Below, piece by piece: positions 1-64,000 of a DNA stretch of 64,000 nucleotides. Source of the stretch: Microbulbifer salipaludis (lineage in GTDB: Bacteria > Pseudomonadota > Gammaproteobacteria > Pseudomonadales > Cellvibrionaceae); assembly GCF_017303155.1 (NCBI RefSeq), contig NZ_JAEKJR010000002.1, forward strand, positions 310,001 through 374,000, given 5' to 3'. Position 1 is the first letter of the stretch; each line of letters opens with the position of its first letter. Both the position numbers and the translations under genes were made by a program. Under the pieces are notes generated by a model. That model did not search any database. It was not told the DNA's origin and saw only the letters and a list, made by a program, of their open reading frames with translations.

Positions 1-1
1 T

Positions 2-1366
2 CATCAACAGAAACAGGCACTGACAGCGAAGCAGGAAGCGGTTCGCCAGCAGCTGGGCATGCTCGAAGTCGAGTATGGTCAGGTTGATGGCAAACTGGAA
101 TCGCTGCGCGAAGATGGGGCCAAGCACCAGCTGCTGGATGAGATCTCCGATCGTCTCGCCAAGCTCGAGGATGCCGGCGCGGGCGATCTTTTCTGGGCCG
201 AGCACTACAAGCAGGATACGTCCAAGGCCCTGATTCATCGCTTGCAGAAAACCGTCAGCATCTATCATGCGAACCTGGACCTGTTGCTCGAGCGCAAGCG
301 CAAGCTGCAGGAGCAGATGGAAGACTGCCGGGATGATCTCTTCGATCTCGATGCCGAGTTCCGCGAGATTCGCCAGCAGGAAGAGGAGGTCCACTACGAG
401 TACGAAGTCACCCGCGAGCTGGGTGACGACGCCTTCCGCAATGCCATTATGCCGTGGAACACCAATGGCGACGATGAGCGGCGCTTCCGCCGGAGCCTGC
501 TCGCCTGCTTGCTGGCGGCCTTCTTCCTCGGCTTTGGGATCCATGTATGGCAGCTGCCGGAGCCCGATGAAAACGAAGTAGTCGAAGTGCCCGAGCGCCT
601 GGCCAAGCTCGTATTGGAGCAGAAAAAGCCCAAGCCCAAGCCGCAGCCTGTGGTGAAAAAGCCGGAAGAGAAAATCAGGGAACTGGAGAAACCCAAACAG
701 CAGGTGGCGAAAGAGGAGCCTAAGCCTTCTAATGTTGAGCGAAAACAGGTGCGCAAGAAAGTTGAGCGCGCGGGTGTCCTGGCCTTCAAGGACAACTTCC
801 AGGATCTGATCCAGGACGACCTCGACAATCGCCTCGGTCAGCAGACCCAGCTCAGCACCGCCGGTAAGAAAGAGAATCGCAGTCAGCGCTCACTGATCAC
901 CGCAGCCGCGAAGTCCGGCTCCGACGGTATCAATACCGCAGCGCTCAGCCGCAACGCCGGCGGTGTGGGTACGGCGCTGGATGGTGTGAGCTTCTCGCGG
1001 GTATCCAGTGGTATTGGCACTGAGGGCGATTTTACTGGCGAAGGCCGTCCGCTCAGCGATGGTGTGGGTCCATCCCGCACCGACGAAGAGATCCAGATCG
1101 TGTTTGACCGCTACAAGTCGGCCTTGTACCGGATCTACAACCGCGAACTGCGCAACAACCCGGCGCTGCAGGGCAAGATGGTGCTGAAAATCACCATCCA
1201 ACCGGACGGTTCCGTATCGTTGGCCGCGGTAGAAAGCAGCGATATGGACTCGCCCACCCTGGACAGCAAGATCGTTGCCCGCGTGAAGCGGTTTAACTTC
1301 GGGCCCAAGGAGGGTGTTCCTACGATCACCATCCTGTACCCGATCGACTTCCTGCCTGCAGCCTAG
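2..1366 (+). CDS. AgmX/PglI C-terminal domain protein, TonB-like (5' end outside window)
   Basis: The reading frame is open from the first bases, so the N-terminus lies outside the window. The visible part has a long charged helical region likely to form a coiled coil, then one hydrophobic segment near nt 480-546 (core LLACLLAAFFLGFG). A Lys/Pro-rich stretch of the KPKPKPQPVVKKPEEK type follows, then a Gly/Ser-rich linker, then a C-terminal domain (about nt 1080-1360, from IQIVFDRYKSALYRIYNREL) that matches the AgmX/PglI C-terminal family. That family is TonB/TolA-like, so the expected topology is an inner-membrane anchor with a Pro-rich periplasmic arm. Such proteins are usually encoded beside ExbB/ExbD-type motor genes, which would be upstream and cannot be checked here. 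A terminator follows, so it may not be cotranscribed with the giant gene downstream. The family call is fairly secure; the role is inference. Confidence 0.75.
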   Translation, partial: HQQKQALTAKQEAVRQQLGMLEVEYGQVDGKLESLREDGAKHQLLDEISDRLAKLEDAGAGDLFWAEHYKQDTSKALIHRLQKTVSIYHANLDLLLERKRKLQEQMEDCRDDLFDLDAEFREIRQQEEEVHYEYEVTRELGDDAFRNAIMPWNTNGDDERRFRRSLLACLLAAFFLGFGIHVWQLPEPDENEVVEVPERLAKLVLEQKKPKPKPQPVVKKPEEKIRELEKPKQQVAKEEPKPSNVERKQVRKKVERAGVLAFKDNFQDLIQDDLDNRLGQQTQLSTAGKKENRSQRSLITAAAKSGSDGINTAALSRNAGGVGTALDGVSFSRVSSGIGTEGDFTGEGRPLSDGVGPSRTDEEIQIVFDRYKSALYRIYNRELRNNPALQGKMVLKITIQPDGSVSLAAVESSDMDSPTLDSKIVARVKRFNFGPKEGVPTITILYPIDFLPAA

Positions 1367-1383
1367 AGGTCAGGTTGAAAAAC

Positions 1384-1421
1384 AACCACCCAGGTCTCCC
1401 CTGGGTGGTTCTGCCATTTCT
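1384..1421 (+). terminator. Intrinsic terminator after the AgmX-like gene
   Basis: An 11-bp perfect stem (AACCACCCAGG at 1384-1394 with CCTGGGTGGTT at 1400-1410) closes a 5-nt loop and is followed by a modest T-containing tail. It lies 18 nt after the stop codon. Confidence 0.75.
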
Positions 1422-1625
1422 TAAGAAGTTACCTGAGCTTTACTTGAGAACTAATTGGCAAACGTAGAAAAAGTTCCCCTCTGGCTGCAGCAATTTTGAC
1501 TTGCTTCACGCCCTCATTTTCAGCATATCGGTAAAGTCGCATCACCGGGCAGTGTGTGTACGGTTTATGTGCTCGCGCGGCCTGTGCGCGGAGCTTGAAA
1601 CCTGATTTGCGACGAAAAATAAACA

Positions 1626-4600
1626 ATGAAGCCAGATGTGATTGGACCGAAAACCTCGAATTCCCGCCAGGAAGGTTGGGCTTTATGCTCCGAATTCGGC
1701 CTGTCCCGAAATTGGGTGCGGGCGTTATTCGCATTTCTCCTGTCGTTCGCGTTTGCCCAGGTCGCACTCGCTGCTTCCTTCAAGACCACCGACTTTGCCA
1801 CCGACTCTGCTTTGCCTGGCACCCCGGGAACGCCCAGTGGCTGCTTGATCGATGGCCCTTACTACACCACAACCGATGGCACCGGCCGCACCATGGCGCC
1901 GGCGGACCAGCTGTCCATTGACCGCTCTTGTACCGTACAGAATTTCTCTTGTGATGTGCCCCTTGAGTCCACGCTGAACTTTGCCGGTGCCCCCGAGGGA
2001 ACCCTGATTATTTTTGATAATGTCTGCTTCGGCGGCAACTTTGCCTGTGCGAATGTGGAAGGCAAGGCGTCGGTGTGGGCGGTGAATGGCTCCGACTTCA
2101 GCACTGTACGTGAAGGCTGCCAGGACCTGATCATCCCGGTTGAAAAAATCGAGAAGCAGGCCACTGATCTTGCCGGTAACCCGATTGCATCGGTCTCGGT
2201 CGGTGTACCATTTGTGTACACCTTGGACATCCCGGTACTGTTCGACCCGGTTACCGGCACTGTGCTGCAGGACTCCGGCTCCCTGAACGATATCCAGGGA
2301 ATTCTGATTGAGGACAACCTTTCCGCAGCTGCCCTGGGTGTGGATCTGGATTTGCTGGATGTGCGGCTGTTTTACGAGGATACCAGCGGTGCAATTACTG
2401 CGATGTCGCCCTCCGCCTACTCGTTCAGTAACAGCGGTCCGGCAAACAACCCTGGTTTGCTGACCTTCCGCATCAATGACCCGAGTGTTCTGCCGGCCGG
2501 TGCCCAGATTCATATTGAGCTCGAGGTGGTGCTGGATGACACGCCGCTAAACAGCATTGGCAAGTCGTTTACCAATATCGCGACCTGGGAATTTGGTCGC
2601 GTTATTGATGGCATCTTCTACGATCCGCTGCCCGGTGAAAACGGCATTGCCCAGCTGTTAAGTATTTCTGCACCGGATCTGGTGCTGAGCAAAACCACCG
2701 ATGCCAGTGCGATCAACTTCGCCGATACGCCGACCTATACCATCAGTGTACAAAACGTGGGTGGGTCGCCGGCCTGGAATATTGAGGTCGAAGACTTGCT
2801 GCCAGTGGGTATGCGGGAGACGGCTCCGAGTATACAGAGCGTTAGCCTGGGCGGTGTGACGTTGACCGAGAGTGACGATTACACCCTGACCTACAACGCA
2901 AATGGCGCGAACGCGGGGTTGATGACCATCACGTTAACGGATGAGGCGGGTGGTCTCGCGTCTAACGCGGTACTGGAGATCGTGTATACCAGTCAGCTGG
3001 ATGATGTGTCGTCGGCCACAGCACCAGTAGATGGCGATGTGCTCACCAATGTGGCCGCGGCTACCGCCTGGTACAACGATTCCAGCGCGAACAACGACCG
3101 TATCGAATACACCGGTATGCGCTCGGACGGTACTACTAGTACCGACGACGAACAGGATGCTGCCTCGGTAACCGCCGCACTGTCGGGTTACTACTTCGAG
3201 AAGACCGTCAGTAACGTCACTACCGGCCAGTCTCCGACTGCTTCGGCGGCACCGGGCGATCGTCTGCGCTATCGCCTGCGCCTGTTTAACCTCGATGAAA
3301 ATATTTACAACGTAGTGATCACCGATCAGCTCGACGCGGCTAGCTTTGATCTGGCTTCCGCGGCGGTTGATACGGCGACTTGTCCGGCGGGTGCCACCTG
3401 TACCTTTAACGGTGCCGGCCTGTTGACCGTGAGCGGTGACCTGGATGTGCTCCCCGGTACGGCACTCGCCTCGATTGCGGTGGAATTCGAGGTAAATGTC
3501 CTGAATTCACTGAGCACCGGTGACGTGGTGAGTAACCAGGCGCGGATGGATGCGGAAGATGACGATGTTAGTGGTACGGCTTTCTCCGCGTTGAGCGATG
3601 ACCCCAACGATGCCGATGGCGTGGTCAACCAGGCCGATCCCCAGGGTAACCCAATCAACCCAACGGAAATCGTGATTATTTCGCCTGGGACGCTGGACAA
3701 GCAAAACCCCACTGGCGTCAGCCAGGTGGCGATTGGTGAGGTTTTCGAGTATCGCATTCTGGTGCCTGCCGCCACGGTGCCGGCCCCGCTTTACGATGTG
3801 CAGGTGAATGATCAGCTGCCGACCAACCTCGAACTGGTTGGCGCAACGGCGCTGGTAAACGGTGTCAATTACACCCTGAGCAACACCGGCAGCGCCAACA
3901 GTCTCGTGCTGGTGGAAGCAGTTACCGGTATCGATATTCCGGCCAATCAGCAGGCGGAAGTCAGCGTGCAGGTGCGCCTGAAAAATCGCATGGAAAACCA
4001 GGATGCGGTTACCTTCACTAACACCGCCAGCTACACCTACAGCCGTACGCAGGGTGGTATCCAGAGTAGCGATGCGGGAACCGCGGCCACCACCGCAGCG
4101 CTCACCATAATCGAGCCGAATATTACTGCCACAACCAGCGTGGTGAATAATTCCCGCGGTGGCACCAGTGCGTATGGTGGCGATGTTCTGCAGTACACCA
4201 TCGCGCTGGCTAACAACGGCACCTCCACGGCCTACGATCTCGCGATTGAAAACACCCTTACCGCCAGCCAAACCCTGGTGGCGGGCAGCGCACAGGTTAC
4301 TGTGGGCGGCACCACAACTGCGTTGGCACCGTCCGTGAGTGGCGATGTGTTGAGCTGGGGGCGCAGCAGCGGGCAAGAGCTGGATATTGCGGTGGGCGAC
4401 ACGCTTACGCTGACCTATCAGGTGGCCGCAAATGGCGTGGATGGCAGCGACCTGAGCAATAGTATCGTTGCCGACTGGACCTCCCTGGATGGCGCTGACG
4501 TGGAAGAGCGCACAGGCAATGATGCGCCGGATACTACCGCGCTGAATGATTACTTTTTTGTCGACGAGCTGCTGATGACGACGGTCGACAATTCGGCCAT

Positions 4601-7600
4601 CGCAAAAACGGTGCTGAGCGATACCTGGAGTAGTGGCATCGCCACCACCGCAGATACCAACGCCCGTGCCGGCGACACCGTGACCTATCAACTGGCGCTC
4701 ACCTTGTCCGAGGGGCTGAATCGCGACGTCGTGGTGACCGATGTGTTGGACCCGGGTCTGGCGTTCGTGGAAGTGGTCAGTATCAACGGTGCTAGCAGCG
4801 CACCCTATACCGCGAGCGGCGTATTTTCCTACGCAGATATTCCCGCGGCGAACGTACCCAGCGCGGACCAGACCGGTACCCTGACCTGGACCCTGGGTGA
4901 TATCACCAACACGGCAGACCAGAATCTGGCGAATGATACCCTCGTCATTGTTTACCGCGCGCGGGTGCAACACGGTGCGGCCGATAGCCCGGCAGCTACC
5001 CCCACTTCCACCGTGCTAAACAACCAGGCCACCCTGGGTTACATCTACGCCACAGGCGTTGCCGCATCTACCACGCCCGATGCCGCCAGTGTGGAAGTAC
5101 TACAGCCGCAGATTACCGCGCTGACCAAAACCGGAACGGTATTACCGGCCAGTGGCAGCGTCGTGGGCGATGGCCAGTCTTCTGCCACCGCCTATCTGGT
5201 GGATATCGTCAATAACAGCATGCAGTTCGCGATCGAGGCGTGTAACGTCGGTGATGCGCCGGCTTACGGCGTGACCCTGAACGACGACCTCCCGGCAGAG
5301 CTTGATGAGGGCTCTATTAGCAGCATCGTGGTCGCCATTGATGGCACCGCGCTGGACGCGGCGGACTACAGTTACACCGCACCCGCTGGGCGTGATGGCG
5401 AAATGGCGTTTTCCCTGAACGTTGCCCTCGACCCCGCCAGCTGCGTCACCGTGGATTATCAAATTGGTTTTTATACCGACGTCGCGCCGGACCAGACCTG
5501 GTCCAACACCGCTTCGCTTGTTGCCTACTGGTCCCGGGAAACTCTGGATCCGGCGGATGCGCGGGAATATGTCGCGATTAATCCGGTAGCCGCCGCCAGC
5601 GTCTGGATGACCAACAACTTCCAGGTCGAAGCGCCCACCAAAACCGTATCGAAAACGCAGGCGACCATTGGCGAAGAAGTGGTGTACACCATCACCGTAC
5701 CGGGTGTGCCAGTGAACGGTATTTTGAGTGGGGTGAGTGTTAGCGATACGCTGGATCAGGCGCTGCAATACGTCGATGCCACAGTTGAATTGAATGGTGC
5801 CGCACTCGCGCTCGTACCGGTGCAGAGCGGGCAGGACCTGACCTGGGCCATCGGCGATATTCCTGCGGGCCAGCAGGCGGTGATCACCCTGACCACCTGG
5901 GTGGCCAACACGCAGAATGTCAGTGCCAGTGCCACGCCGGTGGCAAACGTTGCCGCCTATACCTATCAGGCGGGTGGCAGTGCTGTGGATGGCGGCAGTA
6001 GTGCGCCGGCCGAATTCACCGTCGTTGAGCCAAACCTTTCCGTAGTCAAAGATGTCGCCAACCTGACAGACCCCGGACAACCTGCGGCCACTGGCGATGT
6101 GCTGGAGTACACCCTCACCATTACCAACGAGGGTGACGCTTCCGCCTTTGATACCAACATTGCCGACATGCTGCCGGCGGAGCTTAGTTATGTGGATGGC
6201 TCTGCGGTTGCATTGCTGGATGGCGGCGCGCTTGCCGGGTTCAATGCGACACCTTCGGTCAGTGGCAATACCCTGAACTGGGGCCGCGATAACGGTGATA
6301 GTTCGGTGCAGATCCCCGCGGGCAGCGTGTTGGTCGTTACCTATCAGACCGATGTAAACAGCATTACCGCTGCGGATATCGTCAACAGTGCACTGGTGGA
6401 CTGGACGTCGCTCACCGGTACTTATGTTGGTGAGCGCGAGCGCACCGGGGCCGGCTGTCCCAGCGTTACCCCGCCCAACACCTATTGCAGTGGCGATACC
6501 AGCGGTTTCGGTGTCGATTACGATATCGATCTGCAGAAGGCCCGTCAGGGTGATAGCTGGAACAACGACGGCAATCTGCGGGTTGGTGACACCGTCGATT
6601 ACCAGTTACAGATCGATCTCGTTGAAGGCGAGCACGATGGTGTCGTGCTGGAGGACACACTGCCGCAGGGTATGGCCTTTATCGGCGTGTTGAGTGCAGA
6701 GTTCTTTGGTACCCCCGCAGCCACACCCCCCAGTCCGACCGTCAGCGCCGATCAGCGTACCATTACCTGGGATCTGGGTTCGGTCAGTAATCCGGCGGAT
6801 GGCAACGATGCCAACGACTTCCTGACGATTACTTATCGCGCCCGCGTGCTGAATGGTGACGTCCTGTCGCAGCAGCCTGTTTCGCAGGCGTTGAACAACG
6901 TCGTAACCCTGAATTATCTGGTGGGGAGCGCACCGGGTGCGCCGCTGACCACCAGCGCCAGCGTAAATGCATTGCAGCCACTGCTCACTGTGAGTAAGTC
7001 TGCGGTGACCGCTATTAATGGCGATACCGAAATTCAGGCCGGTGAGACGGCCACTTACACCGTCGATATCACCAACGCCGGCAACGCACCGGCCTACGAT
7101 GTGGTGCTGGAAGATGTATTGCCCATTGGCCTGCGCGATGGCGGGGTTAGCATGCAAAGTGCGACGCTGGTCAACGCGGCGGCCAGTATCACCCTGACGC
7201 CAACCTATGATCTGGCCAGTGGAACCGCGACCTGGGACTTCGATCCCGCTGCCAACGCTGCAATTCCGGCGGGCGAAACCTTGCGGGTGGTCTACCAAGT
7301 TACTGGTGATGCCGACCTCGGCGCCGGCCTGACCCTGACCAACAGCGCGCAGGTAACGCGCTATTACTCCTTCGACAATGATCAGGTGCCGGCCAACAGC
7401 CTGGTGGACTGGCGTGAAGAGTACGGCCCCTCAGATGTCGCCACGTTTAACCTGACCACGCCGGTAGCCGGCGTGCTGAGTAAAGCGTCGGCGCAGACCT
7501 CCGTGGCGCTCGGTGAACAGCTGACCTACACCCTGACCGTGCCCGCAACACCGGTAAATGTTGCGCTGGAAGATGTGCGCATCATGGACAACCTCGCGGC

Positions 7601-10600
7601 GACGGGCGTGGATCTCGCTTTTGTTTCCGCCAATGTTGTCAGTGGTAATGCACTGAGCAACAGTGGTGCCGATGATGACCTGGTGCTTGCAGACACCGGT
7701 GGTGGGCTGAATATTCCCGCCGGCGCGCAGGTCGAGGTCGAGGTAACGGTCGCAGTATTGAATACCGCGAACAATCAAAGCCGCACCGACCCCTTTGTTA
7801 ACCGCGCCTGGTATGACTATAGCAACGGTGTGACGCGTCTCGGTAACGATGCGACTACTGGAGGCGATGCCAACCCGGTGACCATCGTGCATGCGGAACT
7901 GGAGGTGGAAAAAACCGGCCCGGCAACCATCCAGGTGGGCACGCCGGAAAACTTTACCCTGACCGTACGCAACAACAGTCCCGCCAGCGCGTGGAATGTG
8001 ACACTGACCGACTGGCTGCCCAATCCGGAGCCGGGCGGCATGTGCGATGTTGAGCCGGTGATTCAGTCTGCGGCGATCTTGAAAGCCGATGGCTCCACGG
8101 TATCTCTGGCCCCCGGCGACTTCGCGGTAACCTTTGTTGACGGCACACCGACGTGTGAATTTTCTGCGAGTTTGCAGAGCGACGACGAACTGGCAGCGGG
8201 CGATGCGCTGACCCTGGTGTATCAGGTTGAGCTGGATGGCGACAACATCAACGATACCACCCTGACCAATATCGCCGGTGCTACCCAATGGTTCAGTGCC
8301 GAAGCGGCAGCCGCAGAGCGCTTCGCCTATCAGCGTGCACTGACGGATGGTAGCCCCGGTGTGGTTGATCATGAGGACAGCCATAGCTTCACCGTTCTGT
8401 CGGCGATCCTCGAAGTGCGTAAATCGGTGTTCAACGTGACCACCGGCCAGTCCGGCGCAGAGGCAAGTCCCGGTGATCACCTGCGTTACAGCATTGAAAT
8501 TCAGAACGTCAGCGATGTGCCGCTGGACGCATTTGTACTGCGTGACGAACTGGATCGCCTGAATGGCAGCGCGATGTTCCAGGTCAATTCACTGCGCGAT
8601 GTCTCCGCACCTGCTGGCGCGACGGTCAATGTAGTCGCCGACGGCGGGGCGCAGGCCAGTGGTCTGCTTGAGGTAGCCGACCTGGCGATTGCCAGGGCGG
8701 GAGAAGCGGGCGATACCATCACCGTCACGTTTGACGCGGATCTGGTGCCGGTCATTACCAGCGGCACCGTGGTACTCAATCAGGCGCAGCTCAGCATGAG
8801 CGACGTGGTGTTTGCGTCCAGTGATGATCCGTCTGTGGGCGGCAGTGAAGACCCGACCGAAACTCTGATCAACTCCGCGCCCTGGCTTTCGATACAGAAA
8901 ACTTCACAGGACCTGACCGGTGACCCCGAGATATTGGCACCGGGCGACAGCCTGCGCTACTCGCTCACTGTGGAAAATACCGGTAGTGAAGACGCCATCA
9001 ACACCGTCCTGCGCGATCTGGTGCCGGGCAACACCACCTATGTGGCGAATTCCACCACGTTAAACGGTGTACAGGTTGCGGATGTTAATGGCTCTACCGC
9101 ACTGGCCACCGGTATCCCTGTGCAGACGCCGGGTGAAGAGAGCGGGCTTGTGGTTGCCGCAGCCAGTGGCGCGGCGCCGGCGGTGATCACGTTTGATGTT
9201 GTGATCAACGACGTGAACGACGGAACTGTGATTTCCAACCAGGCGTTCGCCAACGGCGATGGCGCAGGTAGCGGTGGGTTCGCGGAGCGGCCATCGGATG
9301 ACCCTGCGACCACCATCGTGGACGACCCCACCGTTGATATTGTCGGTGATGTGCCGCTGCTGGTTGCCACCAAGACTGTACAGCTGGTGGTCGACAACAT
9401 CTCTGCCGGTATTGTGGATCCGGAAGATGTATTGCGTTACACCATCGCCGTTACCAACCTGGGCGGTAAAGATGCGAGTGAAGCACGGCTGGTTGACCTG
9501 GTGCCTGCGGGCACCAGCTATGTGGCCAACAGCACCAGGTTGAATGGGACTGCTGTCGCCGATGATGCGGGTGCGTCCCCACTGGTCGCCGGGCTGGCGA
9601 TCAGCAGTGACGATTTGACGCCGCCATTACCGGCGACCGGTGAAGGCATTATTACCAGTGCGCAAACCGCCGTGGTTGAGTTTGATGTGATGGTCAACGC
9701 GGACACCGAACGCGGCACTATCATCAGCAACCAGGGCAGTGTGTACAGTGTCGAAATGCCGCTCACGCTCACCGATGCCGACGGCAACAGCAGTAACGGT
9801 GCCCAGCCCACCGAGGTTGTGGTGGGAGACGCCCAGCAATTGTCGATCACCAAAGAGGTCGCGGTAGTCGGTGGTGGTGACGCCGAGTCTGGCAAGGTCC
9901 TGGAATATCTGGTGCGGGTAACCAATATCAGCAGCGTGCCGGCCAGTCTTATTGTGATTCGTGATGACCTGCTTTCCGCGGGTGATGGTGTGCTCACCTA
10001 TGTCGCAGATTCTGCGCAGGTGAATGGCCAGCCCGGCGGTGTTGCGGTGAACGGCTCCGTCATTACCGTGGACTACAGTACCAACTACGGTGACCTTCTG
10101 CCGGAGCAAGTCGCCACCCTGCGTTTCCAGGCGCGCCTGGGCCCGAATCTGGCGATAGGCACTTCGGTAGTTAACACCGCCCAGGTGCAGTGGAACGATC
10201 CGGCGATGGTCAACGAGGCCAGCGTTGCCATCGATATCGGTGGCACCCCCGGCATTGCCAATCTTTCCGGCTACCTGTGGCATGACGGCAACTTCAATGA
10301 AGTACTCGACACGAACGAGTCGCTGCTCAGTAACTGGAATGTGGAGCTGTACTTCAACAATTCGCTGCTGGAGACCGTAACGAGCGACGAAAATGGCTTC
10401 TTTGTGTTTGATGGGCTGGTGCCGAACATGGACGGCGCAAATGTGCCAGGCATCAGTTACGAGATTCGTTATCGCGCCCCAAATGCCAGTGGCAGCACGG
10501 CTTCTCTCGGTACCGCCAGCTCCGAATACACCAATGGGCCGCAGCAGATTCTCAATATCTATGTGGAGTCTGGCGCGAACCCGCAGAACCTGAACCTGCC

Positions 10601-12176
10601 GATTACACCCAATGGAGCCATCTACGACTCCGTACTGCGTGCGCCGGTCAACGGTGCACGGGTGCGTTTGTTGAGTGCCTCCAGTGGGCAGCCGCTGCCG
10701 GACAGTTGTTTCGATGATGCCAAGCAACAAAATCAGGTCACGCTCACCGGCGGCTTCTACAAGTTCGATGTCAACTTCAGCAGTGCCGCCTGTGCGATCA
10801 ACGCGGACTACCTGATCGAAGTGGATGTGCCCAGTGACAACTACGTGTCTGGCCCATCGCAAATCATCCCGCCGCAAACCGCTGTGGATACCGGCAGTTT
10901 CGATGTGGCGGCATGTCTCGGCAGTGCGGCGGACAGAAATCCGGCAACGCCAGACCACTGTGAAGTGCAGTCTTCGGCGACACCACCGCCTGTAGATATC
11001 GATGCGCGCAGTAGCGAGACCGATTACTACCTGCGCCTGAATCTGGATGACAGCAATCAACCCGGAAGCAGTCAGCTATTTAACAACCACATTGCGCTGG
11101 ATCCGCAGTTGGACGGTGCGTTGGCGCTGACCAAAACCGCCGCCATGCTCAATGTCACGCGCAGTCAGCTGGTGCCTTACACCATCGCCTTCAACAATTC
11201 GCTGCCGGTACCGCTGACGGACCTGCAGCTGGTGGATTACTTCCCTGCAGGCTTCAAGTATGTGGCCGGCTCGGCAAGCCTCGACGGCGTGCCCATGGAG
11301 CCTGAGGTTAATGGGTTGCAATTACAGTGGTCGCAGTTGCGCGCAGACCCTGAAAAAACTCACAGCATGAAGCTGTTACTGGTGGTGGGTTCCGGTGTGG
11401 GAGAAGGTGAGTACATCAACCGTGCCCGTATGTTCAATGGGCTTTCCGGACAACAGTTGTCTGGTGAAGCGTCGGCCACCGTGCGCGTGGTACCCGACCC
11501 GACCTTCGACTGTACCGATGTGATCGGCAAGGTGTACGACGATAAAAACCTCAACGGTTACCAGGACAACGGTGAAGGCGGTGTCGCCGGAGCGCGCGTA
11601 GTGACGGCGCAGGGCCTGCGCGCTACCACCGATGCCCACGGCCGTTTCCACATTACCTGTGCGGCGGTGCCGAACCCGGACCGCGGCTCCAACTTCGTGC
11701 TGAAGCTGGACGACCGCAGCCTGCCCAGCGGCTACCGCCTGACCACGGAAAACCCGCGGGTTCAGCGCGCCACCCGAGGCAAGATGCTGGAGTTCAACTT
11801 CGGTACCAGCCTGCACCGCGTAGTACGCCTGGATCTGGCGGAAGCGGTGTTTGAACCAGGCTCAGCCGAGCTGCGTCCGCAGTGGCACTCGCGCACCGAG
11901 CTGTTGCTGGAGCGGCTGCAGGAGGCGCCTTCGCTATTGCGCCTTTCGTACCTGGCGGAGAATGAAGATCCCGCACTGGTCGACGCGCGCCTTGCCGCGA
12001 TCAAGGCCCGCATAGCCGAAGACTGGGCGGCGCTGGATTGCTGCTATCCGCTCAATATTGAAACCGAGATTTTCTGGCGCCGTGGCGCGCCGCCCGAGCG
12101 CGGCAGTGTGCTGGACGGGCTCAAACGCAGTGTGAACCGCATGATCGGAAGTAATGATCAGGGAGGAGCCCGCTAA
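1626..12176 (+). CDS. Giant secreted DUF11-repeat protein with SdrD-B-like domains and a C-terminal OmpA-like remnant
   Basis: This 3,516-residue protein begins with a long n-region and a hydrophobic core (ALFAFLLSFAFAQVALAA, ending near residue 49), so it is probably exported. The ATG at 1626 has no clear ribosome site; an in-frame GTG at 1716 just before the hydrophobic core is an alternative start. About 18 DUF11-type beta-sandwich repeats follow, beginning near residues 172, 352, 522, 689, 831, 982, 1162, 1336, 1470, 1632, 1785, 1949, 2092, 2262, 2421, 2579, 2739 and 3166. Each has a 'YTxxVxN' strand and a 'DxLP' turn. Two SdrD-B-like domains (near 2881 and 3297, the second with DKNLNGYQD, a calcium-binding-like loop) flank the last repeat. 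The final ~100 residues resemble a degenerate OmpA C-terminal domain (FEPGSAELRP). The stop overlaps the next start (TAATG), so the two genes are translationally coupled. An adhesin or surface-fibre role is inference. Confidence 0.85.
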   Translation: MKPDVIGPKTSNSRQEGWALCSEFGLSRNWVRALFAFLLSFAFAQVALAASFKTTDFATDSALPGTPGTPSGCLIDGPYYTTTDGTGRTMAPADQLSIDRSCTVQNFSCDVPLESTLNFAGAPEGTLIIFDNVCFGGNFACANVEGKASVWAVNGSDFSTVREGCQDLIIPVEKIEKQATDLAGNPIASVSVGVPFVYTLDIPVLFDPVTGTVLQDSGSLNDIQGILIEDNLSAAALGVDLDLLDVRLFYEDTSGAITAMSPSAYSFSNSGPANNPGLLTFRINDPSVLPAGAQIHIELEVVLDDTPLNSIGKSFTNIATWEFGRVIDGIFYDPLPGENGIAQLLSISAPDLVLSKTTDASAINFADTPTYTISVQNVGGSPAWNIEVEDLLPVGMRETAPSIQSVSLGGVTLTESDDYTLTYNANGANAGLMTITLTDEAGGLASNAVLEIVYTSQLDDVSSATAPVDGDVLTNVAAATAWYNDSSANNDRIEYTGMRSDGTTSTDDEQDAASVTAALSGYYFEKTVSNVTTGQSPTASAAPGDRLRYRLRLFNLDENIYNVVITDQLDAASFDLASAAVDTATCPAGATCTFNGAGLLTVSGDLDVLPGTALASIAVEFEVNVLNSLSTGDVVSNQARMDAEDDDVSGTAFSALSDDPNDADGVVNQADPQGNPINPTEIVIISPGTLDKQNPTGVSQVAIGEVFEYRILVPAATVPAPLYDVQVNDQLPTNLELVGATALVNGVNYTLSNTGSANSLVLVEAVTGIDIPANQQAEVSVQVRLKNRMENQDAVTFTNTASYTYSRTQGGIQSSDAGTAATTAALTIIEPNITATTSVVNNSRGGTSAYGGDVLQYTIALANNGTSTAYDLAIENTLTASQTLVAGSAQVTVGGTTTALAPSVSGDVLSWGRSSGQELDIAVGDTLTLTYQVAANGVDGSDLSNSIVADWTSLDGADVEERTGNDAPDTTALNDYFFVDELLMTTVDNSAIAKTVLSDTWSSGIATTADTNARAGDTVTYQLALTLSEGLNRDVVVTDVLDPGLAFVEVVSINGASSAPYTASGVFSYADIPAANVPSADQTGTLTWTLGDITNTADQNLANDTLVIVYRARVQHGAADSPAATPTSTVLNNQATLGYIYATGVAASTTPDAASVEVLQPQITALTKTGTVLPASGSVVGDGQSSATAYLVDIVNNSMQFAIEACNVGDAPAYGVTLNDDLPAELDEGSISSIVVAIDGTALDAADYSYTAPAGRDGEMAFSLNVALDPASCVTVDYQIGFYTDVAPDQTWSNTASLVAYWSRETLDPADAREYVAINPVAAASVWMTNNFQVEAPTKTVSKTQATIGEEVVYTITVPGVPVNGILSGVSVSDTLDQALQYVDATVELNGAALALVPVQSGQDLTWAIGDIPAGQQAVITLTTWVANTQNVSASATPVANVAAYTYQAGGSAVDGGSSAPAEFTVVEPNLSVVKDVANLTDPGQPAATGDVLEYTLTITNEGDASAFDTNIADMLPAELSYVDGSAVALLDGGALAGFNATPSVSGNTLNWGRDNGDSSVQIPAGSVLVVTYQTDVNSITAADIVNSALVDWTSLTGTYVGERERTGAGCPSVTPPNTYCSGDTSGFGVDYDIDLQKARQGDSWNNDGNLRVGDTVDYQLQIDLVEGEHDGVVLEDTLPQGMAFIGVLSAEFFGTPAATPPSPTVSADQRTITWDLGSVSNPADGNDANDFLTITYRARVLNGDVLSQQPVSQALNNVVTLNYLVGSAPGAPLTTSASVNALQPLLTVSKSAVTAINGDTEIQAGETATYTVDITNAGNAPAYDVVLEDVLPIGLRDGGVSMQSATLVNAAASITLTPTYDLASGTATWDFDPAANAAIPAGETLRVVYQVTGDADLGAGLTLTNSAQVTRYYSFDNDQVPANSLVDWREEYGPSDVATFNLTTPVAGVLSKASAQTSVALGEQLTYTLTVPATPVNVALEDVRIMDNLAATGVDLAFVSANVVSGNALSNSGADDDLVLADTGGGLNIPAGAQVEVEVTVAVLNTANNQSRTDPFVNRAWYDYSNGVTRLGNDATTGGDANPVTIVHAELEVEKTGPATIQVGTPENFTLTVRNNSPASAWNVTLTDWLPNPEPGGMCDVEPVIQSAAILKADGSTVSLAPGDFAVTFVDGTPTCEFSASLQSDDELAAGDALTLVYQVELDGDNINDTTLTNIAGATQWFSAEAAAAERFAYQRALTDGSPGVVDHEDSHSFTVLSAILEVRKSVFNVTTGQSGAEASPGDHLRYSIEIQNVSDVPLDAFVLRDELDRLNGSAMFQVNSLRDVSAPAGATVNVVADGGAQASGLLEVADLAIARAGEAGDTITVTFDADLVPVITSGTVVLNQAQLSMSDVVFASSDDPSVGGSEDPTETLINSAPWLSIQKTSQDLTGDPEILAPGDSLRYSLTVENTGSEDAINTVLRDLVPGNTTYVANSTTLNGVQVADVNGSTALATGIPVQTPGEESGLVVAAASGAAPAVITFDVVINDVNDGTVISNQAFANGDGAGSGGFAERPSDDPATTIVDDPTVDIVGDVPLLVATKTVQLVVDNISAGIVDPEDVLRYTIAVTNLGGKDASEARLVDLVPAGTSYVANSTRLNGTAVADDAGASPLVAGLAISSDDLTPPLPATGEGIITSAQTAVVEFDVMVNADTERGTIISNQGSVYSVEMPLTLTDADGNSSNGAQPTEVVVGDAQQLSITKEVAVVGGGDAESGKVLEYLVRVTNISSVPASLIVIRDDLLSAGDGVLTYVADSAQVNGQPGGVAVNGSVITVDYSTNYGDLLPEQVATLRFQARLGPNLAIGTSVVNTAQVQWNDPAMVNEASVAIDIGGTPGIANLSGYLWHDGNFNEVLDTNESLLSNWNVELYFNNSLLETVTSDENGFFVFDGLVPNMDGANVPGISYEIRYRAPNASGSTASLGTASSEYTNGPQQILNIYVESGANPQNLNLPITPNGAIYDSVLRAPVNGARVRLLSASSGQPLPDSCFDDAKQQNQVTLTGGFYKFDVNFSSAACAINADYLIEVDVPSDNYVSGPSQIIPPQTAVDTGSFDVAACLGSAADRNPATPDHCEVQSSATPPPVDIDARSSETDYYLRLNLDDSNQPGSSQLFNNHIALDPQLDGALALTKTAAMLNVTRSQLVPYTIAFNNSLPVPLTDLQLVDYFPAGFKYVAGSASLDGVPMEPEVNGLQLQWSQLRADPEKTHSMKLLLVVGSGVGEGEYINRARMFNGLSGQQLSGEASATVRVVPDPTFDCTDVIGKVYDDKNLNGYQDNGEGGVAGARVVTAQGLRATTDAHGRFHITCAAVPNPDRGSNFVLKLDDRSLPSGYRLTTENPRVQRATRGKMLEFNFGTSLHRVVRLDLAEAVFEPGSAELRPQWHSRTELLLERLQEAPSLLRLSYLAENEDPALVDARLAAIKARIAEDWAALDCCYPLNIETEIFWRRGAPPERGSVLDGLKRSVNRMIGSNDQGGAR

Positions 12177-15100
12177 TGTTCCGTCCTTCAACCTATAAAC
12201 TGGCCGTGATCGTTGCCGCGCTGGCGAGTAGCCCAGCGCTGGCCCAGGACGACGGTGGCAACGACGCCTCCTGGTGGCAGAAAATCCCGGGCCTGTCACC
12301 GCAACTCGAGAGCGCGGGGGATTACACCGACAAGCCCCTCGGCAGCAATACCGAGACCACCCTGATCCCCGCTGCCGGCCAGCTGTGGGTACAGGATGCG
12401 GAAACCTTTATCGACCCGGAACAGCCGGTGGTGGAAAGCGACGTATTGCCGCCACTGCTTTATCGCACTGTCGATGACGAGATAGATGCGGAACTGGTGG
12501 CGCAGCTGCAGGAAAAGCTGGCGGCACTGGAAGGAGCCCACGAGCTGCAACTGGTCTTCACCGCGCACACCGACAGCGAGCCCCTGTCTGAGGGCGAGCA
12601 GGGCGAGTTCGACGATAAAGTCGCGTTTACCGCCGCGCGCGCCAAGCAGGTAGCCGAGTATTTCCAGATGGCGCTGGAGCTGCCGGAAAACGCGGTGGTA
12701 TTCGAGGGGCGTGGTGACAGCGAACCCTTGACGGAAAACATCACGGAAAAGGGCCGCGAGCTCAATCGGCGCGTGGACGTGAAGCTGCGCTATTTCGAGC
12801 TGGATCAGCAGGCTCGCGACGCACAGCGCCGTGCCGAGGCGGCCCAGCTCAACCGCGTTCAGGTCTGCCGTCAGGAAACCGTGTGTAAACTGCGTTACAC
12901 CGCGGGCGCCGACAAACGCGCACGCCTGAAAAATCTGGTATCCCCGCTGCGCCTGCAGCCCGGCCAGGTTGACCTGCCGGCCGCGTTTGTGCGCCGGGTG
13001 CAGGAAGTGCGCAATACCCTGCTGGAAAAGCCCAATCTCACCATTCACTTCGTCGGCCACACCGATGGCAAGCCGCTGCCAGAAGGCCCGGCGGAGCTCT
13101 ACGATGACCAGATGGCCCTGTCTCGTGCGGAAGCACGCCGGGTGGCACTGGCGGTAGCGGATCAGCTGAATCTGCCGGGCTACATGGTGACCAGCAGCGG
13201 TAAGGGTTCCAGCCAACCCATCGCCGCAAACGACACTGCCAAGGGGCGCGCCCTGAACCGCCGTGTGGAAGTGGAATTCTGGTACGACGACCTGCTGGAA
13301 ACTGCGGCCGACGGCCTGCAGGCCTGTCCGGAGTCCGCCGCCGCAGAAACCATTACCATTGCGCACGAGTCACCCACCGGCGATATCCCGCCGATTTTCC
13401 TGAACAGCGGTGATCCGCAGATCTCCAGCGCACAACTGGCGCAGATGCAGCGCCTGATGGATGAGGTGGCGGGCAAGCAGAATGTGCGCCTGAGCTTTGT
13501 CGGTTACAGCGATAACAAGCGCATGGAGCGCCGCGAGGCCATGGTCTACGGCGATGATGTGGGTCTGTCTGCGGCGCGTGCGGAAAAGGCCATGCGTGCG
13601 GTACAGCAGCACCTCGACCTGGAAGACGCGCAGGTGGAATTTGAAGGCCGCGGTTTTGTGGAGTCCAACGACGTGGTGCAGACCGGCTTTATCCACATGG
13701 ATGGCGCGCGCGTGGAAGTGCAGGTGCTGTACGATGAACTTGCGGTGCTCGCGGAAAAAGACCGGCTGGAAATCGAACGCATTCAGCAGGAGGCGGAAGC
13801 CCATAACCCCTACGCGCTGAACCTGATGCGTATCACGGTAGACGGTGCGCCGGAGTACGATCCCTACAAAAATTCCGCGGACCTGCAGCGTTGTACCGAT
13901 GTGGCGCTGGAGAGTGCCAATATCCAGTTTCGCTTTGACAACCAGGCCATGCAGCCGCGCCTGAATGTCACCGCGTTCCCGAGCACCATCCGCTATGCCG
14001 ATGACCCGGAGACGGAAATCGCCGACAGCCGGGTGCAGTTCAAACGCTACACCAATTACCCGTCGTTTATTACCCGTGCGGAAGTGCGCATCTTTGAAGA
14101 AGATCAGTCCCTGCGCGACGAGCCGCTGGCCGTGGTCACGCTGGATCAGAACGGTGAGGGCAGCTGGGACGCAGACTTCGAGTCCTACCAGGCACCGCTG
14201 AAAAAACTGCAGTACCTACTGCGCGTGTATGACTGGAAGCAGCGCTTCGACGAAACCCGGCCGCAGACCCTTTGGCTGGTGGACAATTTCGAACCAAGGC
14301 TGCAGGAGGCCACCACCGAGCAGGAACTGTTGGTGGGCTACGGGGAAAACCGTCTCGCGGAACAGAATATTCCCGTCAGTGGGAATGCGGTGCTGGTCAA
14401 CGGCTCGGACATTCCCACCAACCACAGCGTGTGGCTGGCGGGGCGCGAGGTGCCGGTGAGCAGCGGTGGTGATTTTGTTGCCGAAGAAATTTTTGCCAAG
14501 GGCCTGCACACCGTGGAAGTGGCGGTACTGGATGATGCGGGTAACGGCGAGCTGTTCCTGCGGGATCTGGAGTTTACCCGGGACGACTGGTTTACCGTGG
14601 GCATTGCCGACCTTACCGTTGCCCGGGACGACACCAACGGCCCGGCCGCGCTGGTAACCGGGGACGAAACCCACTACGACAACTCCGCCAGTTACGACGG
14701 TCGCCTGGCCTTCTACACCAGCGGTAGCTTCGGCGATGGCTGGCGTCTTGCGGCGAGTGCCGACACCGAGGAAGGTCCGGTAGAGGACCTGTTCACCAAC
14801 TTCATGGAAAAGAACCCCGACGCGCTGTTTCGTCGTCTGGACAGCGATCTCTACTATCCGACGTTCGGTGACGACTCCACCGTGGTGGAGGACGCGCCGA
14901 CATCCGGCAAGTTCTACATCAAACTGGAAAACTACGACGATTACGGCCTGTGGGGTAACTTCAACGCGTCCTACACCGACAACGAGCTGGCACATATCGA
15001 CCGCGCGCTCTACGGGGCCAATTTCCATTTTGAGACGGACGATGTCACCGGCTTTGGGGACAAGCGGTTCCAGGTTGATGCCTTTAGTGCGGAGCCGGGC

Positions 15101-17335
15101 ACCGTTGCCGGCCGCGATGAATTCCGTGGAACCGGTGGTTCCCTCTACTACATGCGTCACCAGGATATTCTCACCGGCTCCGAACGGCTGCGGGTAGAGG
15201 TGCGGGATAAAAACTCCGGCATCGTGCTGGGGGTGAAAAACCTCACGCCGGTGATCGACTACGATGTGGATTACATTCAGGGCCGCATTCTGTTGAACCG
15301 CCCGCTCTCTGCCATCGCCAACGACAACCTGATCGTGCAGGACGGCTCCTATAACGGCAATCCGCAATATCTGGTGGCCCGCTACGAATACACACCGGGC
15401 TTTGATGATCTGGATACCCTGGCGGTGGGTGGCCGCGCGCATTACTGGGCCGGAGATCATGTGAAGATCGGGGTAAGCGTCAGCCAGCAGAACGAGGAAG
15501 ACAACGAGTCCTCGCTGAACGGTGTGGATCTTACCCTGCGCAAAACCGCCGGCACCTGGATGAAAGTGGAAGTGGCGGAAAGCCAGGGGAATACCCTCAA
15601 CAGCCTCTCGTCCCTCGACGGTGGTTACAGCTTTAGTCCCGGTGGCTTTGATCAGGGCAATACAGTGCAAACGCCGCTGGATCCGGATGCCAAGGCCGGG
15701 GCCAGCAAATTCGAAGCCGCCGTGCAGATGGGGGATTTCTTCGAGGGCATGCGCGGTTCCGCCTCGGTTTACGCGCAGCAGCGTGAAGCGGGTTTCGCGG
15801 CACCGGGGCAGTTGGCCACCCGCGAGACAGAGCAGTACGGTGCTGCCGTCAGCGTGCCCATTGGCGAGCGTTTCGATATTGGCCTCAAGACCGATACCCG
15901 TGAACAGCAGCAGGGGCTGCAGACCGAAGCCACCGATGTGGAACTGGGCTATCGCCTGAGCGACCGCTGGCGCCTTGCCGCCGCTGCCCGCGCAGATTCC
16001 CGCGAGGACCTGTCACCGGTGGTGCCGCTCACGCAAAAGCAGGGCGAGCGCACCGATGTGGCGGTGCAGGCCAGTTACGATTCCGGTGCTGACTGGAGCG
16101 CCTTCGGATTTGTGCAGCGCACCGCGGAGCTGTCCGGCAACCGGGATGAAAACAACCGGGTTGGTTTTGGTGGGGCTTACCGGGTGAGTGATCGCCTGAC
16201 CCTCGACAGTGAGCTATCCGGTGGCGATACCGGCACCGCCGCGCGCCTGGGGACCGATTTCCTGGTAACCGACCGCACCAATCTTTACCTGAATTACACC
16301 CTCGACAATGAGCGCACGGATACCGGGGTGCGGGCACGCAAGGGCAACCTGAACAGCGGCTTCCGCAGCCGCTTCAGTGATACCACGAGTATTTACGGTG
16401 AGGAGCGCTACACCCACGGCGATGTGTCCACCGGCCTCACCCACGCCCTGGGTGTGGACCTGGCTCCCAGTGATCAATGGAATTACGGCACCAGCCTGGA
16501 AGCGGGCACACTGGAAGATCCGCGCACCGGCGCCGAAACCGAGCGCCGCGCCATGGGCGCCAGCATGGGCTTCAACGATGGCAGCCTGCGTCTGTCCAGC
16601 GCGGTGGAATACCGGGTGGATAACATGCAGATGCTTTCCGGTAGCGGCACCGAGGACGACCCGCAGAGCGTATTGGAAAACGAGCGCAAAACCTGGCTGT
16701 TAAAAAATACGCTCAGTTTCCAGCTCAGCCCGGACTGGCGCCTTGTGGGCAAACTGAATTACTCCGATAGCGAAAGTTCTCAGGGCCAATTTTACGATGG
16801 CAAATTCACCGAAGGTGTCATGGGTTACGCCTATCGCCCGGTGAACAATGATCGCTGGAATACTCTGCTGAAATACACCTACTTCTACAACGTGCCAACC
16901 AGAGACCAGGTGCTGGTAACGTCAGGCAGTAGCAGCAGTGCCGTTGAGTTTGTACAGAAGAGCCACATTTTCTCGGTAGACACCAATTACGATCTGACCC
17001 AGCGCTGGACCCTGGGCGCCAAGTACGCCTATCGTCTGGGCCAGTTGAGTATGGAGCGGGAAAACCCGGAGTTTTTCGATAGTGCTGCCAGCCTGTATGT
17101 GCTGCGTGCCGACTGGCACTTCGTGAACAAATGGGATCTGCTGATCGAAGGGCGCCTGCTGGATCTGCCGGATGCCGGCGACCGCAAAAGCGGTGCCCTG
17201 GTGGCGCTGTATCGCCAGATGGGACGCAACTTCAAGGCGGGTATCGGCTACAACTTTACCGACTTCTCTGACGACCTGACCGACCTCGACTACGACAGCC
17301 AGGGCGTGTTCATCAATATGGTGGGTAAGTTCTAA
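12176..17335 (+). CDS. Outer-membrane protein with three OmpA-like modules and a C-terminal beta-barrel
   Basis: The 1,719-residue product starts at an ATG overlapping the preceding stop, with a good ribosome site (GGGAGGA, about 8 nt upstream). A signal peptide ends near ALAQDD. Three OmpA/MotB-like modules lie at about residues 105-215, 240-370 and 390-525; modules 1 and 2 keep the HTD motif (TAHTDSEPL, VGHTDGKPL) and the LNRRV motif, while module 3 is divergent (VGYSDNKRM). A mixed periplasmic region follows, then from about residue 870 a long run of alternating polar/hydrophobic strands ending in Phe (NMVGKF), typical of an outer-membrane barrel. The OmpA-like modules should bind peptidoglycan. 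Coupling to the DUF11 giant suggests this protein anchors, exports or assembles it; that is inference. Confidence 0.8.
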   Translation: MFRPSTYKLAVIVAALASSPALAQDDGGNDASWWQKIPGLSPQLESAGDYTDKPLGSNTETTLIPAAGQLWVQDAETFIDPEQPVVESDVLPPLLYRTVDDEIDAELVAQLQEKLAALEGAHELQLVFTAHTDSEPLSEGEQGEFDDKVAFTAARAKQVAEYFQMALELPENAVVFEGRGDSEPLTENITEKGRELNRRVDVKLRYFELDQQARDAQRRAEAAQLNRVQVCRQETVCKLRYTAGADKRARLKNLVSPLRLQPGQVDLPAAFVRRVQEVRNTLLEKPNLTIHFVGHTDGKPLPEGPAELYDDQMALSRAEARRVALAVADQLNLPGYMVTSSGKGSSQPIAANDTAKGRALNRRVEVEFWYDDLLETAADGLQACPESAAAETITIAHESPTGDIPPIFLNSGDPQISSAQLAQMQRLMDEVAGKQNVRLSFVGYSDNKRMERREAMVYGDDVGLSAARAEKAMRAVQQHLDLEDAQVEFEGRGFVESNDVVQTGFIHMDGARVEVQVLYDELAVLAEKDRLEIERIQQEAEAHNPYALNLMRITVDGAPEYDPYKNSADLQRCTDVALESANIQFRFDNQAMQPRLNVTAFPSTIRYADDPETEIADSRVQFKRYTNYPSFITRAEVRIFEEDQSLRDEPLAVVTLDQNGEGSWDADFESYQAPLKKLQYLLRVYDWKQRFDETRPQTLWLVDNFEPRLQEATTEQELLVGYGENRLAEQNIPVSGNAVLVNGSDIPTNHSVWLAGREVPVSSGGDFVAEEIFAKGLHTVEVAVLDDAGNGELFLRDLEFTRDDWFTVGIADLTVARDDTNGPAALVTGDETHYDNSASYDGRLAFYTSGSFGDGWRLAASADTEEGPVEDLFTNFMEKNPDALFRRLDSDLYYPTFGDDSTVVEDAPTSGKFYIKLENYDDYGLWGNFNASYTDNELAHIDRALYGANFHFETDDVTGFGDKRFQVDAFSAEPGTVAGRDEFRGTGGSLYYMRHQDILTGSERLRVEVRDKNSGIVLGVKNLTPVIDYDVDYIQGRILLNRPLSAIANDNLIVQDGSYNGNPQYLVARYEYTPGFDDLDTLAVGGRAHYWAGDHVKIGVSVSQQNEEDNESSLNGVDLTLRKTAGTWMKVEVAESQGNTLNSLSSLDGGYSFSPGGFDQGNTVQTPLDPDAKAGASKFEAAVQMGDFFEGMRGSASVYAQQREAGFAAPGQLATRETEQYGAAVSVPIGERFDIGLKTDTREQQQGLQTEATDVELGYRLSDRWRLAAAARADSREDLSPVVPLTQKQGERTDVAVQASYDSGADWSAFGFVQRTAELSGNRDENNRVGFGGAYRVSDRLTLDSELSGGDTGTAARLGTDFLVTDRTNLYLNYTLDNERTDTGVRARKGNLNSGFRSRFSDTTSIYGEERYTHGDVSTGLTHALGVDLAPSDQWNYGTSLEAGTLEDPRTGAETERRAMGASMGFNDGSLRLSSAVEYRVDNMQMLSGSGTEDDPQSVLENERKTWLLKNTLSFQLSPDWRLVGKLNYSDSESSQGQFYDGKFTEGVMGYAYRPVNNDRWNTLLKYTYFYNVPTRDQVLVTSGSSSSAVEFVQKSHIFSVDTNYDLTQRWTLGAKYAYRLGQLSMERENPEFFDSAASLYVLRADWHFVNKWDLLIEGRLLDLPDAGDRKSGALVALYRQMGRNFKAGIGYNFTDFSDDLTDLDYDSQGVFINMVGKF

Positions 17336-17371
17336 GCCCTTCAGCGCGCAGCCACCGGCCTGGCGAGCACC

Positions 17372-18520
17372 TCAGGCGGTGGCCGGCGTAACGGCCCGGT
17401 GTCGCCGGGTGCGCGACTGGAGCTGCCGCTTGCGCCACCACAGGTATACACCGGTCGCAAACAGCAGGGCGGGCACCAGGCCGGTCAGCAGTACCAGCCA
17501 CCGCCCCACAATCCCCAGTGCGTCGCCGTTGTGCAGCGGGAACTGCCAGCGCAGGATTTTATTGCCCAGCGGAAGCTCAGTGGCGTTTTGTGACATGAGT
17601 ATTTCGCCGCTGTACTGGTCCACCCGCGCAAAGCTTGCGCCGTAATTCGTCCACACTTCCTCCGTTGCGCGGAAACTCAGGCCGTAGCTGTCGCTTTCAT
17701 CGCGCGGTAGATAGATACGCTTCAGCGCACCACCTGGAAACGCCGCCTGAGCAATGGCGGCCGCCTGATCCGGGATAATGGGTGTTCCGCTGCTGGCACC
17801 GGAACTGGGCAGGGCAGGGCGGGGCTCCATCTCGAACAGGCTGCCGACGACCGTTTCCACCTGTGTCGGAAACACCATGCTGACACCGGAAAAGCTGATT
17901 ATCAGCAGTAGCGGCAGGAAATAGATGCCGAATACCTTGTGCACATCCAGGTAAAAGCGGAAGCGGTTGCCGTTGCGGGAAATGGCAAAGGCGCGTTTCC
18001 ATTTCCGTTTGTGGGTTTTGCTCTTTTTCGGCCACCACAACACCGCACCGGTGATGCAGAACACCATTAGCAGTAGGCCCATAAAGCCCACCACGATCTT
18101 GCCGTTCTTGCCCGCCAGCAGAGTGTAGTGCAGGCGGTACAGCCAGCTCATGGTGTATTCCGGCGTGCCCCAACCCCTTACAGCCAGCACTTCCGCATCG
18201 GTGGGAGACACTGCAACCTCAATGGGGCCGGGGGCACCTTCCGGGGTCGGGAAGCGCACCACGTGGGGGCTGCCTGGCTGGCGCTGGGTCATCAGGCGGG
18301 TGGGTGTGGGGTTGCCCGGAACCGCAGCCTGTGCCGCGGCAAAAACTTCTGCGTAGCTGGCCCGGTCTGCAGACGGAGTAAACGATACTGTCTGCGGCGT
18401 GAGGGTTTCATCCAGGGCGTGATCAAACACCAGCAGGCTGCCGGTGAGTCCAATCAGGGCGAGCAGCAGTCCGAGGGTGAGGCCCGCGTACTTGTGCAGG
18501 GTAAAAAGTGTTTTGCGCAT
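17372..18520 (-). CDS. PepSY-associated TM helix (PiuB-like) iron-regulated membrane protein
   Basis: This 382-residue inner-membrane protein has the PepSY_TM layout: a first helix near residues 10-35 (GLTLGLLLALIGLTGSLLVF), a periplasmic PepSY region, helices near 135-155 (FMGLLLMVFCITGAVLWW) and 190-215 (FGIYFLPLLLIISFSGV), and a last helix near 335-360 ending LWWRKR. The family often sits beside siderophore receptors and is linked to ferric-siderophore reduction or transport in the inner membrane. It lies 100 nt downstream of the Fur-controlled receptor on the same strand, which supports an iron-uptake role. The exact substrate is not visible. Confidence 0.85.
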   Translation of the reverse strand: MRKTLFTLHKYAGLTLGLLLALIGLTGSLLVFDHALDETLTPQTVSFTPSADRASYAEVFAAAQAAVPGNPTPTRLMTQRQPGSPHVVRFPTPEGAPGPIEVAVSPTDAEVLAVRGWGTPEYTMSWLYRLHYTLLAGKNGKIVVGFMGLLLMVFCITGAVLWWPKKSKTHKRKWKRAFAISRNGNRFRFYLDVHKVFGIYFLPLLLIISFSGVSMVFPTQVETVVGSLFEMEPRPALPSSGASSGTPIIPDQAAAIAQAAFPGGALKRIYLPRDESDSYGLSFRATEEVWTNYGASFARVDQYSGEILMSQNATELPLGNKILRWQFPLHNGDALGIVGRWLVLLTGLVPALLFATGVYLWWRKRQLQSRTRRHRAVTPATA

Positions 18521-18550
18521 GGAGAGGGGACTTGTTTCGGTTCGTCTGGC

Positions 18551-18588
18551 GGGCAGGTTCCCAAGGATTTTACGATAGGAACCTGCCC
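18551..18588 (-). other. Intercistronic stem-loop between receptor and PepSY genes
   Basis: An 11-bp perfect inverted repeat (GGGCAGGTTCC at 18551-18561 with GGAACCTGCCC at 18578-18588) lies in the 100-nt gap between the receptor and the PepSY gene. No T-run follows on the minus strand, so it is more likely an mRNA-stability or processing hairpin than a full terminator. Confidence 0.6.
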
Positions 18589-18620
18589 GGCAGGCAGAAA
18601 GGTTTCTGCGGTGACCGCGA

Positions 18621-20726
18621 TCAGAACAGTTTCGAGTAAGACAGGTTCACACTGCGTCCCAGGCCCTTGAAGTTGCGCCCGTCATTCCCCGCGGTCTGCG
18701 AGTAGTAGGTGAAGTAGTCTTCATTGGTCAGGTTCTGCAGGCCCAGTGCGAATTCGCCGCCCAGGGCTTTCAGCTGTGCGCTGGCATCGAGGGTGGCGTA
18801 GCCGTCGAATTTTCTGGTGACCTCCCCCGCGCTGTTTTCAAAATCCCGATCCAGCAGCCAGTTAGCCTGCAGGCGGGTGCTGAAGTCTTCGCTCCAATTG
18901 CGCGCCCAGCTCAGGTTGAATCGGTTGGGGGCGATATTGGCACCGTCCAGATCGGTGTCCACCTTGCCGTCCTGATTGGCGTCGTAGCGTCCCTTGGTGT
19001 AGGCGTAACGCACTTCAAGGATGTCGGCGTCGGTGGCAAACCACTGGCCGCGCACCTCGGCACCGTCAATGTCAGTTTTTTCCCGCTTGACGCTGTAGAT
19101 GCCGTCGCTGCCCAAGGCCAGACGCTGACCGTGATCGGAGTCGGAGGAGTACAGGGCCAGCTGCGCGCCGAACCGCTCGTTATTGAAGTCCAGCCCCAGT
19201 TCGTGATTTTCCGTCAGGATAGGTCGCAGATTGAGGAAGCTTTCCACCTCCAGACCCGGCTGGTTGATCCCGCGCAGCACCCGGCCCACGTCCGGCATGG
19301 AAAAGCCTTCGGAGTAATTGGCGTAGATGCGCAGGCCTTCCGCGATTGCGTAAGTGGCGCCGATATTGGCCAGCGTCTCGCTGAACTCCGGGTTGCCGCC
19401 CTCTACGAACTGGCTGCCGTAAGACGCCAGGGTGGTGAAGTCATCGACATTCAGCCTGGAGCGCTCGTGGCGAACACCGGCGGTAATGGCCAGGCTCTCA
19501 ATGCCACTGAACTCGGCCTGTGCGTAAGGCGCGGTGCTTTTGTACTGGGTGGGTGGCACCCAGGCGCGACCGGTCTGAATCAGCTGCTGCCAGGTTTCGT
19601 CCTGCAGCAGGTCGATCCCGTAGGCGAGGCTGATTGCGCTGCGGGCAATGTCGTCCTTGATCAGGGTCAGTTTCAGGCCGCGTTTTTCCGAGTTGTTCTG
19701 GGACTGGTCGAAAATATCTTCGCCGAATAGCGGGTCCTGAAAGGTGCCGTAGACTCCCCCGCCGTAGGTACCGGCAAAGTCCTGGGAAAATACCTGCGCA
19801 CGCAGCTTCTGACCGAACAGGTCTTCGTTGCTGTACTGCAGATTGACGGTGGTGACCTCGTTGGACGGCGCATCCCCCGGGACCGGTACCTTGACCGCGG
19901 TGGTGGCAATGCCTTCGCTGATATCGCCATCCACACTCAGCCAGTTGTTGTTGCCTTCCACCAGATAACGGTTCACGGTCAATTGCATGCGCTGCTCACC
20001 CCAGCGGTAGCCGGTCTTGATAAAGACATTGCTGGTTTCACTGTCCATGGTGTCGCCCTGGGTATTGTCGAAACCGACAACGTCCCCATTGGCGTCGTAG
20101 CCCACGCCGCTGTTGCGGTAGGTAAAGCTGGCCAGTACGTCGACCGCATCGACCTTGCCAGAAACGCTGTAGCTGCCGTTGTATCCTGCGGACTCGCCCA
20201 CATCTTCGGCCTGCAGCGCGGTTTCAACACGGACGCTCTGCTGAAATTCGTCGCTGGGGGTGCGGGTCACGAGGTTGATGATGCCGCCGGAGGCACCCAT
20301 GCCGTGAATGGCATTGGCGCCGTGGATGACTTCCACGCGCTCCAGCACCAGCGGATCGATGGTGTGGCCGTCACGGCCGCCACTGCGCAACGGGTTGGAC
20401 TGGGGCACACCGTCGATCAGGTACAGTGGCTTGCGGCCGCGCAGGCTCTCGCCGGAGTTGGTCATTTTCTGGCGGCTGGGGGAGAAGCTTGGAATCAGGT
20501 TGCCGAGGATGGTCGACAGATCACTGGTCGCGGCCATCTGGCTGGCCAGCTCCTGCTGGTCGATCAGGGTGACCGTGTTGGGGGTCGAGCTCAGGGGCTT
20601 TTCGGTACGGCTTGCGGTAACCACAATCTCCTCTTCAATAAGCCGTTCCTGGCGGTCTTCTGCCCCGAGAGCATTTGTACTGGCAGCGAGAATAGAAAGG
20701 GCGAGTGAAGTCTTCAGGTAGCGCAT
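18621..20726 (-). CDS. TonB-dependent siderophore-type receptor
   Basis: The ATG at 20726 was chosen because it follows GAGGAG by about 8 nt and begins a good signal peptide (MRYLKTSLALSILAAST, cleavage near ALGAED); a longer frame starting 13 codons upstream has neither feature. The 701-residue product has a TonB-box-like EEIVVTASRTEK, a plug domain with the conserved LYLIDGVPQ and RVEVIHGANA elements, and a 22-strand-type barrel ending in Phe (SYSKLF). A sigma70-like promoter and Fur box lie about 100 nt upstream and a PepSY protein downstream, so it is likely an Fe3+-siderophore importer of the outer membrane. The siderophore is unknown. Confidence 0.9.
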   Translation of the reverse strand: MRYLKTSLALSILAASTNALGAEDRQERLIEEEIVVTASRTEKPLSSTPNTVTLIDQQELASQMAATSDLSTILGNLIPSFSPSRQKMTNSGESLRGRKPLYLIDGVPQSNPLRSGGRDGHTIDPLVLERVEVIHGANAIHGMGASGGIINLVTRTPSDEFQQSVRVETALQAEDVGESAGYNGSYSVSGKVDAVDVLASFTYRNSGVGYDANGDVVGFDNTQGDTMDSETSNVFIKTGYRWGEQRMQLTVNRYLVEGNNNWLSVDGDISEGIATTAVKVPVPGDAPSNEVTTVNLQYSNEDLFGQKLRAQVFSQDFAGTYGGGVYGTFQDPLFGEDIFDQSQNNSEKRGLKLTLIKDDIARSAISLAYGIDLLQDETWQQLIQTGRAWVPPTQYKSTAPYAQAEFSGIESLAITAGVRHERSRLNVDDFTTLASYGSQFVEGGNPEFSETLANIGATYAIAEGLRIYANYSEGFSMPDVGRVLRGINQPGLEVESFLNLRPILTENHELGLDFNNERFGAQLALYSSDSDHGQRLALGSDGIYSVKREKTDIDGAEVRGQWFATDADILEVRYAYTKGRYDANQDGKVDTDLDGANIAPNRFNLSWARNWSEDFSTRLQANWLLDRDFENSAGEVTRKFDGYATLDASAQLKALGGEFALGLQNLTNEDYFTYYSQTAGNDGRNFKGLGRSVNLSYSKLF

Positions 20727-20828
20727 CCGGGGCTCCTCGGTTGATTCAGGCATGTTTGTCCACAAAGCAGACGACGAGCGGGCGCGGAGTGTTATGGATT
20801 CCCGCTCCAGTCATCGGCAAGGATGGCG

Positions 20829-20860
20829 ATAGTATTCTAAATGCGAATCATTATCAATTG
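20829..20860 (-). promoter_or_regulatory. Fur box overlapping the receptor promoter
   Basis: On the minus strand TTGATA (20857-20852) and TACTAT (20834-20829) are separated by exactly 17 nt, a good sigma70 promoter. The spacer and -35 overlap a Fur-type operator (GCGAATCATTATCAATTGC, about 20843-20861) close to the 19-bp Fur consensus. Repression by Fe-Fur of the receptor/PepSY operon is expected. Confidence 0.8.
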
Positions 20861-21024
20861 CGTTTTCGGGTGGGCGGATTGCGGTATTCCCGTTACTCGT
20901 GCGTGCTTGGCGCAATTTCCGCCGGGGAGTACCGGTAATTCTTCCTATAATGACGTTCGATACGATGAAACACCGGTATCCTGCCCGTGGTGGCAGGGAT
21001 GAGAGAATTAGTGCCACAAGCGGC

Positions 21025-21053
21025 TTGACTCTGCAGGGGCTCACCCATAGAAT
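21025..21053 (+). promoter_or_regulatory. Sigma70 promoter of the tRNA-fMet/rimP-nusA-pnp operon
   Basis: TTGACT (21025-21030) and TAGAAT (21048-21053) are spaced by 17 nt, about 80 nt upstream of the first tRNA-fMet. The bases just after the -10 are GC-rich (GCGCAGCC), as in stringently controlled stable-RNA promoters; stringent control is inference. Confidence 0.75.
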
Positions 21054-21132
21054 GCGCAGCCTCTTGAGCGGTCGGGGAAACCCGCCGCAGGAAGCCGAGT
21101 ATCTCACCAGGGGCCGGCTTTCAGGGTGTAGG

Positions 21133-21209
<77 letters not shown>

Positions 21210-21278
21210 ATTTTGGTATCAGTGGTTTTGGCGAGGCGCCCGACGGGCTCTCTCTTTACCTCTGGCGGCATTGCCGGC

Positions 21279-21312
21279 CAAGGTCGTAGGTTTAAATCCT
21301 GCCCTGCTGCCA
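21279..21312 (+). pseudogene. Decayed 3' part of a third tRNA-fMet
   Basis: Between the two intact copies, about 34 nt (CAAGGTCGTAGGTTTAAATC and onward) match the variable-loop, T-arm and acceptor end of the fMet genes with several substitutions, including CTGCTGCCA in place of CCGCTACCA. The 5' half is not recognisable with confidence. It looks like the remains of a third tandem copy. Confidence 0.65.
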
Positions 21313-21362
21313 ATTTCCATTTATACTGGATGTGTATGTGGTATCCCTCAGGTGTGTGTTGT

Positions 21363-21439
<77 letters not shown>

Positions 21440-21477
21440 AATTTTGTGGTTACATATTTCGTATGTGACTACGCAGT

Positions 21478-21504
21478 AAAAGCCCCTGTTAGGGGCTTTT
21501 TCGT
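21478..21504 (+). terminator. Intrinsic terminator/attenuator between tRNA-fMet and rimP
   Basis: AAAAGCCCCT (21478-21487), loop GTT, AGGGGCTTTT (21491-21500) with T continuing. No other clear promoter was seen before rimP, so read-through is probably needed to reach the operon, as in the E. coli metY-nusA operon. Confidence 0.8.
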
Positions 21505-21675
21505 ATCTGCGGCAAACAGGCTCGAGCCTGGTTTGCCATCCGAATGGGCCGGGAGTCGGCGCCGCGGTTTCTCATTCGGGCCGTGGGGCCAGCTTCGCTG
21601 CCCATTTTTCGTTTTTGCAACGAGCGGATGCCGTTGCACATCTGCCCCGGTCGGTCGCCGGGCCAAAGTGGTGAT

Positions 21676-22149
21676 ATGGCAAGCAAGCGCGAACTTTTAG
21701 AAGAGCTGTTGGCTCCGGTGGTTGAATCACTGGGGTGCGAGTTGTGGGGGATCGATTACCAGACCCACGGCCGCAATGCCCTGCTGCGGATTTATATCGA
21801 TTCCGAGCGCGGCATCGCTGTTGAAGACTGTGAAAAAGTCAGTCGCCAGGTCAGTGCAGTGATGGATGTAGAAGACCCGATCAACAGCAGGTACACCCTG
21901 GAAGTGTCCTCTCCGGGGATGGATCGCCCGCTGTACAAGCTGGAGCAGTATCAGCGGTTTATTGGTGCACAGGTCGAGCTGCGGTTGCGTATGCCGCTGG
22001 ACGGTCAGCGCAAGTGGCGCGGCCTGCTGGCTGGCGTGGAGGGCGATGAAATCGTCCTGCGCATCGACAGTGAAAATGAATACCTGTTGCCAATCGATAG
22101 TATCGAGAGAGCAAATATCGTCCCTCAGTTCGAGGGCGGACAGAAGTAA
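21676..22149 (+). CDS. rimP: Ribosome maturation factor RimP
   Basis: The ATG at 21676 gives a 157-residue protein beginning MASKRELLEELLAPVVES, the usual RimP start; the frame extends further upstream but that part is through the tRNA-leader region. Recognisable RimP elements include LRIYIDSERGIAVEDCEKVSR, the LEVSSPGMDRPL motif, and a C-terminal SH3-like half. RimP is needed for 30S subunit maturation in the cytoplasm. It is the first protein gene after tRNA-fMet and precedes nusA, the usual gammaproteobacterial order. Confidence 0.95.
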   Translation: MASKRELLEELLAPVVESLGCELWGIDYQTHGRNALLRIYIDSERGIAVEDCEKVSRQVSAVMDVEDPINSRYTLEVSSPGMDRPLYKLEQYQRFIGAQVELRLRMPLDGQRKWRGLLAGVEGDEIVLRIDSENEYLLPIDSIERANIVPQFEGGQK

Positions 22150-22241
22150 GGGCAATGCTGTAGTACCTGGTGGCGCTGGTTTAGTGGCGTTCACCGAAGC
22201 ATTGAATAGTCAGCACGTAGCGTTTTTGAAGAGGCAGCTGC

Positions 22242-23744
22242 ATGAACAAAGAAATCTTGCTGGTGGCCGAGGCGGTTTCCAACGAGAAAGGCGTTGACCG
22301 GGATATTATTTTCCAGGCAATTGAGGCGGCCCTCGCAACGGCCACCAAGAAGCGCTACGACGAAGATTCCACCATCGAGGTCATCATCGATCGCCGCACC
22401 GGCGACTACGACACTTTCCGTAGCTGGGAAGTGGTCGACGATGACACCCTCGCGGAGCTGGGAACACAGTTCACGCTGGAAGAGGCCCACGAGAAAGACA
22501 CCGAGCTGAAAGCCGGTGATGTTTATCGCGAGCAGGTGGAAAACGTCGAATTTGGTCGCATCGCTGCACAAACTGCCAAGCAGGTCATTGTGCAGAAAGT
22601 ACGCGAAGCCGAGCGCGCCAAGATCGTTGATGAGTACCGCGACCGGGTCGGTGAGCTGGTCAGTGGCACCGTGAAAAAAGTGACCCGCGACTTTATCGCT
22701 GTGGACCTGGGTAACAACGCCGAAGCGCGTCTGCCCCGCGACCAGCTGGTAGGCCGCGAGATTTTCCGTCTCGGTGATCGTGTACGTGCAATCCTGCTGG
22801 AAATTGAGCCGGAAGCCCGTGGCCCGCAATTGAAGCTGAGTCGCTCCTGCCCGGAAATGCTGATCGAGTTGTTCCGCATTGAAGTGCCGGAAATTTCCGA
22901 GCAGGTAATCGAGATCAAGGGCGCTGCGCGCGATCCGGGCCTGCGTGCCAAGATCGCCGTCAACACCAACGACGGTCGCATTGACCCGGTTGGTGCCTGT
23001 GTTGGTATGCGCGGTGCACGTGTGCAAGCGGTTTCCAACGAATTGTCTGGCGAGCGTGTGGACATTGTGCTGTGGGATGACAACCCGGCCCAGTTCGTGA
23101 TCAACGCCATGGCGCCGGCAGAAATCGAATCCATCGTTGTGGATGAAGATGCGGGCTCTATGGACGTGGCGGTTGCCGAAGAAAACCTGGCCATGGCCAT
23201 TGGTCGCAGTGGTCAGAACGTGCGTCTCGCGTCCGAGCTGACCCAGTGGCAGATCAACGTGATGAGCGTTGACGAGTGGCAGGCCAAGCAGGAAGCCGAG
23301 TCCGGCAGCATCATGGAGACCTTCATGGCGCGCCTGGATATCGACGAAGACGTTGCCGGTGTGCTGGTGGATGAAGGCTTCACCTCCCTTGAAGAAGTGG
23401 CCTACGTACCGCTGGAAGAAATGCTGGGCATTGAAGGCTTCGACGAGGAGATCGCCGAAGAACTCCGCGCTCGCGCCAAAGACGCCCTGCTGACCCAGGC
23501 GCTGGCTTCCGAGGAAGAGCTGGATGCAGCCGAGCCCCAGGAAGACCTGCTGAATATGGAAGGCATGGACCGTCAGCTGGCGTTCCAGCTGGCAAGCCGT
23601 GGTGTTGCTTCCATGGAAGACCTGGCAGAGCAGGCGGTTGACGATCTGCTGGACATCGAAGGCGTGGACCAAGAACGCGCCGCCGCATTGATCATGAAAG
23701 CGCGCGAGCCCTGGTTCGCCGACGACAGTGACCAAGAGGCTTGA
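22242..23744 (+). CDS. nusA: Transcription termination/antitermination protein NusA
   Basis: The 500-residue product is close to the E. coli length (495). It has the RNAP-binding N-terminal domain ([20 protein letters not shown]), an S1 domain near 135-200, KH domains (with [15 protein letters not shown] and [15 protein letters not shown]), and two acidic helix-hairpin-helix AR repeats near 360-490. NusA binds RNA polymerase and nascent RNA and modulates pausing, termination and antitermination. It lies 92 nt after rimP and 137 nt before infB in the same operon. Confidence 0.97.
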
Positions 23745-23753
23745 TGCCCGAGT

Positions 23754-23771
23754 GCCGGGCGCGCGCCCGGC
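23754..23771 (+). other. GC-rich hairpin in the nusA-infB gap
   Basis: GCCGGGC (23754-23760), loop GCGC, GCCCGGC (23765-23771) forms a strong short stem with no T-run. It could be an RNA-processing or stability element in the polycistronic message; function not shown. Confidence 0.45.
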
Positions 23772-23881
23772 CCAGCGCACCGATATGAGGTGCGCGCCCG
23801 AATTGCCTGTCATGCAGGCCAAAGGTGGAGCAGTCAAATGAATTGATGCTGCTCCCCACAAGTGACTTTTTAGGAGAGAGA

Positions 23882-26692
23882 ATGGCCGAAGTAACAGTTA
23901 GCGAACTCGCCAAATCGGTTGGTGCCACCGAAGAGCGTCTGCTCAAGCAGATGCAGGAGGCGGGTTTGCCCCACACTTCAGCGGATGCGACCGTATCCGC
24001 AGAAGAGAAGCAGGTCCTGCTTAACTTCCTGAAAACCAGTCACGGGGAGCAGGCTGCTGCACCTCGCAAGATTACCCTCAAGCGCAAGACCACCACGACG
24101 CTCAAAACCGGATCTGGCACCGGCCGTAAGACCGTCAACGTGGAGGTCCGCAAGAAGCGCACTTATGTGAAGCGTCCTGAGGCCGAAGCGGAACAGGCCG
24201 AGCTGGATACTTCCGCACTGCAGAAAGCGGAAGAAGAGCTGGCTGCGGCGGAGAAAGCTGCCGCCGATCGCGCCCGTGCCGAGCAGGAAGCCGCTGAGGC
24301 CGAAGCCAAGCGCGCGGAAGAAGAGGCCAAGGCCAAGCAGGAGGCCGAGGCGGCCGCCAAGGCACAGCAGGAAGCTGCGGCCAAGGCCGAGGCAGCAGCC
24401 GCTGAGCCCGAGAAGGCTGAAGCGCCCGCGAAACCTGAGCCCAAGGCAGCGCCCAAAGCTAAGCCCCAGCCGACACCTATCCGCTCTACCTACGTTGATG
24501 ACATCGAAGCCATGCGCCTCGCTGCCATCGAGCGCCGCAAAAAAGAAGACCAGCGCGAAGCCGCTGAGTTGGAAGAGAAGAAAGCCCGTGTTGAAGCGGA
24601 GCGCGCACGTCTTGAGCAAGAGCAGAAAGACCGTGCGGAGCAGGCTAAACAGAAACCGGCGGCGAGCACTGCGACTGCAGCCGCAGAAGATAAGCCAGGC
24701 CTGCGCCGCAAGGTGGAAGCCGCAGTGGTTACTGATCGTGACGACGATGAGCCGCGCAAGCGCCGCAGCCGTCGCGGCAAGGCCGGCCCCAAAAAGTCCA
24801 GCAAGACATCTCTGTACGATGCCGCGCTGGAGGCGTTCGAGAGCGATGAGGACGAGAAGCGCAGCACCCGCTCTCTGTCCCGCCCGACCTTGAAAGTAAA
24901 GAACACACACGGCTTCAAACGGCCGACAGGAAAGCAAGTGTACGAAGTGCAACTGGGCGAGACGATCACCGTCGGCGACCTAGCCAAGCAGTTGAATATC
25001 AAAGCCGGTGAGCTGATCAAGCGCCTGATGAAAATGGGCGAAATGGTCACTATCAACCAGAGCCTGGACCGCGATACCGCAACCCTGATCGTCGAAGAGA
25101 TGGGGCACAAAGTGGTGTTGCGCTCAGAAAACGAACTGGAAGAGAAGCTGGTTGCCCAGTCCCAGGACGTTGAAGGCGAAGAAGTCAGCCGCGCGCCGGT
25201 GGTTACCGTTATGGGCCACGTCGACCACGGTAAAACCTCGCTGCTGGACTACATCCGCAAAACCAAGGTGGCCTCCGGTGAAGCCGGCGGCATTACCCAG
25301 CACATTGGTGCCTATCGCGTAAAAACCAGTCAGGGTGAGGTTGCCTTCCTGGATACCCCCGGACACGCGGCATTTACTGCCATGCGTGCCCGCGGTGCCC
25401 AGGCTACCGATGTGGTCATCCTGGTGGTGGCCGCGGACGACGGCGTCATGCCGCAGACCGAAGAAGCCGTTGCCCACGCCAAGGCGGCGGGTGTACCGCT
25501 GGTGGTCGCGATCAACAAGTGCGACAAGGAAGCCGCGGACCCGGATCGCGTAAAGAACGAGCTGGCCGCGAAAGATGTGATCCCGGAAGACTGGGGCGGC
25601 GATACCCAGTTTATCGAAGTGTCTGCGCACACCGGCCAGGGCGTCGACGAGCTGCTCGAAGCCGTGTCCCTGCAGTCCGAAATGCTAGAACTGAAGGCTA
25701 AAACTGGCGTGCCGGCCAGCGGTGTTGTGATTGAATCCCGCCTGGAAAAAGGCCGCGGTGTGGTTGCCACCCTGCTGGTGCAGAACGGTGAGCTGAAGCG
25801 CGGTGATATTGTATTGGCGGGCCAGAGCTATGGCCGCGTTCGCGCCATGACCAACGAACTGGGCAAGTCCGTCAAGGAAGCCGGCCCGTCCACGCCAGTG
25901 GAATTGCTGGGTCTCGACGCCACGCCGAATGCGGGTGACGAATTCCTGGTGGTTGCCGATGAGCGCAAGGCCCGCGAAGTGGCCGAGCAGCGCGCCGACA
26001 AAGAGCGTCGCGAGCGTATGCAGCGACAGCAGGCGGCCAAGCTGGAAAACATGTTTGCCGATATGGAAGCTGGCGAGAGAAAAGTCTTGCCGGTGGTGAT
26101 CAAGGCAGACGTGCGTGGTTCTCTCGAGGCGATTCTCGCGGCACTGGCTGAGATTGGTAACGAAGAAGTTTCCGTCAACGTGGTATCCAGTGGCGTTGGC
26201 GGTATTGCCGAAAACGACATCAACCTGGCGTTGACCTCGGGCGCAATCGTGATCGGCTTCAACACCCGTGCGGATGTCGCTGCGCGCAAGCTGGCCGAGA
26301 CCGAGAGCGTTGAAATCCGTTACTACAGCGTGATCTACAACCTGCTGGACGAAGTGAAGCAGGCCCTGTCTGGCATGCTGGATCCGGAGCTGCGCGAAGA
26401 GATTGTCGGTATCGCACAGGTGCGCGACGTGTTCCGCTCGCCCAAGTTCGGCGCTATTGCCGGCTGTATGGTGATCGAGGGTACCGTCTACCGCAACAAG
26501 CCGATCCGTGTACTGCGTGACAACGTGGTGATCTACCAGGGCGAACTGGAATCCCTGCGTCGCTTCAAAGACGACGTGCAGGAAGTCCGGAACGGCATGG
26601 AGTGTGGTATCGGCGTTAAAGACTACAATGACGTCAAGGCTGGCGATCAGATCGAGGTCTTCGACATCGTCAAGGTAGCCCGCGAACTGTAA
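23882..26692 (+). CDS. infB: Translation initiation factor IF-2
   Basis: The ATG at 23882 follows AGGAGAGAG closely and begins with the IF2_N motif ([20 protein letters not shown]); a frame starting 19 codons upstream lacks this support. The 936-residue product has the N-terminal IF2_N domain, a long Ala/Glu/Lys-rich helical linker (about 90-300), a second IF2_N (near 355-405), the GTPase domain with [12 protein letters not shown] (near 444), DTPGHAAF and NKCD, then the C-terminal beta-barrel domains. IF-2 delivers fMet-tRNA to the 30S subunit, and its operon here starts with two initiator tRNA genes. Confidence 0.97.
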
Positions 26693-26781
26693 TTGTTCCT
26701 GCTCGCTCGCCAGTGGAATCCCGTGGATGCATCTGCGGGATCGTACTCGCGGGCGAGTTTGCCATTCTGAATAGGTAAAAA

Positions 26782-27210
26782 ATGGCCAAAGAATTCCACC
26801 GTGCTGACCGGGTAGCCGACGCCATGCGTCGCGAACTGGCCCGCCTGATCCAGCACGAAGTGCGCGACCCGCGCGTTGGCATGGTCAATGTCAACGATGT
26901 GGAAGTGAGCCGCGATCTCGCCACCGCCAAGGTGTTTGTCACCCTGGTAGGGGAAGATGATCGCAGCAAGATCGATATTTCGATGACGGCGCTGAACAAG
27001 GCCGCGGGTTTCCTGCGTACCCAGCTCGCCAAAGAGATCCAGATGCGCTCCATTCCCCGACTGCATTTCCGCTACGACGAAACCTCCGTGCGCGGCCAGC
27101 ACCTCTCGGCGCTGATCGACAAGGCGGTCCAGTCTGATCAGCACAAGTCCGAAGAGGGCGCTGATCACGATGGCGAATCCGACAACAAACCGGGCGAACA
27201 GAACGACTGA
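26782..27210 (+). CDS. rbfA: 30S ribosome-binding factor RbfA
   Basis: The 142-residue protein begins MAKEFHRADRVADAMRREL and has the RbfA KH-type core, including HEVRDPRVGMVNVNDVEVSR and RTQLAKEIQMRSIPRLHF. RbfA assists maturation of the 16S rRNA 5' end and cold adaptation. Its stop overlaps the truB start (TGATG), implying translational coupling. The acidic C-terminal tail (KSEEGADHDGESDNKPGEQND) is variable in the family. Confidence 0.96.
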   Translation: MAKEFHRADRVADAMRRELARLIQHEVRDPRVGMVNVNDVEVSRDLATAKVFVTLVGEDDRSKIDISMTALNKAAGFLRTQLAKEIQMRSIPRLHFRYDETSVRGQHLSALIDKAVQSDQHKSEEGADHDGESDNKPGEQND

Positions 27211-28160
27211 TGGGCCGCAGACCAAAATGGGGCCGGCAGGTGGATGGCGTGCTGTTGCTGAACAAGCCCGCCGGCATCTCTGCCAATGACGCCCTGCAAA
27301 GAGCCAAGCGACTGTTTTTTGCCAACCGCGCCGGCCATACCGGTGCGCTGGACCCGCTGGCAACCGGCGTGTTGCCGATCTGCTTCGGTGAGGCCACCAA
27401 GTTCTCCCAGTATTTGCTGGATGCGGACAAGCGCTATCGCAGCACCTTCTGTTTGGGTATGACCACCGAAACCGGGGATGCTGATGGCGATGTGGTTGCC
27501 ACCAGTGATGCCTCCGGGATCACCGAGCAGCAGGTGTGCGACGCCATGGCGGCGTTTCGTGGCACCATTAGCCAGATTCCCTCCATGTATTCCGCGCTCA
27601 AGCACAATGGCCAGCCGTTGTACAAGCTGGCGCGCCAGGGGATCGAAGTGGAGCGGGAGCCGCGGGAAGTCGAGATTTACTCCTACGAGCTGCTGGGCTT
27701 CACGCCAGCGGCAGACTCGCCGGACAAGCTGCCGCGGGCGGAGGTCGAGGTGCACTGCTCCAAGGGCACCTATGTACGCAGCCTCGCCGAGGACCTGGGC
27801 AAGGCCCTGGGCGTGGGTGCCTTTGTGGAGAAGCTGCATCGCAGCGCCGCCGGGCCCTACCACGAAGACGATTCGGTCACCCTGGATGCGCTGACCGAGG
27901 AGCGGGGCGAAGACCGCGCCGAGGTGCTGGATCACCATCTGCTACCGGCGGATTCCCCAGCCTCTGGCCTGCCCAAAATGATCCTCGCCGATGACACGGG
28001 TTACTATCTGCGTCAGGGGCAGCCGGTAATGGATCTGCAGGTCTATCGTTTGGGCGATGAAGGTGATATGGTGCGCCTCTTCCTGGAAAGTGGTGAATTT
28101 CTCGGCGTTGGAGAGATTACTGATGACGGACGGGTTGCACCCCGTCGGTTGGTAAAATAA
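27210..28160 (+). CDS. truB: tRNA pseudouridine(55) synthase TruB
   Basis: The 316-residue enzyme makes pseudouridine-55 in the tRNA T-loop. The conserved catalytic Asp sits in GALDPLATGVLP at residue 48, the same position as in E. coli, and the family motifs PSMYSALKHNGQPLYKLAR and CSKGTYVRSLAEDLG are present. A C-terminal PUA-like extension follows. It overlaps rbfA by one base, the usual order before rpsO. Confidence 0.96.
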   Translation: MGRRPKWGRQVDGVLLLNKPAGISANDALQRAKRLFFANRAGHTGALDPLATGVLPICFGEATKFSQYLLDADKRYRSTFCLGMTTETGDADGDVVATSDASGITEQQVCDAMAAFRGTISQIPSMYSALKHNGQPLYKLARQGIEVEREPREVEIYSYELLGFTPAADSPDKLPRAEVEVHCSKGTYVRSLAEDLGKALGVGAFVEKLHRSAAGPYHEDDSVTLDALTEERGEDRAEVLDHHLLPADSPASGLPKMILADDTGYYLRQGQPVMDLQVYRLGDEGDMVRLFLESGEFLGVGEITDDGRVAPRRLVK

Positions 28161-28271
28161 CCCGCAAGAACCTGGCGACAGGGAAAGCGGGTTATCAAAT
28201 GACTAGCTGGTCTGTAAACATGCACGGGCCAGCCGAATCTTTAAAGCATGTTACGAACGAGGTAATTCGTT

Positions 28272-28541
28272 ATGGCACTGTCTGCAAACGAAAAAGCAGC
28301 CATCCTGAAAGAGCACGGCCAGTCTGAAGGTGATACCGGTTCCCCGGAAGTTCAGGTAGCGCTGCTGACTGCCAACATCAACAAGCTTCAGGGTCACTTT
28401 GCTTCCCACAAGCAAGACCACCACTCCCGTCGTGGTCTGATCCGCATGGTAAACCAGCGTCGTAAGCTGCTGGACTACCTGAAGCGCAAGGATCTGAACC
28501 GTTACGCTCAGCTGATCGCCAAGCTCGGCCTGCGTCGCTAA
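28272..28541 (+). CDS. rpsO: 30S ribosomal protein S15
   Basis: The 89-residue protein is the standard S15 length, starting [17 protein letters not shown] and with the conserved [14 protein letters not shown] and [15 protein letters not shown] regions. It binds the central domain of 16S rRNA. A strong terminator follows 7 nt after the stop, then pnp, as in E. coli. Confidence 0.98.
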
Positions 28542-28548
28542 GACCCTG

Positions 28549-28580
28549 CAATGCCCGCCTATGGCGGGCATTGTTCTATA
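28549..28580 (+). terminator. Intrinsic terminator after rpsO
   Basis: CAATGCCCGCC (28549-28559), loop TAT, GGCGGGCATTG (28563-28573), followed by TTCTATATA. Partial read-through would feed pnp. Confidence 0.75.
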
Positions 28581-28633
28581 TAGAATTCAGGTTTCTGACA
28601 TAATGATTGCGTAATAGCTGTCGTCAGGAACTA

Positions 28634-28681
28634 TGGGCGAAAGCCCAAAACGATTTCCGCTGTCGGGTAGCCGTCAGCGGA
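28634..28681 (+). promoter_or_regulatory. Structured pnp leader (possible autoregulatory stem-loops)
   Basis: Two hairpins lie in the long rpsO-pnp gap: TGGGC-GAAA-GCCCA (28634-28647), with a GNRA loop, and TCCGCTG (28656-28662) pairing with CAGCGGA (28675-28681). In E. coli the pnp leader forms an RNase III-cleaved structure used for PNPase autocontrol; a similar role here is inference. Confidence 0.4.
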
Positions 28682-28804
28682 TTTTGGCGTTTGTGAGGTC
28701 CGCTTTGTGGGCGCGCAGCGCAGGATGAGCAAGCTTTGCTCATCACTTGTAGGCAAAGCGTTGCTGGAATGGGCCAGCACGCAAAGGAAACAGGAAAGAG
28801 TCTA

Positions 28805-30922
28805 GTGAATCCAGTAACCAAAACCTTTCAGTACGGAAAAGACCAGGTCACCATCGAGACCGGCCGTATCGCACGCCAGGCAACCGGCGCTGCGCTGGTC
28901 ACCATGGGTGAAACCGTCGTGCTGTGTACCGTCGTCGGTGCCAAGGAAGCCAAGCCAGACCAGAGCTTCTTCCCGCTGTCCGTACACTATGTGGAAAAGG
29001 CCTACGCGGCCGGCAAAATTCCCGGTGGCTTCTTCAAGCGTGAAGGCCGCCCGTCAGAGAAAGAAACCCTGACCTCCCGCCTGATCGACCGCCCGATCCG
29101 CCCGCTGTTCCCGAATGGTTTCATGAACGAAGTACAGGTGATGATCACCGTACTGTCCGCGGAAAAAGACGTGGATCCGGATATCGCCGGCATGATCGGC
29201 ACCTCGGCAGCCCTGTCTGTGTCTGGTATTCCCTTCGCCGGCCCGATCGGTGCGGCGCGTGTGGGTTACACCGAGAAAGACGGCTACCTGCTGAACCCCC
29301 GTTACAGCGAGCTGAAAGAATCTGAGCTGGACATGGTCGTAGCCGGTACCAAAGACGCCGTTCTGATGGTGGAATCCGAAGCGAAAGAGCTGCCGGAAGA
29401 CATCATGCTGGGCGCAGTGCTGTTTGCCCACCAGGAAATGCAGGCGGTTGTGAAAGTCTGTGAAGAACTGAAAGCCGAAGCGGGCAAGCCCACCTGGGAC
29501 TGGCAGCCGGAGCCGGTGAATGAAGAACTGAAATCTGCACTGGAAGCCCAGTTCGGCGAGAAAGTGGCAGAAGCCTACAAGATCACCGACAAGCAGCAGC
29601 GTACCACCCGTCTGGGCGAGCTGCGCAACGAAGCGGCGGCAGCCCTGGCGAGCGAAGAGCTGGACGAAGGCACCGTAAAAAGCTACTTCGGCAAGCTCGA
29701 GAAGAAAATCGTGCGTGGCGCCGTGGTTCGTGGCGAGCCTCGTATCGATGGTCGCGATACCAAGACCGTGCGTCCTATCTCCGTGGAAGTTGGCGTGCTG
29801 CCGAAAGGCCACGGTTCTGCGCTGTTCACCCGTGGTGAAACCCAGGCGCTGGTGGTCTCCACCCTCGGTGCTACCCGCGATGCGCAGATCATCGACGCGC
29901 TGGAAGGCGAGCGTAAAGACTACTTCATGCTGCACTACAACTTCCCTCCCTACTCCGTAGGTGAAGCGGGTCGTGTCGGCGCTACCGGCCGTCGCGAAAT
30001 CGGTCACGGCCGCCTGGCGCGCCGCGGTATCGCTGCAGTACTGCCGAACCCCGATGAATTCCCCTACACCCTGCGTGTGGTTTCCGAAATCACCGAATCC
30101 AACGGCTCCAGCTCCATGGCGTCCGTGTGTGGTTCCAGCCTGGCGCTGATGGATGCGGGTGTACCGCTGAAAGCACCGGTTGCCGGTATCGCCATGGGCC
30201 TGGTGAAAGAAGACGAAGGCTTCGCGGTTCTGACCGACATCCTGGGTGACGAAGACCACCTGGGCGACATGGACTTCAAGGTAGCGGGTACCGCGTCTGG
30301 TGTGACTGCGCTGCAGATGGACATCAAGATCGAAGGTATCACCGAAGAGATCATGGAGACTGCTCTTGAGCAGGCCCTGCATGCCCGTCTGCACATCCTG
30401 GCGGAAATGAACAAGGTGATCGGCGAATCCCGCTCCGTAGTGAACGAGAACGCGCCGCGCTACGCCACCCTGAAGATCCACCCGGACAAGATCCGCGACG
30501 TGATCGGTAAAGGCGGTGCGACCATCCGCTCCATCACCGAAGAAACCGGTGCATCCATCGACATCGAAGACGATGGCAGCATCAAGGTATTTGGTGAAGA
30601 CGGCGTGAGCCTGGAAGCGGCGGTAACCCGCATCGAGGAAATCACTGCGGAAGCCGAGATCGGCGCCATCTATGAAGGTAAGGTTGTGCGCATCGTCGAC
30701 TTCGGCGCATTCGTAAACTTCCTGCCGGGTAAAGATGGTCTGGTACACATCTCCCAGATCGCCGAAGAGCGCGTCAACGCGGTGACCGACTACCTGAGCG
30801 AAGGCCAGATGGTGAAGGTCAAGGTTCTGGACGTAGATCAGCGTGGCCGCATCAAGCTGTCCATCAAGGAAGCCAACGCAGACGCAGCAGCGGAAGCGGA
30901 TGAGGCAACTGGCGAGGAGTAA
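28805..30922 (+). CDS. pnp: Polyribonucleotide nucleotidyltransferase (PNPase)
   Basis: A GTG at 28805 was chosen: it follows AGGAAACAGGAAAGAG and gives the conserved start [10 protein letters not shown]; the frame runs 23 codons further upstream without homology. The 705-residue product has two RNase PH domains ([31 protein letters not shown]), an alpha-helical linker, a KH domain ([18 protein letters not shown]), and an S1 domain ([18 protein letters not shown]). The catalytic acidic motif [16 protein letters not shown] is intact. PNPase degrades mRNA 3'-5' by phosphorolysis and is part of the degradosome. Confidence 0.97.
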
Positions 30923-30978
30923 TTACCTTGCTGGAGCTCTTTAGCGTACGCAACGGAGCACATTTCTAGATGCCAAGG

Positions 30979-31082
30979 GCAGGTGCTGGGAGCGGCTTTT
31001 CGGGATCGTCGCAAACAGGATGTTTGCGCCGAAGCGCCCAGGGATGGGTTTACAGCGGTCCTGAAAAGCCGCTCCCGGTGCC
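30979..31082. repeat. Palindromic intergenic element, ~105 bp
   Basis: An inverted repeat of about 26 bp (left TGCTGGGAGCGGCTTTTCGGG, right complement CCTGAAAAGCCGCTCCCGGT) encloses a smaller hairpin (GCAAACA 31011-31017 / TGTTTGC 31021-31027). No coding sense. It resembles a REP/MITE-type dispersed repeat; copies elsewhere in the genome cannot be checked here. Confidence 0.55.
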
Positions 31083-31130
31083 TGGCCGCCACTGAAGCTG
31101 ATCGGTGGTGCCAATCTGGAAACTCAAGAG

Positions 31131-31158
31131 CGGTGGCTAGATGCCACCGTTTTTTTTG
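31131..31158 (+). terminator. Terminator of the rimP-pnp operon
   Basis: CGGTGGC (31131-31137), loop TAGAT, GCCACCG (31143-31149) and a run of nine T. It ends the long operon before the exporter gene. Confidence 0.85.
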
Positions 31159-31181
31159 CCTGAAATTTGCGGGGGGGCATT

Positions 31182-32006
31182 GTGGAAGTACTTCTGATTT
31201 ACCTCTTGGTCGGAATCGGGGCAGGCACCATTGCCGGCCTGTTCGGCGTTGGTGGTGGCCTGATCATCGTGCCGGCACTGGTACTGGTATTTGCCGCCCA
31301 GGGCATACCGCCTGACATTCTCACCCATATGGCCGTGGGCACCTCCCTTGCCACCATCATCATTACCTCCGTCAGCTCCATCCGTACCCATCATGGCAAG
31401 CGCGCCGTGGACTGGAAAATCGTCGCCGCCATGGCGCCGGGTATCCTGCTCGGTTCCTGGATTGGCGGTGTTACCGCAGACTGGCTCAGCGGTGCCTGGC
31501 TGCAGCTGCTGATCGGAATTTTTGCCGTGGGTATCGCGCTGAAAATGTGGCTGGATGGCATGCGCAAATCGCAACTGCCGACGGATGGTGAAAAGGTGCC
31601 GGGCAAAGTAGGGCTGTCTATCGCCGGGGGCTTTATTGGCTGGGTCTCGGCGATCTTCGGGATTGGTGGGGGCTCACTCACCGTGCCGTTCCTGTCGCGC
31701 TGTCATGTGGTGATGCAACGGGCGGTGGCGACCTCCGCCGCCTGTGGCCTGCCCATAGCCGTTGCCGGCGCACTCAGCTTTGCGGTGCAGGGATGGAACA
31801 ACCCCCTGCTGCCGGCGTGGAGCAGTGGCTATATCTACTGGCCGGCGTTCCTCGGTATCGTATTAGCCAGCACCTGGTTTGCGCGCTTCGGCGCGCTCTT
31901 GGCCCACCGGCTTTCCCCACAGTTGTTGAAGAATTGCTTCGCCGGACTGCTGTTTTTGATTGGCGCGCGCTTTATCTGGCTGAATTACACAGTGCTCGTC
32001 AGCTAG
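31182..32006 (+). CDS. TauE/SafE family sulfite exporter-type membrane protein
   Basis: Start chosen at the GTG 31182, directly after a G-run that can act as a ribosome site and giving MEVLLIYLLVGIGAG; a TTG five codons upstream is also possible. The 274-residue product has repeated hydrophobic helices and the family glycine motif twice (GLFGVGGGLIIVPAL near the N-terminus, AIFGIGGGSLTVPFL in the middle). This is the TauE/SafE (DUF81) fold, an inner-membrane exporter of sulfite, sulfoacetate or related anions. The substrate here is unknown. Confidence 0.9.
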   Translation: MEVLLIYLLVGIGAGTIAGLFGVGGGLIIVPALVLVFAAQGIPPDILTHMAVGTSLATIIITSVSSIRTHHGKRAVDWKIVAAMAPGILLGSWIGGVTADWLSGAWLQLLIGIFAVGIALKMWLDGMRKSQLPTDGEKVPGKVGLSIAGGFIGWVSAIFGIGGGSLTVPFLSRCHVVMQRAVATSAACGLPIAVAGALSFAVQGWNNPLLPAWSSGYIYWPAFLGIVLASTWFARFGALLAHRLSPQLLKNCFAGLLFLIGARFIWLNYTVLVS

Positions 32007-32021
32007 AGCCCTTCGCTCCGC

Positions 32022-32108
32022 GTAGGGTGGATAAGCGAAGCACATCCACCATGCGTCCACCATGAAAGAACCTCGGTTCGGTAGGTGCGCTGCGCTTACC
32101 TACCCTAC
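32022..32108. repeat. REP/MITE-like palindromic element, ~87 bp
   Basis: Outer arms GTAGGGT (32022-32028) and ACCCTAC (32102-32108) are complementary, and enclose two inner hairpins: GGTGGAT/ATCCACC (32026-32050) and GGTAGG/CCTACC (32080-32104). Sequences of the GTAGGGTGGATAAGCGAAGC type are common dispersed repeats in gammaproteobacteria, but copy number here cannot be determined. Confidence 0.6.
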
Positions 32109-32120
32109 AGGCGCAAAATA

Positions 32121-32158
32121 AAAAAAAGGCCGCTGCGGGAAACCGCAGCGGCCTTTTT
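32121..32158. terminator. Bidirectional terminator between exporter and peptide transporter
   Basis: GGCCGCTGCGG (32128-32138), loop GAAA, CCGCAGCGGCC (32143-32153), flanked by an A-run on the left and a T-run on the right, so it can end both convergent genes. Confidence 0.88.
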
Positions 32159-32171
32159 AGTATCGAGCAGG

Positions 32172-33713
32172 TTACGGGTTGACGGTTTTGGCCGTTGCCT
32201 CTGCCGGCTCAACCGCCTCGATGTGATCCAAACCCTGGCCTTCCCAGGACTTGGACTTCAGGCTGATCAGTGCGATTACCGCACCGATACCAATACTGAA
32301 GATGGCGATCTGCAGGTACAGGTTCGGGAGGGTGGAGATGTTGTCCGGATCAAAATTACCCGCCAGCAGACCGGCAATAACATTGCCGATGGAGTAGGTG
32401 AGTACAAACACACCCATCATCTGGCCGGCAAAGCGACGCGGAGACAGCTTGCTTACCGCGCTCAGGGCCACCGGGCTCAGGCACAGTTCACCCACGGTGT
32501 GCAGGAAGTAAGTGGTCACCAGCCACATCGGTGCAACTTCGAGGCCCTGTGCCGCCTGCTGGGCGGCGAAGAACATCACGATAAAGCCGGTGGCCATGAT
32601 GATCAGGCCGATCGCGCATTTCATGCTGTAGGAGGGCGTGATCATGCGCTTGCCCAGGTTGATCCACAGGGCAGCGAAGAAGGGCGACAGGATGATGATG
32701 AACATCGGGTTCAAATTCTGGAACCAGGAGGCCGGAATCTCAAAGGAGCCCATTGTGCGATCGGTAAAATCGCGGACAAACAGGTTCAGGGAGGAGCCCG
32801 CCTGCTCGAAGCCAGACCAGAAGCACGCGGAGGCGACACACACAAGGAACAGTGCCCACATGCGTTTCTTTTCGGCCTGGCTCAGCTTGCCGCCGAAGTA
32901 GATATAGGCGTAGTAGATGAAAAAGATTGCGGTAAAGAAGATAGCGACCTTGGTAGCCACTGCGACCGGGTCGAAGGTAATCACGCCGCTCATGGTGAGA
33001 GCCGTAATCACTACTACGGCGCCGACAACCGCCCAGATAACTCCCCAGGCTTTCTTTTCACCGGCCGGTGTCATGGGGTGCTCAGGCTTGAGGCTGGCGT
33101 CGCCCAGGTTGCCGATGGTCTTGCGGTACTGAATCAGGCCAATAGCCATACCGATTGCAGCGGCACCGAAGCCCCAGTGCCAGCCCACCTTCTCACCGAA
33201 GTAGCCACAGATCATGTAGCCGAGCACGGAACCGATGTTGATACCCATGTAGTACAGGGCGTAACCACTGTCGCGGCGCACGTCGTTGTCCGCGTACAGG
33301 TGGCCAACCAGTGCACTAATGTTGGGCTTGAGCAGGCCGGTGCCGGTGGCCACCAGGATCAGACCAATGAAGAAGGTGTGGTCGCTGGGGATGGCGAGCA
33401 CGATATGGCCGCACATAATGATGATGCCGCCGTACCAGACGGTGCGCTGGCCGCCCAGTAGGCGGTCGGCAATCCAGCCACCCGGGAGTCCCAGGAAGTA
33501 CACCGCACCGGTGTACAGGCCGTAGATAGCGGTAGCGGCAGCAACGGTGAAGGCGAGGCCTTCCTGCTGCAGGCTGGCGGTCATGAACAGGACCAGCAGG
33601 GCGCGCATACCGTAGTAACTCATCCGCTCCCACATCTCGGTGAAGAAGAGGGTGGAGAGCCCCTTGGGATGACCAAAGAAGCCATCGCTGTTTTGTTGTG
33701 GTTGTGACGACAT
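32172..33713 (-). CDS. POT/PTR-family proton-dependent oligopeptide transporter
   Basis: The ATG at 33713 was chosen because it begins the typical short cytoplasmic N-terminus (MSSQPQQNSDGFFGHPKGLS) followed by the POT motif FFTEMWERMSYYGMRA; the frame runs on upstream without homology. The 513-residue protein has about 12-14 membrane helices and the POT signatures GGWIADRLLGG and the GTGLLKPNISALVGHLY helix region. These transporters import di- and tripeptides with protons. It faces a transglutaminase/TPR lipoprotein gene across a palindromic intergenic site; a shared operator is inference. Confidence 0.92.
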   Translation of the reverse strand: MSSQPQQNSDGFFGHPKGLSTLFFTEMWERMSYYGMRALLVLFMTASLQQEGLAFTVAAATAIYGLYTGAVYFLGLPGGWIADRLLGGQRTVWYGGIIIMCGHIVLAIPSDHTFFIGLILVATGTGLLKPNISALVGHLYADNDVRRDSGYALYYMGINIGSVLGYMICGYFGEKVGWHWGFGAAAIGMAIGLIQYRKTIGNLGDASLKPEHPMTPAGEKKAWGVIWAVVGAVVVITALTMSGVITFDPVAVATKVAIFFTAIFFIYYAYIYFGGKLSQAEKKRMWALFLVCVASACFWSGFEQAGSSLNLFVRDFTDRTMGSFEIPASWFQNLNPMFIIILSPFFAALWINLGKRMITPSYSMKCAIGLIIMATGFIVMFFAAQQAAQGLEVAPMWLVTTYFLHTVGELCLSPVALSAVSKLSPRRFAGQMMGVFVLTYSIGNVIAGLLAGNFDPDNISTLPNLYLQIAIFSIGIGAVIALISLKSKSWEGQGLDHIEAVEPAEATAKTVNP

Positions 33714-33730
33714 ATCAGCGTTTCCGGTTG

Positions 33731-33744
33731 TTATAACGTTATAA
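33731..33744. promoter_or_regulatory. 14-bp perfect palindrome in the divergent intergenic region
   Basis: TTATAACGTTATAA is a perfect 14-bp palindrome between the divergent transporter and lipoprotein genes. It is suited to a dimeric repressor or activator; the regulator is not known. Confidence 0.5.
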
Positions 33745-33888
33745 GTTAACCTTTCCGAGTGTACCAGCGGTCTCGCAAACTGGCGAATGGTTGCAGGTGA
33801 AACAGGAAATGCGCCTGTGAAAAGGATTCCTTTGCGACAGGAATTATGGAAAATCAGGGATTCAGAACACGTTATGGGGAGAATAACC

Positions 33889-35181
33889 ATGAAAACCCCG
33901 CTTACGACCGGGCTGCCAGAACGCCGGTGGCTGGCCCGCAGCGTGAACGCCTGGAAGAAATCCTGCGCAGTAGCCGCCTTTGTGGTGCTGGCCGGCTGCG
34001 CCGGTGCACCACCGCAGACCAGCGCGCCGATCGACTCCGCCTGGCTGCTCTCGGGCCAGGCCTTGCTGGGCGAGCCCCTGAATGCCTCCGAGCTACCAGA
34101 GGACGACATTCTGGGGCTGGCACCGGAAATGCGTGCCTACCTCGCCGGCATTGCTCCCGACGCCAGCCCCCAGCAGCGCCTGCAGGCACTGATACGCGGG
34201 TTTCAGAATCAGGAATTCACCGTCCACTACCAGGCCGATAAAACTTTGACTGCCAGTGAAACCTATCGCCAGCGGGAAGGTAATTGCATGGCCTTCACGG
34301 TGATGATGGTGGCCATGGCGCGTGAGCTGGGCGCGGATGCCTATTTCAATCAGGTGGAGGTTCCACCGGTCTGGGGGCACGAGGAATCCCAGACCTTTGT
34401 GGTCTACCGCCATATCAACATGGTCAGCGAAAGCCATCGAGGCCGCCGGGTGGTGGATTTCAATCTGGAGGCCTACGACCCGATTTACGATCAGCGCAAG
34501 CTGTCCGACATCGAAGCCTTTGCCCAGTTTTATAGCAACCGCGGCCTTGAGCTGATGCAGCAGGAAAAAATGCCACAAGCGTTCCGCTACCTGCGCAAGG
34601 CACTGGATTTAAAGCCGGGCAACGCCGATTTATGGGCCAACCTCGGGGCCTTCTACAGCCGTAACCAGCAGTTCACTGCGGCGGAGCAAAGTTACCTGCA
34701 GGCGCTGCAATTAAAATCCAGCCACACCATTGCCATGAGCAATCTCGAGCGCCTGTATCGCAGTCGGCAACAGTTCGAGCTCGCGGACTTTTATGCAAAA
34801 AAAGCTCGCTTCCACCGCGAACGCAACCCCTACTACCTCTATTATCAGGCGCGCAATGCCTACGATCACGGCGACTATAAAAGTGCGAAAAATCAGCTAA
34901 AAAGGGCGCTCTGGCAATACGAAGACGATCATCGCTTTCACTTTTTGATGGGACTGGCCAGCTATCGTTTGGGCGAAATGGATGACTCCCGAGAGCACTT
35001 TTTCCAGGCCTTTCACCTTGCGGATAATCCTTCTGCGCAGAGTGTTTATATCCGGAAGCTGGAGCTGATGGGGTTAGGTAACGGAGGTAACAGTGCGGGG
35101 CAGAGCACCCGTCAGGGCATTGGTGCCGGCGCCGGTGTTCGGGTAGTGGAGCCGGACGAGTTCTATCGCGGTAGCTATTAA
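33889..35181 (+). CDS. Transglutaminase-like / TPR lipoprotein, copy A
   Basis: The ATG at 33889 follows GGGGAG and gives a signal peptide with a lipobox (VVLAGC), so the 430-residue protein is likely an outer-membrane lipoprotein. A transglutaminase-like core carries the Cys-His-Asp triad: GNCMAF (Cys133), RHINM (His175), VVDFN (Asp190). TPR-type helices follow from about residue 210 to 400 (ALDLKPGNADLWANLGAFYS is one). A convergent TBDR pseudogene lies downstream, and a paralogue with the same domain order (36665) lies before an intact TBDR. Roles in protein cross-linking or peptide processing are possible but not shown. Confidence 0.8.
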   Translation: MKTPLTTGLPERRWLARSVNAWKKSCAVAAFVVLAGCAGAPPQTSAPIDSAWLLSGQALLGEPLNASELPEDDILGLAPEMRAYLAGIAPDASPQQRLQALIRGFQNQEFTVHYQADKTLTASETYRQREGNCMAFTVMMVAMARELGADAYFNQVEVPPVWGHEESQTFVVYRHINMVSESHRGRRVVDFNLEAYDPIYDQRKLSDIEAFAQFYSNRGLELMQQEKMPQAFRYLRKALDLKPGNADLWANLGAFYSRNQQFTAAEQSYLQALQLKSSHTIAMSNLERLYRSRQQFELADFYAKKARFHRERNPYYLYYQARNAYDHGDYKSAKNQLKRALWQYEDDHRFHFLMGLASYRLGEMDDSREHFFQAFHLADNPSAQSVYIRKLELMGLGNGGNSAGQSTRQGIGAGAGVRVVEPDEFYRGSY

Positions 35182-35220
35182 CCGGCCAGGATTTTTGAGT
35201 TTGATACTTATTCGGAATGA

Positions 35221-35250
35221 AAAAGGGGATGCCAATGGCATCCCCTTTTC
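35221..35250. terminator. Bidirectional terminator after lipoprotein copy A
   Basis: AAAAGGGGATGCC (35221-35233), loop AAT, GGCATCCCCTTTT (35237-35249). Because the arms carry A- and T-runs, it can serve both this gene and the convergent receptor pseudogene. Confidence 0.8.
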
Positions 35251-35285
35251 GTTTGACGGAACGTCAGTTCGACATCGCCGGCAAC

Positions 35286-36225
35286 TTAGAACTGGTAAGA
35301 AGCACCAGCCCAGAAGTAGCGGCCTTTGAAGTCGTAGGAGCTGTTCCAGTCGTTGTAGCCAGAGGTGTCTTCCGGCTCAACATTGCCCACGTTGTCGATA
35401 CCGGTGGAGAGACGCAGAGAGTCGCTCAGGTCCCAGCCGGCTTTCAGGTTCACGTAGGTTACTGCACCAACAGGCTTGTACGCGCTCTCGCCTTCGCTCA
35501 GGTACTGAGCTTCAAGACCGGCTTCCCAGTCGCTGCCGTACCACATGGCGCTCGCCAGGCCGCGCCACTTCACGTACAGACCGCCGGTGGCATCTTGCTG
35601 ATTGCCAAAGGTTTAACTGGCGCGGGTTTCCTGGGGTGGGGTGAACTCGCCGGATTCACGCGGCATTCAAAATACCCTGCAAAACCGCGGGTGCTGCCCT
35701 GGAATTCGATGGCATCGGTGTCGCCAGACAGTGCTGCGCCGATGTTTACCAGCTCTTACTGGTTATCTTCAGGGTCGTCGTAGTGGAAGTAGTTCATGAT
35801 TTCCGGGCTAATGCCACTGGTGAAATCAAAGTCCAGACCTGCTTCGCCGCTGAAGATTTCGTTCAGGCGAGCCTTGTTGTAAGAGTTGTAAGTGACGTTG
35901 TCAATGGAGTTCTTACCGTAGCTGGCGAAAGTGTACCAGCTCCAGCCGTTGGCCAGATCGCGACGCAGACCAGACGCGATACGGAAGGTATCGGACGACT
36001 GTTGGTAGTCACGGGCACCACCGGCAACCGGACGAACACGGTAGTCGAGGAACCCTTCAACCCAGCTGTCACCCGGGTAAGCGGGCAGCTCGTCTTCCGC
36101 TACGGCGGCAGCCACGGCTGCGCCGTAGGCGTCTTTGGCTCCCTGCCATGCACCTTGCAGCTGGTCTTTGATTTCCTGCGGCAGGTGCTGTTCTGGATCC
36201 AGATCAAAACCCTTACCGGCATGAG
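35286..36225 (-). pseudogene. Degraded TonB-dependent receptor, C-terminal portion
   Basis: The C-terminal ~95 codons (35286-35573) match the end of the intact receptor at 37927-40629 closely, ending YFWAGASYQF. Upstream in the gene, parts matching its middle are present, but they carry an in-frame TAA (where the intact copy has Tyr in NNSYELVN), a second TAA, and a 1-nt deletion near 35665. A section of about 790 bp is missing, the junction lying in an 8-bp repeat (CCGCCGGT) present at both ends in the intact copy. The N-terminal signal peptide and plug are absent. It is not expected to make a working receptor. Confidence 0.88.
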
Positions 36226-36664
36226 CGTTGATATGAACACCCTCGAACAAACTGAGCAACACTGTCTTCACTTTGAGCTCGTTCGGATACTGCCAAGTCT
36301 TTCTGGAGTTTTTGTATTTCGATATTAGGCACCTTGTCTGTTTGACTTTGGTGTCCGTTGAAACGGGGGAAGATCACTTCTTGAGGGAGCCAGCTAGTTA
36401 CCCATTGGGAAAGTTTCAGGCTTTCTCCGCATATCTGAACGAGGTCCTGTCGCTGGCTCAAAATCCCTCGCCCAAATCTGCTTACAGTCGGAAGTCCGAA
36501 TTTTTATCTCGAAACTCCGAGTACTAACAGCTCAATGCGCCGATAAAATAAGCGGGCGTGATGTGCCTAACGTAATTGTTGTGACAGCGTTCGAGAATTT
36601 ATTTCCATGATTCAGAAATGCTGGTAGTTTTCCGCGCCAACAATAGATGCTTGGACCGGATTTT
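36226..36664. other. Non-coding stretch before lipoprotein copy B
   Basis: This ~440-bp stretch has lower GC than its neighbours and no convincing gene. Nothing in it matches the missing N-terminus of the receptor pseudogene. It must contain the promoter of the downstream lipoprotein, but I could not assign one. Confidence 0.4.
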
Positions 36665-37840
36665 ATGCTATCGCGGATTTTTCTTATTATTTTGTCTTTT
36701 GGCCTCGCTGCTTGTGTTCCCTTAGGCGCGCCGCCAACCGACACAAAGAACTCACTTCAAAGCGCTTCCCCACAAATCGATGCGGGTTATCTGTTGAGTG
36801 GTCGGGCCATCTTTGGCCGCGTACTTGACGGGGGAGACTTGCCAGAGCAGGAGCTAATATCCGCAAGTCCTTCGATGATGGCATTTCTGGAGCAATTGTC
36901 ACCGAATGCGCCCTTGAACATACGCTGGGCAGAGCTGGTTAGCCGGTTTAATCGTGACCAGTTTGTTGTGGAATATGATGCGCAAACGACGTTGAGTGCC
37001 GCCGAAACCTTTCAGCTGAAGACGGGGAACTGCCTTGCAGTAACTATGCTCCTGGTCTCGCTGACCCGGGAGCTTGGTATTAAAGCCTATTTCAACCAGG
37101 TAGAAACACCACAGCTATGGAAACTTGAAGACGAGCAGACTCTAGTTAATTATCGGCACATCAATATGGTTGCCGAAGTGCCCTATGGCCGCAAAGTTGT
37201 TGATTTTGGTCTCGCGGAATACGATCCGACCATGTACCAACAGCGAATCAGTGATCGCGCCGCATTCTCCCAGTATTACAGTAATCGGGCGATGGAGGTT
37301 ATGCGCGCAGACGGGGATAGAGAGTATGCATTCAAGCTCATGCAGAAAGCTTTGCAGCTAGCGCCAGGGGATAGTGACATTTGGCTGAACTTGGGGGCGC
37401 TCTATAAGCGGTTCGGGCTGAACACTGAGGCGGAGCAATCGTACTTGCTTGCGATACAGTTGGACTCCCACAATACAGCAGCGCTTTCTAGCCTAAGTCG
37501 GCTGTACGGGGAGAGCGGAAATGACGAGCTGGCAGCAGAGTACAATGTCCGGGCTCATGCCATCCGGAATGAGGCTCCCTCTCTACTTTATTACCGCGCC
37601 AAAAAAGATTATGACCGAGGTAATTTTCTCGAAGCTCTGACGTTACTGAATCGTGCGGCGGAAAACAGTCGGGAGGATCATCGGGTTTATTTTTTATTGG
37701 GGAAAACGGAATTCAAGTTAGGGAGGCTAGCTGAATCAAAAAGGCACCTGGTCAAAGCTTTTGATTTACTGGATGACCAAAGTTTAATACCGGCATACCA
37801 GAGGGAGTTGAACGATTTGCAGAATAGTGTGAGTCTGTAA
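36665..37840 (+). CDS. Transglutaminase-like / TPR lipoprotein, copy B
   Basis: The ATG at 36665 gives a short signal peptide with a lipobox (FGLAAC), a likely outer-membrane lipoprotein of 391 residues. The transglutaminase-like triad is conserved with exactly the same spacing as in copy A: GNCLAV (Cys123), RHINM (His165), VVDFG (Asp180). TPR-type repeats follow. It is clearly paralogous to copy A (shared LxSGxAxxG start, AYFNQVE, YSNRAMEV). The intact TBDR lies just downstream on the opposite strand. The tandem arrangement suggests duplication of a lipoprotein/TBDR module. Confidence 0.8.
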   Translation: MLSRIFLIILSFGLAACVPLGAPPTDTKNSLQSASPQIDAGYLLSGRAIFGRVLDGGDLPEQELISASPSMMAFLEQLSPNAPLNIRWAELVSRFNRDQFVVEYDAQTTLSAAETFQLKTGNCLAVTMLLVSLTRELGIKAYFNQVETPQLWKLEDEQTLVNYRHINMVAEVPYGRKVVDFGLAEYDPTMYQQRISDRAAFSQYYSNRAMEVMRADGDREYAFKLMQKALQLAPGDSDIWLNLGALYKRFGLNTEAEQSYLLAIQLDSHNTAALSSLSRLYGESGNDELAAEYNVRAHAIRNEAPSLLYYRAKKDYDRGNFLEALTLLNRAAENSREDHRVYFLLGKTEFKLGRLAESKRHLVKAFDLLDDQSLIPAYQRELNDLQNSVSL

Positions 37841-37860
37841 TTTGTTTTGTCTATTAAAGA

Positions 37861-37891
37861 AAAAGGGGATGCCAAATGACATCCCCTTTTT
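37861..37891. terminator. Bidirectional terminator after lipoprotein copy B
   Basis: AAAAGGGGATG (37861-37871) pairs with CATCCCCTTTT (37880-37890) across an 8-nt loop. Same arrangement and similar sequence as the element at 35221, so it was probably copied with the module. Confidence 0.75.
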
Positions 37892-37926
37892 CGTTGACTG
37901 AACGTCTACAACGTCAAGTCCAGCAC

Positions 37927-40629
37927 TTAGAACTGGTAAGAAGCACCAGCCCAGAAGTAGCGGCCTTTGAAGTCGTAGAAGCTGTTCCAGTCACCGTAAC
38001 CAGAAGTATCTTCCGGTACCTTGTTCGCCAGGTTATCGACACCAGCGGACAGGCGCGTGCCTTCGTTGATGTCCCAGCCTGCGCGCAGGTTCAGGTAAGT
38101 CTTGGACTGAACCGGCTTGTACGGGCTGAAACCGTCGTCGAAGTACTGGGCTTCAACGCCAGCGTCCCAGTCGTTGCCGTACCAGGTCGCGCTGGCCAGG
38201 CCGCGCCATTTCACGTACAGGCCGCCGGTGGTGCCCACGTATTCCAGGTAGTCAGAGTCTTCACCGGTTTGCTTGTTGAACTCTGAGTACTCCAACAGGC
38301 GGGAAGCCTGAGCACGCAGACCCAGACGGCCAGCGTCGAAGTGCAGGTTCTGAACGATGTCCACGTCAACACCACGGGTGTCCACCTGACCGATGTTCAT
38401 CTTCGCACCTTCCAGTTTCACGATCTGGTCACCAGCGCCGCGGGTCACGAATACGCAAGCGCTTTCGATGCCGTTACGGAAACAGTCATCCAGGATACGC
38501 TGCAGGTCCGGAGAGGTGATCGCGTCTTCGATGCTGATATCGTAGTAGTCCAAAGTAATAGACAGGTCGTCTACGAAGCTCGGGGTCCACACAACACCGG
38601 CAGTGAAGGTTTTGGCTTCTTCCGGGGTCAGGTTTTCGTTGCCACCGATGTTGGTCGGAACCTGGTTCCCTGCCTGGGTGAATCCAGCGTTGACCATGTC
38701 ACAGTAAGCACCCTGGCCTTCTTTGTTGGACGCGCTGGTGTCACACGGGTCGATCAGGAACTCGTAGCTCTGAGCGGAGCCGCTGAACAGCTCGTAGATG
38801 CCCGGTGCACGGAAAGAGGTGGAGTAGCTGGTACGGAAGCGCACGTCTTCAACCGGTGCGTAAACCAGGCCAACCTTACCAGTGCTCTGGCCACCGAAGG
38901 TGCTGAAGTCAGAGTAGCGCACGGCAACGTCTGCGGTCAGCTCTTCAGCGAAACGCGCACCCTGCAGGATCGGCAGGTTGAATTCCGCAAATACCTCGGT
39001 TACGTCGTACTCACCGCCGGTCGCGTCTTGCTGGTTACCGAAGGTCTCGCCGCTCTGGGTTTCCGGAGACGGATTGAATTCACCGGACTCTTCACGGTAT
39101 TCAACACCAGCCGCAAAGCCCAGGGTACCGCCCTGGAATGCGATGGAATCGATGTCGCCGGACAGGGACGCGCCAACGTTTACCAGCTCGTAAGAGTTGT
39201 TCTCACGATCGTCATAGCGGAAGTAGTCCATGATTTCGGGGCTCATGCCGCCCGCGAAGTTGAAGTCCAGACCCGCTTCACCGCTGAAAATTTCATCCAG
39301 CTTGGTTTTGTTGTAGGAGTTCAGGGTTACGTTGTCGCCTTCGTTTTTGCCGTAGCTTACGAAAGTGTCCCAGCTCCAACCGTTGGAGAAGTCACCGTTC
39401 AGGCCGGTCGCAATACGGTAGGTGTCAGTGGTCTGTTCGTAAGAGCGGGTGCCGCCGGATACCGGACGGATGCGGAAGTCGGAGAAACCGTCAACCCAGT
39501 CGGTGCCGTGAGAGGCAACTGGTGCAGTCGGCTCCAGGCCTTCTGGGCTACCCTGGGCTTCCCACTCTGCTTTTGCCGCGTTGTAGGCAGCCATTTCGAT
39601 TTGGTAAGCGTCGTCAGCTTTCTGCCAAGCGTCTTCCAGCTGAGACTTGATCGCGTCGGGCAGGTGTTTTTCCGGATCCAGGGCAAAACCGTTACCGGCA
39701 TACATCGGCTGGGCAGCCAGCTGCTGGTTGGTGGTCTTGGTGGTGTAGCTCGCTTCACCCCACAGCTCAACGCTGTCGGTGATGGAGAATTTACCGGAAG
39801 CGGTTGCGGAAGTACGCTCCATCGCGCCGGACAGCCACATGTGCTGGCCGATGTCGTAACCGGCGTATTTGCCCAGGGTTACGCCGTCTTCGCCGATGCT
39901 AAAGCTGCCGTAGTTGGTGAAGATGTTGCCATTCGGACCCATAGAGCTGGTCAGACCGGCCCAATCGCGATCGTTGTAAGTAATTTCGTCGCGCTGGCTG
40001 TGGCTGATGTTGGCGATAAAGCTACCGCGCTCACCTTCGTTACCGAAAGTGAAGGAGATGTCGCCGTTCTCACCGCCGCCATCTTTGGTGGCACCGGCAC
40101 GGGCATTGATACGAACGCCGTCGAAAGAATCTTTCATGACAACGTTGATCACACCGGCAACGGCGTCGGAGCCGTATACGGCAGAAGCGCCGTCAGTCAG
40201 TACTTCAATACGGTCGATCATTTCGACCGGGATGTTGTTCATGTCTACCGCGGAGCTAACGCCGGAAGCGGAAGAAACGAAACGACGGCCGTTTACCAGT
40301 ACCAGGGTACGGGCAGAGCCGAGGTTGCGCAGATCAACGAAAGCCAGGCCTTGGCCGCCGTTGTTGTCGTTTGCGTTGATGCCGGTGGTACCCATGGACG
40401 GCAGCTGGTTCAGCAGCTCGTCGATGGTGCCCACGCCGGAGCGGCTGATCGCTTCGGAGTCAACGATAGTGATGGGGCCGGTGGTGGAGAGCGGATCACG
40501 CGCAATACGGGAACCGGTAACAATCACTTCTTCAACGGTCGGGCCAGGCACGGCTTCCTGAGCGGAAACAGCGGTGGTGGCCAGGGTGCTGAATGCTGCA
40601 ATAGCAATGCTCAACTTGGTCTTGATCAT
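37927..40629 (-). CDS. TonB-dependent receptor (paired with lipoprotein copy B)
   Basis: The ATG at 40629 follows AAGGA and starts a signal peptide (MIKTKLSIAIAAFSTLATT, cleavage near VSAQE). The 900-residue product has a TonB-box-like EEVIVTGSRI, a plug domain with LVLVNGRRF and RIEVLTDGASAVYGSDA, and a large barrel with C-terminal Phe (WAGASYQF). These plug features are typical of the large TBDRs of marine gammaproteobacteria that take up glycans, peptides or other nutrients. The substrate cannot be read from the sequence. No Fur box was seen upstream. Confidence 0.9.
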   Translation of the reverse strand: MIKTKLSIAIAAFSTLATTAVSAQEAVPGPTVEEVIVTGSRIARDPLSTTGPITIVDSEAISRSGVGTIDELLNQLPSMGTTGINANDNNGGQGLAFVDLRNLGSARTLVLVNGRRFVSSASGVSSAVDMNNIPVEMIDRIEVLTDGASAVYGSDAVAGVINVVMKDSFDGVRINARAGATKDGGGENGDISFTFGNEGERGSFIANISHSQRDEITYNDRDWAGLTSSMGPNGNIFTNYGSFSIGEDGVTLGKYAGYDIGQHMWLSGAMERTSATASGKFSITDSVELWGEASYTTKTTNQQLAAQPMYAGNGFALDPEKHLPDAIKSQLEDAWQKADDAYQIEMAAYNAAKAEWEAQGSPEGLEPTAPVASHGTDWVDGFSDFRIRPVSGGTRSYEQTTDTYRIATGLNGDFSNGWSWDTFVSYGKNEGDNVTLNSYNKTKLDEIFSGEAGLDFNFAGGMSPEIMDYFRYDDRENNSYELVNVGASLSGDIDSIAFQGGTLGFAAGVEYREESGEFNPSPETQSGETFGNQQDATGGEYDVTEVFAEFNLPILQGARFAEELTADVAVRYSDFSTFGGQSTGKVGLVYAPVEDVRFRTSYSTSFRAPGIYELFSGSAQSYEFLIDPCDTSASNKEGQGAYCDMVNAGFTQAGNQVPTNIGGNENLTPEEAKTFTAGVVWTPSFVDDLSITLDYYDISIEDAITSPDLQRILDDCFRNGIESACVFVTRGAGDQIVKLEGAKMNIGQVDTRGVDVDIVQNLHFDAGRLGLRAQASRLLEYSEFNKQTGEDSDYLEYVGTTGGLYVKWRGLASATWYGNDWDAGVEAQYFDDGFSPYKPVQSKTYLNLRAGWDINEGTRLSAGVDNLANKVPEDTSGYGDWNSFYDFKGRYFWAGASYQF

Positions 40630-41120
40630 AAATGCATCCTTATGTACTTAGAGGCACTTTTATTGGTTAGTTGTAATTCGAGTGCGGGCTGACTTTAAAG
40701 TATGACGATGATTTGTGGAACTAAACTGACATTATATTATCTAGCCGATATTGATTATTTTGTTCATTCTGTATGCATGAAGATCAAATATTGAGCGTGA
40801 AGAAGTATTAATATCCGCTTTTAAAGTAAACAAATGTTACATATTAATAAATTAATCTTTTTATTAGGATAACTGTAACTTTTACTCAAAAAACCATTGA
40901 GGTTGTTTTTTGAGCTGAGCTTTCGCTGTGTACGAAAATCCAGCGACCTGAAGGCTGGATAGACTTTTATAGCCCTATGTTTTGCTGGTGGGTGTTTCGT
41001 TAGCGAAAAATACTGCCAAGCCTACTGCTAGCAGTGCGGGAAAAAATTGGACAAGGGTACAAGAATGTGAGAGGGCGGATGAGGCGCCGGTGCGTCCGGT
41101 CGCCTCATGGCAGGGGCTGT
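40630..41120. other. AT-rich intergenic region upstream of the intact receptor
   Basis: About 490 bp without a gene. It is markedly AT-rich, unlike its surroundings, and contains inverted repeats (for example TCAAAAAACC near 40887 with the GGTTGTTTTTTGA near 40902, and ATGAGGCG/CGCCTCAT at 41079/41101 with inner CCGG arms). It should hold the receptor promoter and a possible operator; no specific regulator can be named. Confidence 0.5.
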
Positions 41121-41705
41121 TTAATTGAGGCTTTGCTTGATGCCGTCGAGGAAAAGCTGGACGGCCAGCATCACCAGCACCATACCCATCAAACGCTCCA
41201 CAGCAATCAATCCGCGGTTGCCCAGCAGTCGCGCCAGTGGCGAAGAAGCGAGCAGTATCACTGCGGAAACACCCCAGGCTCCCAGTAACGCCAGTGTCCA
41301 GTCCCAGAGCTGTTCCCCTTCACTGTTTGTCATCAGCATCAGGATCGCCATCGTCGAGGGCCCAGCTACCAGAGGGACAGCGAGGGGCACAAAGAAGGGT
41401 TCTCCTTCAAGGCGCTCTCCCATAATCCCCCCTTCAATCGGGAACACCATACGAATTGCGATCAAAAACAGGATGATTGCCCCGGCAATGCGGATGGCTT
41501 CCTGTGAAAGGCCCAGCCAGGCCAGCACGAATCGCCCTCCATACAGGAACACCAGCAACACGATCAGAGCGAAGATGAGCTCGCGCATGATGACGTAGAG
41601 TTGACGCTTCGGCGGAACATTTTTCAGGGCCGCGAGGAACACCGGGATATTGCCCAGGGGATCCATGACGAAGAGGAGGGTTAAAAAAGCTGTTAGAAGA
41701 TCCAT
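41121..41705 (-). CDS. MarC/YhgN-family integral membrane protein
   Basis: The 194-residue protein starts MDLLTAFLTLLFVMDPLGNIPVF, the MarC family signature, with about six membrane helices and the conserved LVAGPSTMAILM. The YhgN subgroup has been described as an amino-acid-type transporter, but the MarC family has no settled function. It is unlinked in function to the receptor gene upstream as far as can be seen. Confidence 0.9.
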   Translation of the reverse strand: MDLLTAFLTLLFVMDPLGNIPVFLAALKNVPPKRQLYVIMRELIFALIVLLVFLYGGRFVLAWLGLSQEAIRIAGAIILFLIAIRMVFPIEGGIMGERLEGEPFFVPLAVPLVAGPSTMAILMLMTNSEGEQLWDWTLALLGAWGVSAVILLASSPLARLLGNRGLIAVERLMGMVLVMLAVQLFLDGIKQSLN

Positions 41706-41869
41706 TGAGCGCCCAAAATTCTAAGTTCCTACACGATGTAAACCGGGTAGGTGTTGATAGTCGGTATTGGGGCAAGAGTAGCAGTTAGTAGCTAGGACAA
41801 ACAGTCGTTGATCTTCTTGTGCGGGAGTGCGTTTCGGCACTCCCGGAGAGGCTACTGTCTAAGGGAGGG

Positions 41870-43018
41870 CTATTGGTTAGCGAGTATAAGTTTGAGTTCC
41901 TGAGCTGCACGGTTATACATATAGAAGCGCTGATCACGATCATCGACGTTGACCTTGACGGTCCAGCTTTCCTTTTGTGAGTCTGAACTGAGGATTTCGA
42001 AGTCATAGCCTGAAAATTCAGCAAGAAGCTCCTTGAACACCTCTTTCTCCTTGCTATCTCCGGCCAAGAACACATAGGCAGCGGGTGTGCCCTCCAATAC
42101 TAATGCAAAAGGCGCTCCGCCAGCCAAGGGGGTTATCGCTTTTTTGATGGTGCGATCCTTTGCGGTATATAGCCAAGTTTCCTCTTGGTTGTTTAAGGTA
42201 AGTGCTACCAGTGTGTCAGGCGCGCTTTGACTCATTGTTCGCTTCAGGGCAAAAAGCTTTTCTGAGGTAGCCGAGAGCGGGAGAAAAGAGGTCGTCGGTT
42301 CTTTAGAAAGGGAGATCCAGTTATTTTCGCTGCGCACGTGGCCTTGCATCTCACCATCGCTACTTAGACCGGTCACAAATTTTAAATCCCCCTGTGGTGT
42401 TGTTAGCAGTTCAGAGGCGAGGCTGGGCGATTCAATAGTAAAATTGCTAGTTCGACCGGTATAGATGTTGAGCGTTGTGATGATCTTCGCGCGTTTATCC
42501 CAAATGCCTTCGCTACCCCAGGGTTCGTAGGCGATGAGAATAGACTCTTCCTCTTCCGGAAGGACGTTGACTACCTCGACATTCGCACGCATGTATTTTC
42601 TGCGCTTTATGTGGCTGCCGGTCTGACGTTCCCCCGCATTGATACCGAAAAGTAGTGTCGACCTCGAGCCATCTGCATTTACGCCGAAAAGCTCTGTGTA
42701 GGTCTGCGGTCGCGTGGTTTGCCCTCCGCTACGCTCAATTTGTAACACGAGTCTTTCTGGTGTTACCCAGTAATGGCCAAGTACGCGAATTTCGGCTGGG
42801 AAAGATTCCATGTGGATTGGCTTGAAATTCGATTGTTCAAGAATGACAAGATTGTCACGCCCTTCAGATTGGGATATCACCGACATCTTGGCGCCGTCTG
42901 GTGAGATCGTCAGATCCCGATAACTTACGCTGGCTTGCACAGCACTGGAGAGGCTGGCGAAGAATGCGGTGAAAAGAGCCAGTAGAAGGGCGAACCGTTT
43001 GAAAAGTCTATTTGTCAC
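41870..43018 (-). CDS. S9-type (prolyl oligopeptidase-like) beta-propeller protein lacking the hydrolase domain
   Basis: A GTG start at 43018 gives a signal peptide (core FALLLALFTAFFASLSS) and a 382-residue protein. The sequence VSYRDLTISPDGAKMSVIS and the PQTYTELFGVNADGSRSTLLFG region look like the N-terminal beta-propeller of secreted S9 peptidases. In the full-length family the propeller ends and an alpha/beta-hydrolase with a Ser-Asp-His triad follows; here the frame stops at the propeller end (LKLILANQ) and no hydrolase coding is seen in the next ~160 bp in any frame. It is either a truncated gene or a propeller-only protein. Confidence 0.6.
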   Translation of the reverse strand: MTNRLFKRFALLLALFTAFFASLSSAVQASVSYRDLTISPDGAKMSVISQSEGRDNLVILEQSNFKPIHMESFPAEIRVLGHYWVTPERLVLQIERSGGQTTRPQTYTELFGVNADGSRSTLLFGINAGERQTGSHIKRRKYMRANVEVVNVLPEEEESILIAYEPWGSEGIWDKRAKIITTLNIYTGRTSNFTIESPSLASELLTTPQGDLKFVTGLSSDGEMQGHVRSENNWISLSKEPTTSFLPLSATSEKLFALKRTMSQSAPDTLVALTLNNQEETWLYTAKDRTIKKAITPLAGGAPFALVLEGTPAAYVFLAGDSKEKEVFKELLAEFSGYDFEILSSDSQKESWTVKVNVDDRDQRFYMYNRAAQELKLILANQ

Positions 43019-43116
43019 GATGTTGTAACCTATCAGCGATCAAGAATGTGAGCATTATTGCTTGGGGTAATACTTCTTAGACGCCTCCAGGTAGCAGATC
43101 GGATGCAAACGAAAAA

Positions 43117-44175
43117 TCAGTACTGGAGTGTCTCTAACTCGCGCATGATGCGCTGATCGGCGTCCTTTTCTCCAGACAGCTGATCGAAACACTCCTTCGC
43201 TTCGGCGATTTCCGTGCGATGCTCTCCGAATATAGAGTGATAGCGCTCTGAGCGGAGAGCAGGGTTGTAGGTTTTTTGTGTATCTTTGGAGTCGCGCTGA
43301 TAGATCGATGAGCGTCGGATGGCGTTTATATTTTCTTTCGGAATTCCGAGAGAAAGGAAGTTTTCCATTTTCATTAAAGTGGGCTCTGGTCGCGAGAAGA
43401 GCTCCTCCGAATAGATCGGTAGTAGCTTGTCGCTAAACTCCTCAATAAGATCAAGTAGCTGTTGGTGCTGAATATGCCACAGGGCTACCACAGCCTTGAT
43501 TTGCTCCACTTTCCTAAAGTTGGTTGATGTCATCCAAGTTTGTTTAAATTCCTGCCAAACACTGTCGCAAGAGTGGGAATGGTCGCCTTGGTTTCTTGCG
43601 GCTTATTAATATTGGTGCAAATAAATGTGTCAAGATCGGTGTAAATATAAATGCCCTTGGCATCATCGTCTTGGCAAAAGAAGTCTTCAATGAGGTTGTT
43701 TGATAGATTGGACGGCTTGATAACGGGGGGGGCACTACCAAGGTAACTTTTCGCGACGAGTGCTGTGACTCTCCCAATAAATGGCTGCCAATCAGATTTT
43801 TATAGTTTTTGCTAAATATCAGCTGCCGCTTGATGTCGGCAACTTGCCTTAATATTCACGGCTCACGAATGCTCAAGCTTACGCCAGGGCTGTGAAGCGC
43901 TCGAGATGCGAAAGTGGAGCCTGGAAATGACGGGTGGAAAATATATTTTGCCGTTTTCCTGCGATAGGAGTTTGAGTCAAGGACTCTGTCGAGAGTGCCT
44001 CTGGGAACTTCGAAGCACTCATTGAGGCTGTCTTTAATGCGCATATCCTAAAAGCTGAATTTTTGTAGGAATCGGCTGTGACATGTGCGAAAACATAAAG
44101 GCCTTTTTCAATATCTATTTTCTGTAGCAAATAGTTTGGAGAAAAAAGAAAGTTGTCAATAGTTGCGGTTGTCAT
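43117..44175 (-). pseudogene. Broken sulfotransferase-family gene
   Basis: Several reading frames together spell a sulfotransferase-like protein. The start (44175) encodes TIDNFLFSPNYLLQKIDI and on to DSYKNSAFR. Another frame continues with KYIFHPSFPGSTFASRAL and LSIREP, resembling the PAPS-binding P-loop region. A third frame gives SAPPVIKPSNLSNNLIEDFF and IYIYTDLDTF, ending at a TGA near 43537. The last frame (43533-43117) gives the C-terminal part with PEPTLMKMENFLSLGI. At least three frame changes break it. The family assignment is from motif recognition, not a search; the intact enzyme would transfer sulfate from PAPS. Confidence 0.7.
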
Positions 44176-44347
44176 ATTTTTCCGAGATAAATCTGAGTGA
44201 AAGTTCCGTTGCGGTGTTCAGCTCTCTTGGTTCGCCGAACGCTGGGGCCTGCAGTATTTTCCTTCTGCCACATTTGGTTGCAATCCACCAATTTTCTGGC
44301 GAGCCCGTATTTGGCCAGCCGGAATGGCCGAATATGCTCCATGCCAT
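44156..44347 (-). CDS. Short open frame upstream of the sulfotransferase remnant, unknown
   Basis: A 63-codon frame overlaps the start of the sulfotransferase remnant by a few codons. It contains WSIFGHSGWPNTGSPENWWI, which looks like protein sequence, but no family is recognised. It may be the tail of another decayed gene. Confidence 0.2.
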   Translation of the reverse strand: MAWSIFGHSGWPNTGSPENWWIATKCGRRKILQAPAFGEPRELNTATELSLRFISEKYDNRNY

Positions 44348-44438
44348 ATCCTAAAAATAGCGATAATTTTCGGGAATTTGTATTTTATAGATTAATGCAG
44401 ATGCCTGATTAATCCTCGTCTCACCAGTTTCTTCTTGG

Positions 44439-44600
44439 CTAGGGGCTGTTCAGGTTCATATCTATTTCTTCGATGGTCAGCGCGTTAAATACTGGCTCGG
44501 CAGTTGGCACTTTTCCGAGAAAGTAGTTTACTGGTGGGGATGGTAGTCTAGCTCCTCGTCTACCCTAAGGGCGGGATCTCTCACAGGGACACGGATGGAA
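44439..44600 (-). pseudogene. C-terminal remnant of an unknown gene
   Basis: On the minus strand, RVPVRDPALRVDEELDYHPH, then after a single-frame shift VNYFLGKVPTAEPVFNALTI and on to NLNSP and a TAG at 44441-44439, reads like a continuous protein end split by one frameshift. No family recognised. It lies between the methyltransferase and the sulfotransferase remnant. Confidence 0.4.
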
Positions 44601-44644
44601 TACTTTGCAGTTCTTGTTGCTGGAGAAGCGTGTGGATAATTTAC

Positions 44645-45646
44645 TTAAATCGATTCATTTCGGACGACTTTTGTTCCATGAATGAGCCACGCACAATTCT
44701 TGCCACCTTTACTGAAAGGCAATTTTTCGAACTTATTTACAATAATTCCTTTGCTTTTAGCGGTTGATTTGATTTTATCGGCTACGTGGTCGTCAATCGC
44801 GGCTGTACACATTGACTTCATGCGCTGTGAATATGCCTGCATCTCAACTTCCATCAGCTTCAGCCACTTAAAGACTTCCTCTGGGGCAAAGTTTTGTGCA
44901 TTTCGGGAAATTCGCGCTACGTCATTAAAAATTTTATCCAAGGTGCCGCCGGCGACGTTCCGACCATATTTTTTTATAAGCTCTGCGGTAGCCTTTATGG
45001 CAGGCTTTGCTTTTTCAAGCGCTACATCTATTTCTGCCTGGGTCGATTCGCGCTTCATTTTGGTTTCGAGCAGATGAATCGAGCGAGAAATAAAGAGAGT
45101 TTCTCTGAATTGCTCTAGCGCAGCATAGTTTGCTTCGCACTCTTTATGGATGCCTCCGCCATCAAGATGCGCTATTACCATAAATGTACCATTAGGCTCC
45201 AGTACTCTATAAGCCTCGGAAAATGCCTCTTCGCCAGCGTACTCAATTCCAAACTGGCTGGTAATCAGGTTGAAAGAGCAATCTTCGAAAGGCAGTCGAG
45301 ATGCATCGCAGACGCGCGTAGTCACCGAGGGAAGTTTATCTGCTATTGCTCTGAGGGCTGACTCTGAGATGTCGACACAGGTGATTTCGTGCGGGCGGCT
45401 GAAAAATGCGGTTGTTGCCATACGGGCAACAATGCCGTAACCCGACGCAATATCCAGCATCCTCACTGTAGGGTATGCGAGTTCATTAAAGCATTGCTTC
45501 CACTCGCGAGTAAGAATATGGCTATCGGTCTCACCCTCCTTGTATGTTGAGCATTGACGCGTACCTTTCCAGTAGGTTTCCCAAGGGTTAGCGGAAGGCG
45601 TGGTGTCGGGCGATACACTGCTATCTGTCTGGATAGGTTTTTTCAT
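44645..45646 (-). CDS. Class I SAM-dependent methyltransferase
   Basis: Start chosen at the ATG 45646 (MKKPIQTDSSVSP); the frame extends upstream into the receptor terminator region, so that part is unlikely to be translated. The 333-residue protein has the methyltransferase motif I (VRMLDIASGYGIVARMA), a second-strand acidic residue (ITCVDISESAL) and LPFEDCSFNLITSQFGIEY, as in UbiE-like enzymes. The C-terminal part is helical and Lys-rich. The methyl acceptor is unknown. GC is lower here than in the flanking receptor genes. Confidence 0.85.
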   Translation of the reverse strand: MKKPIQTDSSVSPDTTPSANPWETYWKGTRQCSTYKEGETDSHILTREWKQCFNELAYPTVRMLDIASGYGIVARMATTAFFSRPHEITCVDISESALRAIADKLPSVTTRVCDASRLPFEDCSFNLITSQFGIEYAGEEAFSEAYRVLEPNGTFMVIAHLDGGGIHKECEANYAALEQFRETLFISRSIHLLETKMKRESTQAEIDVALEKAKPAIKATAELIKKYGRNVAGGTLDKIFNDVARISRNAQNFAPEEVFKWLKLMEVEMQAYSQRMKSMCTAAIDDHVADKIKSTAKSKGIIVNKFEKLPFSKGGKNCAWLIHGTKVVRNESI

Positions 45647-45682
45647 AATCTTACAGCAGTTGGATTTCAAGATTAAAGTCAT

Positions 45683-45710
45683 AAAAAAACCCACACCGAG
45701 GTGTGGGTTT
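45683..45710 (-). terminator. Terminator of the receptor gene (minus strand)
   Basis: AAACCCACAC (45687-45696) pairs with GTGTGGGTTT (45701-45710) around CGAG; on the minus strand the stem is followed by a T-run (the A-run at 45683-45689). Confidence 0.88.
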
Positions 45711-45749
45711 CCATCCGAAAGGATGTTACTACCTCTTATATTACAGGAA

Positions 45750-48653
45750 TTAGAATTCCTGAGATACGCGCAGGTAGTAGGAGCGACCAAAGAGGCGGTA
45801 AGTCGACGGATCGGTACTTGCGTTGAAGCCGAAGTCGATGTACGGAGGCGCTTCGTTGGTCAGGTTGGTTACACCCAGAGACAGACGAGTGTTCGTCGGG
45901 AAGGTGTAAGCAGCGGCCAGGTCGTGGTACAGCTGGGCATCAACCTTCTGAGTGTAATTGATGAAGCTAGCTGGAGCCTCGATTTCACCAATGTACTCAC
46001 CCAGGTAGGAAACGCTCAGGTCGTTCCAGTACCAGTTCACGGAGTAGTTTGCCTTGTCTTCGGCATAAACACTGCCGTTACCAGACATGGTACCAACCTG
46101 GTCTTCAGCTTCATCGCCAGCGAAGGCGGTGCGGCTGTTTTCCAGCTGGCGAACCCACAGCAGGGTAGTTTCAAAGCGACCAAAGTCGGTGTCAAAGCCG
46201 TAACGGGCCTCAAGGTCGACACCTTTGGCGCTCAGTGCAGCGACGTTCACGTTCTGGTCGACAACTTGTGCAACACTGTAATCGCCACGGCGAGTGACCA
46301 GCTGGCAAGCGTCTGAATTACCGGCTACATAGCAGTCATTGAGGATGTACTGTGCGCCCAGAGTGGAGATCAGCTCGTCCATCTCGGTTTGCCAGTAGTC
46401 CAGAGTGACAGAGAGGTCGCCCAGAGGCAGCTCTGGGGTGACGACGAAGCCAGCAGTGAAGGTTTCGCCAGTCTCGGCACCCAAATCGGGGTTGCCGCCT
46501 ACTTTTGCCAGTACCTGTGTATCCAGCTGGGGTGCTGCAGAAGCACATCCGCCGGCGATGTTGCCATCTGAGTCAGGAGTACATGGGTCAGTATACTGAG
46601 GGAAAGAATCAACCTGTCCAGCATACAGTTCGCCAATGCTTGGGGCGCGGAACACTTCGCCCTGAGTTGCGCGGAACTTTACGCCTTCGATGATCTGAGC
46701 TTCGATACCAAGCTGATACACGGTGTCTGATCCGAAGGTGCTGTAGTCATCCCAGCGAACCCCAAGGCTCATATCAAACGATTGGGAGCCATTGTCGTAC
46801 AGCGGAGCAAAAAACTCTGCAAACAATGAGTTCACATTGTAGCCACCCTCAGTGCCAGCACCGGTGTTGCCAGTCACTTCTCCGGCAACCTTGGCAGAAT
46901 CTGGGCGATATACCAAGTGCTCACGACGGTACTCGTAGCCGAATGCGGCGCCCAATGTGCCAGCTGGCAGCTGAGCCAAGTCACCGGAGATAGATGCGTT
47001 GAACTGATCTTGTTCGATTGTGGTTGTATCCACCACAGTTGTGCCAACGTAATCCAGCATTTCTTGGGTGAGAGAGCCTTCACCGCCAAAGAGGTCTACC
47101 GGCACACACCCAGGGATCAAGGTATTTGCGTCGCTCAGGTCAGAGTAACACTCAGGAGTGCCGTCGCCATCCAGATCCGCAGAGGGGCCGAGCGCTTTAG
47201 ACAGGTTGGGGCCGTAGAACTGACCGAAATCGGCGTCCGCACGCTCGCGGAAGCCTTTATTGTAAGAAGCCTCCCAGTCCCAATCTTTAATGGAGCCCTC
47301 AAGGCCGGCGATTGCCTGGAACTGGGTAATATCCTGTTCGAAGCGGCGGTCTAGCTCGGTGACACGTCTACGCGCATCGATAATCGGCAAGCCCAGTTCG
47401 TTGTAATAGTTGTCAGGAGAGATCCCGCTGTAGAAGTTTACCACTTCACGGCCAGCACTCTGATCCGCAGTGTAAACCCACTCTGGGGAGAGTTCAGTGC
47501 CAACATTTACTTCACGGAGAACTTCACCGGTAGTCGGGTCAATAGGGTTGTAGTAACTGTTGTAACCCGGGTCGGTGGGGGAGTTGTATGGCTGAGGGGC
47601 CAGCTCCTGAGCCGATGAACGCAGGTTGGCGCGGAATTCAGAGAAGAATTTGACATTATCAGTCAGGTCGAAATTGGCCTCACTGAAAAGGTTGATGCGC
47701 TCGTAAGGGGTCTGGATGTAGTTTACCGGTGCATAGTTATAGGTGCGGCCGTCATGAGCCACGAGGCCGTTGCCCGGGTTCATGTAAACTCGGTTAGCCA
47801 GAGACGGTGTGCCAGTATTGGTAGTGGTTGGGCGTCCATCGGCGTCCAGGAACAGCAGGTTGCCGTCCGCATTCTGACGCTGAAAGAGCTCATTGGTGGT
47901 CAGACGACCCTCTGGAATCCGGGAAGATCCAACAGGGAAGCCGCTTGTGGCACCCTGGCTCTCAAAGGCCTCCGGGTCAACAATGTAGTAAGAGTCCTGG
48001 AAGAAATCCCAAGGTGTGTCAGATTGATAGATTTCTTCTTGCTTGACGTACTCAGCTCCGAATGTCACGTTACCGCCGTCAAAAGACTTGCCGGTAATGA
48101 AGCTGATGGACTCTTGTGCGCCGGCATCGGCTTCAAAAGAGTCTGAAGTTTGCATCTCAAATTTAATGCCTTCAAAGTCTTTTTTGGTGATGATGTTTAC
48201 AACACCAGCAACCGCGTCGGCGCCGTAAGCAGCGGAAGCGCCGTCTTTCAGGATTTCAACGCGATCGATCATTACCGCCGGGATGGTCTGGTAGTCGCCA
48301 CCGTCAACTGTACGCTTGCCGTTTACCAGAGTCAGGGTGCGGATGGCGCCCAGGCCGCGCAGGTCTACCTGAACGGAACCGTTACCGCCATTGTTGGTGG
48401 TGGTGCCGATCGGGGAGCCGGACATGGCCGGCAGACGCTGCAGCAGGTCACCAACGTCGGTGATACCGGTCGCTTGCATTTCTTCTGAGGTCAGAACGGT
48501 AACTGGGCTGGAGCTTTCCAGGTCAGCACGCTTAATGCGTGAACCGGTAACCACAACTTCTTCTACCATCTGCGCATCTTCTTGCGCGAATGCTGGCAGG
48601 GCGGGAACCATAATCGTAGCGGCTACGGCTACGGACAGGAGGTTCTTTCTCAT
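45750..48653 (-). CDS. TonB-dependent receptor
   Basis: The ATG at 48653 follows GAGAGGA and gives a signal peptide (MRKNLLSVAVAATIMVPALP, cleavage near AFAQED); the frame runs 67 codons upstream through a sequence with no signal features. The 967-residue product has EEVVVTGSRIKR, a plug with LTLVNGKRTV and RVEILKDGASAAYGADA, and a long barrel ending in Phe (YLRVSQEF). Its best similarity in this window is to the other large receptors, not to the siderophore receptor. The substrate is unknown; peptide or glycan uptake is inference. Confidence 0.9.
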   Translation of the reverse strand: MRKNLLSVAVAATIMVPALPAFAQEDAQMVEEVVVTGSRIKRADLESSSPVTVLTSEEMQATGITDVGDLLQRLPAMSGSPIGTTTNNGGNGSVQVDLRGLGAIRTLTLVNGKRTVDGGDYQTIPAVMIDRVEILKDGASAAYGADAVAGVVNIITKKDFEGIKFEMQTSDSFEADAGAQESISFITGKSFDGGNVTFGAEYVKQEEIYQSDTPWDFFQDSYYIVDPEAFESQGATSGFPVGSSRIPEGRLTTNELFQRQNADGNLLFLDADGRPTTTNTGTPSLANRVYMNPGNGLVAHDGRTYNYAPVNYIQTPYERINLFSEANFDLTDNVKFFSEFRANLRSSAQELAPQPYNSPTDPGYNSYYNPIDPTTGEVLREVNVGTELSPEWVYTADQSAGREVVNFYSGISPDNYYNELGLPIIDARRRVTELDRRFEQDITQFQAIAGLEGSIKDWDWEASYNKGFRERADADFGQFYGPNLSKALGPSADLDGDGTPECYSDLSDANTLIPGCVPVDLFGGEGSLTQEMLDYVGTTVVDTTTIEQDQFNASISGDLAQLPAGTLGAAFGYEYRREHLVYRPDSAKVAGEVTGNTGAGTEGGYNVNSLFAEFFAPLYDNGSQSFDMSLGVRWDDYSTFGSDTVYQLGIEAQIIEGVKFRATQGEVFRAPSIGELYAGQVDSFPQYTDPCTPDSDGNIAGGCASAAPQLDTQVLAKVGGNPDLGAETGETFTAGFVVTPELPLGDLSVTLDYWQTEMDELISTLGAQYILNDCYVAGNSDACQLVTRRGDYSVAQVVDQNVNVAALSAKGVDLEARYGFDTDFGRFETTLLWVRQLENSRTAFAGDEAEDQVGTMSGNGSVYAEDKANYSVNWYWNDLSVSYLGEYIGEIEAPASFINYTQKVDAQLYHDLAAAYTFPTNTRLSLGVTNLTNEAPPYIDFGFNASTDPSTYRLFGRSYYLRVSQEF

Positions 48654-48985
48654 TGTAAATCCTCTCTTGATCGTTGGATTTATAGTGTGTTGCCAAGGAT
48701 TGGCGTGTGCGGAAACGACTACCCCCAAGCGGTCATTTCCTTCCCAACGTGTATTTAACGTATGGGGAAAAGGTTCCCTCAAAAAAAAATACAAATATTT
48801 GGCAGTCATCGAATGACAGCTTGGGCAGTTATGCCTGCGGGGGTTGGCGGACATTAGTCTGCATCAGTTGCATTTGCCGGTAGAGCTGGTGATGCAGGAG
48901 GGGCGGGGGGTATTGGGGGAAGGAAAGGGTGGGTATAAAAAAGCCCCGCCGGGAGGGGCGGGGCTGTGTGGAGGTATGGTGGGGC
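48654..48985. other. Intergenic region between two receptor genes
   Basis: About 330 bp with no gene. It holds the ribosome site of the receptor at 48653, an A-run near 48781, a purine-rich tract at 48890-48935, and the minus-strand terminator of the next receptor. Confidence 0.5.
48936..48965 (-). terminator. Terminator of the receptor at 48986-51766
   Basis: AGCCCCGCC (48942-48950) pairs with GGCGGGGCT (48957-48965); on the minus strand a T-run follows (A-run 48937-48942). Confidence 0.85.
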
Positions 48986-51766
48986 TTAGAACCGCAATGT
49001 CACGCTGCCGTAGAAGAAGCGGCCGACGGTGTCGTAGCTTCTCATCAGGGTGTTCATGTCATCGTTGTTGGTGACGTATGGCGGTTGCTGGTTCCAGACG
49101 TTACGGATACCGCCGGTCAGGGTCACGTTCTCCCAGCGGAAGTAGTTGAAGTTCACGTCCTGGTACCAGGTCGCGTCGATGTGGGTGGCGAGGTCGCCGG
49201 GCGACGGATCAAAGTCGTCCACTTCACCGAGCATGCGCACGGTGGTGAAGGCGCTCCAGCAGTCGTACTCGTAGCCCACGGTGCCGTAGAACTTCCACTC
49301 GGGGAAGGCGACGATGGCGGTAGTTACCGGGTCGGCACCGAAGTAACCTGCCAGGTCAACGGTGGGGTCCTCTGAGCTGCCGCGGTACTTCCACTCGTGG
49401 AGGTAAGTGGCGGAAAGGTTGACGCTGACTATGCCGCCACCGGCGTCCACACTGTAGTCGAATCCGAGGTCGACACCGGAGGTTTCAAAGGTCGCGACGT
49501 TCTGGCTGTTCAGCAGCTGGCCCGCGATGGTCAGGTCCGAGGCACGACGTGTGGGTGCGCCCTGGGATGGGCTAGTGCCCACTGCCGGTGCACCGGTGAT
49601 CAGGTTACACAGCGGCGAGCTGAAGTTGGGGCTCTCGTAACAGCCCTGCACGATGGTATTCGTGGTTAGGGTGCCGATGGCATCGTCGATACTGATATTG
49701 AAGTAATCGACGGTGAAGCCCATATCGTCAGTAAAGCTCGGCGTCCATACCGCACCCAGTGTCCAGCTTTCCGATTTCTCTGCTTCCAGGTCCGGGTTGC
49801 CGCCAAACAGGCCGGTGGCCTGGGTGGAAGCAATGGTGGTGCCGGGAGCAATACCGTCGGCGGCACAGTTCGCCTGCACGTTGGCGTTATCTGCCGAACC
49901 ATATTCGTTACACGGGTCCGAATAGCTCTCTGCCGACACGGTTGGTGGCAGGAAGAGGTCATCCAGCCCCGGTGCACGGAAACCCTCGGAGTATGTGCCA
50001 CGGAAGCGCAGCTCATCCAACGGTGCGTATTCGAGTACTACTCCGAAGGTGGTGTCGTCACCAATGGTGCTGTAGTCCGAATAGCGGAAAGAAGCTTCGA
50101 ACGCGAGTACTTCCGCCCATGGACGGCTATCCAGAATGGGGATGCGGACCTCGCCGTAGAATTCATCCACGCTGTAGTTGCCGCCCCAAGCGTCGCCACT
50201 GACAAAGTAGATTTGCCCAATTTGCGCGGCCCCGTCCGGGACAATTTCTGCGCGCTCTGATCTGTGCTCGTAGCCAACCGCCCAAGCGGGCGCCTCGCTC
50301 GCCAGACTCCAGTCGCCGAAATCGCCCACCAGGTTGGCTTGTACGCTGCGCAGGCTGGAGCGCTCGACCGGGGAGTTGGTCACCAGTGCATAGTTTTGCA
50401 TGGCGGGGGTCAGCGACCCTTCCACGAAGGGGTTCCATGCGGGGACGTTACCGGAATCGGCAAGCGCTGCCGCACATTCCGGGTCTGCCGCACAAGCTGC
50501 CGGGTCGAGCAGATTCTGGAAGCGCACGGTATTGCCGCGGCCGCGGTCGATCTGAGAGTCGACCCAGCGCGCGTAATTGTACGAGAGGTCCCAAGTCCAC
50601 TCGTTACAGAATTCGCCCTCAAGGCCGATCACACCACGCCAGGTGTTCAGGTCCTGGGAGAACGCCCGTCCGCCGGTTTCTTCCAGGCGGCGGCCAATGT
50701 TGACTGGTTCGCCAATGGGATTGTAAGGGTTGCTAACGGGTACTTCTGGGCCCCAGAAGGTGCCCTCGGCCGCAAGCAGCTGGTCTGAGCGGCGGTTTAC
50801 GAACGAGAGTTCACTGAAGGCGTTGATGGTGGTGACATCTTTCCAGTCGTACAGCTCGTAGGTACCGTAGCCGTACATTGACGCCACTTCTTGCGGCGTA
50901 ATCAGGTAGCTGACTGCGGCGAAGTTGTAGGCGTCGGTGGCCGCATTGAAGTCACGAACGACTCCCGTTACCGGGTCAACAATAAGCTGGTCGGAATTTG
51001 CGGTTGGGGAGAAACGGGCCGGGGTCGTGGTGGCACTGCCGCCGCACACGACGTTGCCGCCAATCTCCCGCAGGGGGCACTCGGAGAACCGGCGATCGGA
51101 CTGGAAGATATCCTCCCGCTTGGTGTACTGCGCGTTGATCATCACGTGGCCGCGATCATTCGACGCGCCGAGTGTCATGGCGGCCAGGTACTCGTCACCG
51201 TCACCGTGGGTGGAAGCCCCGTAGTCGAAGGTCAGCTCAGCGCCCTCGAACCCTTTTTTGGTGATGATGTTAATCACACCGGCGATGGCGTCGGAACCGT
51301 AAATGGTCGAGGCACCGTCCCGCAGGATTTCTACCCGCTCAATGATGGAGGTCGGGATGGTGTTCAGGTCGACCACCCCGGTGGCACCGGCTGAAGAGCT
51401 CAGGCGACGGCCATTCATTAAAATCAGTGTCCGGGATGAGCCCAGGCCGCGCAGTGATACGGTTGAGAGACCGGCGCTACCGTTGTTCACCGAGGAGCCG
51501 AGCTGGCCACCGGTCATTGATGGAATGTTCTGCAGGAAGTCTTCCAGCGTTGTCTGGCCCGATTGTTCCAGTGCTGCAGCATCGAACACGCTGATAGGGG
51601 TGGCGCTATTCGCATCGGTCGCACGTTGAATGCGAGAACCGGTTACAACAATTTCCTCAACCTGCGCCTGTGCATCCTGAGCAATAGAAACGGTAGAAAA
51701 GCTGGATGTTACGGCGGCAGCTGCGATCGCGCCCTTGATTGCCCGAGAAAGACGGGTTTTGTCCAT
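48986..51766 (-). CDS. TonB-dependent receptor
   Basis: The ATG at 51766 follows AGGAGAGG and starts MDKTRLSRAIKGAIAAAAVT with a signal cleavage near SIAQDA. The 926-residue protein has EEIVVTGSRIQR, a plug with LILMNGRRLS and RVEILRDGASTIYGSDA, and a barrel ending in Phe (FYGSVTLRF). It belongs with the neighbouring large receptors and is not close to classic siderophore receptors. It is an outer-membrane importer energised by TonB-ExbB-ExbD; substrate unknown. Confidence 0.9.
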   Translation of the reverse strand: MDKTRLSRAIKGAIAAAAVTSSFSTVSIAQDAQAQVEEIVVTGSRIQRATDANSATPISVFDAAALEQSGQTTLEDFLQNIPSMTGGQLGSSVNNGSAGLSTVSLRGLGSSRTLILMNGRRLSSSAGATGVVDLNTIPTSIIERVEILRDGASTIYGSDAIAGVINIITKKGFEGAELTFDYGASTHGDGDEYLAAMTLGASNDRGHVMINAQYTKREDIFQSDRRFSECPLREIGGNVVCGGSATTTPARFSPTANSDQLIVDPVTGVVRDFNAATDAYNFAAVSYLITPQEVASMYGYGTYELYDWKDVTTINAFSELSFVNRRSDQLLAAEGTFWGPEVPVSNPYNPIGEPVNIGRRLEETGGRAFSQDLNTWRGVIGLEGEFCNEWTWDLSYNYARWVDSQIDRGRGNTVRFQNLLDPAACAADPECAAALADSGNVPAWNPFVEGSLTPAMQNYALVTNSPVERSSLRSVQANLVGDFGDWSLASEAPAWAVGYEHRSERAEIVPDGAAQIGQIYFVSGDAWGGNYSVDEFYGEVRIPILDSRPWAEVLAFEASFRYSDYSTIGDDTTFGVVLEYAPLDELRFRGTYSEGFRAPGLDDLFLPPTVSAESYSDPCNEYGSADNANVQANCAADGIAPGTTIASTQATGLFGGNPDLEAEKSESWTLGAVWTPSFTDDMGFTVDYFNISIDDAIGTLTTNTIVQGCYESPNFSSPLCNLITGAPAVGTSPSQGAPTRRASDLTIAGQLLNSQNVATFETSGVDLGFDYSVDAGGGIVSVNLSATYLHEWKYRGSSEDPTVDLAGYFGADPVTTAIVAFPEWKFYGTVGYEYDCWSAFTTVRMLGEVDDFDPSPGDLATHIDATWYQDVNFNYFRWENVTLTGGIRNVWNQQPPYVTNNDDMNTLMRSYDTVGRFFYGSVTLRF

Positions 51767-52172
51767 GGTATACCTCTCCTGATACCGGTGATGTTCGCCG
51801 AATATGGCCGTGCCCTCCCTGACAACTACGCACATCTATCAACAGAGGCTTGCTATCAACCCTAGAACAATTTTTCTTTCTTCAAGGTTATTCGTGAATG
51901 AAATTGCGCCTTTGGTTCGTTTTCGCCAATTGTGGCGTCAAAAAAAGAAAAAATTACGAACCGGATGTGCGGTGGTTTTGCGGCCGCGCGCAGCGAGTGG
52001 CTGCGCGGGTTTTGATGAAATAGGCTGATTCTTTGCGAAAAAAGAAATTCGCGAAGCTGCGGCCAAACAAACGCCGGTTCACAGGCCGGTATGTGTCAGC
52101 CTACGAACTGTGTGATCCGCAATCAGAATAGAGGAGAAATCTGCAGTGGTGGAGCCGTTGGCAGCGGCTGCT
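51767..52172. other. Intergenic region between receptor genes
   Basis: About 400 bp with no gene. It contains the small inverted repeat CGCCAATTGTGGCG near 51925, flanked by T- and A-runs, and a Pur/Pyr-rich stretch. No promoter could be assigned with confidence. Confidence 0.45.
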
Positions 52173-55064
52173 TCACATTGTGAAGCTGAAGGTGGTGTAC
52201 CAGTAGCGCCCGGTCAGGTCGTAGGTGCGCGCATCAAAGTTATCGTTGAATGCGGAGGCGGCAAAGGGCGGCGCCTCGTCCAGCAGGTTATCGATGCCTA
52301 CCGCAAAGCGATAGCCGCTGGGCATACCGTAGGCAACCTGCAAATCGTGCGTTGACCAGCTGTCGATTTTGCGAGTCACATACTGGTCGTTGACGGTGAA
52401 GCTTTCCTGCAGGTCACTGACATAATGTACGGTGTACCCGGCCTCCCAGCGCCCCCGTTGCCAGTAAACGCCGGTGTTCGCTTTCCATTCCGGCAGTGAG
52501 CCGGCCCCGCCGCTGGCAGAATCTGCAAAGGTGCCGGAGAGATCCTCAATGGGACTGCCGGGTGCCAGCTGGTTGAGGTAACTGGCCATGTGGCTGCCGT
52601 TCATGGACCAGCGGAGAAGGCCCAGTTTCCGAGATTGATGCTGGTAACGCAGGCTGGCATCGATACCGCGCACCTCCCTTGCACCGATGTTGAGGCGAGT
52701 GGCAACGATTCGCGTGATATCGCCGCGGGCATCCCGTATTACCCGGTCCCCGAACAACCCATTGGTTGCATTTTCGTTGATCAGGTACTGTGGGCTGGTA
52801 TCAATGACGTCGTTCTGGCGTATCTCGAACAGGTCCAGGCTGGTATGAAAGCCGGTGTAGTCGCCGGGTGTCCACACGATGCCGAGGGATCGGTTGTCCG
52901 AAGTTTCGGGCTGCAGGTCGGGGTTGCCGCCAAATTCGGTAAGGTACTGAATACGCGCCTGGTCTGCACGGCCGCTGCAGCCTGGCAGCGAAGTAGCATT
53001 GCTATTGGTGCACGGATCGAAAAGGAACTCCTGGCTCTGGTATCCCGTCTGGTTCATGTCCACCAGCGTGGGCGCTTTGAAACCGGTGGCGTAACTGGCG
53101 CGCACCAGCAGCGAGGGGATGGGACGCCAGCGCAGCGCCAATTTCGGATTCGCAGTATTGCCGAAGTCGCTGTAATCGGAATACCGAATAGCGCCATCCA
53201 GCCACAGTGTGTCCGCCTTAAGGGGCAGGGATATTTCGCCGAATGCCTCTCCGATCAGGCGCATACCCTGCGCAGAGCCAGAGGCGATACCGCCAATCAG
53301 TGACAGTCCGTTGATGTCGGTCGAGTTGAAGTCGATGGCTTCACGGCGAACTTCCACGCCGGCGGCGGCGAGAATGTCGCCGGCGTGGTTCCGCCCCAGC
53401 GGCCCGTCGGCAATATAGGTCAGGGACGCCATGCGGCTGGCGCCGTTCACGCGGTTTTCCCCGCGTATGAAGTCCAGCTGTTCGCCATCAATACTGCCCG
53501 GGGTGCCGAGCAGGTTGATCGGCACGCAGTTGGATTCCACGTTGCAGATGTCGCTGCCTTTCAGTCCGGCGGACAGGCGAAGCGGGTCGATGAGGTTGGT
53601 CAGGCGCTCTCTGGCCTCGGTGTAGTGTGCGGCCGCGGTGAGCTCCCACTGCCAGTCTCCGGCATCGCCCTTCAGGCCGCTATTCAGGCGCCAGGTGTCG
53701 GTGCTGTTGTACTGAACCCGTGGGCCCAGTTCCAGCACGCGTTTGCGCACGTCGGTGATTTCTTCGCCAAACGGGTTGTACACCTGGTCAGCGGCAATGG
53801 TCAGGTCGCCGTTGTCAAAGCGAGTGAACACCGGCGTGGCCGCCATGGTGGATTCGGCGCGGGTGCGCACGGCCATCAGCTCTGCATAGGTTGCCACCGT
53901 GTCGCTGAGACGGTGGCTGCCGGCTATATACAGGGACTGCTTTTCCGAGGGCACCAGCGCGGAGGTCTGCTCGCGGAAGTTGTACAGGTCTTCCGTGGTC
54001 CACGGGGTGTAACCGTCGCCGCGCTTGCTGACAACGCCATCCGACAGGGCGATATACCCCTGCGGGGAAGCGGAGGAGCGTAGATCGGTGCCGCCGCGGG
54101 AGCGGTTGTCGGCAGAGGCGGAGAGATCGCGGTCGCGGCTGAAAATTTCCCCCTGGCGGTAGTGGGCCAGGCTGAACATCAGATGGCGCTCTTCATCACC
54201 GGCACCCCAGGTCACACTGTACGACTGGGTTTGCTGGTCGCCGCGCTCGGCTTGGCCGTAGTAGCTGTTCAGTGAGAGGCCATCGAACTCGCGGCGTAAA
54301 ATGATGTTCACCACGCCGGCAATCGCGTCCGAACCGTACACCGCGGAGGCGCCGTCTTTCAGTACTTCAATGCGGTCAACCGCAGACAGCGGGATGGTAT
54401 TGAGGTCGGCTGCTTCGCCTCCGAAGCCATTATTGACGATACGGCGGCCGTTGATCAGCACAAGAGTATTGCTTGCCGGCAGTCCGCGCAGGGTCACGGT
54501 GGCGGTGCCGTTGCCGCCGTTGGTAACCGAGGTACTGGTGGAGTTGCCGGACACCGCCGGCAAAAACTTCAGGAGCTCGGCGACTGTCTGGGCGCCGGTG
54601 ATTTCCAGCTCTGGTTGCGCGAGTACGTCAATCGGGGCGTAACTGTCGAGTTTCAGGTGGCGCAGGTGGCTACCGGTCAGGTTGCGTCCGGTGACTGTGA
54701 TTTCTTCCGCAGGAAGGAGTTTTGCGTTGCCGCCTTCATCGACTTCCTCGCTCCGTGCGATCACGGCGATGGCATTGGTGCCCGTGTGGGTGAACGTGAG
54801 GGCGGTTTTCTTCAGCAGCTGGTGCAGGGCGGGGGCAATACTGCCATCCGGGGTGTCCAGGTGCTGCTGAGGGATATAAATAGAAGAAGCACTGCGATCC
54901 TGAACAACGAGGGAAACCCGGCATTGGCGCCCAAGGGTGATCAGCGCCCGGGATAGAGGGCCCGAGGCAAGCTTTACCCCGGATTTGGGGCAGGACGCAA
55001 CGGCACTTTCAGAGAGTGCCAGTAGGCCCGTCAGTGACAGTACAGCCCAGTGCCTGAAATTCAA
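52173..55064 (-). CDS. TonB-dependent transducer with N-terminal STN domain (FecA-type architecture)
   Basis: The start is most likely the TTG at 55064 (signal peptide FRHWAVLSLTGLLALSESAVA); the nearby ATG is out of frame. The 963-residue protein has an STN signalling domain (about residues 35-105, with PLSRALITLGRQCRVSLVVQ), a plug with LVLINGRRIV and RIEVLKDGASAVYGSDA, and a barrel. It ends TFSFTM, so the usual terminal aromatic is not the last residue. The next genes on the strand upstream are fecR-like (55202-56275) and an ECF sigma factor (56702-57229), the layout of a cell-surface signalling system. The ligand is not known. Confidence 0.9.
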   Translation of the reverse strand: MNFRHWAVLSLTGLLALSESAVASCPKSGVKLASGPLSRALITLGRQCRVSLVVQDRSASSIYIPQQHLDTPDGSIAPALHQLLKKTALTFTHTGTNAIAVIARSEEVDEGGNAKLLPAEEITVTGRNLTGSHLRHLKLDSYAPIDVLAQPELEITGAQTVAELLKFLPAVSGNSTSTSVTNGGNGTATVTLRGLPASNTLVLINGRRIVNNGFGGEAADLNTIPLSAVDRIEVLKDGASAVYGSDAIAGVVNIILRREFDGLSLNSYYGQAERGDQQTQSYSVTWGAGDEERHLMFSLAHYRQGEIFSRDRDLSASADNRSRGGTDLRSSASPQGYIALSDGVVSKRGDGYTPWTTEDLYNFREQTSALVPSEKQSLYIAGSHRLSDTVATYAELMAVRTRAESTMAATPVFTRFDNGDLTIAADQVYNPFGEEITDVRKRVLELGPRVQYNSTDTWRLNSGLKGDAGDWQWELTAAAHYTEARERLTNLIDPLRLSAGLKGSDICNVESNCVPINLLGTPGSIDGEQLDFIRGENRVNGASRMASLTYIADGPLGRNHAGDILAAAGVEVRREAIDFNSTDINGLSLIGGIASGSAQGMRLIGEAFGEISLPLKADTLWLDGAIRYSDYSDFGNTANPKLALRWRPIPSLLVRASYATGFKAPTLVDMNQTGYQSQEFLFDPCTNSNATSLPGCSGRADQARIQYLTEFGGNPDLQPETSDNRSLGIVWTPGDYTGFHTSLDLFEIRQNDVIDTSPQYLINENATNGLFGDRVIRDARGDITRIVATRLNIGAREVRGIDASLRYQHQSRKLGLLRWSMNGSHMASYLNQLAPGSPIEDLSGTFADSASGGAGSLPEWKANTGVYWQRGRWEAGYTVHYVSDLQESFTVNDQYVTRKIDSWSTHDLQVAYGMPSGYRFAVGIDNLLDEAPPFAASAFNDNFDARTYDLTGRYWYTTFSFTM

Positions 55065-55201
55065 CTCTGCTCATCCCACCTGCAAAACCGACGCGATCGG
55101 CGATCGGGCACTGCAGCTTATTGCTGTTTAGTAGTGTGGTTGGGGTGACTGATGCGCTTTTGGCTAAAAAAAGAACGGCCACCCGAGGCAGGTTTTATAT
55201 C

Positions 55202-56275
55202 TCAGTTAGGCTTGGCTGACAAGAGAGTCAGGTTGGGATTGCTCTGGTCCTGTTCGAGACCCAGTGCTGCGGCGATCGCAGCTAGGGTGCTTTCCGGGTC
55301 GGTCAGCTCGAAGGTGCCGGACAGCGTCTGGTCGCTCACCGCAGGGGAGGCGGCGGCAGGAACCTTGAGGTAGCGGTTGAGTTCTTCCAGGGCTTCGCCG
55401 AGGGGTGTCTCATCAAAGACCAGTTGTCCGAGAGTCCAGTCCAGTGCCTCTTCTGGTGAGGTGCGGCCAACGTCAGACAGGCCACTGTTGGACACGCTTA
55501 CCTTCTGGTTGCGGGTCAGCTTGACGGACTCTGGCTGCAGGCCGCTGGCGGTGCGAGCTTCACTGACGGCCACGGTGCCCCCGGTTACCGAGACACGGGT
55601 ATTTTCCGGGTTGCGCTCTACGTTGAATTGGGTGCCGAGGACGCGGATGTTGGCGCTGCCAGCTTCCACGGTAAACGGGCGCGAGGTCTGGCGAGCTACA
55701 TCAAAGAAGGCTTCACCGCGCAGCAGCTGTGTGCGACGGGACTCCCGGCTAAAGCTGACAACCAGTTCAGAGTTGGTGTTGAGCTTTACTTCAGAGCCAT
55801 CGGGCAGGGCGATGGTGCGGGTCTCGCCAACGGCGGTGGTGTACATCTGCTGAGGGGCCGGGGCTTGCTGAAGCCACTGGTTGCCGATCCAAAGGGCAAT
55901 GCCCAGGCAGGCAGCCACGGCGCTTCCGCCCATCAGCCACTGAGGCAGGTTCCAGCCGCCAACGTCGCTGGTGCTGGTGTGCGCGGTGGGTCGGGATTTG
56001 GGGGTTGCGGAGTTGCTGTTCGCTCGGTAGTCGGCGCTCGGGACGCTCTCCGGGTAAAGCTCATCCAGGGGCATATGGGAAAGTGCGCCCAGGTCACCCC
56101 AGAGTTCCGCCATTTCATCAAACGCCTGGCGGTTAGCAGCGGACTCGGCCATCCATTCGGCAAAAGCGCGGCGGTCAGCTGGGCTGATCGCGTCGGATCG
56201 CAGGCGAGCAACCCAGGCACATGCCTGGTCCAGCCTGTCTTCCGTTGGAACGTCTTGTACTTCCTGAGGGTTCAC
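55202..56275 (-). CDS. FecR-family anti-sigma/regulator
   Basis: A GTG start gives a 357-residue protein. The N-terminal cytoplasmic part is a DUF4880-type region (LDQACAWVARLRSD, WMAESAANRQAFDEMAELW). One membrane helix lies near residues 113-135 (GGSAVAACLGIALWIGNQW). The periplasmic FecR domain follows (GETRTIALPDGSEVKLNTNS, LRGEAFFDVARQ, LGTQFNVER), then a C-terminal STN-like fold (LGEALEELNRYLKV). FecR proteins connect the TBDR's STN domain to an ECF sigma factor across the membrane. The receptor lies 137 nt downstream. Confidence 0.92.
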   Translation of the reverse strand: MNPQEVQDVPTEDRLDQACAWVARLRSDAISPADRRAFAEWMAESAANRQAFDEMAELWGDLGALSHMPLDELYPESVPSADYRANSNSATPKSRPTAHTSTSDVGGWNLPQWLMGGSAVAACLGIALWIGNQWLQQAPAPQQMYTTAVGETRTIALPDGSEVKLNTNSELVVSFSRESRRTQLLRGEAFFDVARQTSRPFTVEAGSANIRVLGTQFNVERNPENTRVSVTGGTVAVSEARTASGLQPESVKLTRNQKVSVSNSGLSDVGRTSPEEALDWTLGQLVFDETPLGEALEELNRYLKVPAAASPAVSDQTLSGTFELTDPESTLAAIAAALGLEQDQSNPNLTLLSAKPN

Positions 56276-56701
56276 CGCACCAATACCTTGTTTTCCGATA
56301 ACCTGTTTAACTGCCTGTCAGAGATGACTATGAAGTATTAGTACTTTGCGGGGCCACCAACGTGGCGCCTGTTACTACCCTATTGCACCAATATGGTGCT
56401 TAGGTTCGCTACTAATATCAACAGCTCTGTCTTCCATGTGCAATATTTGCGACAAATTATCGCAAAACTTAGCACATATTTACTGCGGGGTCCTTGTTTT
56501 GTTGCAAGGGTGCCGCTGCTCTTAGATAAGACGAATGATGTTCCGGGCCCCTCAAACAATTTTTAAAGTTTTTGCTGCAAGGCAGTGCGCCGGTCAGTGC
56601 CAATGCGCCAATCTTGTTCAGGGTCGGAGGGTAATGATCATAAATAGCGCTCGTCTACCGAAATGAGACGAGGTGGGTCAGTGCTGAGATGCGCGGAAGG
56701 G
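56276..56701. other. Intergenic region between fecR-like and ECF sigma genes
   Basis: The gap of about 425 bp is unusually long for a sigma/FecR pair. It has no gene but includes the palindrome GCACCAATATGGTGC near 56385 and AT-rich sequence, so a separate promoter for the fecR-receptor pair is plausible. Confidence 0.5.
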
Positions 56702-57229
56702 TTATAAATTTCCGACTTTCTTGCGACACATTTTCAGGGCCTGGAGAATGTACTTCTCCACGCTGCTCACGGAGATGTTCATTTCCTGGGCAATTTCGGC
56801 GTAGGAGAGGCCGCGGCTGCGATGCAGCAGGAAGGCCTGGCGGCACTTCAGGGGCAGGCTGTCCATGGCATCGTGAATCGCCTGCAGCTGCTGGCGGGCG
56901 GCCAGAACTCGCTCCGGTGACTGGTGGAAGGCGTGGTCGTCGTCGGTGGCAGTAGCGCCTTCTGCGGGGAGTTGCTGGTTTACGTACTCCAGATGCAGCT
57001 TGCCCCGGCGCAGTTGGTCTACCGCCAGGTTATTGGCGATCTGGAACAGGTAGGCACGGGGGTTTTCGAGGTCTTTCTCGTCGCTGAGTTTCTGCAGGCG
57101 CAGATAGGCGTGCTGGGCTATGTCCTCAGCATCTTCGGTGCTGCGCACGATACGGGTGATAAACCGCACCAGTGCCTGGCCGTGGTCGGCAAACAGCTTC
57201 TCCAGAAGTGTCTTCCGGGCTCTATTCAT
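56702..57229 (-). CDS. ECF-type RNA polymerase sigma factor (FecI-like)
   Basis: Start chosen at the ATG 57229 (MNRARKTLLEKLFADHGQ), giving 175 residues, the usual ECF size; the frame extends 38 codons further to a GTG. Sigma2 is seen in LVRFITRIVRSTEDAEDIAQ and YLFQIANNLAVDQLRR, and sigma4 in LPLKCRQAFLLHRSRGLSYA, EIAQEMNISVSSVEKYI. It likely directs transcription of the TBDR genes under FecR control, its activity being signalled by the STN receptor. The long gap to fecR suggests separate transcription units. Confidence 0.88.
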   Translation of the reverse strand: MNRARKTLLEKLFADHGQALVRFITRIVRSTEDAEDIAQHAYLRLQKLSDEKDLENPRAYLFQIANNLAVDQLRRGKLHLEYVNQQLPAEGATATDDDHAFHQSPERVLAARQQLQAIHDAMDSLPLKCRQAFLLHRSRGLSYAEIAQEMNISVSSVEKYILQALKMCRKKVGNL

Positions 57230-57453
57230 CAGTTGGCGAAATCCCCGTACAGCGCTCGTATTGCTTGTTGTTGTGAGTGCCTTGCCGTCGTTGGCTTTAC
57301 CGGCATTGGTCTCGAGCACGGGCAAGTTATAACACAGGCGCACAGCAATCGACGAGTGGTCGTTTTGGCACGATGAGTTGATCAGGCAGGTGTGGAGGGG
57401 TCTTTGGCTGCGCCCGGTGCTGGCGGGTCTCTATTCCTGCGCGGGGATGCCGG

Positions 57454-57459
57454 TATAAT
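57454..57459 (+). promoter_or_regulatory. -10 element likely serving dnaX
   Basis: A perfect TATAAT lies about 72 nt before the dnaX start. No good -35 at 17 nt was found, so the promoter is only partly supported. Confidence 0.4.
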
Positions 57460-57530
57460 GGCCGGCTTCTCGCGGTGTCGGCCGCGACATACATCGATCC
57501 AACCACAGCACCTGTAGGTGCGGAGAGCGA

Positions 57531-59669
57531 ATGAGTTATCAAGTACTGGCGCGCAAATGGCGGCCGCGACTGTTCCGGGAGATGGTGGGGCAGGAGCACG
57601 TGCTACAGGCCCTGATCAACGCCCTGGATAACAATCGCCTGCATCATGCCTACCTGTTTGCCGGTACCCGGGGGGTGGGCAAGACCACCATTGCACGGAT
57701 TCTGGCCAAGTGCCTGAACTGTGAAACCGGCGTCAGCTCGGAGCCCTGTGGTCAGTGCTCGGTTTGTACCGAAATTGCCGACGGCCGGTTCGTTGACCTC
57801 ATTGAGGTGGACGCGGCATCCCGCACCAAGGTCGAGGATACCCGGGAACTGCTGGAAAATGTCCAGTACGCACCGACGCGCGGGCGCTACAAGGTGTACC
57901 TGATCGATGAGGTGCACATGCTCTCCAATAGCTCGTTCAATGCGCTGTTGAAGACGCTGGAAGAGCCCCCACCCCATGTAAAATTCCTGCTCGCCACCAC
58001 GGACCCGCAAAAATTGCCGGTGACGGTGTTGTCCCGTTGCCTGCAGTTCAACCTCAAGAATATGAGCCCGGAGCGCGTGGTAGCGCACCTGCGTTTCGTG
58101 CTGGAAAAAGAACTGGTGCCGTTTGAAGAGGCGGCGCTCTGGCATTTGGGCCGCGCTGCGGATGGCAGTATGCGGGATGCCATGAGTCTGACCGACCAGT
58201 CCATTGCCTTCGGCGGCGGCAAGATTAGCGAAAGCGAAGTGCGTGCCATGCTTGGCACGCTGGACAGCACTCTGGTGTGGAAGCTGGTGCAGGCGCTGGC
58301 GGAAGAAAATCCCTCCGCCCTGTTTGCCGCAGTGGATGAGCTGTCCCAGCAGGCGCCGGACTACAGCGCGGCGCTGGCGGAGCTGGCGGCCATTCTGCAC
58401 CGCATCGCCATCGCCCAGGTGCTGCCGGAAGCCATCGACAATGCGCTCGGGGATGCGGAACTGTTGCAGCATCACGCCGCTTCCATGGCCGCGGAAAATG
58501 TCCAGCTTTTCTACCAGATGGCCTTGCTCGCACGTCGCGACCTGCCGCTGGCACCGGATCCCCGCGGCGGCTTCGAAATGGCATTATTGCGGATGCTCGC
58601 CTTCAAACCCCAGGGGGTTGCGAATATCCCCACGGCGAGCCTGTCCGGGGCAAACCCGTCTGCCGCGGCTCCCGCGCCGGCGCCGCTCGCGCAGAATGCG
58701 CCGGCTCAGGGCCCCACACCCGCACAAGGCTCTGCCGAGGTGCCGGCCTCGACGGTATCGGCGCCTGAGGCGCTGCCTGCCCACGCGCCCTCGGAAAACG
58801 TGGCAGCACCGTCCCGAGAGCCGCAGGCATCTCCAGTGAGCGCTGAGCCGGTTGCTGAAACGGCGGCCCCGGAACGCGCTGCTGGCCAAGCTCATGGCCA
58901 AGCCCCTGCGTCGGTCGATGACGCGCCGCCCTGGTCTGAAGATCCCACACCGCCGGCTTCGGTTACACAACGCGCCCCCGAAAATCCGGAACAGGCGCTA
59001 CCGGCAAAAAAGCCCATCGCTGAGCCGGTGCCGCCGCAAGCTGTGGTGGAGGCGCCGGCACCTGCGGTCGACCCCCAAGCACCGGCGTCGCCCCCAGCTC
59101 AGCCCAGCGATGATCGCGCGGCCCTGCGTGAGCAGCTGCGCCAGCAGGTGGCAGCAGTGGAGTCGACACCTGCCCAGGGGCTAGTGGAGCAGGCGCCGGC
59201 CCGGCCGCAAACCCCGGAGGCAGCGGCCACACTCCAGTCGCCGCAGGAAGCGCAGCGGCCAGTGCCCAGTGCACGCCTGGATGCCCTGTCGCCGGGCAGC
59301 TGGCCAGCCATGTATCCCCAGATCGGGGTGACCGGTATCCTCCACTCCATTGCGTCGCATCTGGAGTTACTGGGGCGGCAGGACAATATACTGTCTTTTA
59401 CCCTGGACCAGTCGTTCAGCAGTCTGTATGACGAGGGCCACCAGCGCCGGCTGGCGGACGTGCTTGGCGACTTCTTCGGCCAGCCGGTCACGGTGGTGAT
59501 TCAGGTGGGAGAGGTACATGGCGGCACGCCGGCGCGCCTGATCGCGGCCACCAAAGAAGCGCAGCTGCTCTCCGCTCGGGATGCACTGAACAAGGATCCC
59601 GTGGTGCAGGATTTGCAGTCCGAGCTCGGTGCCCAACTGGTGCCGGAATCGGTCGAGTATCTCGGGTAA
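57531..59669 (+). CDS. dnaX: DNA polymerase III subunit tau (with possible gamma)
   Basis: The 712-residue product has the clamp-loader ATPase: Walker A GTRGVGKTT (near residue 45), a zinc-binding CLNCETG...CGQCSVC, Walker B LIDEVHMLS, and the SRC-type motif (LSRCLQFNL). The middle is Ala/Pro-rich and disordered; the C-terminal domain V region (from about 590, SWPAMYPQIGVTGILHSIASH) resembles the alpha-binding part of tau. A heptamer A AAA AAG at 59006-59012, in the right frame, could give a -1 frameshift and a shorter gamma of about 497 residues. It heads the dnaX-ybaB-recR group. Confidence 0.96.
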   Translation: MSYQVLARKWRPRLFREMVGQEHVLQALINALDNNRLHHAYLFAGTRGVGKTTIARILAKCLNCETGVSSEPCGQCSVCTEIADGRFVDLIEVDAASRTKVEDTRELLENVQYAPTRGRYKVYLIDEVHMLSNSSFNALLKTLEEPPPHVKFLLATTDPQKLPVTVLSRCLQFNLKNMSPERVVAHLRFVLEKELVPFEEAALWHLGRAADGSMRDAMSLTDQSIAFGGGKISESEVRAMLGTLDSTLVWKLVQALAEENPSALFAAVDELSQQAPDYSAALAELAAILHRIAIAQVLPEAIDNALGDAELLQHHAASMAAENVQLFYQMALLARRDLPLAPDPRGGFEMALLRMLAFKPQGVANIPTASLSGANPSAAAPAPAPLAQNAPAQGPTPAQGSAEVPASTVSAPEALPAHAPSENVAAPSREPQASPVSAEPVAETAAPERAAGQAHGQAPASVDDAPPWSEDPTPPASVTQRAPENPEQALPAKKPIAEPVPPQAVVEAPAPAVDPQAPASPPAQPSDDRAALREQLRQQVAAVESTPAQGLVEQAPARPQTPEAAATLQSPQEAQRPVPSARLDALSPGSWPAMYPQIGVTGILHSIASHLELLGRQDNILSFTLDQSFSSLYDEGHQRRLADVLGDFFGQPVTVVIQVGEVHGGTPARLIAATKEAQLLSARDALNKDPVVQDLQSELGAQLVPESVEYLG
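59006..59062 (+). promoter_or_regulatory. Candidate -1 programmed frameshift signal in dnaX
   Basis: Slippery sequence A AAA AAG (59006-59012) lies in the dnaX frame, codons 493-494. A -1 shift reads three more codons (Ala-His-Arg) to a TGA at 59021-59023. A stem (GGTGCCG 59027-59033 with CGGCACC 59056-59062) begins 14 nt after the heptamer. The E. coli dnaX gene uses the same heptamer. Confidence 0.6.
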
Positions 59670-59765
59670 CTTTTACGTTGCCCGTTATGTCGGATAGGTG
59701 ACGCCAAAGAAAATTCGGAGCTCACGTCCGCAAGAAATGTATGAATTGATTAGGTGGTAGAAGCC

Positions 59766-60116
59766 ATGATGAAAGGTTTTGGCGATTTGATGCAGCAGGC
59801 CCAGAAAATGCAGGCCGACATGCAAGAGCGCATGGAAAAAATGCAGAAAGAGCTGACGGATCTGCGCGTCACCGGCGAGTCCGGTGCGGGTATGATCAAA
59901 GTGACCATGAATGGTCGTCACGATGTGGTGGATGTAAATATCGACCAGAGCCTGCTCGGCGAAGACAAGGAAATGCTGGAAGATTTACTGGCAGCCGCGG
60001 TCAACGACACCGTACGACGCGTGGAAGAAGTCAGCCAGAAACTGCAAAAAGAACAGATGGGCGGTCTCGCTGCTGGTATGAACCTCCCGGAAGGGTTCAA
60101 GTTCCCCTTCGGTTGA
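59766..60116 (+). CDS. ybaB: Nucleoid-associated protein YbaB/EbfC
   Basis: The ATG at 59766 follows AGGTGG and gives a 116-residue protein beginning [20 protein letters not shown], the YbaB family start; a GTG is four codons upstream. The core [21 protein letters not shown] is conserved. YbaB/EbfC binds DNA and is found between dnaX and recR in many bacteria. A terminator-like element separates it from recR. Confidence 0.93.
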
Positions 60117-60179
60117 TACCTGGAAGTGTCGATTGCTGCTGGCGCAGGGTGTCGACACTGGTCCGCCCAAGTGATTTTC

Positions 60180-60209
60180 GGGTCCGGCAAGGACCCTTTT
60201 TCTTTTTTT
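60180..60209 (+). terminator. Intrinsic terminator between ybaB and recR
   Basis: GGGTCC (60180-60185), loop GGCAA, GGACCC (60191-60196), then a T-rich tract of about 13 nt. It could limit recR expression; read-through is likely needed. Confidence 0.7.
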
Positions 60210-60229
60210 GAAATGGTCGAACGCACAAT

Positions 60230-60832
60230 ATGTTCAGCCCCCTGATCGAAGACCTGATTCGCGCTCTGCGCTGCCTTCCCGGCGTCGGCCCGAAATCCGC
60301 GCAGCGGATGGCCATGTATTTGCTGGAAAAAGACCGGGATGCCGCCGGCCTGCTGGCCACCTCATTACAACAGGCGGTGGAAAAAGTCGGCCGCTGTAGC
60401 CGCTGCCGCACACTGACGGAACAGGAAGTTTGTTCCCTGTGCAACAACACCCGTCGGGATCACGCGCTGCTGTGTGTGGTGGAAACGCCGGCGGATGTGC
60501 TGGCCATCGAGCAGGCGGGCAACTACCACGGGCTGTACTTTGTGCTGCACGGTCATTTGTCGCCGATTGATGGTGTCGGCCCTGCCGATATCGGCCTGGA
60601 TCTGCTCGGTGAGCGCTTGGGTGAAAAAGACGGTGGCGGTATTGGCGAACTGATTATCGCCACCAACCCGACCGTGGAAGGTGAAGCAACCGCGCAGTTC
60701 ATCGCCGAACGCGCGCGCGCCAAAGGCGTTTCTGTCAGTCGTATCGCACACGGTGTACCCATCGGGGGGGAGCTCGAATATATCGATGGCGGAACCCTGG
60801 CCCACGCTTTCAACAGTCGCACGGTGTTGTAA
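60230..60832 (+). CDS. recR: Recombination mediator protein RecR
   Basis: The 200-residue protein begins [28 protein letters not shown], with the helix-hairpin-helix. The C4 zinc finger is seen in [16 protein letters not shown], and the Toprim domain in [15 protein letters not shown]. RecR acts with RecF and RecO to load RecA on gapped DNA. Its stop immediately precedes the rnd start. Confidence 0.97.
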
Positions 60833-61990
60833 ATGACGGACCTGAAAACCAGTACCTCCATCGCCGAGAAGAAACTGGTGGATACCACACCAGTGTGGAT
60901 TGACAGCAGTGAACAGTTGCGGGCGCTGTGCGAACGCTTGCGCACCCAGGCCGCTGTGGCATTAGACACTGAGTTCATGCGCAGCCGCACGTTTTACCCG
61001 CTCCCCGCGCTGGTGCAGTTGGGCGATGGCAAGCGCTGCTATCTGGTGGACAATCTGGCGATTGAAGACCTGGAGCCGCTGCGAGCATTACTGCTGGATA
61101 CCCGCGTGACCAAAATCATGCACAGCTGCAGCGAAGATCTGGAAACACTGGATCGCCTGCTGGGGGTGGTGCCGGAGCCGATCTTTGATACCCAGATTGG
61201 TGCCGCCATTACCGGTATGGGCGCAGGGCTTGGCTATGCCGCTACGGTGAGTCAATTGCTGCAGATTGAACTGCCCAAGAGCGAAACCCGCTCGGATTGG
61301 CTACAGCGCCCATTGAGTGAATCTCAGAAGAATTATGCTGCGCTGGATGTTGCCTGGTTGCCGCTGGTGTACGCCATGCTATTGAAAACCCTGCGGGAGC
61401 AGGAGCGTCTGGCATGGTTGCAGGAGGACTGCTCTGCGGTCGTCGACGCGGCGAAAACACCGGAGCCACCGGAACTCTATTACCGCAAGGTAAAGGGGGC
61501 CTGGCGTCTACAGCCGGCTCAGCTGGCCGTATTGCAGGACCTTTGTGCCTGGCGTGAGCGGGAAGCGCGCGCGCGCAATATGCCGCGCAACCATTTGCTC
61601 AAAGAAAATGTATGCATGAGCCTCGCCCAGGCCATGCCCAAGTACCTGGCGACCCTTTCCCAGCCCGGGCTGGAGGGCAAAACCCTGCGCAAGTATGGCG
61701 ACACTTTGTTGCAGATCATCGCCCAGGCCGGAGCGCGCAGTGACCTCCCTCCGAGGCTGCAGCAACCGCTCAACCGAGAGCAGGGCGAGGTGCTGAAACT
61801 GCTGCGCAAAAAGGTGGTCGCACTTGCAGAGGCGGCGGGGCTACCGCCGGAGATTCTGGTGCGCAAGAAAGAACTGGAGCAGCTGGTACAGGCGGATACT
61901 CCGGTACTCGAAGGGCGGCTGACAGGCTGGCGTCGCGCCGTGGTTGGTGAGCCGCTGCTGGAAGAATTAAAGGCACTGAAGCGTGGTTGA
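60833..61990 (+). CDS. rnd: Ribonuclease D
   Basis: The 385-residue exonuclease starts directly after the recR stop. It has the DEDDy catalytic motifs: ALDTEFMRSRTF, MHSCSEDLETLDRLLG and YAALDVAWLPLVY, then HRDC-type helical domains (QPAQLAVLQDLCAWREREAR). RNase D trims the 3' ends of tRNAs and other stable RNAs. It is followed by ycgL and ycgN, the usual gammaproteobacterial neighbours. Confidence 0.95.
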   Translation: MTDLKTSTSIAEKKLVDTTPVWIDSSEQLRALCERLRTQAAVALDTEFMRSRTFYPLPALVQLGDGKRCYLVDNLAIEDLEPLRALLLDTRVTKIMHSCSEDLETLDRLLGVVPEPIFDTQIGAAITGMGAGLGYAATVSQLLQIELPKSETRSDWLQRPLSESQKNYAALDVAWLPLVYAMLLKTLREQERLAWLQEDCSAVVDAAKTPEPPELYYRKVKGAWRLQPAQLAVLQDLCAWREREARARNMPRNHLLKENVCMSLAQAMPKYLATLSQPGLEGKTLRKYGDTLLQIIAQAGARSDLPPRLQQPLNREQGEVLKLLRKKVVALAEAAGLPPEILVRKKELEQLVQADTPVLEGRLTGWRRAVVGEPLLEELKALKRG

Positions 61991-62035
61991 GGTCGCCAGC
62001 CGGCCCCTTGAAACATTGAATCGAGAACGTAATTG

Positions 62036-62326
62036 ATGAAGGTCGTGTGTGATATTTACCGCAGTCCGCGGGAACAAGAAATGTACCTGTATGTAGAAAA
62101 ACAGCAGGGGCTGAGCGGCGTGCCGGAGAAACTGCAGGAGCTGTTCGGCAAGCCCGTGCACGTGAGCACCCTGTTGCTGACCGCGGAGCGCAAGCTCGCA
62201 CGCGCGGATGTGGAAAAGGTCATGCACGCTGTCAAGGATCAGGGCTACTATCTGCAGATGCCGCCGGTAGTGGATGATGAGATGCGGGCGATTGCCGCCC
62301 AGAACAGCAAGCTCCCGCGGGGCTGA
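62036..62326 (+). CDS. ycgL: YcgL domain protein
   Basis: The ATG at 62036 gives 96 residues ([20 protein letters not shown]). The family is small and conserved in gammaproteobacteria, with no settled function. It lies between rnd and ycgN, as in many relatives. Confidence 0.9.
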
Positions 62327-62336
62327 GCAGGTCACT

Positions 62337-62789
62337 GTGGTAAGCCAACGCCCCTTCTGGCAGCGCAAAAAACTTGCGGAAATGACGCCGGCTGAGTGGG
62401 AGTCGCTGTGTGACGGCTGTGGACGCTGTTGCCTGCATCGCCTGGAAGAGGAAGATTCCGGTGAGGTCTTTACCACCTGTGTCGCGTGCAAATTGCTGGA
62501 CACGCACAGCTGCCGTTGTAGCGACTACCCGAATCGCAAACAGCGGGTGCCGGATTGCATTCAGCTGACGCCGGAAGATGCCGCCAGTTTTACCTGGCTA
62601 CCGGCCACCTGTGCTTATCGTATTCTTGCGCAGGGCGGATCACTGCCGGTATGGCATCCGCTGGTGTCCGGCGATCCGGAGAGTGTGCATCGGGCTGGCA
62701 TTTCCGTACGGGATAAGGTCGTCAGCGAAACCGAAGTGCCCGTGGAAGACTATGAAGAATACATCGTCACCTGGGTGGGTGGCGATTAA
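62337..62789 (+). CDS. ycgN: YcgN family cysteine-cluster protein
   Basis: Start chosen at the GTG 62337 (then [20 protein letters not shown]), giving 150 residues; the open frame continues upstream through the ycgL end, where it is unlikely to be real. Conserved Cys-rich features [11 protein letters not shown] and the later [14 protein letters not shown] suggest metal or Fe-S binding. Function is unknown. It follows ycgL by about 10 nt and is probably cotranscribed. Confidence 0.88.
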
Positions 62790-62850
62790 GCAGTGCGGCA
62801 TCGCCGCCCAATCGTCAACAAATAACAGCAAACGAAAAGCGAATTACAAC

Positions 62851-63213
62851 ATGGCGGAAGAGTTCAAATTTGCCTGGTCGATTTATGCCGGTGGCACGGT
62901 CATTCTGCTGGCCGCAGGCTGGTGGTTTATGCGTAACTGGAGCTGGTCCTGGGTGCGCAACCTGATTTTGCTGGAGGCGGCCACAGTGTTACTGGTTCCC
63001 GCGCGGGGCGCAGCCGATGGTCCGCTGATGCCGGTGCTCCCGCTGTTTGTTTACCAGACCGTCTTTGAGGAAGAGGGCGCCGCCCCGGAAGTGGCTGCCA
63101 GCCTGGTATTTGCCGCCGCCGGTGCGCTGGCAGTAATGCTCATTGTGGGCATTGTGACCCTGATACTGCGCCGCCGAAAAGACCGGCCAATGACCGAGAG
63201 TGACCAGTACTAA
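62851..63213 (+). CDS. Small membrane protein of unknown function
   Basis: The ATG at 62851 gives 120 residues with three hydrophobic segments (IYAGGTVILLAAGWWFM; VRNLILLEAATVLLVP; AAAGALAVMLIVGIVTLILR), the last followed by RRRKDRP. It is probably an inner-membrane protein. No family is recognised with confidence, and its place after ycgN is the only context. Confidence 0.75.
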   Translation: MAEEFKFAWSIYAGGTVILLAAGWWFMRNWSWSWVRNLILLEAATVLLVPARGAADGPLMPVLPLFVYQTVFEEEGAAPEVAASLVFAAAGALAVMLIVGIVTLILRRRKDRPMTESDQY

Positions 63214-63233
63214 TCATCCATTTCTTCGAATCA

Positions 63234-63275
63234 GCGCCAGTGGCCGACGCGCGCGGTAACTGGCGCCATTTCATT
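63234..63275 (+). terminator. Possible terminator after the small membrane protein
   Basis: GCGCCAGT (63234-63241) pairs with ACTGGCGC (63259-63266), followed by CATTTCATTTCT. The loop is long and GC-rich, so this is only moderately supported. The following ~220 bp to the next gene show no other gene. Confidence 0.5.
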
Positions 63276-63493
63276 TCTCCTGCCGCGCTCTGCGGCTCCC
63301 GACCAGCCTTCCAACTGCTATATCTATTAAGGCCCGCCGCAATCTCCGCCGCTATGCTCCGCAGGCAGAGCGTTCAACCGGTGAGAAATCGTATGGCGCT
63401 TGCGCCAGGGTGCACCCGACAACGGCCAAGACGCCGAAGAAAAAACGCACAAAGTTCAGCAGTGCCTGTAGTGCATGGAATAAAGGGACAGGG

Positions 63494-64000
63494 ATGCTTG
63501 ATCACCTGCTAATACTGACCGCGGTCATGCTGGTCTCCGGTATCCTCGGTGGCTTGGTGAATTACTACCAGATGCTGTTTACCGAGGAAGACCCCGCGGG
63601 CCTGGCCCGTTGCCTCATCATGGGCCTGTGCGGCGCCTTGATGGTGCCCATTTTCCTCAAGTTCACCCAAAGTGACCTGCTTATCGAGATACAGGGCGAC
63701 CCCTCCCGCCTGCTGATCTTTACCGGTTACTGCCTGCTCGCGGCGATCGCCTCGCGCATGTTTGTCTTCAATGCCGCCCGGCGCCAACTGCGTGATGCCA
63801 GCATCGCCCGCGCTCGGGTAGAGAACCTGGAGCAGGAAATCCGCGCGATGCAGCTGGAGATGATGCCGCTGCTGGAGCACGAGATCGAGGGTGACCCGGA
63901 TCAGGGCCCCACACTGGACTTCAATCAGATTCGCAAACTCGACGACAATGCCCTGCACGTACTCAGCCTGCTCAATAACGGCGACTGCGTGTTCCGTTCC
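63494..64000 (+). CDS. Probable YEATS-associated membrane protein (3' end outside window)
   Basis: The ATG at 63494 follows AGGGACAGGG. The visible 169 residues start MLDHLLILTAVMLVSGILGG and contain three hydrophobic segments (near 5-20, about 40-55, and 75-90), then a charged helical region (ARVENLEQEIRAMQLEMMPL) and a start of a C-terminal domain. The pattern resembles membrane proteins with three helices associated with YEATS-type domains. The family is uncertain and the C-terminus is outside the window. Confidence 0.5.
   Translation, partial: MLDHLLILTAVMLVSGILGGLVNYYQMLFTEEDPAGLARCLIMGLCGALMVPIFLKFTQSDLLIEIQGDPSRLLIFTGYCLLAAIASRMFVFNAARRQLRDASIARARVENLEQEIRAMQLEMMPLLEHEIEGDPDQGPTLDFNQIRKLDDNALHVLSLLNNGDCVFRS

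Follow-up and report, generated by a model that had tools for sequence, protein, structure and literature searches.

A giant DUF11 fibre protein and a triple-OmpA barrel protein encoded beside an ExbB/ExbD-type motor cluster: a possible motor-linked surface machine

Introduction

Two very large genes of the marine bacterium Microbulbifer, one coding for a secreted repeat protein and the other for an outer-membrane protein, share a single base at their junction and lie just downstream of the gene for a TonB-like protein. Do these proteins belong to one surface system, and if so, what might it do? They are found in a stretch of 64,000 nucleotides (G000:C2:310001-374000; henceforth the window), assigned to this genus by its named relatives, for which the original prediction had proposed a joint action of the three at the cell surface. 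We addressed the question entirely by computation, with the ORF starts in all loci being set mechanically (longest or earliest).

Results

Organization of the gene cluster

The two large genes are the last members of an 11-gene co-directional cluster, which extends beyond the upstream edge of the window, where ExbB, ExbD and TPR genes lie on the same strand (locus L101). The nine genes 5' of the pair code for a coiled-coil-like protein of 175 aa (cc175), three TPR proteins (TPR696, TPR1118 and TPR195), a small secreted protein of 106 aa (x106) for which a family search gave no match, one ExbB, two ExbD and an AgmX/PglI TonB-like protein. The cluster is preceded by molybdenum-cofactor genes and pyruvate kinase, and is followed by genes for a PepSY protein and a TonB-dependent receptor and by rimP-nusA-infB-truB. 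Both ORFs of the pair are as originally delimited: the first occupies 1626..12176 (+, 3,516 aa) and the second 12176..17335 (+, 1,719 aa). Their TAATG overlap (12174..12178, +) likewise holds, with the stop TAA at 12174-12176, the start ATG at 12176-12178 and base 12176 common to both; the purine-rich stretch AGGGAGGAG lies directly 5' of this ATG. A strong hairpin (1384..1410; -23.2 kcal/mol for 1370-1430, z -3.3) is located in the transducer-DUF11 intergenic interval and is terminator-like on the minus strand only. Terminator-like elements in this interval do not exceed chance (1 found against 1.1 expected), and neither does anything in a promoter scan of it. Given the 260-base gap and the hairpin before the DUF11 gene, it is possible that the fibre-barrel pair is transcribed separately.

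The presence of ExbB and ExbD genes upstream had been named as a check, and one ExbB (MotA_ExbB match, E 1.6e-23) and two ExbD (E 1.5e-11 and 1.2e-15) are indeed found there. The ExbB is distant from the TolQ/ExbB proteins of solved structure (best E 1.4e-5). By eye, and from mechanical starts, the N-termini of TPR195 and TPR1118 are lipobox-like, and those of cc175, TPR696, x106 and the barrel protein resemble signal peptides. The transducer (2..1366, +) was correctly assigned to the AgmX/PglI TonB-like family, as it scores 66.4 bits against NF033768 (cut-off 40); its frame opens 11 bases 5' of the window (G000:C2:309990), giving 458 aa from the earliest start. A single likely membrane helix and a Lys/Pro-rich linker were discerned in it by eye; its N-terminal part is long, and its C-terminus is TonB-like, reaching 21.5 bits with TonB_C, below the cut-off of 24.6. 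Its match to the GltG equivalog NF033760 is partial (63.3 bits, or 57.8 in the genome search, against a cut-off of 650), and no FHA domain was matched in it by Pfam. Among the upstream genes the NCBIfam GltE model, built on the M. xanthus family, gives a partial match of 34.7 bits. From the Group A genes of the Myxococcus gliding machinery (gltA, B, F, H, I, J, K) and its adhesin CglB, GltJ alone was hit, by a partial match of 26.7 bits (cut-off 450) in the scan of the window proteins. An MglB-type Roadblock domain (PF03259) was not found in this genome (0/1), with a control search being positive in 3 of 14 genomes; thus, a Myxococcus-like control of gliding is unsupported.

The fibre protein

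The first protein of the pair is a secreted DUF11 (CLIPPER) repeat protein of giant size; by eye, it probably starts with a signal peptide. Pfam recovers 12 DUF11 stretches (E 9.6e-79) together with DUF7619, DUF7507 and SdrD_B, and NCBIfam recovers 14 TIGR01451 and 9 TIGR04226 (RrgB-type isopeptide) stretches; a search against PDB sequences gave no match. The protein can be divided into a conserved N-terminal region (approximately residues 90-330; 1893..2615, +), which shows at most 46% identity to relatives outside Microbulbifer; a variable DUF11 array (approximately residues 330-2500; 2616..9125, +), which differs between species in the manner described below; and a conserved C-terminal dock (residues 3160-3490; 11103..12095, +) comprising the last DUF11 domain, an SdrD_B-like domain and a truncated OmpA-like tail. 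Two loci, L085 and L098, have the cluster with what appears by eye to be a different fibre N-terminus.

In the last DUF11 domain a Lys-Asp-Asn triad (K3170/D3204/N3265) is present in all 55 aligned sequences and has the order and spacing of K715/D748/N806 in the solved CLIPPER domain 9IFR. The predicted model of residues 3160-3516 (pLDDT 84, pTM 0.55) retrieves 9IFR with Foldseek (TMt 0.75). Over the whole protein, a loose pattern finds 10 candidate triads, where 200 shuffled versions gave 1.3 on average and never more than 6; several DUF11 domains of the fibre are thereby predicted from sequence to be locked by isopeptide bonds. We had also entertained a self-cleaving Asp-Pro bond in the last DUF11 domain, and dropped it because CLIPPER domains are reported to form an isopeptide bond between Lys and Asn.

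The claim that this protein ends in an OmpA-like remnant stands in part. HHalign relates the tail to OmpA only weakly (E 0.0009-0.013, probability 3-24%), which we regard as too weak by itself, and no OmpA chain appears in the Foldseek or VIA-align lists for the dock model, which mostly test model residues 3-238. The support comes instead from the beta-alpha-beta-alpha-beta topology predicted for the tail and from the motor-free relative L134, whose DUF11 protein ends, by eye, in a seemingly complete OmpA-type domain.

The barrel protein

The three OmpA-like modules at the start of the second protein are recovered by Pfam and are related to one another by HHalign (E 4.7e-47 for modules 1 and 2, 1.5e-28 for 2 and 3). 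We scored in them the columns of D241 and R256 of E. coli OmpA, which we take to be the Asp and Arg of the peptidoglycan-binding pocket. Module 1 (residues 85-206; 12428..12793, +) has D133 in 74 and R155 in all 76 of the 76 aligned sequences. Module 2 (residues 255-372; 12938..13291, +) has D297 in 73/76, its Arg column 319 being Arg in 44/76 and Glu in the present protein. Module 3 (residues 398-522; 13367..13741, +) has R468 in 76/76 and D446 in 23/76. The pair is thus kept in module 1 only. C231, C237 and C384 are found in all 76 aligned sequences. The proposal that both proteins may meet at the peptidoglycan is accordingly borne out only in part: module 1 has both residues, modules 2 and 3 do not, and no GHTD-type motif was found in the fibre tail.

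Beyond the modules lie a beta-rich, Ig-like region of predicted strands (approximately residues 560-800; 13853..14575, +) and a giant beta-barrel with roughly 40 predicted strands (approximately residues 839-1719; 14690..17332, +), which may rival the largest known. Residues 540-1719 are modelled with moderate confidence (pLDDT 71, pTM 0.59) as an outer-membrane-type barrel, as the original prediction had anticipated. Fold matches of the model include SprA, LptD and the FimD usher; the matches to giant barrels are unspecific (rmsd 5 to 38 A), those at ranks 2 and 3 of the Foldseek list being to a very large barrel with low TM-scores (0.12-0.20), and the highest TMq among the 50 matches listed (0.23-0.24) belongs to the Deinococcus S-layer deinoxanthin-binding complex (8agd, 7zgx). 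The barrel profile found no sequence match among PDB chains, and Pfam detected no autotransporter barrel or usher domain in the protein. The PDB profile search lends homology to SprA no sequence support, and the fold match to SprA is low-scoring. Several database relatives of the barrel protein carry the name "flagellar motor protein MotB", a misnomer that apparently stems from the OmpA modules only.

Conservation of the neighbourhood

Co-occurrence of the two proteins in other genomes had been set beforehand as a check, and it was borne out in the best 80 of 139 loci found, a set that leans to close relatives and includes many metagenome bins. A DUF11 ORF with the conserved C-terminus adjoins the barrel gene in 76 of these 80 loci, and in the remaining four the barrel ORF starts less than 50 bases from a contig end. 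Overlaps are common at the junction: among 75 junctions (leaving out L052, with its split barrel ORF) the genes overlap by 1 base in 11 and by 4 bases in 33 when the mechanically longest start is used. Of the 24 loci with at least 1 kb before the start of the DUF11 ORF, 17 have the transducer gene immediately 5' of it and 2 have it on the downstream side, and in two more (L082 and L094) the whole nine-gene set is adjacent but divergent. The three left over are L055 (fragmented ORF), L067 and L087. For L055, another stretch of the same genome (L154) does show a DUF11 gene adjoining the transducer gene. L087, from a Woeseiaceae bin, has a second, broken barrel gene 5' of its fibre-barrel pair (coordinates 14-4709 and 9877-14895).

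The converse search, starting from the motor, gave a congruent picture. When the ExbB of the cluster was searched in 34 of the 80 genomes, 32 had a match at E <=2.3e-62, with the best match in the other two reaching only E 7.6e-12 and 3.4e-5. Across 26 stretches around cluster-type ExbB genes the nine-gene order is identical, save for cuts by contig ends (L115, L123, L152). A DUF11 or barrel gene is adjacent in 21 of them: 16 are collinear, two permuted (L109 and L114, from Desulfuromonadales) and two divergent (L151 and L153), and L154 is also collinear. The five without such a neighbour are L111, where the contig begins soon after the transducer gene; L149, which has no DUF11 match as far as the contig end; and L124, L150 and L152, which score like the short motor form described below. 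The nine-gene motor set stands beside DUF11 or barrel genes in Gammaproteobacteria, Betaproteobacteria, Acidobacteria and Desulfuromonadales.

Within Microbulbifer a full-length barrel protein is encoded in 24 of 25 genomes, the exception being 80% complete, and all 24 carry the transducer gene on the same contig and strand at a distance of 10.3-23.6 kb. None of 13 genomes from other families of the order has a full-length barrel. In an evenly drawn sample of 370 genomes of the class, the barrel protein is matched at E <=1e-60 in 34, with the OmpA part included in 15, and TPR1118 is matched in 89. Ranked by TPR1118 score, the first 15 places are taken by precisely those genomes whose barrel bears the OmpA part (798-2,462 bits; the next genome has 711). 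The two genes share contig and strand in 10 of the 15 and are on different contigs in five draft genomes.

Motor-free pairs, fused proteins and a short motor form

Each half also has relatives that lack the other. A shorter nine-gene motor form with neither DUF11 nor barrel gene is seen in L125-L130 (L127 being cut), and seems to be commoner than the long form in the class sample. One such motor/TPR set (L125; G000:C1:672001-692000, 4369-13776, minus strand) is a second set in the very genome of the window. Conversely, five DUF11-barrel pairs (L134-L137 and L140) have no motor in the stretch. By Pfam, the barrel protein of these pairs has one OmpA domain in L135, L137 and L140 and none in L134 and L136; the triple OmpA goes with the motor, the five motor-free pairs examined having one or none. 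The fibre dock of the window is common to four of the five motor-free DUF11 partners (L135, L136, L137 and L140; E 3.5e-131 to 3.6e-125 and better).

The two partners are also found as a single polypeptide in L102, L131/L132, L133 and L139, with an Ig-repeat version in L138. L131 and L132 (G167:C2:428001-468000) hold an 11,777-aa open frame that combines a DUF11 array with a C-terminal barrel match. In L102 (G000:C2:1-12000), DUF11, SdrD_B, OmpA and barrel-like parts are joined in one ORF of 2,037 aa (3482-9595, +). Near the contig start it is preceded by shorter frames that also bear DUF11, and SpaA_4 domains are found in a following ORF at 9592. The two halves are not strictly dependent on each other, since pairs and fusions exist without the motor and the short motor form exists without DUF11 or barrel. 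The fused, motor-free and L134-type relatives make plausible an evolutionary path that would lead from a fused protein to a split pair and then to a motor-linked pair.

Exchange of the fibre array between species

Comparison of the window with related loci showed array and barrel to diverge to different degrees. Against M. agarilyticus (L024, L032) the array is 92-98% identical per 250-residue block, leaving out the first block, which is cut by the locus, and the barrel is 86% identical. In the comparisons with L022 (M. elongatus) and L023 (an uncultured relative) it is the barrel that is 92-93% identical, with the array at 15-49% up to about residue 2500 and at 74-96% thereafter. The third-position agreement with M. 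agarilyticus at conserved degenerate codons is 77-89% over residues 0-2500, 59-66% over residues 2500-3500 and 55-56% in the barrel gene. A related pattern is seen in the tandem fibre-barrel copies (L031/L033 and L037/L039) of Microbulbifer sp. YPW16 and M. sediminum: their barrel proteins are identical, as are the last 581 and 557 fibre residues, respectively, and most of the array is only 23-56% identical, so that the tandem copies carry two different array types (A/B). The simplest reading of these sequence patterns is that arrays were swapped by recombination while dock and barrel stayed fixed. Such an exchange favours a surface-exposed, diversifying role for the fibre part, and would be a case of the exposed part of a fibre being exchanged between species with its dock and barrel kept constant.

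Discussion

A motor-linked machine and its alternatives

That the fibre, barrel and motor parts form one system, as originally proposed, is well supported, all of them being encoded in one conserved cluster. We consider it probable that they constitute a single trans-envelope, motor-linked giant fibre or adhesin machine. In such a machine the ExbB/ExbD-type proton motor, with one ExbB and two ExbD, would move the AgmX/PglI TonB-like transducer, and the TPR proteins would pass force over the periplasm to the OmpA modules of the giant outer-membrane barrel. The barrel would grip the fibre, with its some 20 or more Ig-like domains of the DUF11/CLIPPER type, through the conserved C-terminal dock, and would probably also have exported it. 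The machine might then pull on the fibre, move it or change its position on the cell surface, comparable to the Agl-Glt motor and adhesin in Myxococcus; on this analogy the part of the adhesin would fall to the DUF11 fibre, which the barrel would hold in the outer membrane. Counting against this reading are the halves that occur alone, the two of 34 genomes with no close ExbB relative, the hairpin 5' of the DUF11 gene, the negative search for a Roadblock domain and the moderate confidence of the barrel model. The protein contacts, force transfer, surface exposure and biological output are what we infer from these comparisons: a role in fibre assembly, adhesion or motility may be envisaged, and adhesion or surface translocation is thought the most likely output.

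Other explanations deserve to be weighed against this one. The barrel could chiefly translocate the DUF11 protein in an autotransporter-, two-partner- or SprA-like manner, with the motor powering or gating export. Such an energised secretion would account for the constant adjacency of barrel and fibre, contig ends apart, and for the fusions in which the barrel forms the C-terminal part, and it can draw on the SprA, LptD and FimD fold matches. We nevertheless hold it to be somewhat unlikely: the existence of motor-free pairs means that export is not generally motor-dependent, the giant-barrel fold matches are unspecific, Pfam detected no autotransporter or usher domain in the second protein, and the barrel profile has no sequence match in the PDB. 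An unlikely reading, too, is that of a passive envelope brace, in which the OmpA barrel would tie the outer membrane to peptidoglycan, the DUF11 protein would have a structural role as coat or stalk, comparable to the Deinococcus S-layer complex, and the motor would act on envelope integrity in a Tol-Pal-like way. The intact binding pair of module 1 and the place of the Deinococcus complex among the Foldseek matches listed speak for it; the exchange of whole arrays between species and the A/B array types are unexpected of a purely structural part, and modules 2 and 3 lack the full pair.

A further objection is that an adhesin pair merely happens to lie beside an unrelated motor cluster. Each half does occur alone, and separate transcription is possible, but the adjacency is kept in three arrangements (downstream, upstream and divergent) across several phyla, two sets of 15 coincide perfectly in 370 genomes, and three OmpA modules accompany the motor against one or no OmpA hit in five motor-free barrels. 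Chance gene context is therefore very improbable, and we reject it on the adjacency and co-occurrence counts.

Returning to the motor-linked machine, we offer one extension of it more tentatively than the machine itself: the standalone Agl-Glt-type core of Proteobacteria might in its long form be the motor of a machine with a barrel of about 40 strands, three OmpA modules and an isopeptide-locked, exchangeable fibre, and gliding machines could perhaps derive from such a motor-driven giant adhesin.

Comparison with known systems

The cluster shares with the Tol-Pal and Ton systems the ExbB/ExbD/TonB-type motor parts and the OmpA-type wall binding, and differs from them in its distant ExbB, two ExbD, TPR set and giant outer partners. 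The Deinococcus S-layer complex (7zgx, 8agd) is similar in its large barrel, as found in the Foldseek list. It combines an N-terminal wall-binding part with a C-terminal barrel, its wall-binding domain being other than the OmpA type seen here, and we know of no motor cluster associated with it. TraA and TraB, the outer-membrane exchange proteins of myxobacteria, are an adhesin and an OmpA-domain partner, as in the present pair; however, the match of the OmpA region to the TraB model NF033763 (39.9 bits, cut-off 700) is far under the cut-off and reflects the generic OmpA fold, and both the size and the barrel differ.

The fibre is closest to the CLIPPER fibrillar adhesins. PMC12617251 describes DUF11 as an isopeptide-forming CLIPPER stalk domain, and gives as an example B9T28_05395 of Acinetobacter silvestris (PDB 9IFR). 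The features by which such adhesins are recognised are found here, namely tandem DUF11 domains, a long protein, a signal peptide (by eye) and the triad (predicted bond). The arrangement of a tandem DUF11 stalk with Lys-Asp-Asn isopeptide triad and OmpA-like C-terminal anchor is likewise as in that text. Where such adhesins carry an N-terminal adhesive domain that binds a ligand, the present fibre has its conserved N-terminal region. The present system departs from the CLIPPER adhesins in that the anchor of its fibre is degenerate, three OmpA modules and a giant barrel being encoded by a second, downstream gene, and in that a motor cluster lies alongside.

In kind and number, rather than by M. 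xanthus sequences, the nine genes upstream of the pair resemble the Agl-Glt core. Luciano et al. 2011 (PMC3169522) define an Agl-Glt "Group B" core (gltC, D, E, G, aglR, Q, S) in Gammaproteobacteria and Geobacter; they further report the core from Gammaproteobacteria, one betaproteobacterium and Geobacter, and call its function in non-gliders unknown. The machines for gliding and for the spore coat are considered to have arisen from this motor-plus-TPR core, according to PMC3169522 and Wartel et al. 2013 (PMC3858216), the latter terming the core a possible basal transport machinery. In Myxococcus, the system consists of the motor, the envelope Glt complex and the surface adhesin CglB, as stated in PMC13104615. 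Like the Group B core, the present set has one ExbB, two ExbD, one TonB-like transducer and three TPR proteins in one cluster, with a partly identical order (TPR-TPR-TPR ahead of motor and transducer), and it occurs in Gammaproteobacteria, Betaproteobacteria and Desulfuromonadales, in keeping with the spread reported for the core. Membership in the Agl-Glt group is unproven, because the transducer scores well short of the GltG cut-off and gave no FHA domain match, and the comparison is one of kind and not of M. xanthus sequence.

What had been predicted as a possible new surface system is to be called new only with care, as its nine-gene motor set looks like the core of PMC3169522 and its DUF11 domains belong to the CLIPPER type of PMC12617251. 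Among the titles and abstracts listed by our literature searches, none describes a DUF11/barrel pair together with the core. In comparison with the Agl-Glt core, the present system has two extra small genes and, in addition, the DUF11 fibre and the triple-OmpA barrel, neither of these two partners being mentioned in the accessible portion of PMC3169522. A motor core of this widespread type, to which no function had been assigned, is here linked in several phyla with two named partners in the outer envelope, which suggests what it may serve for.
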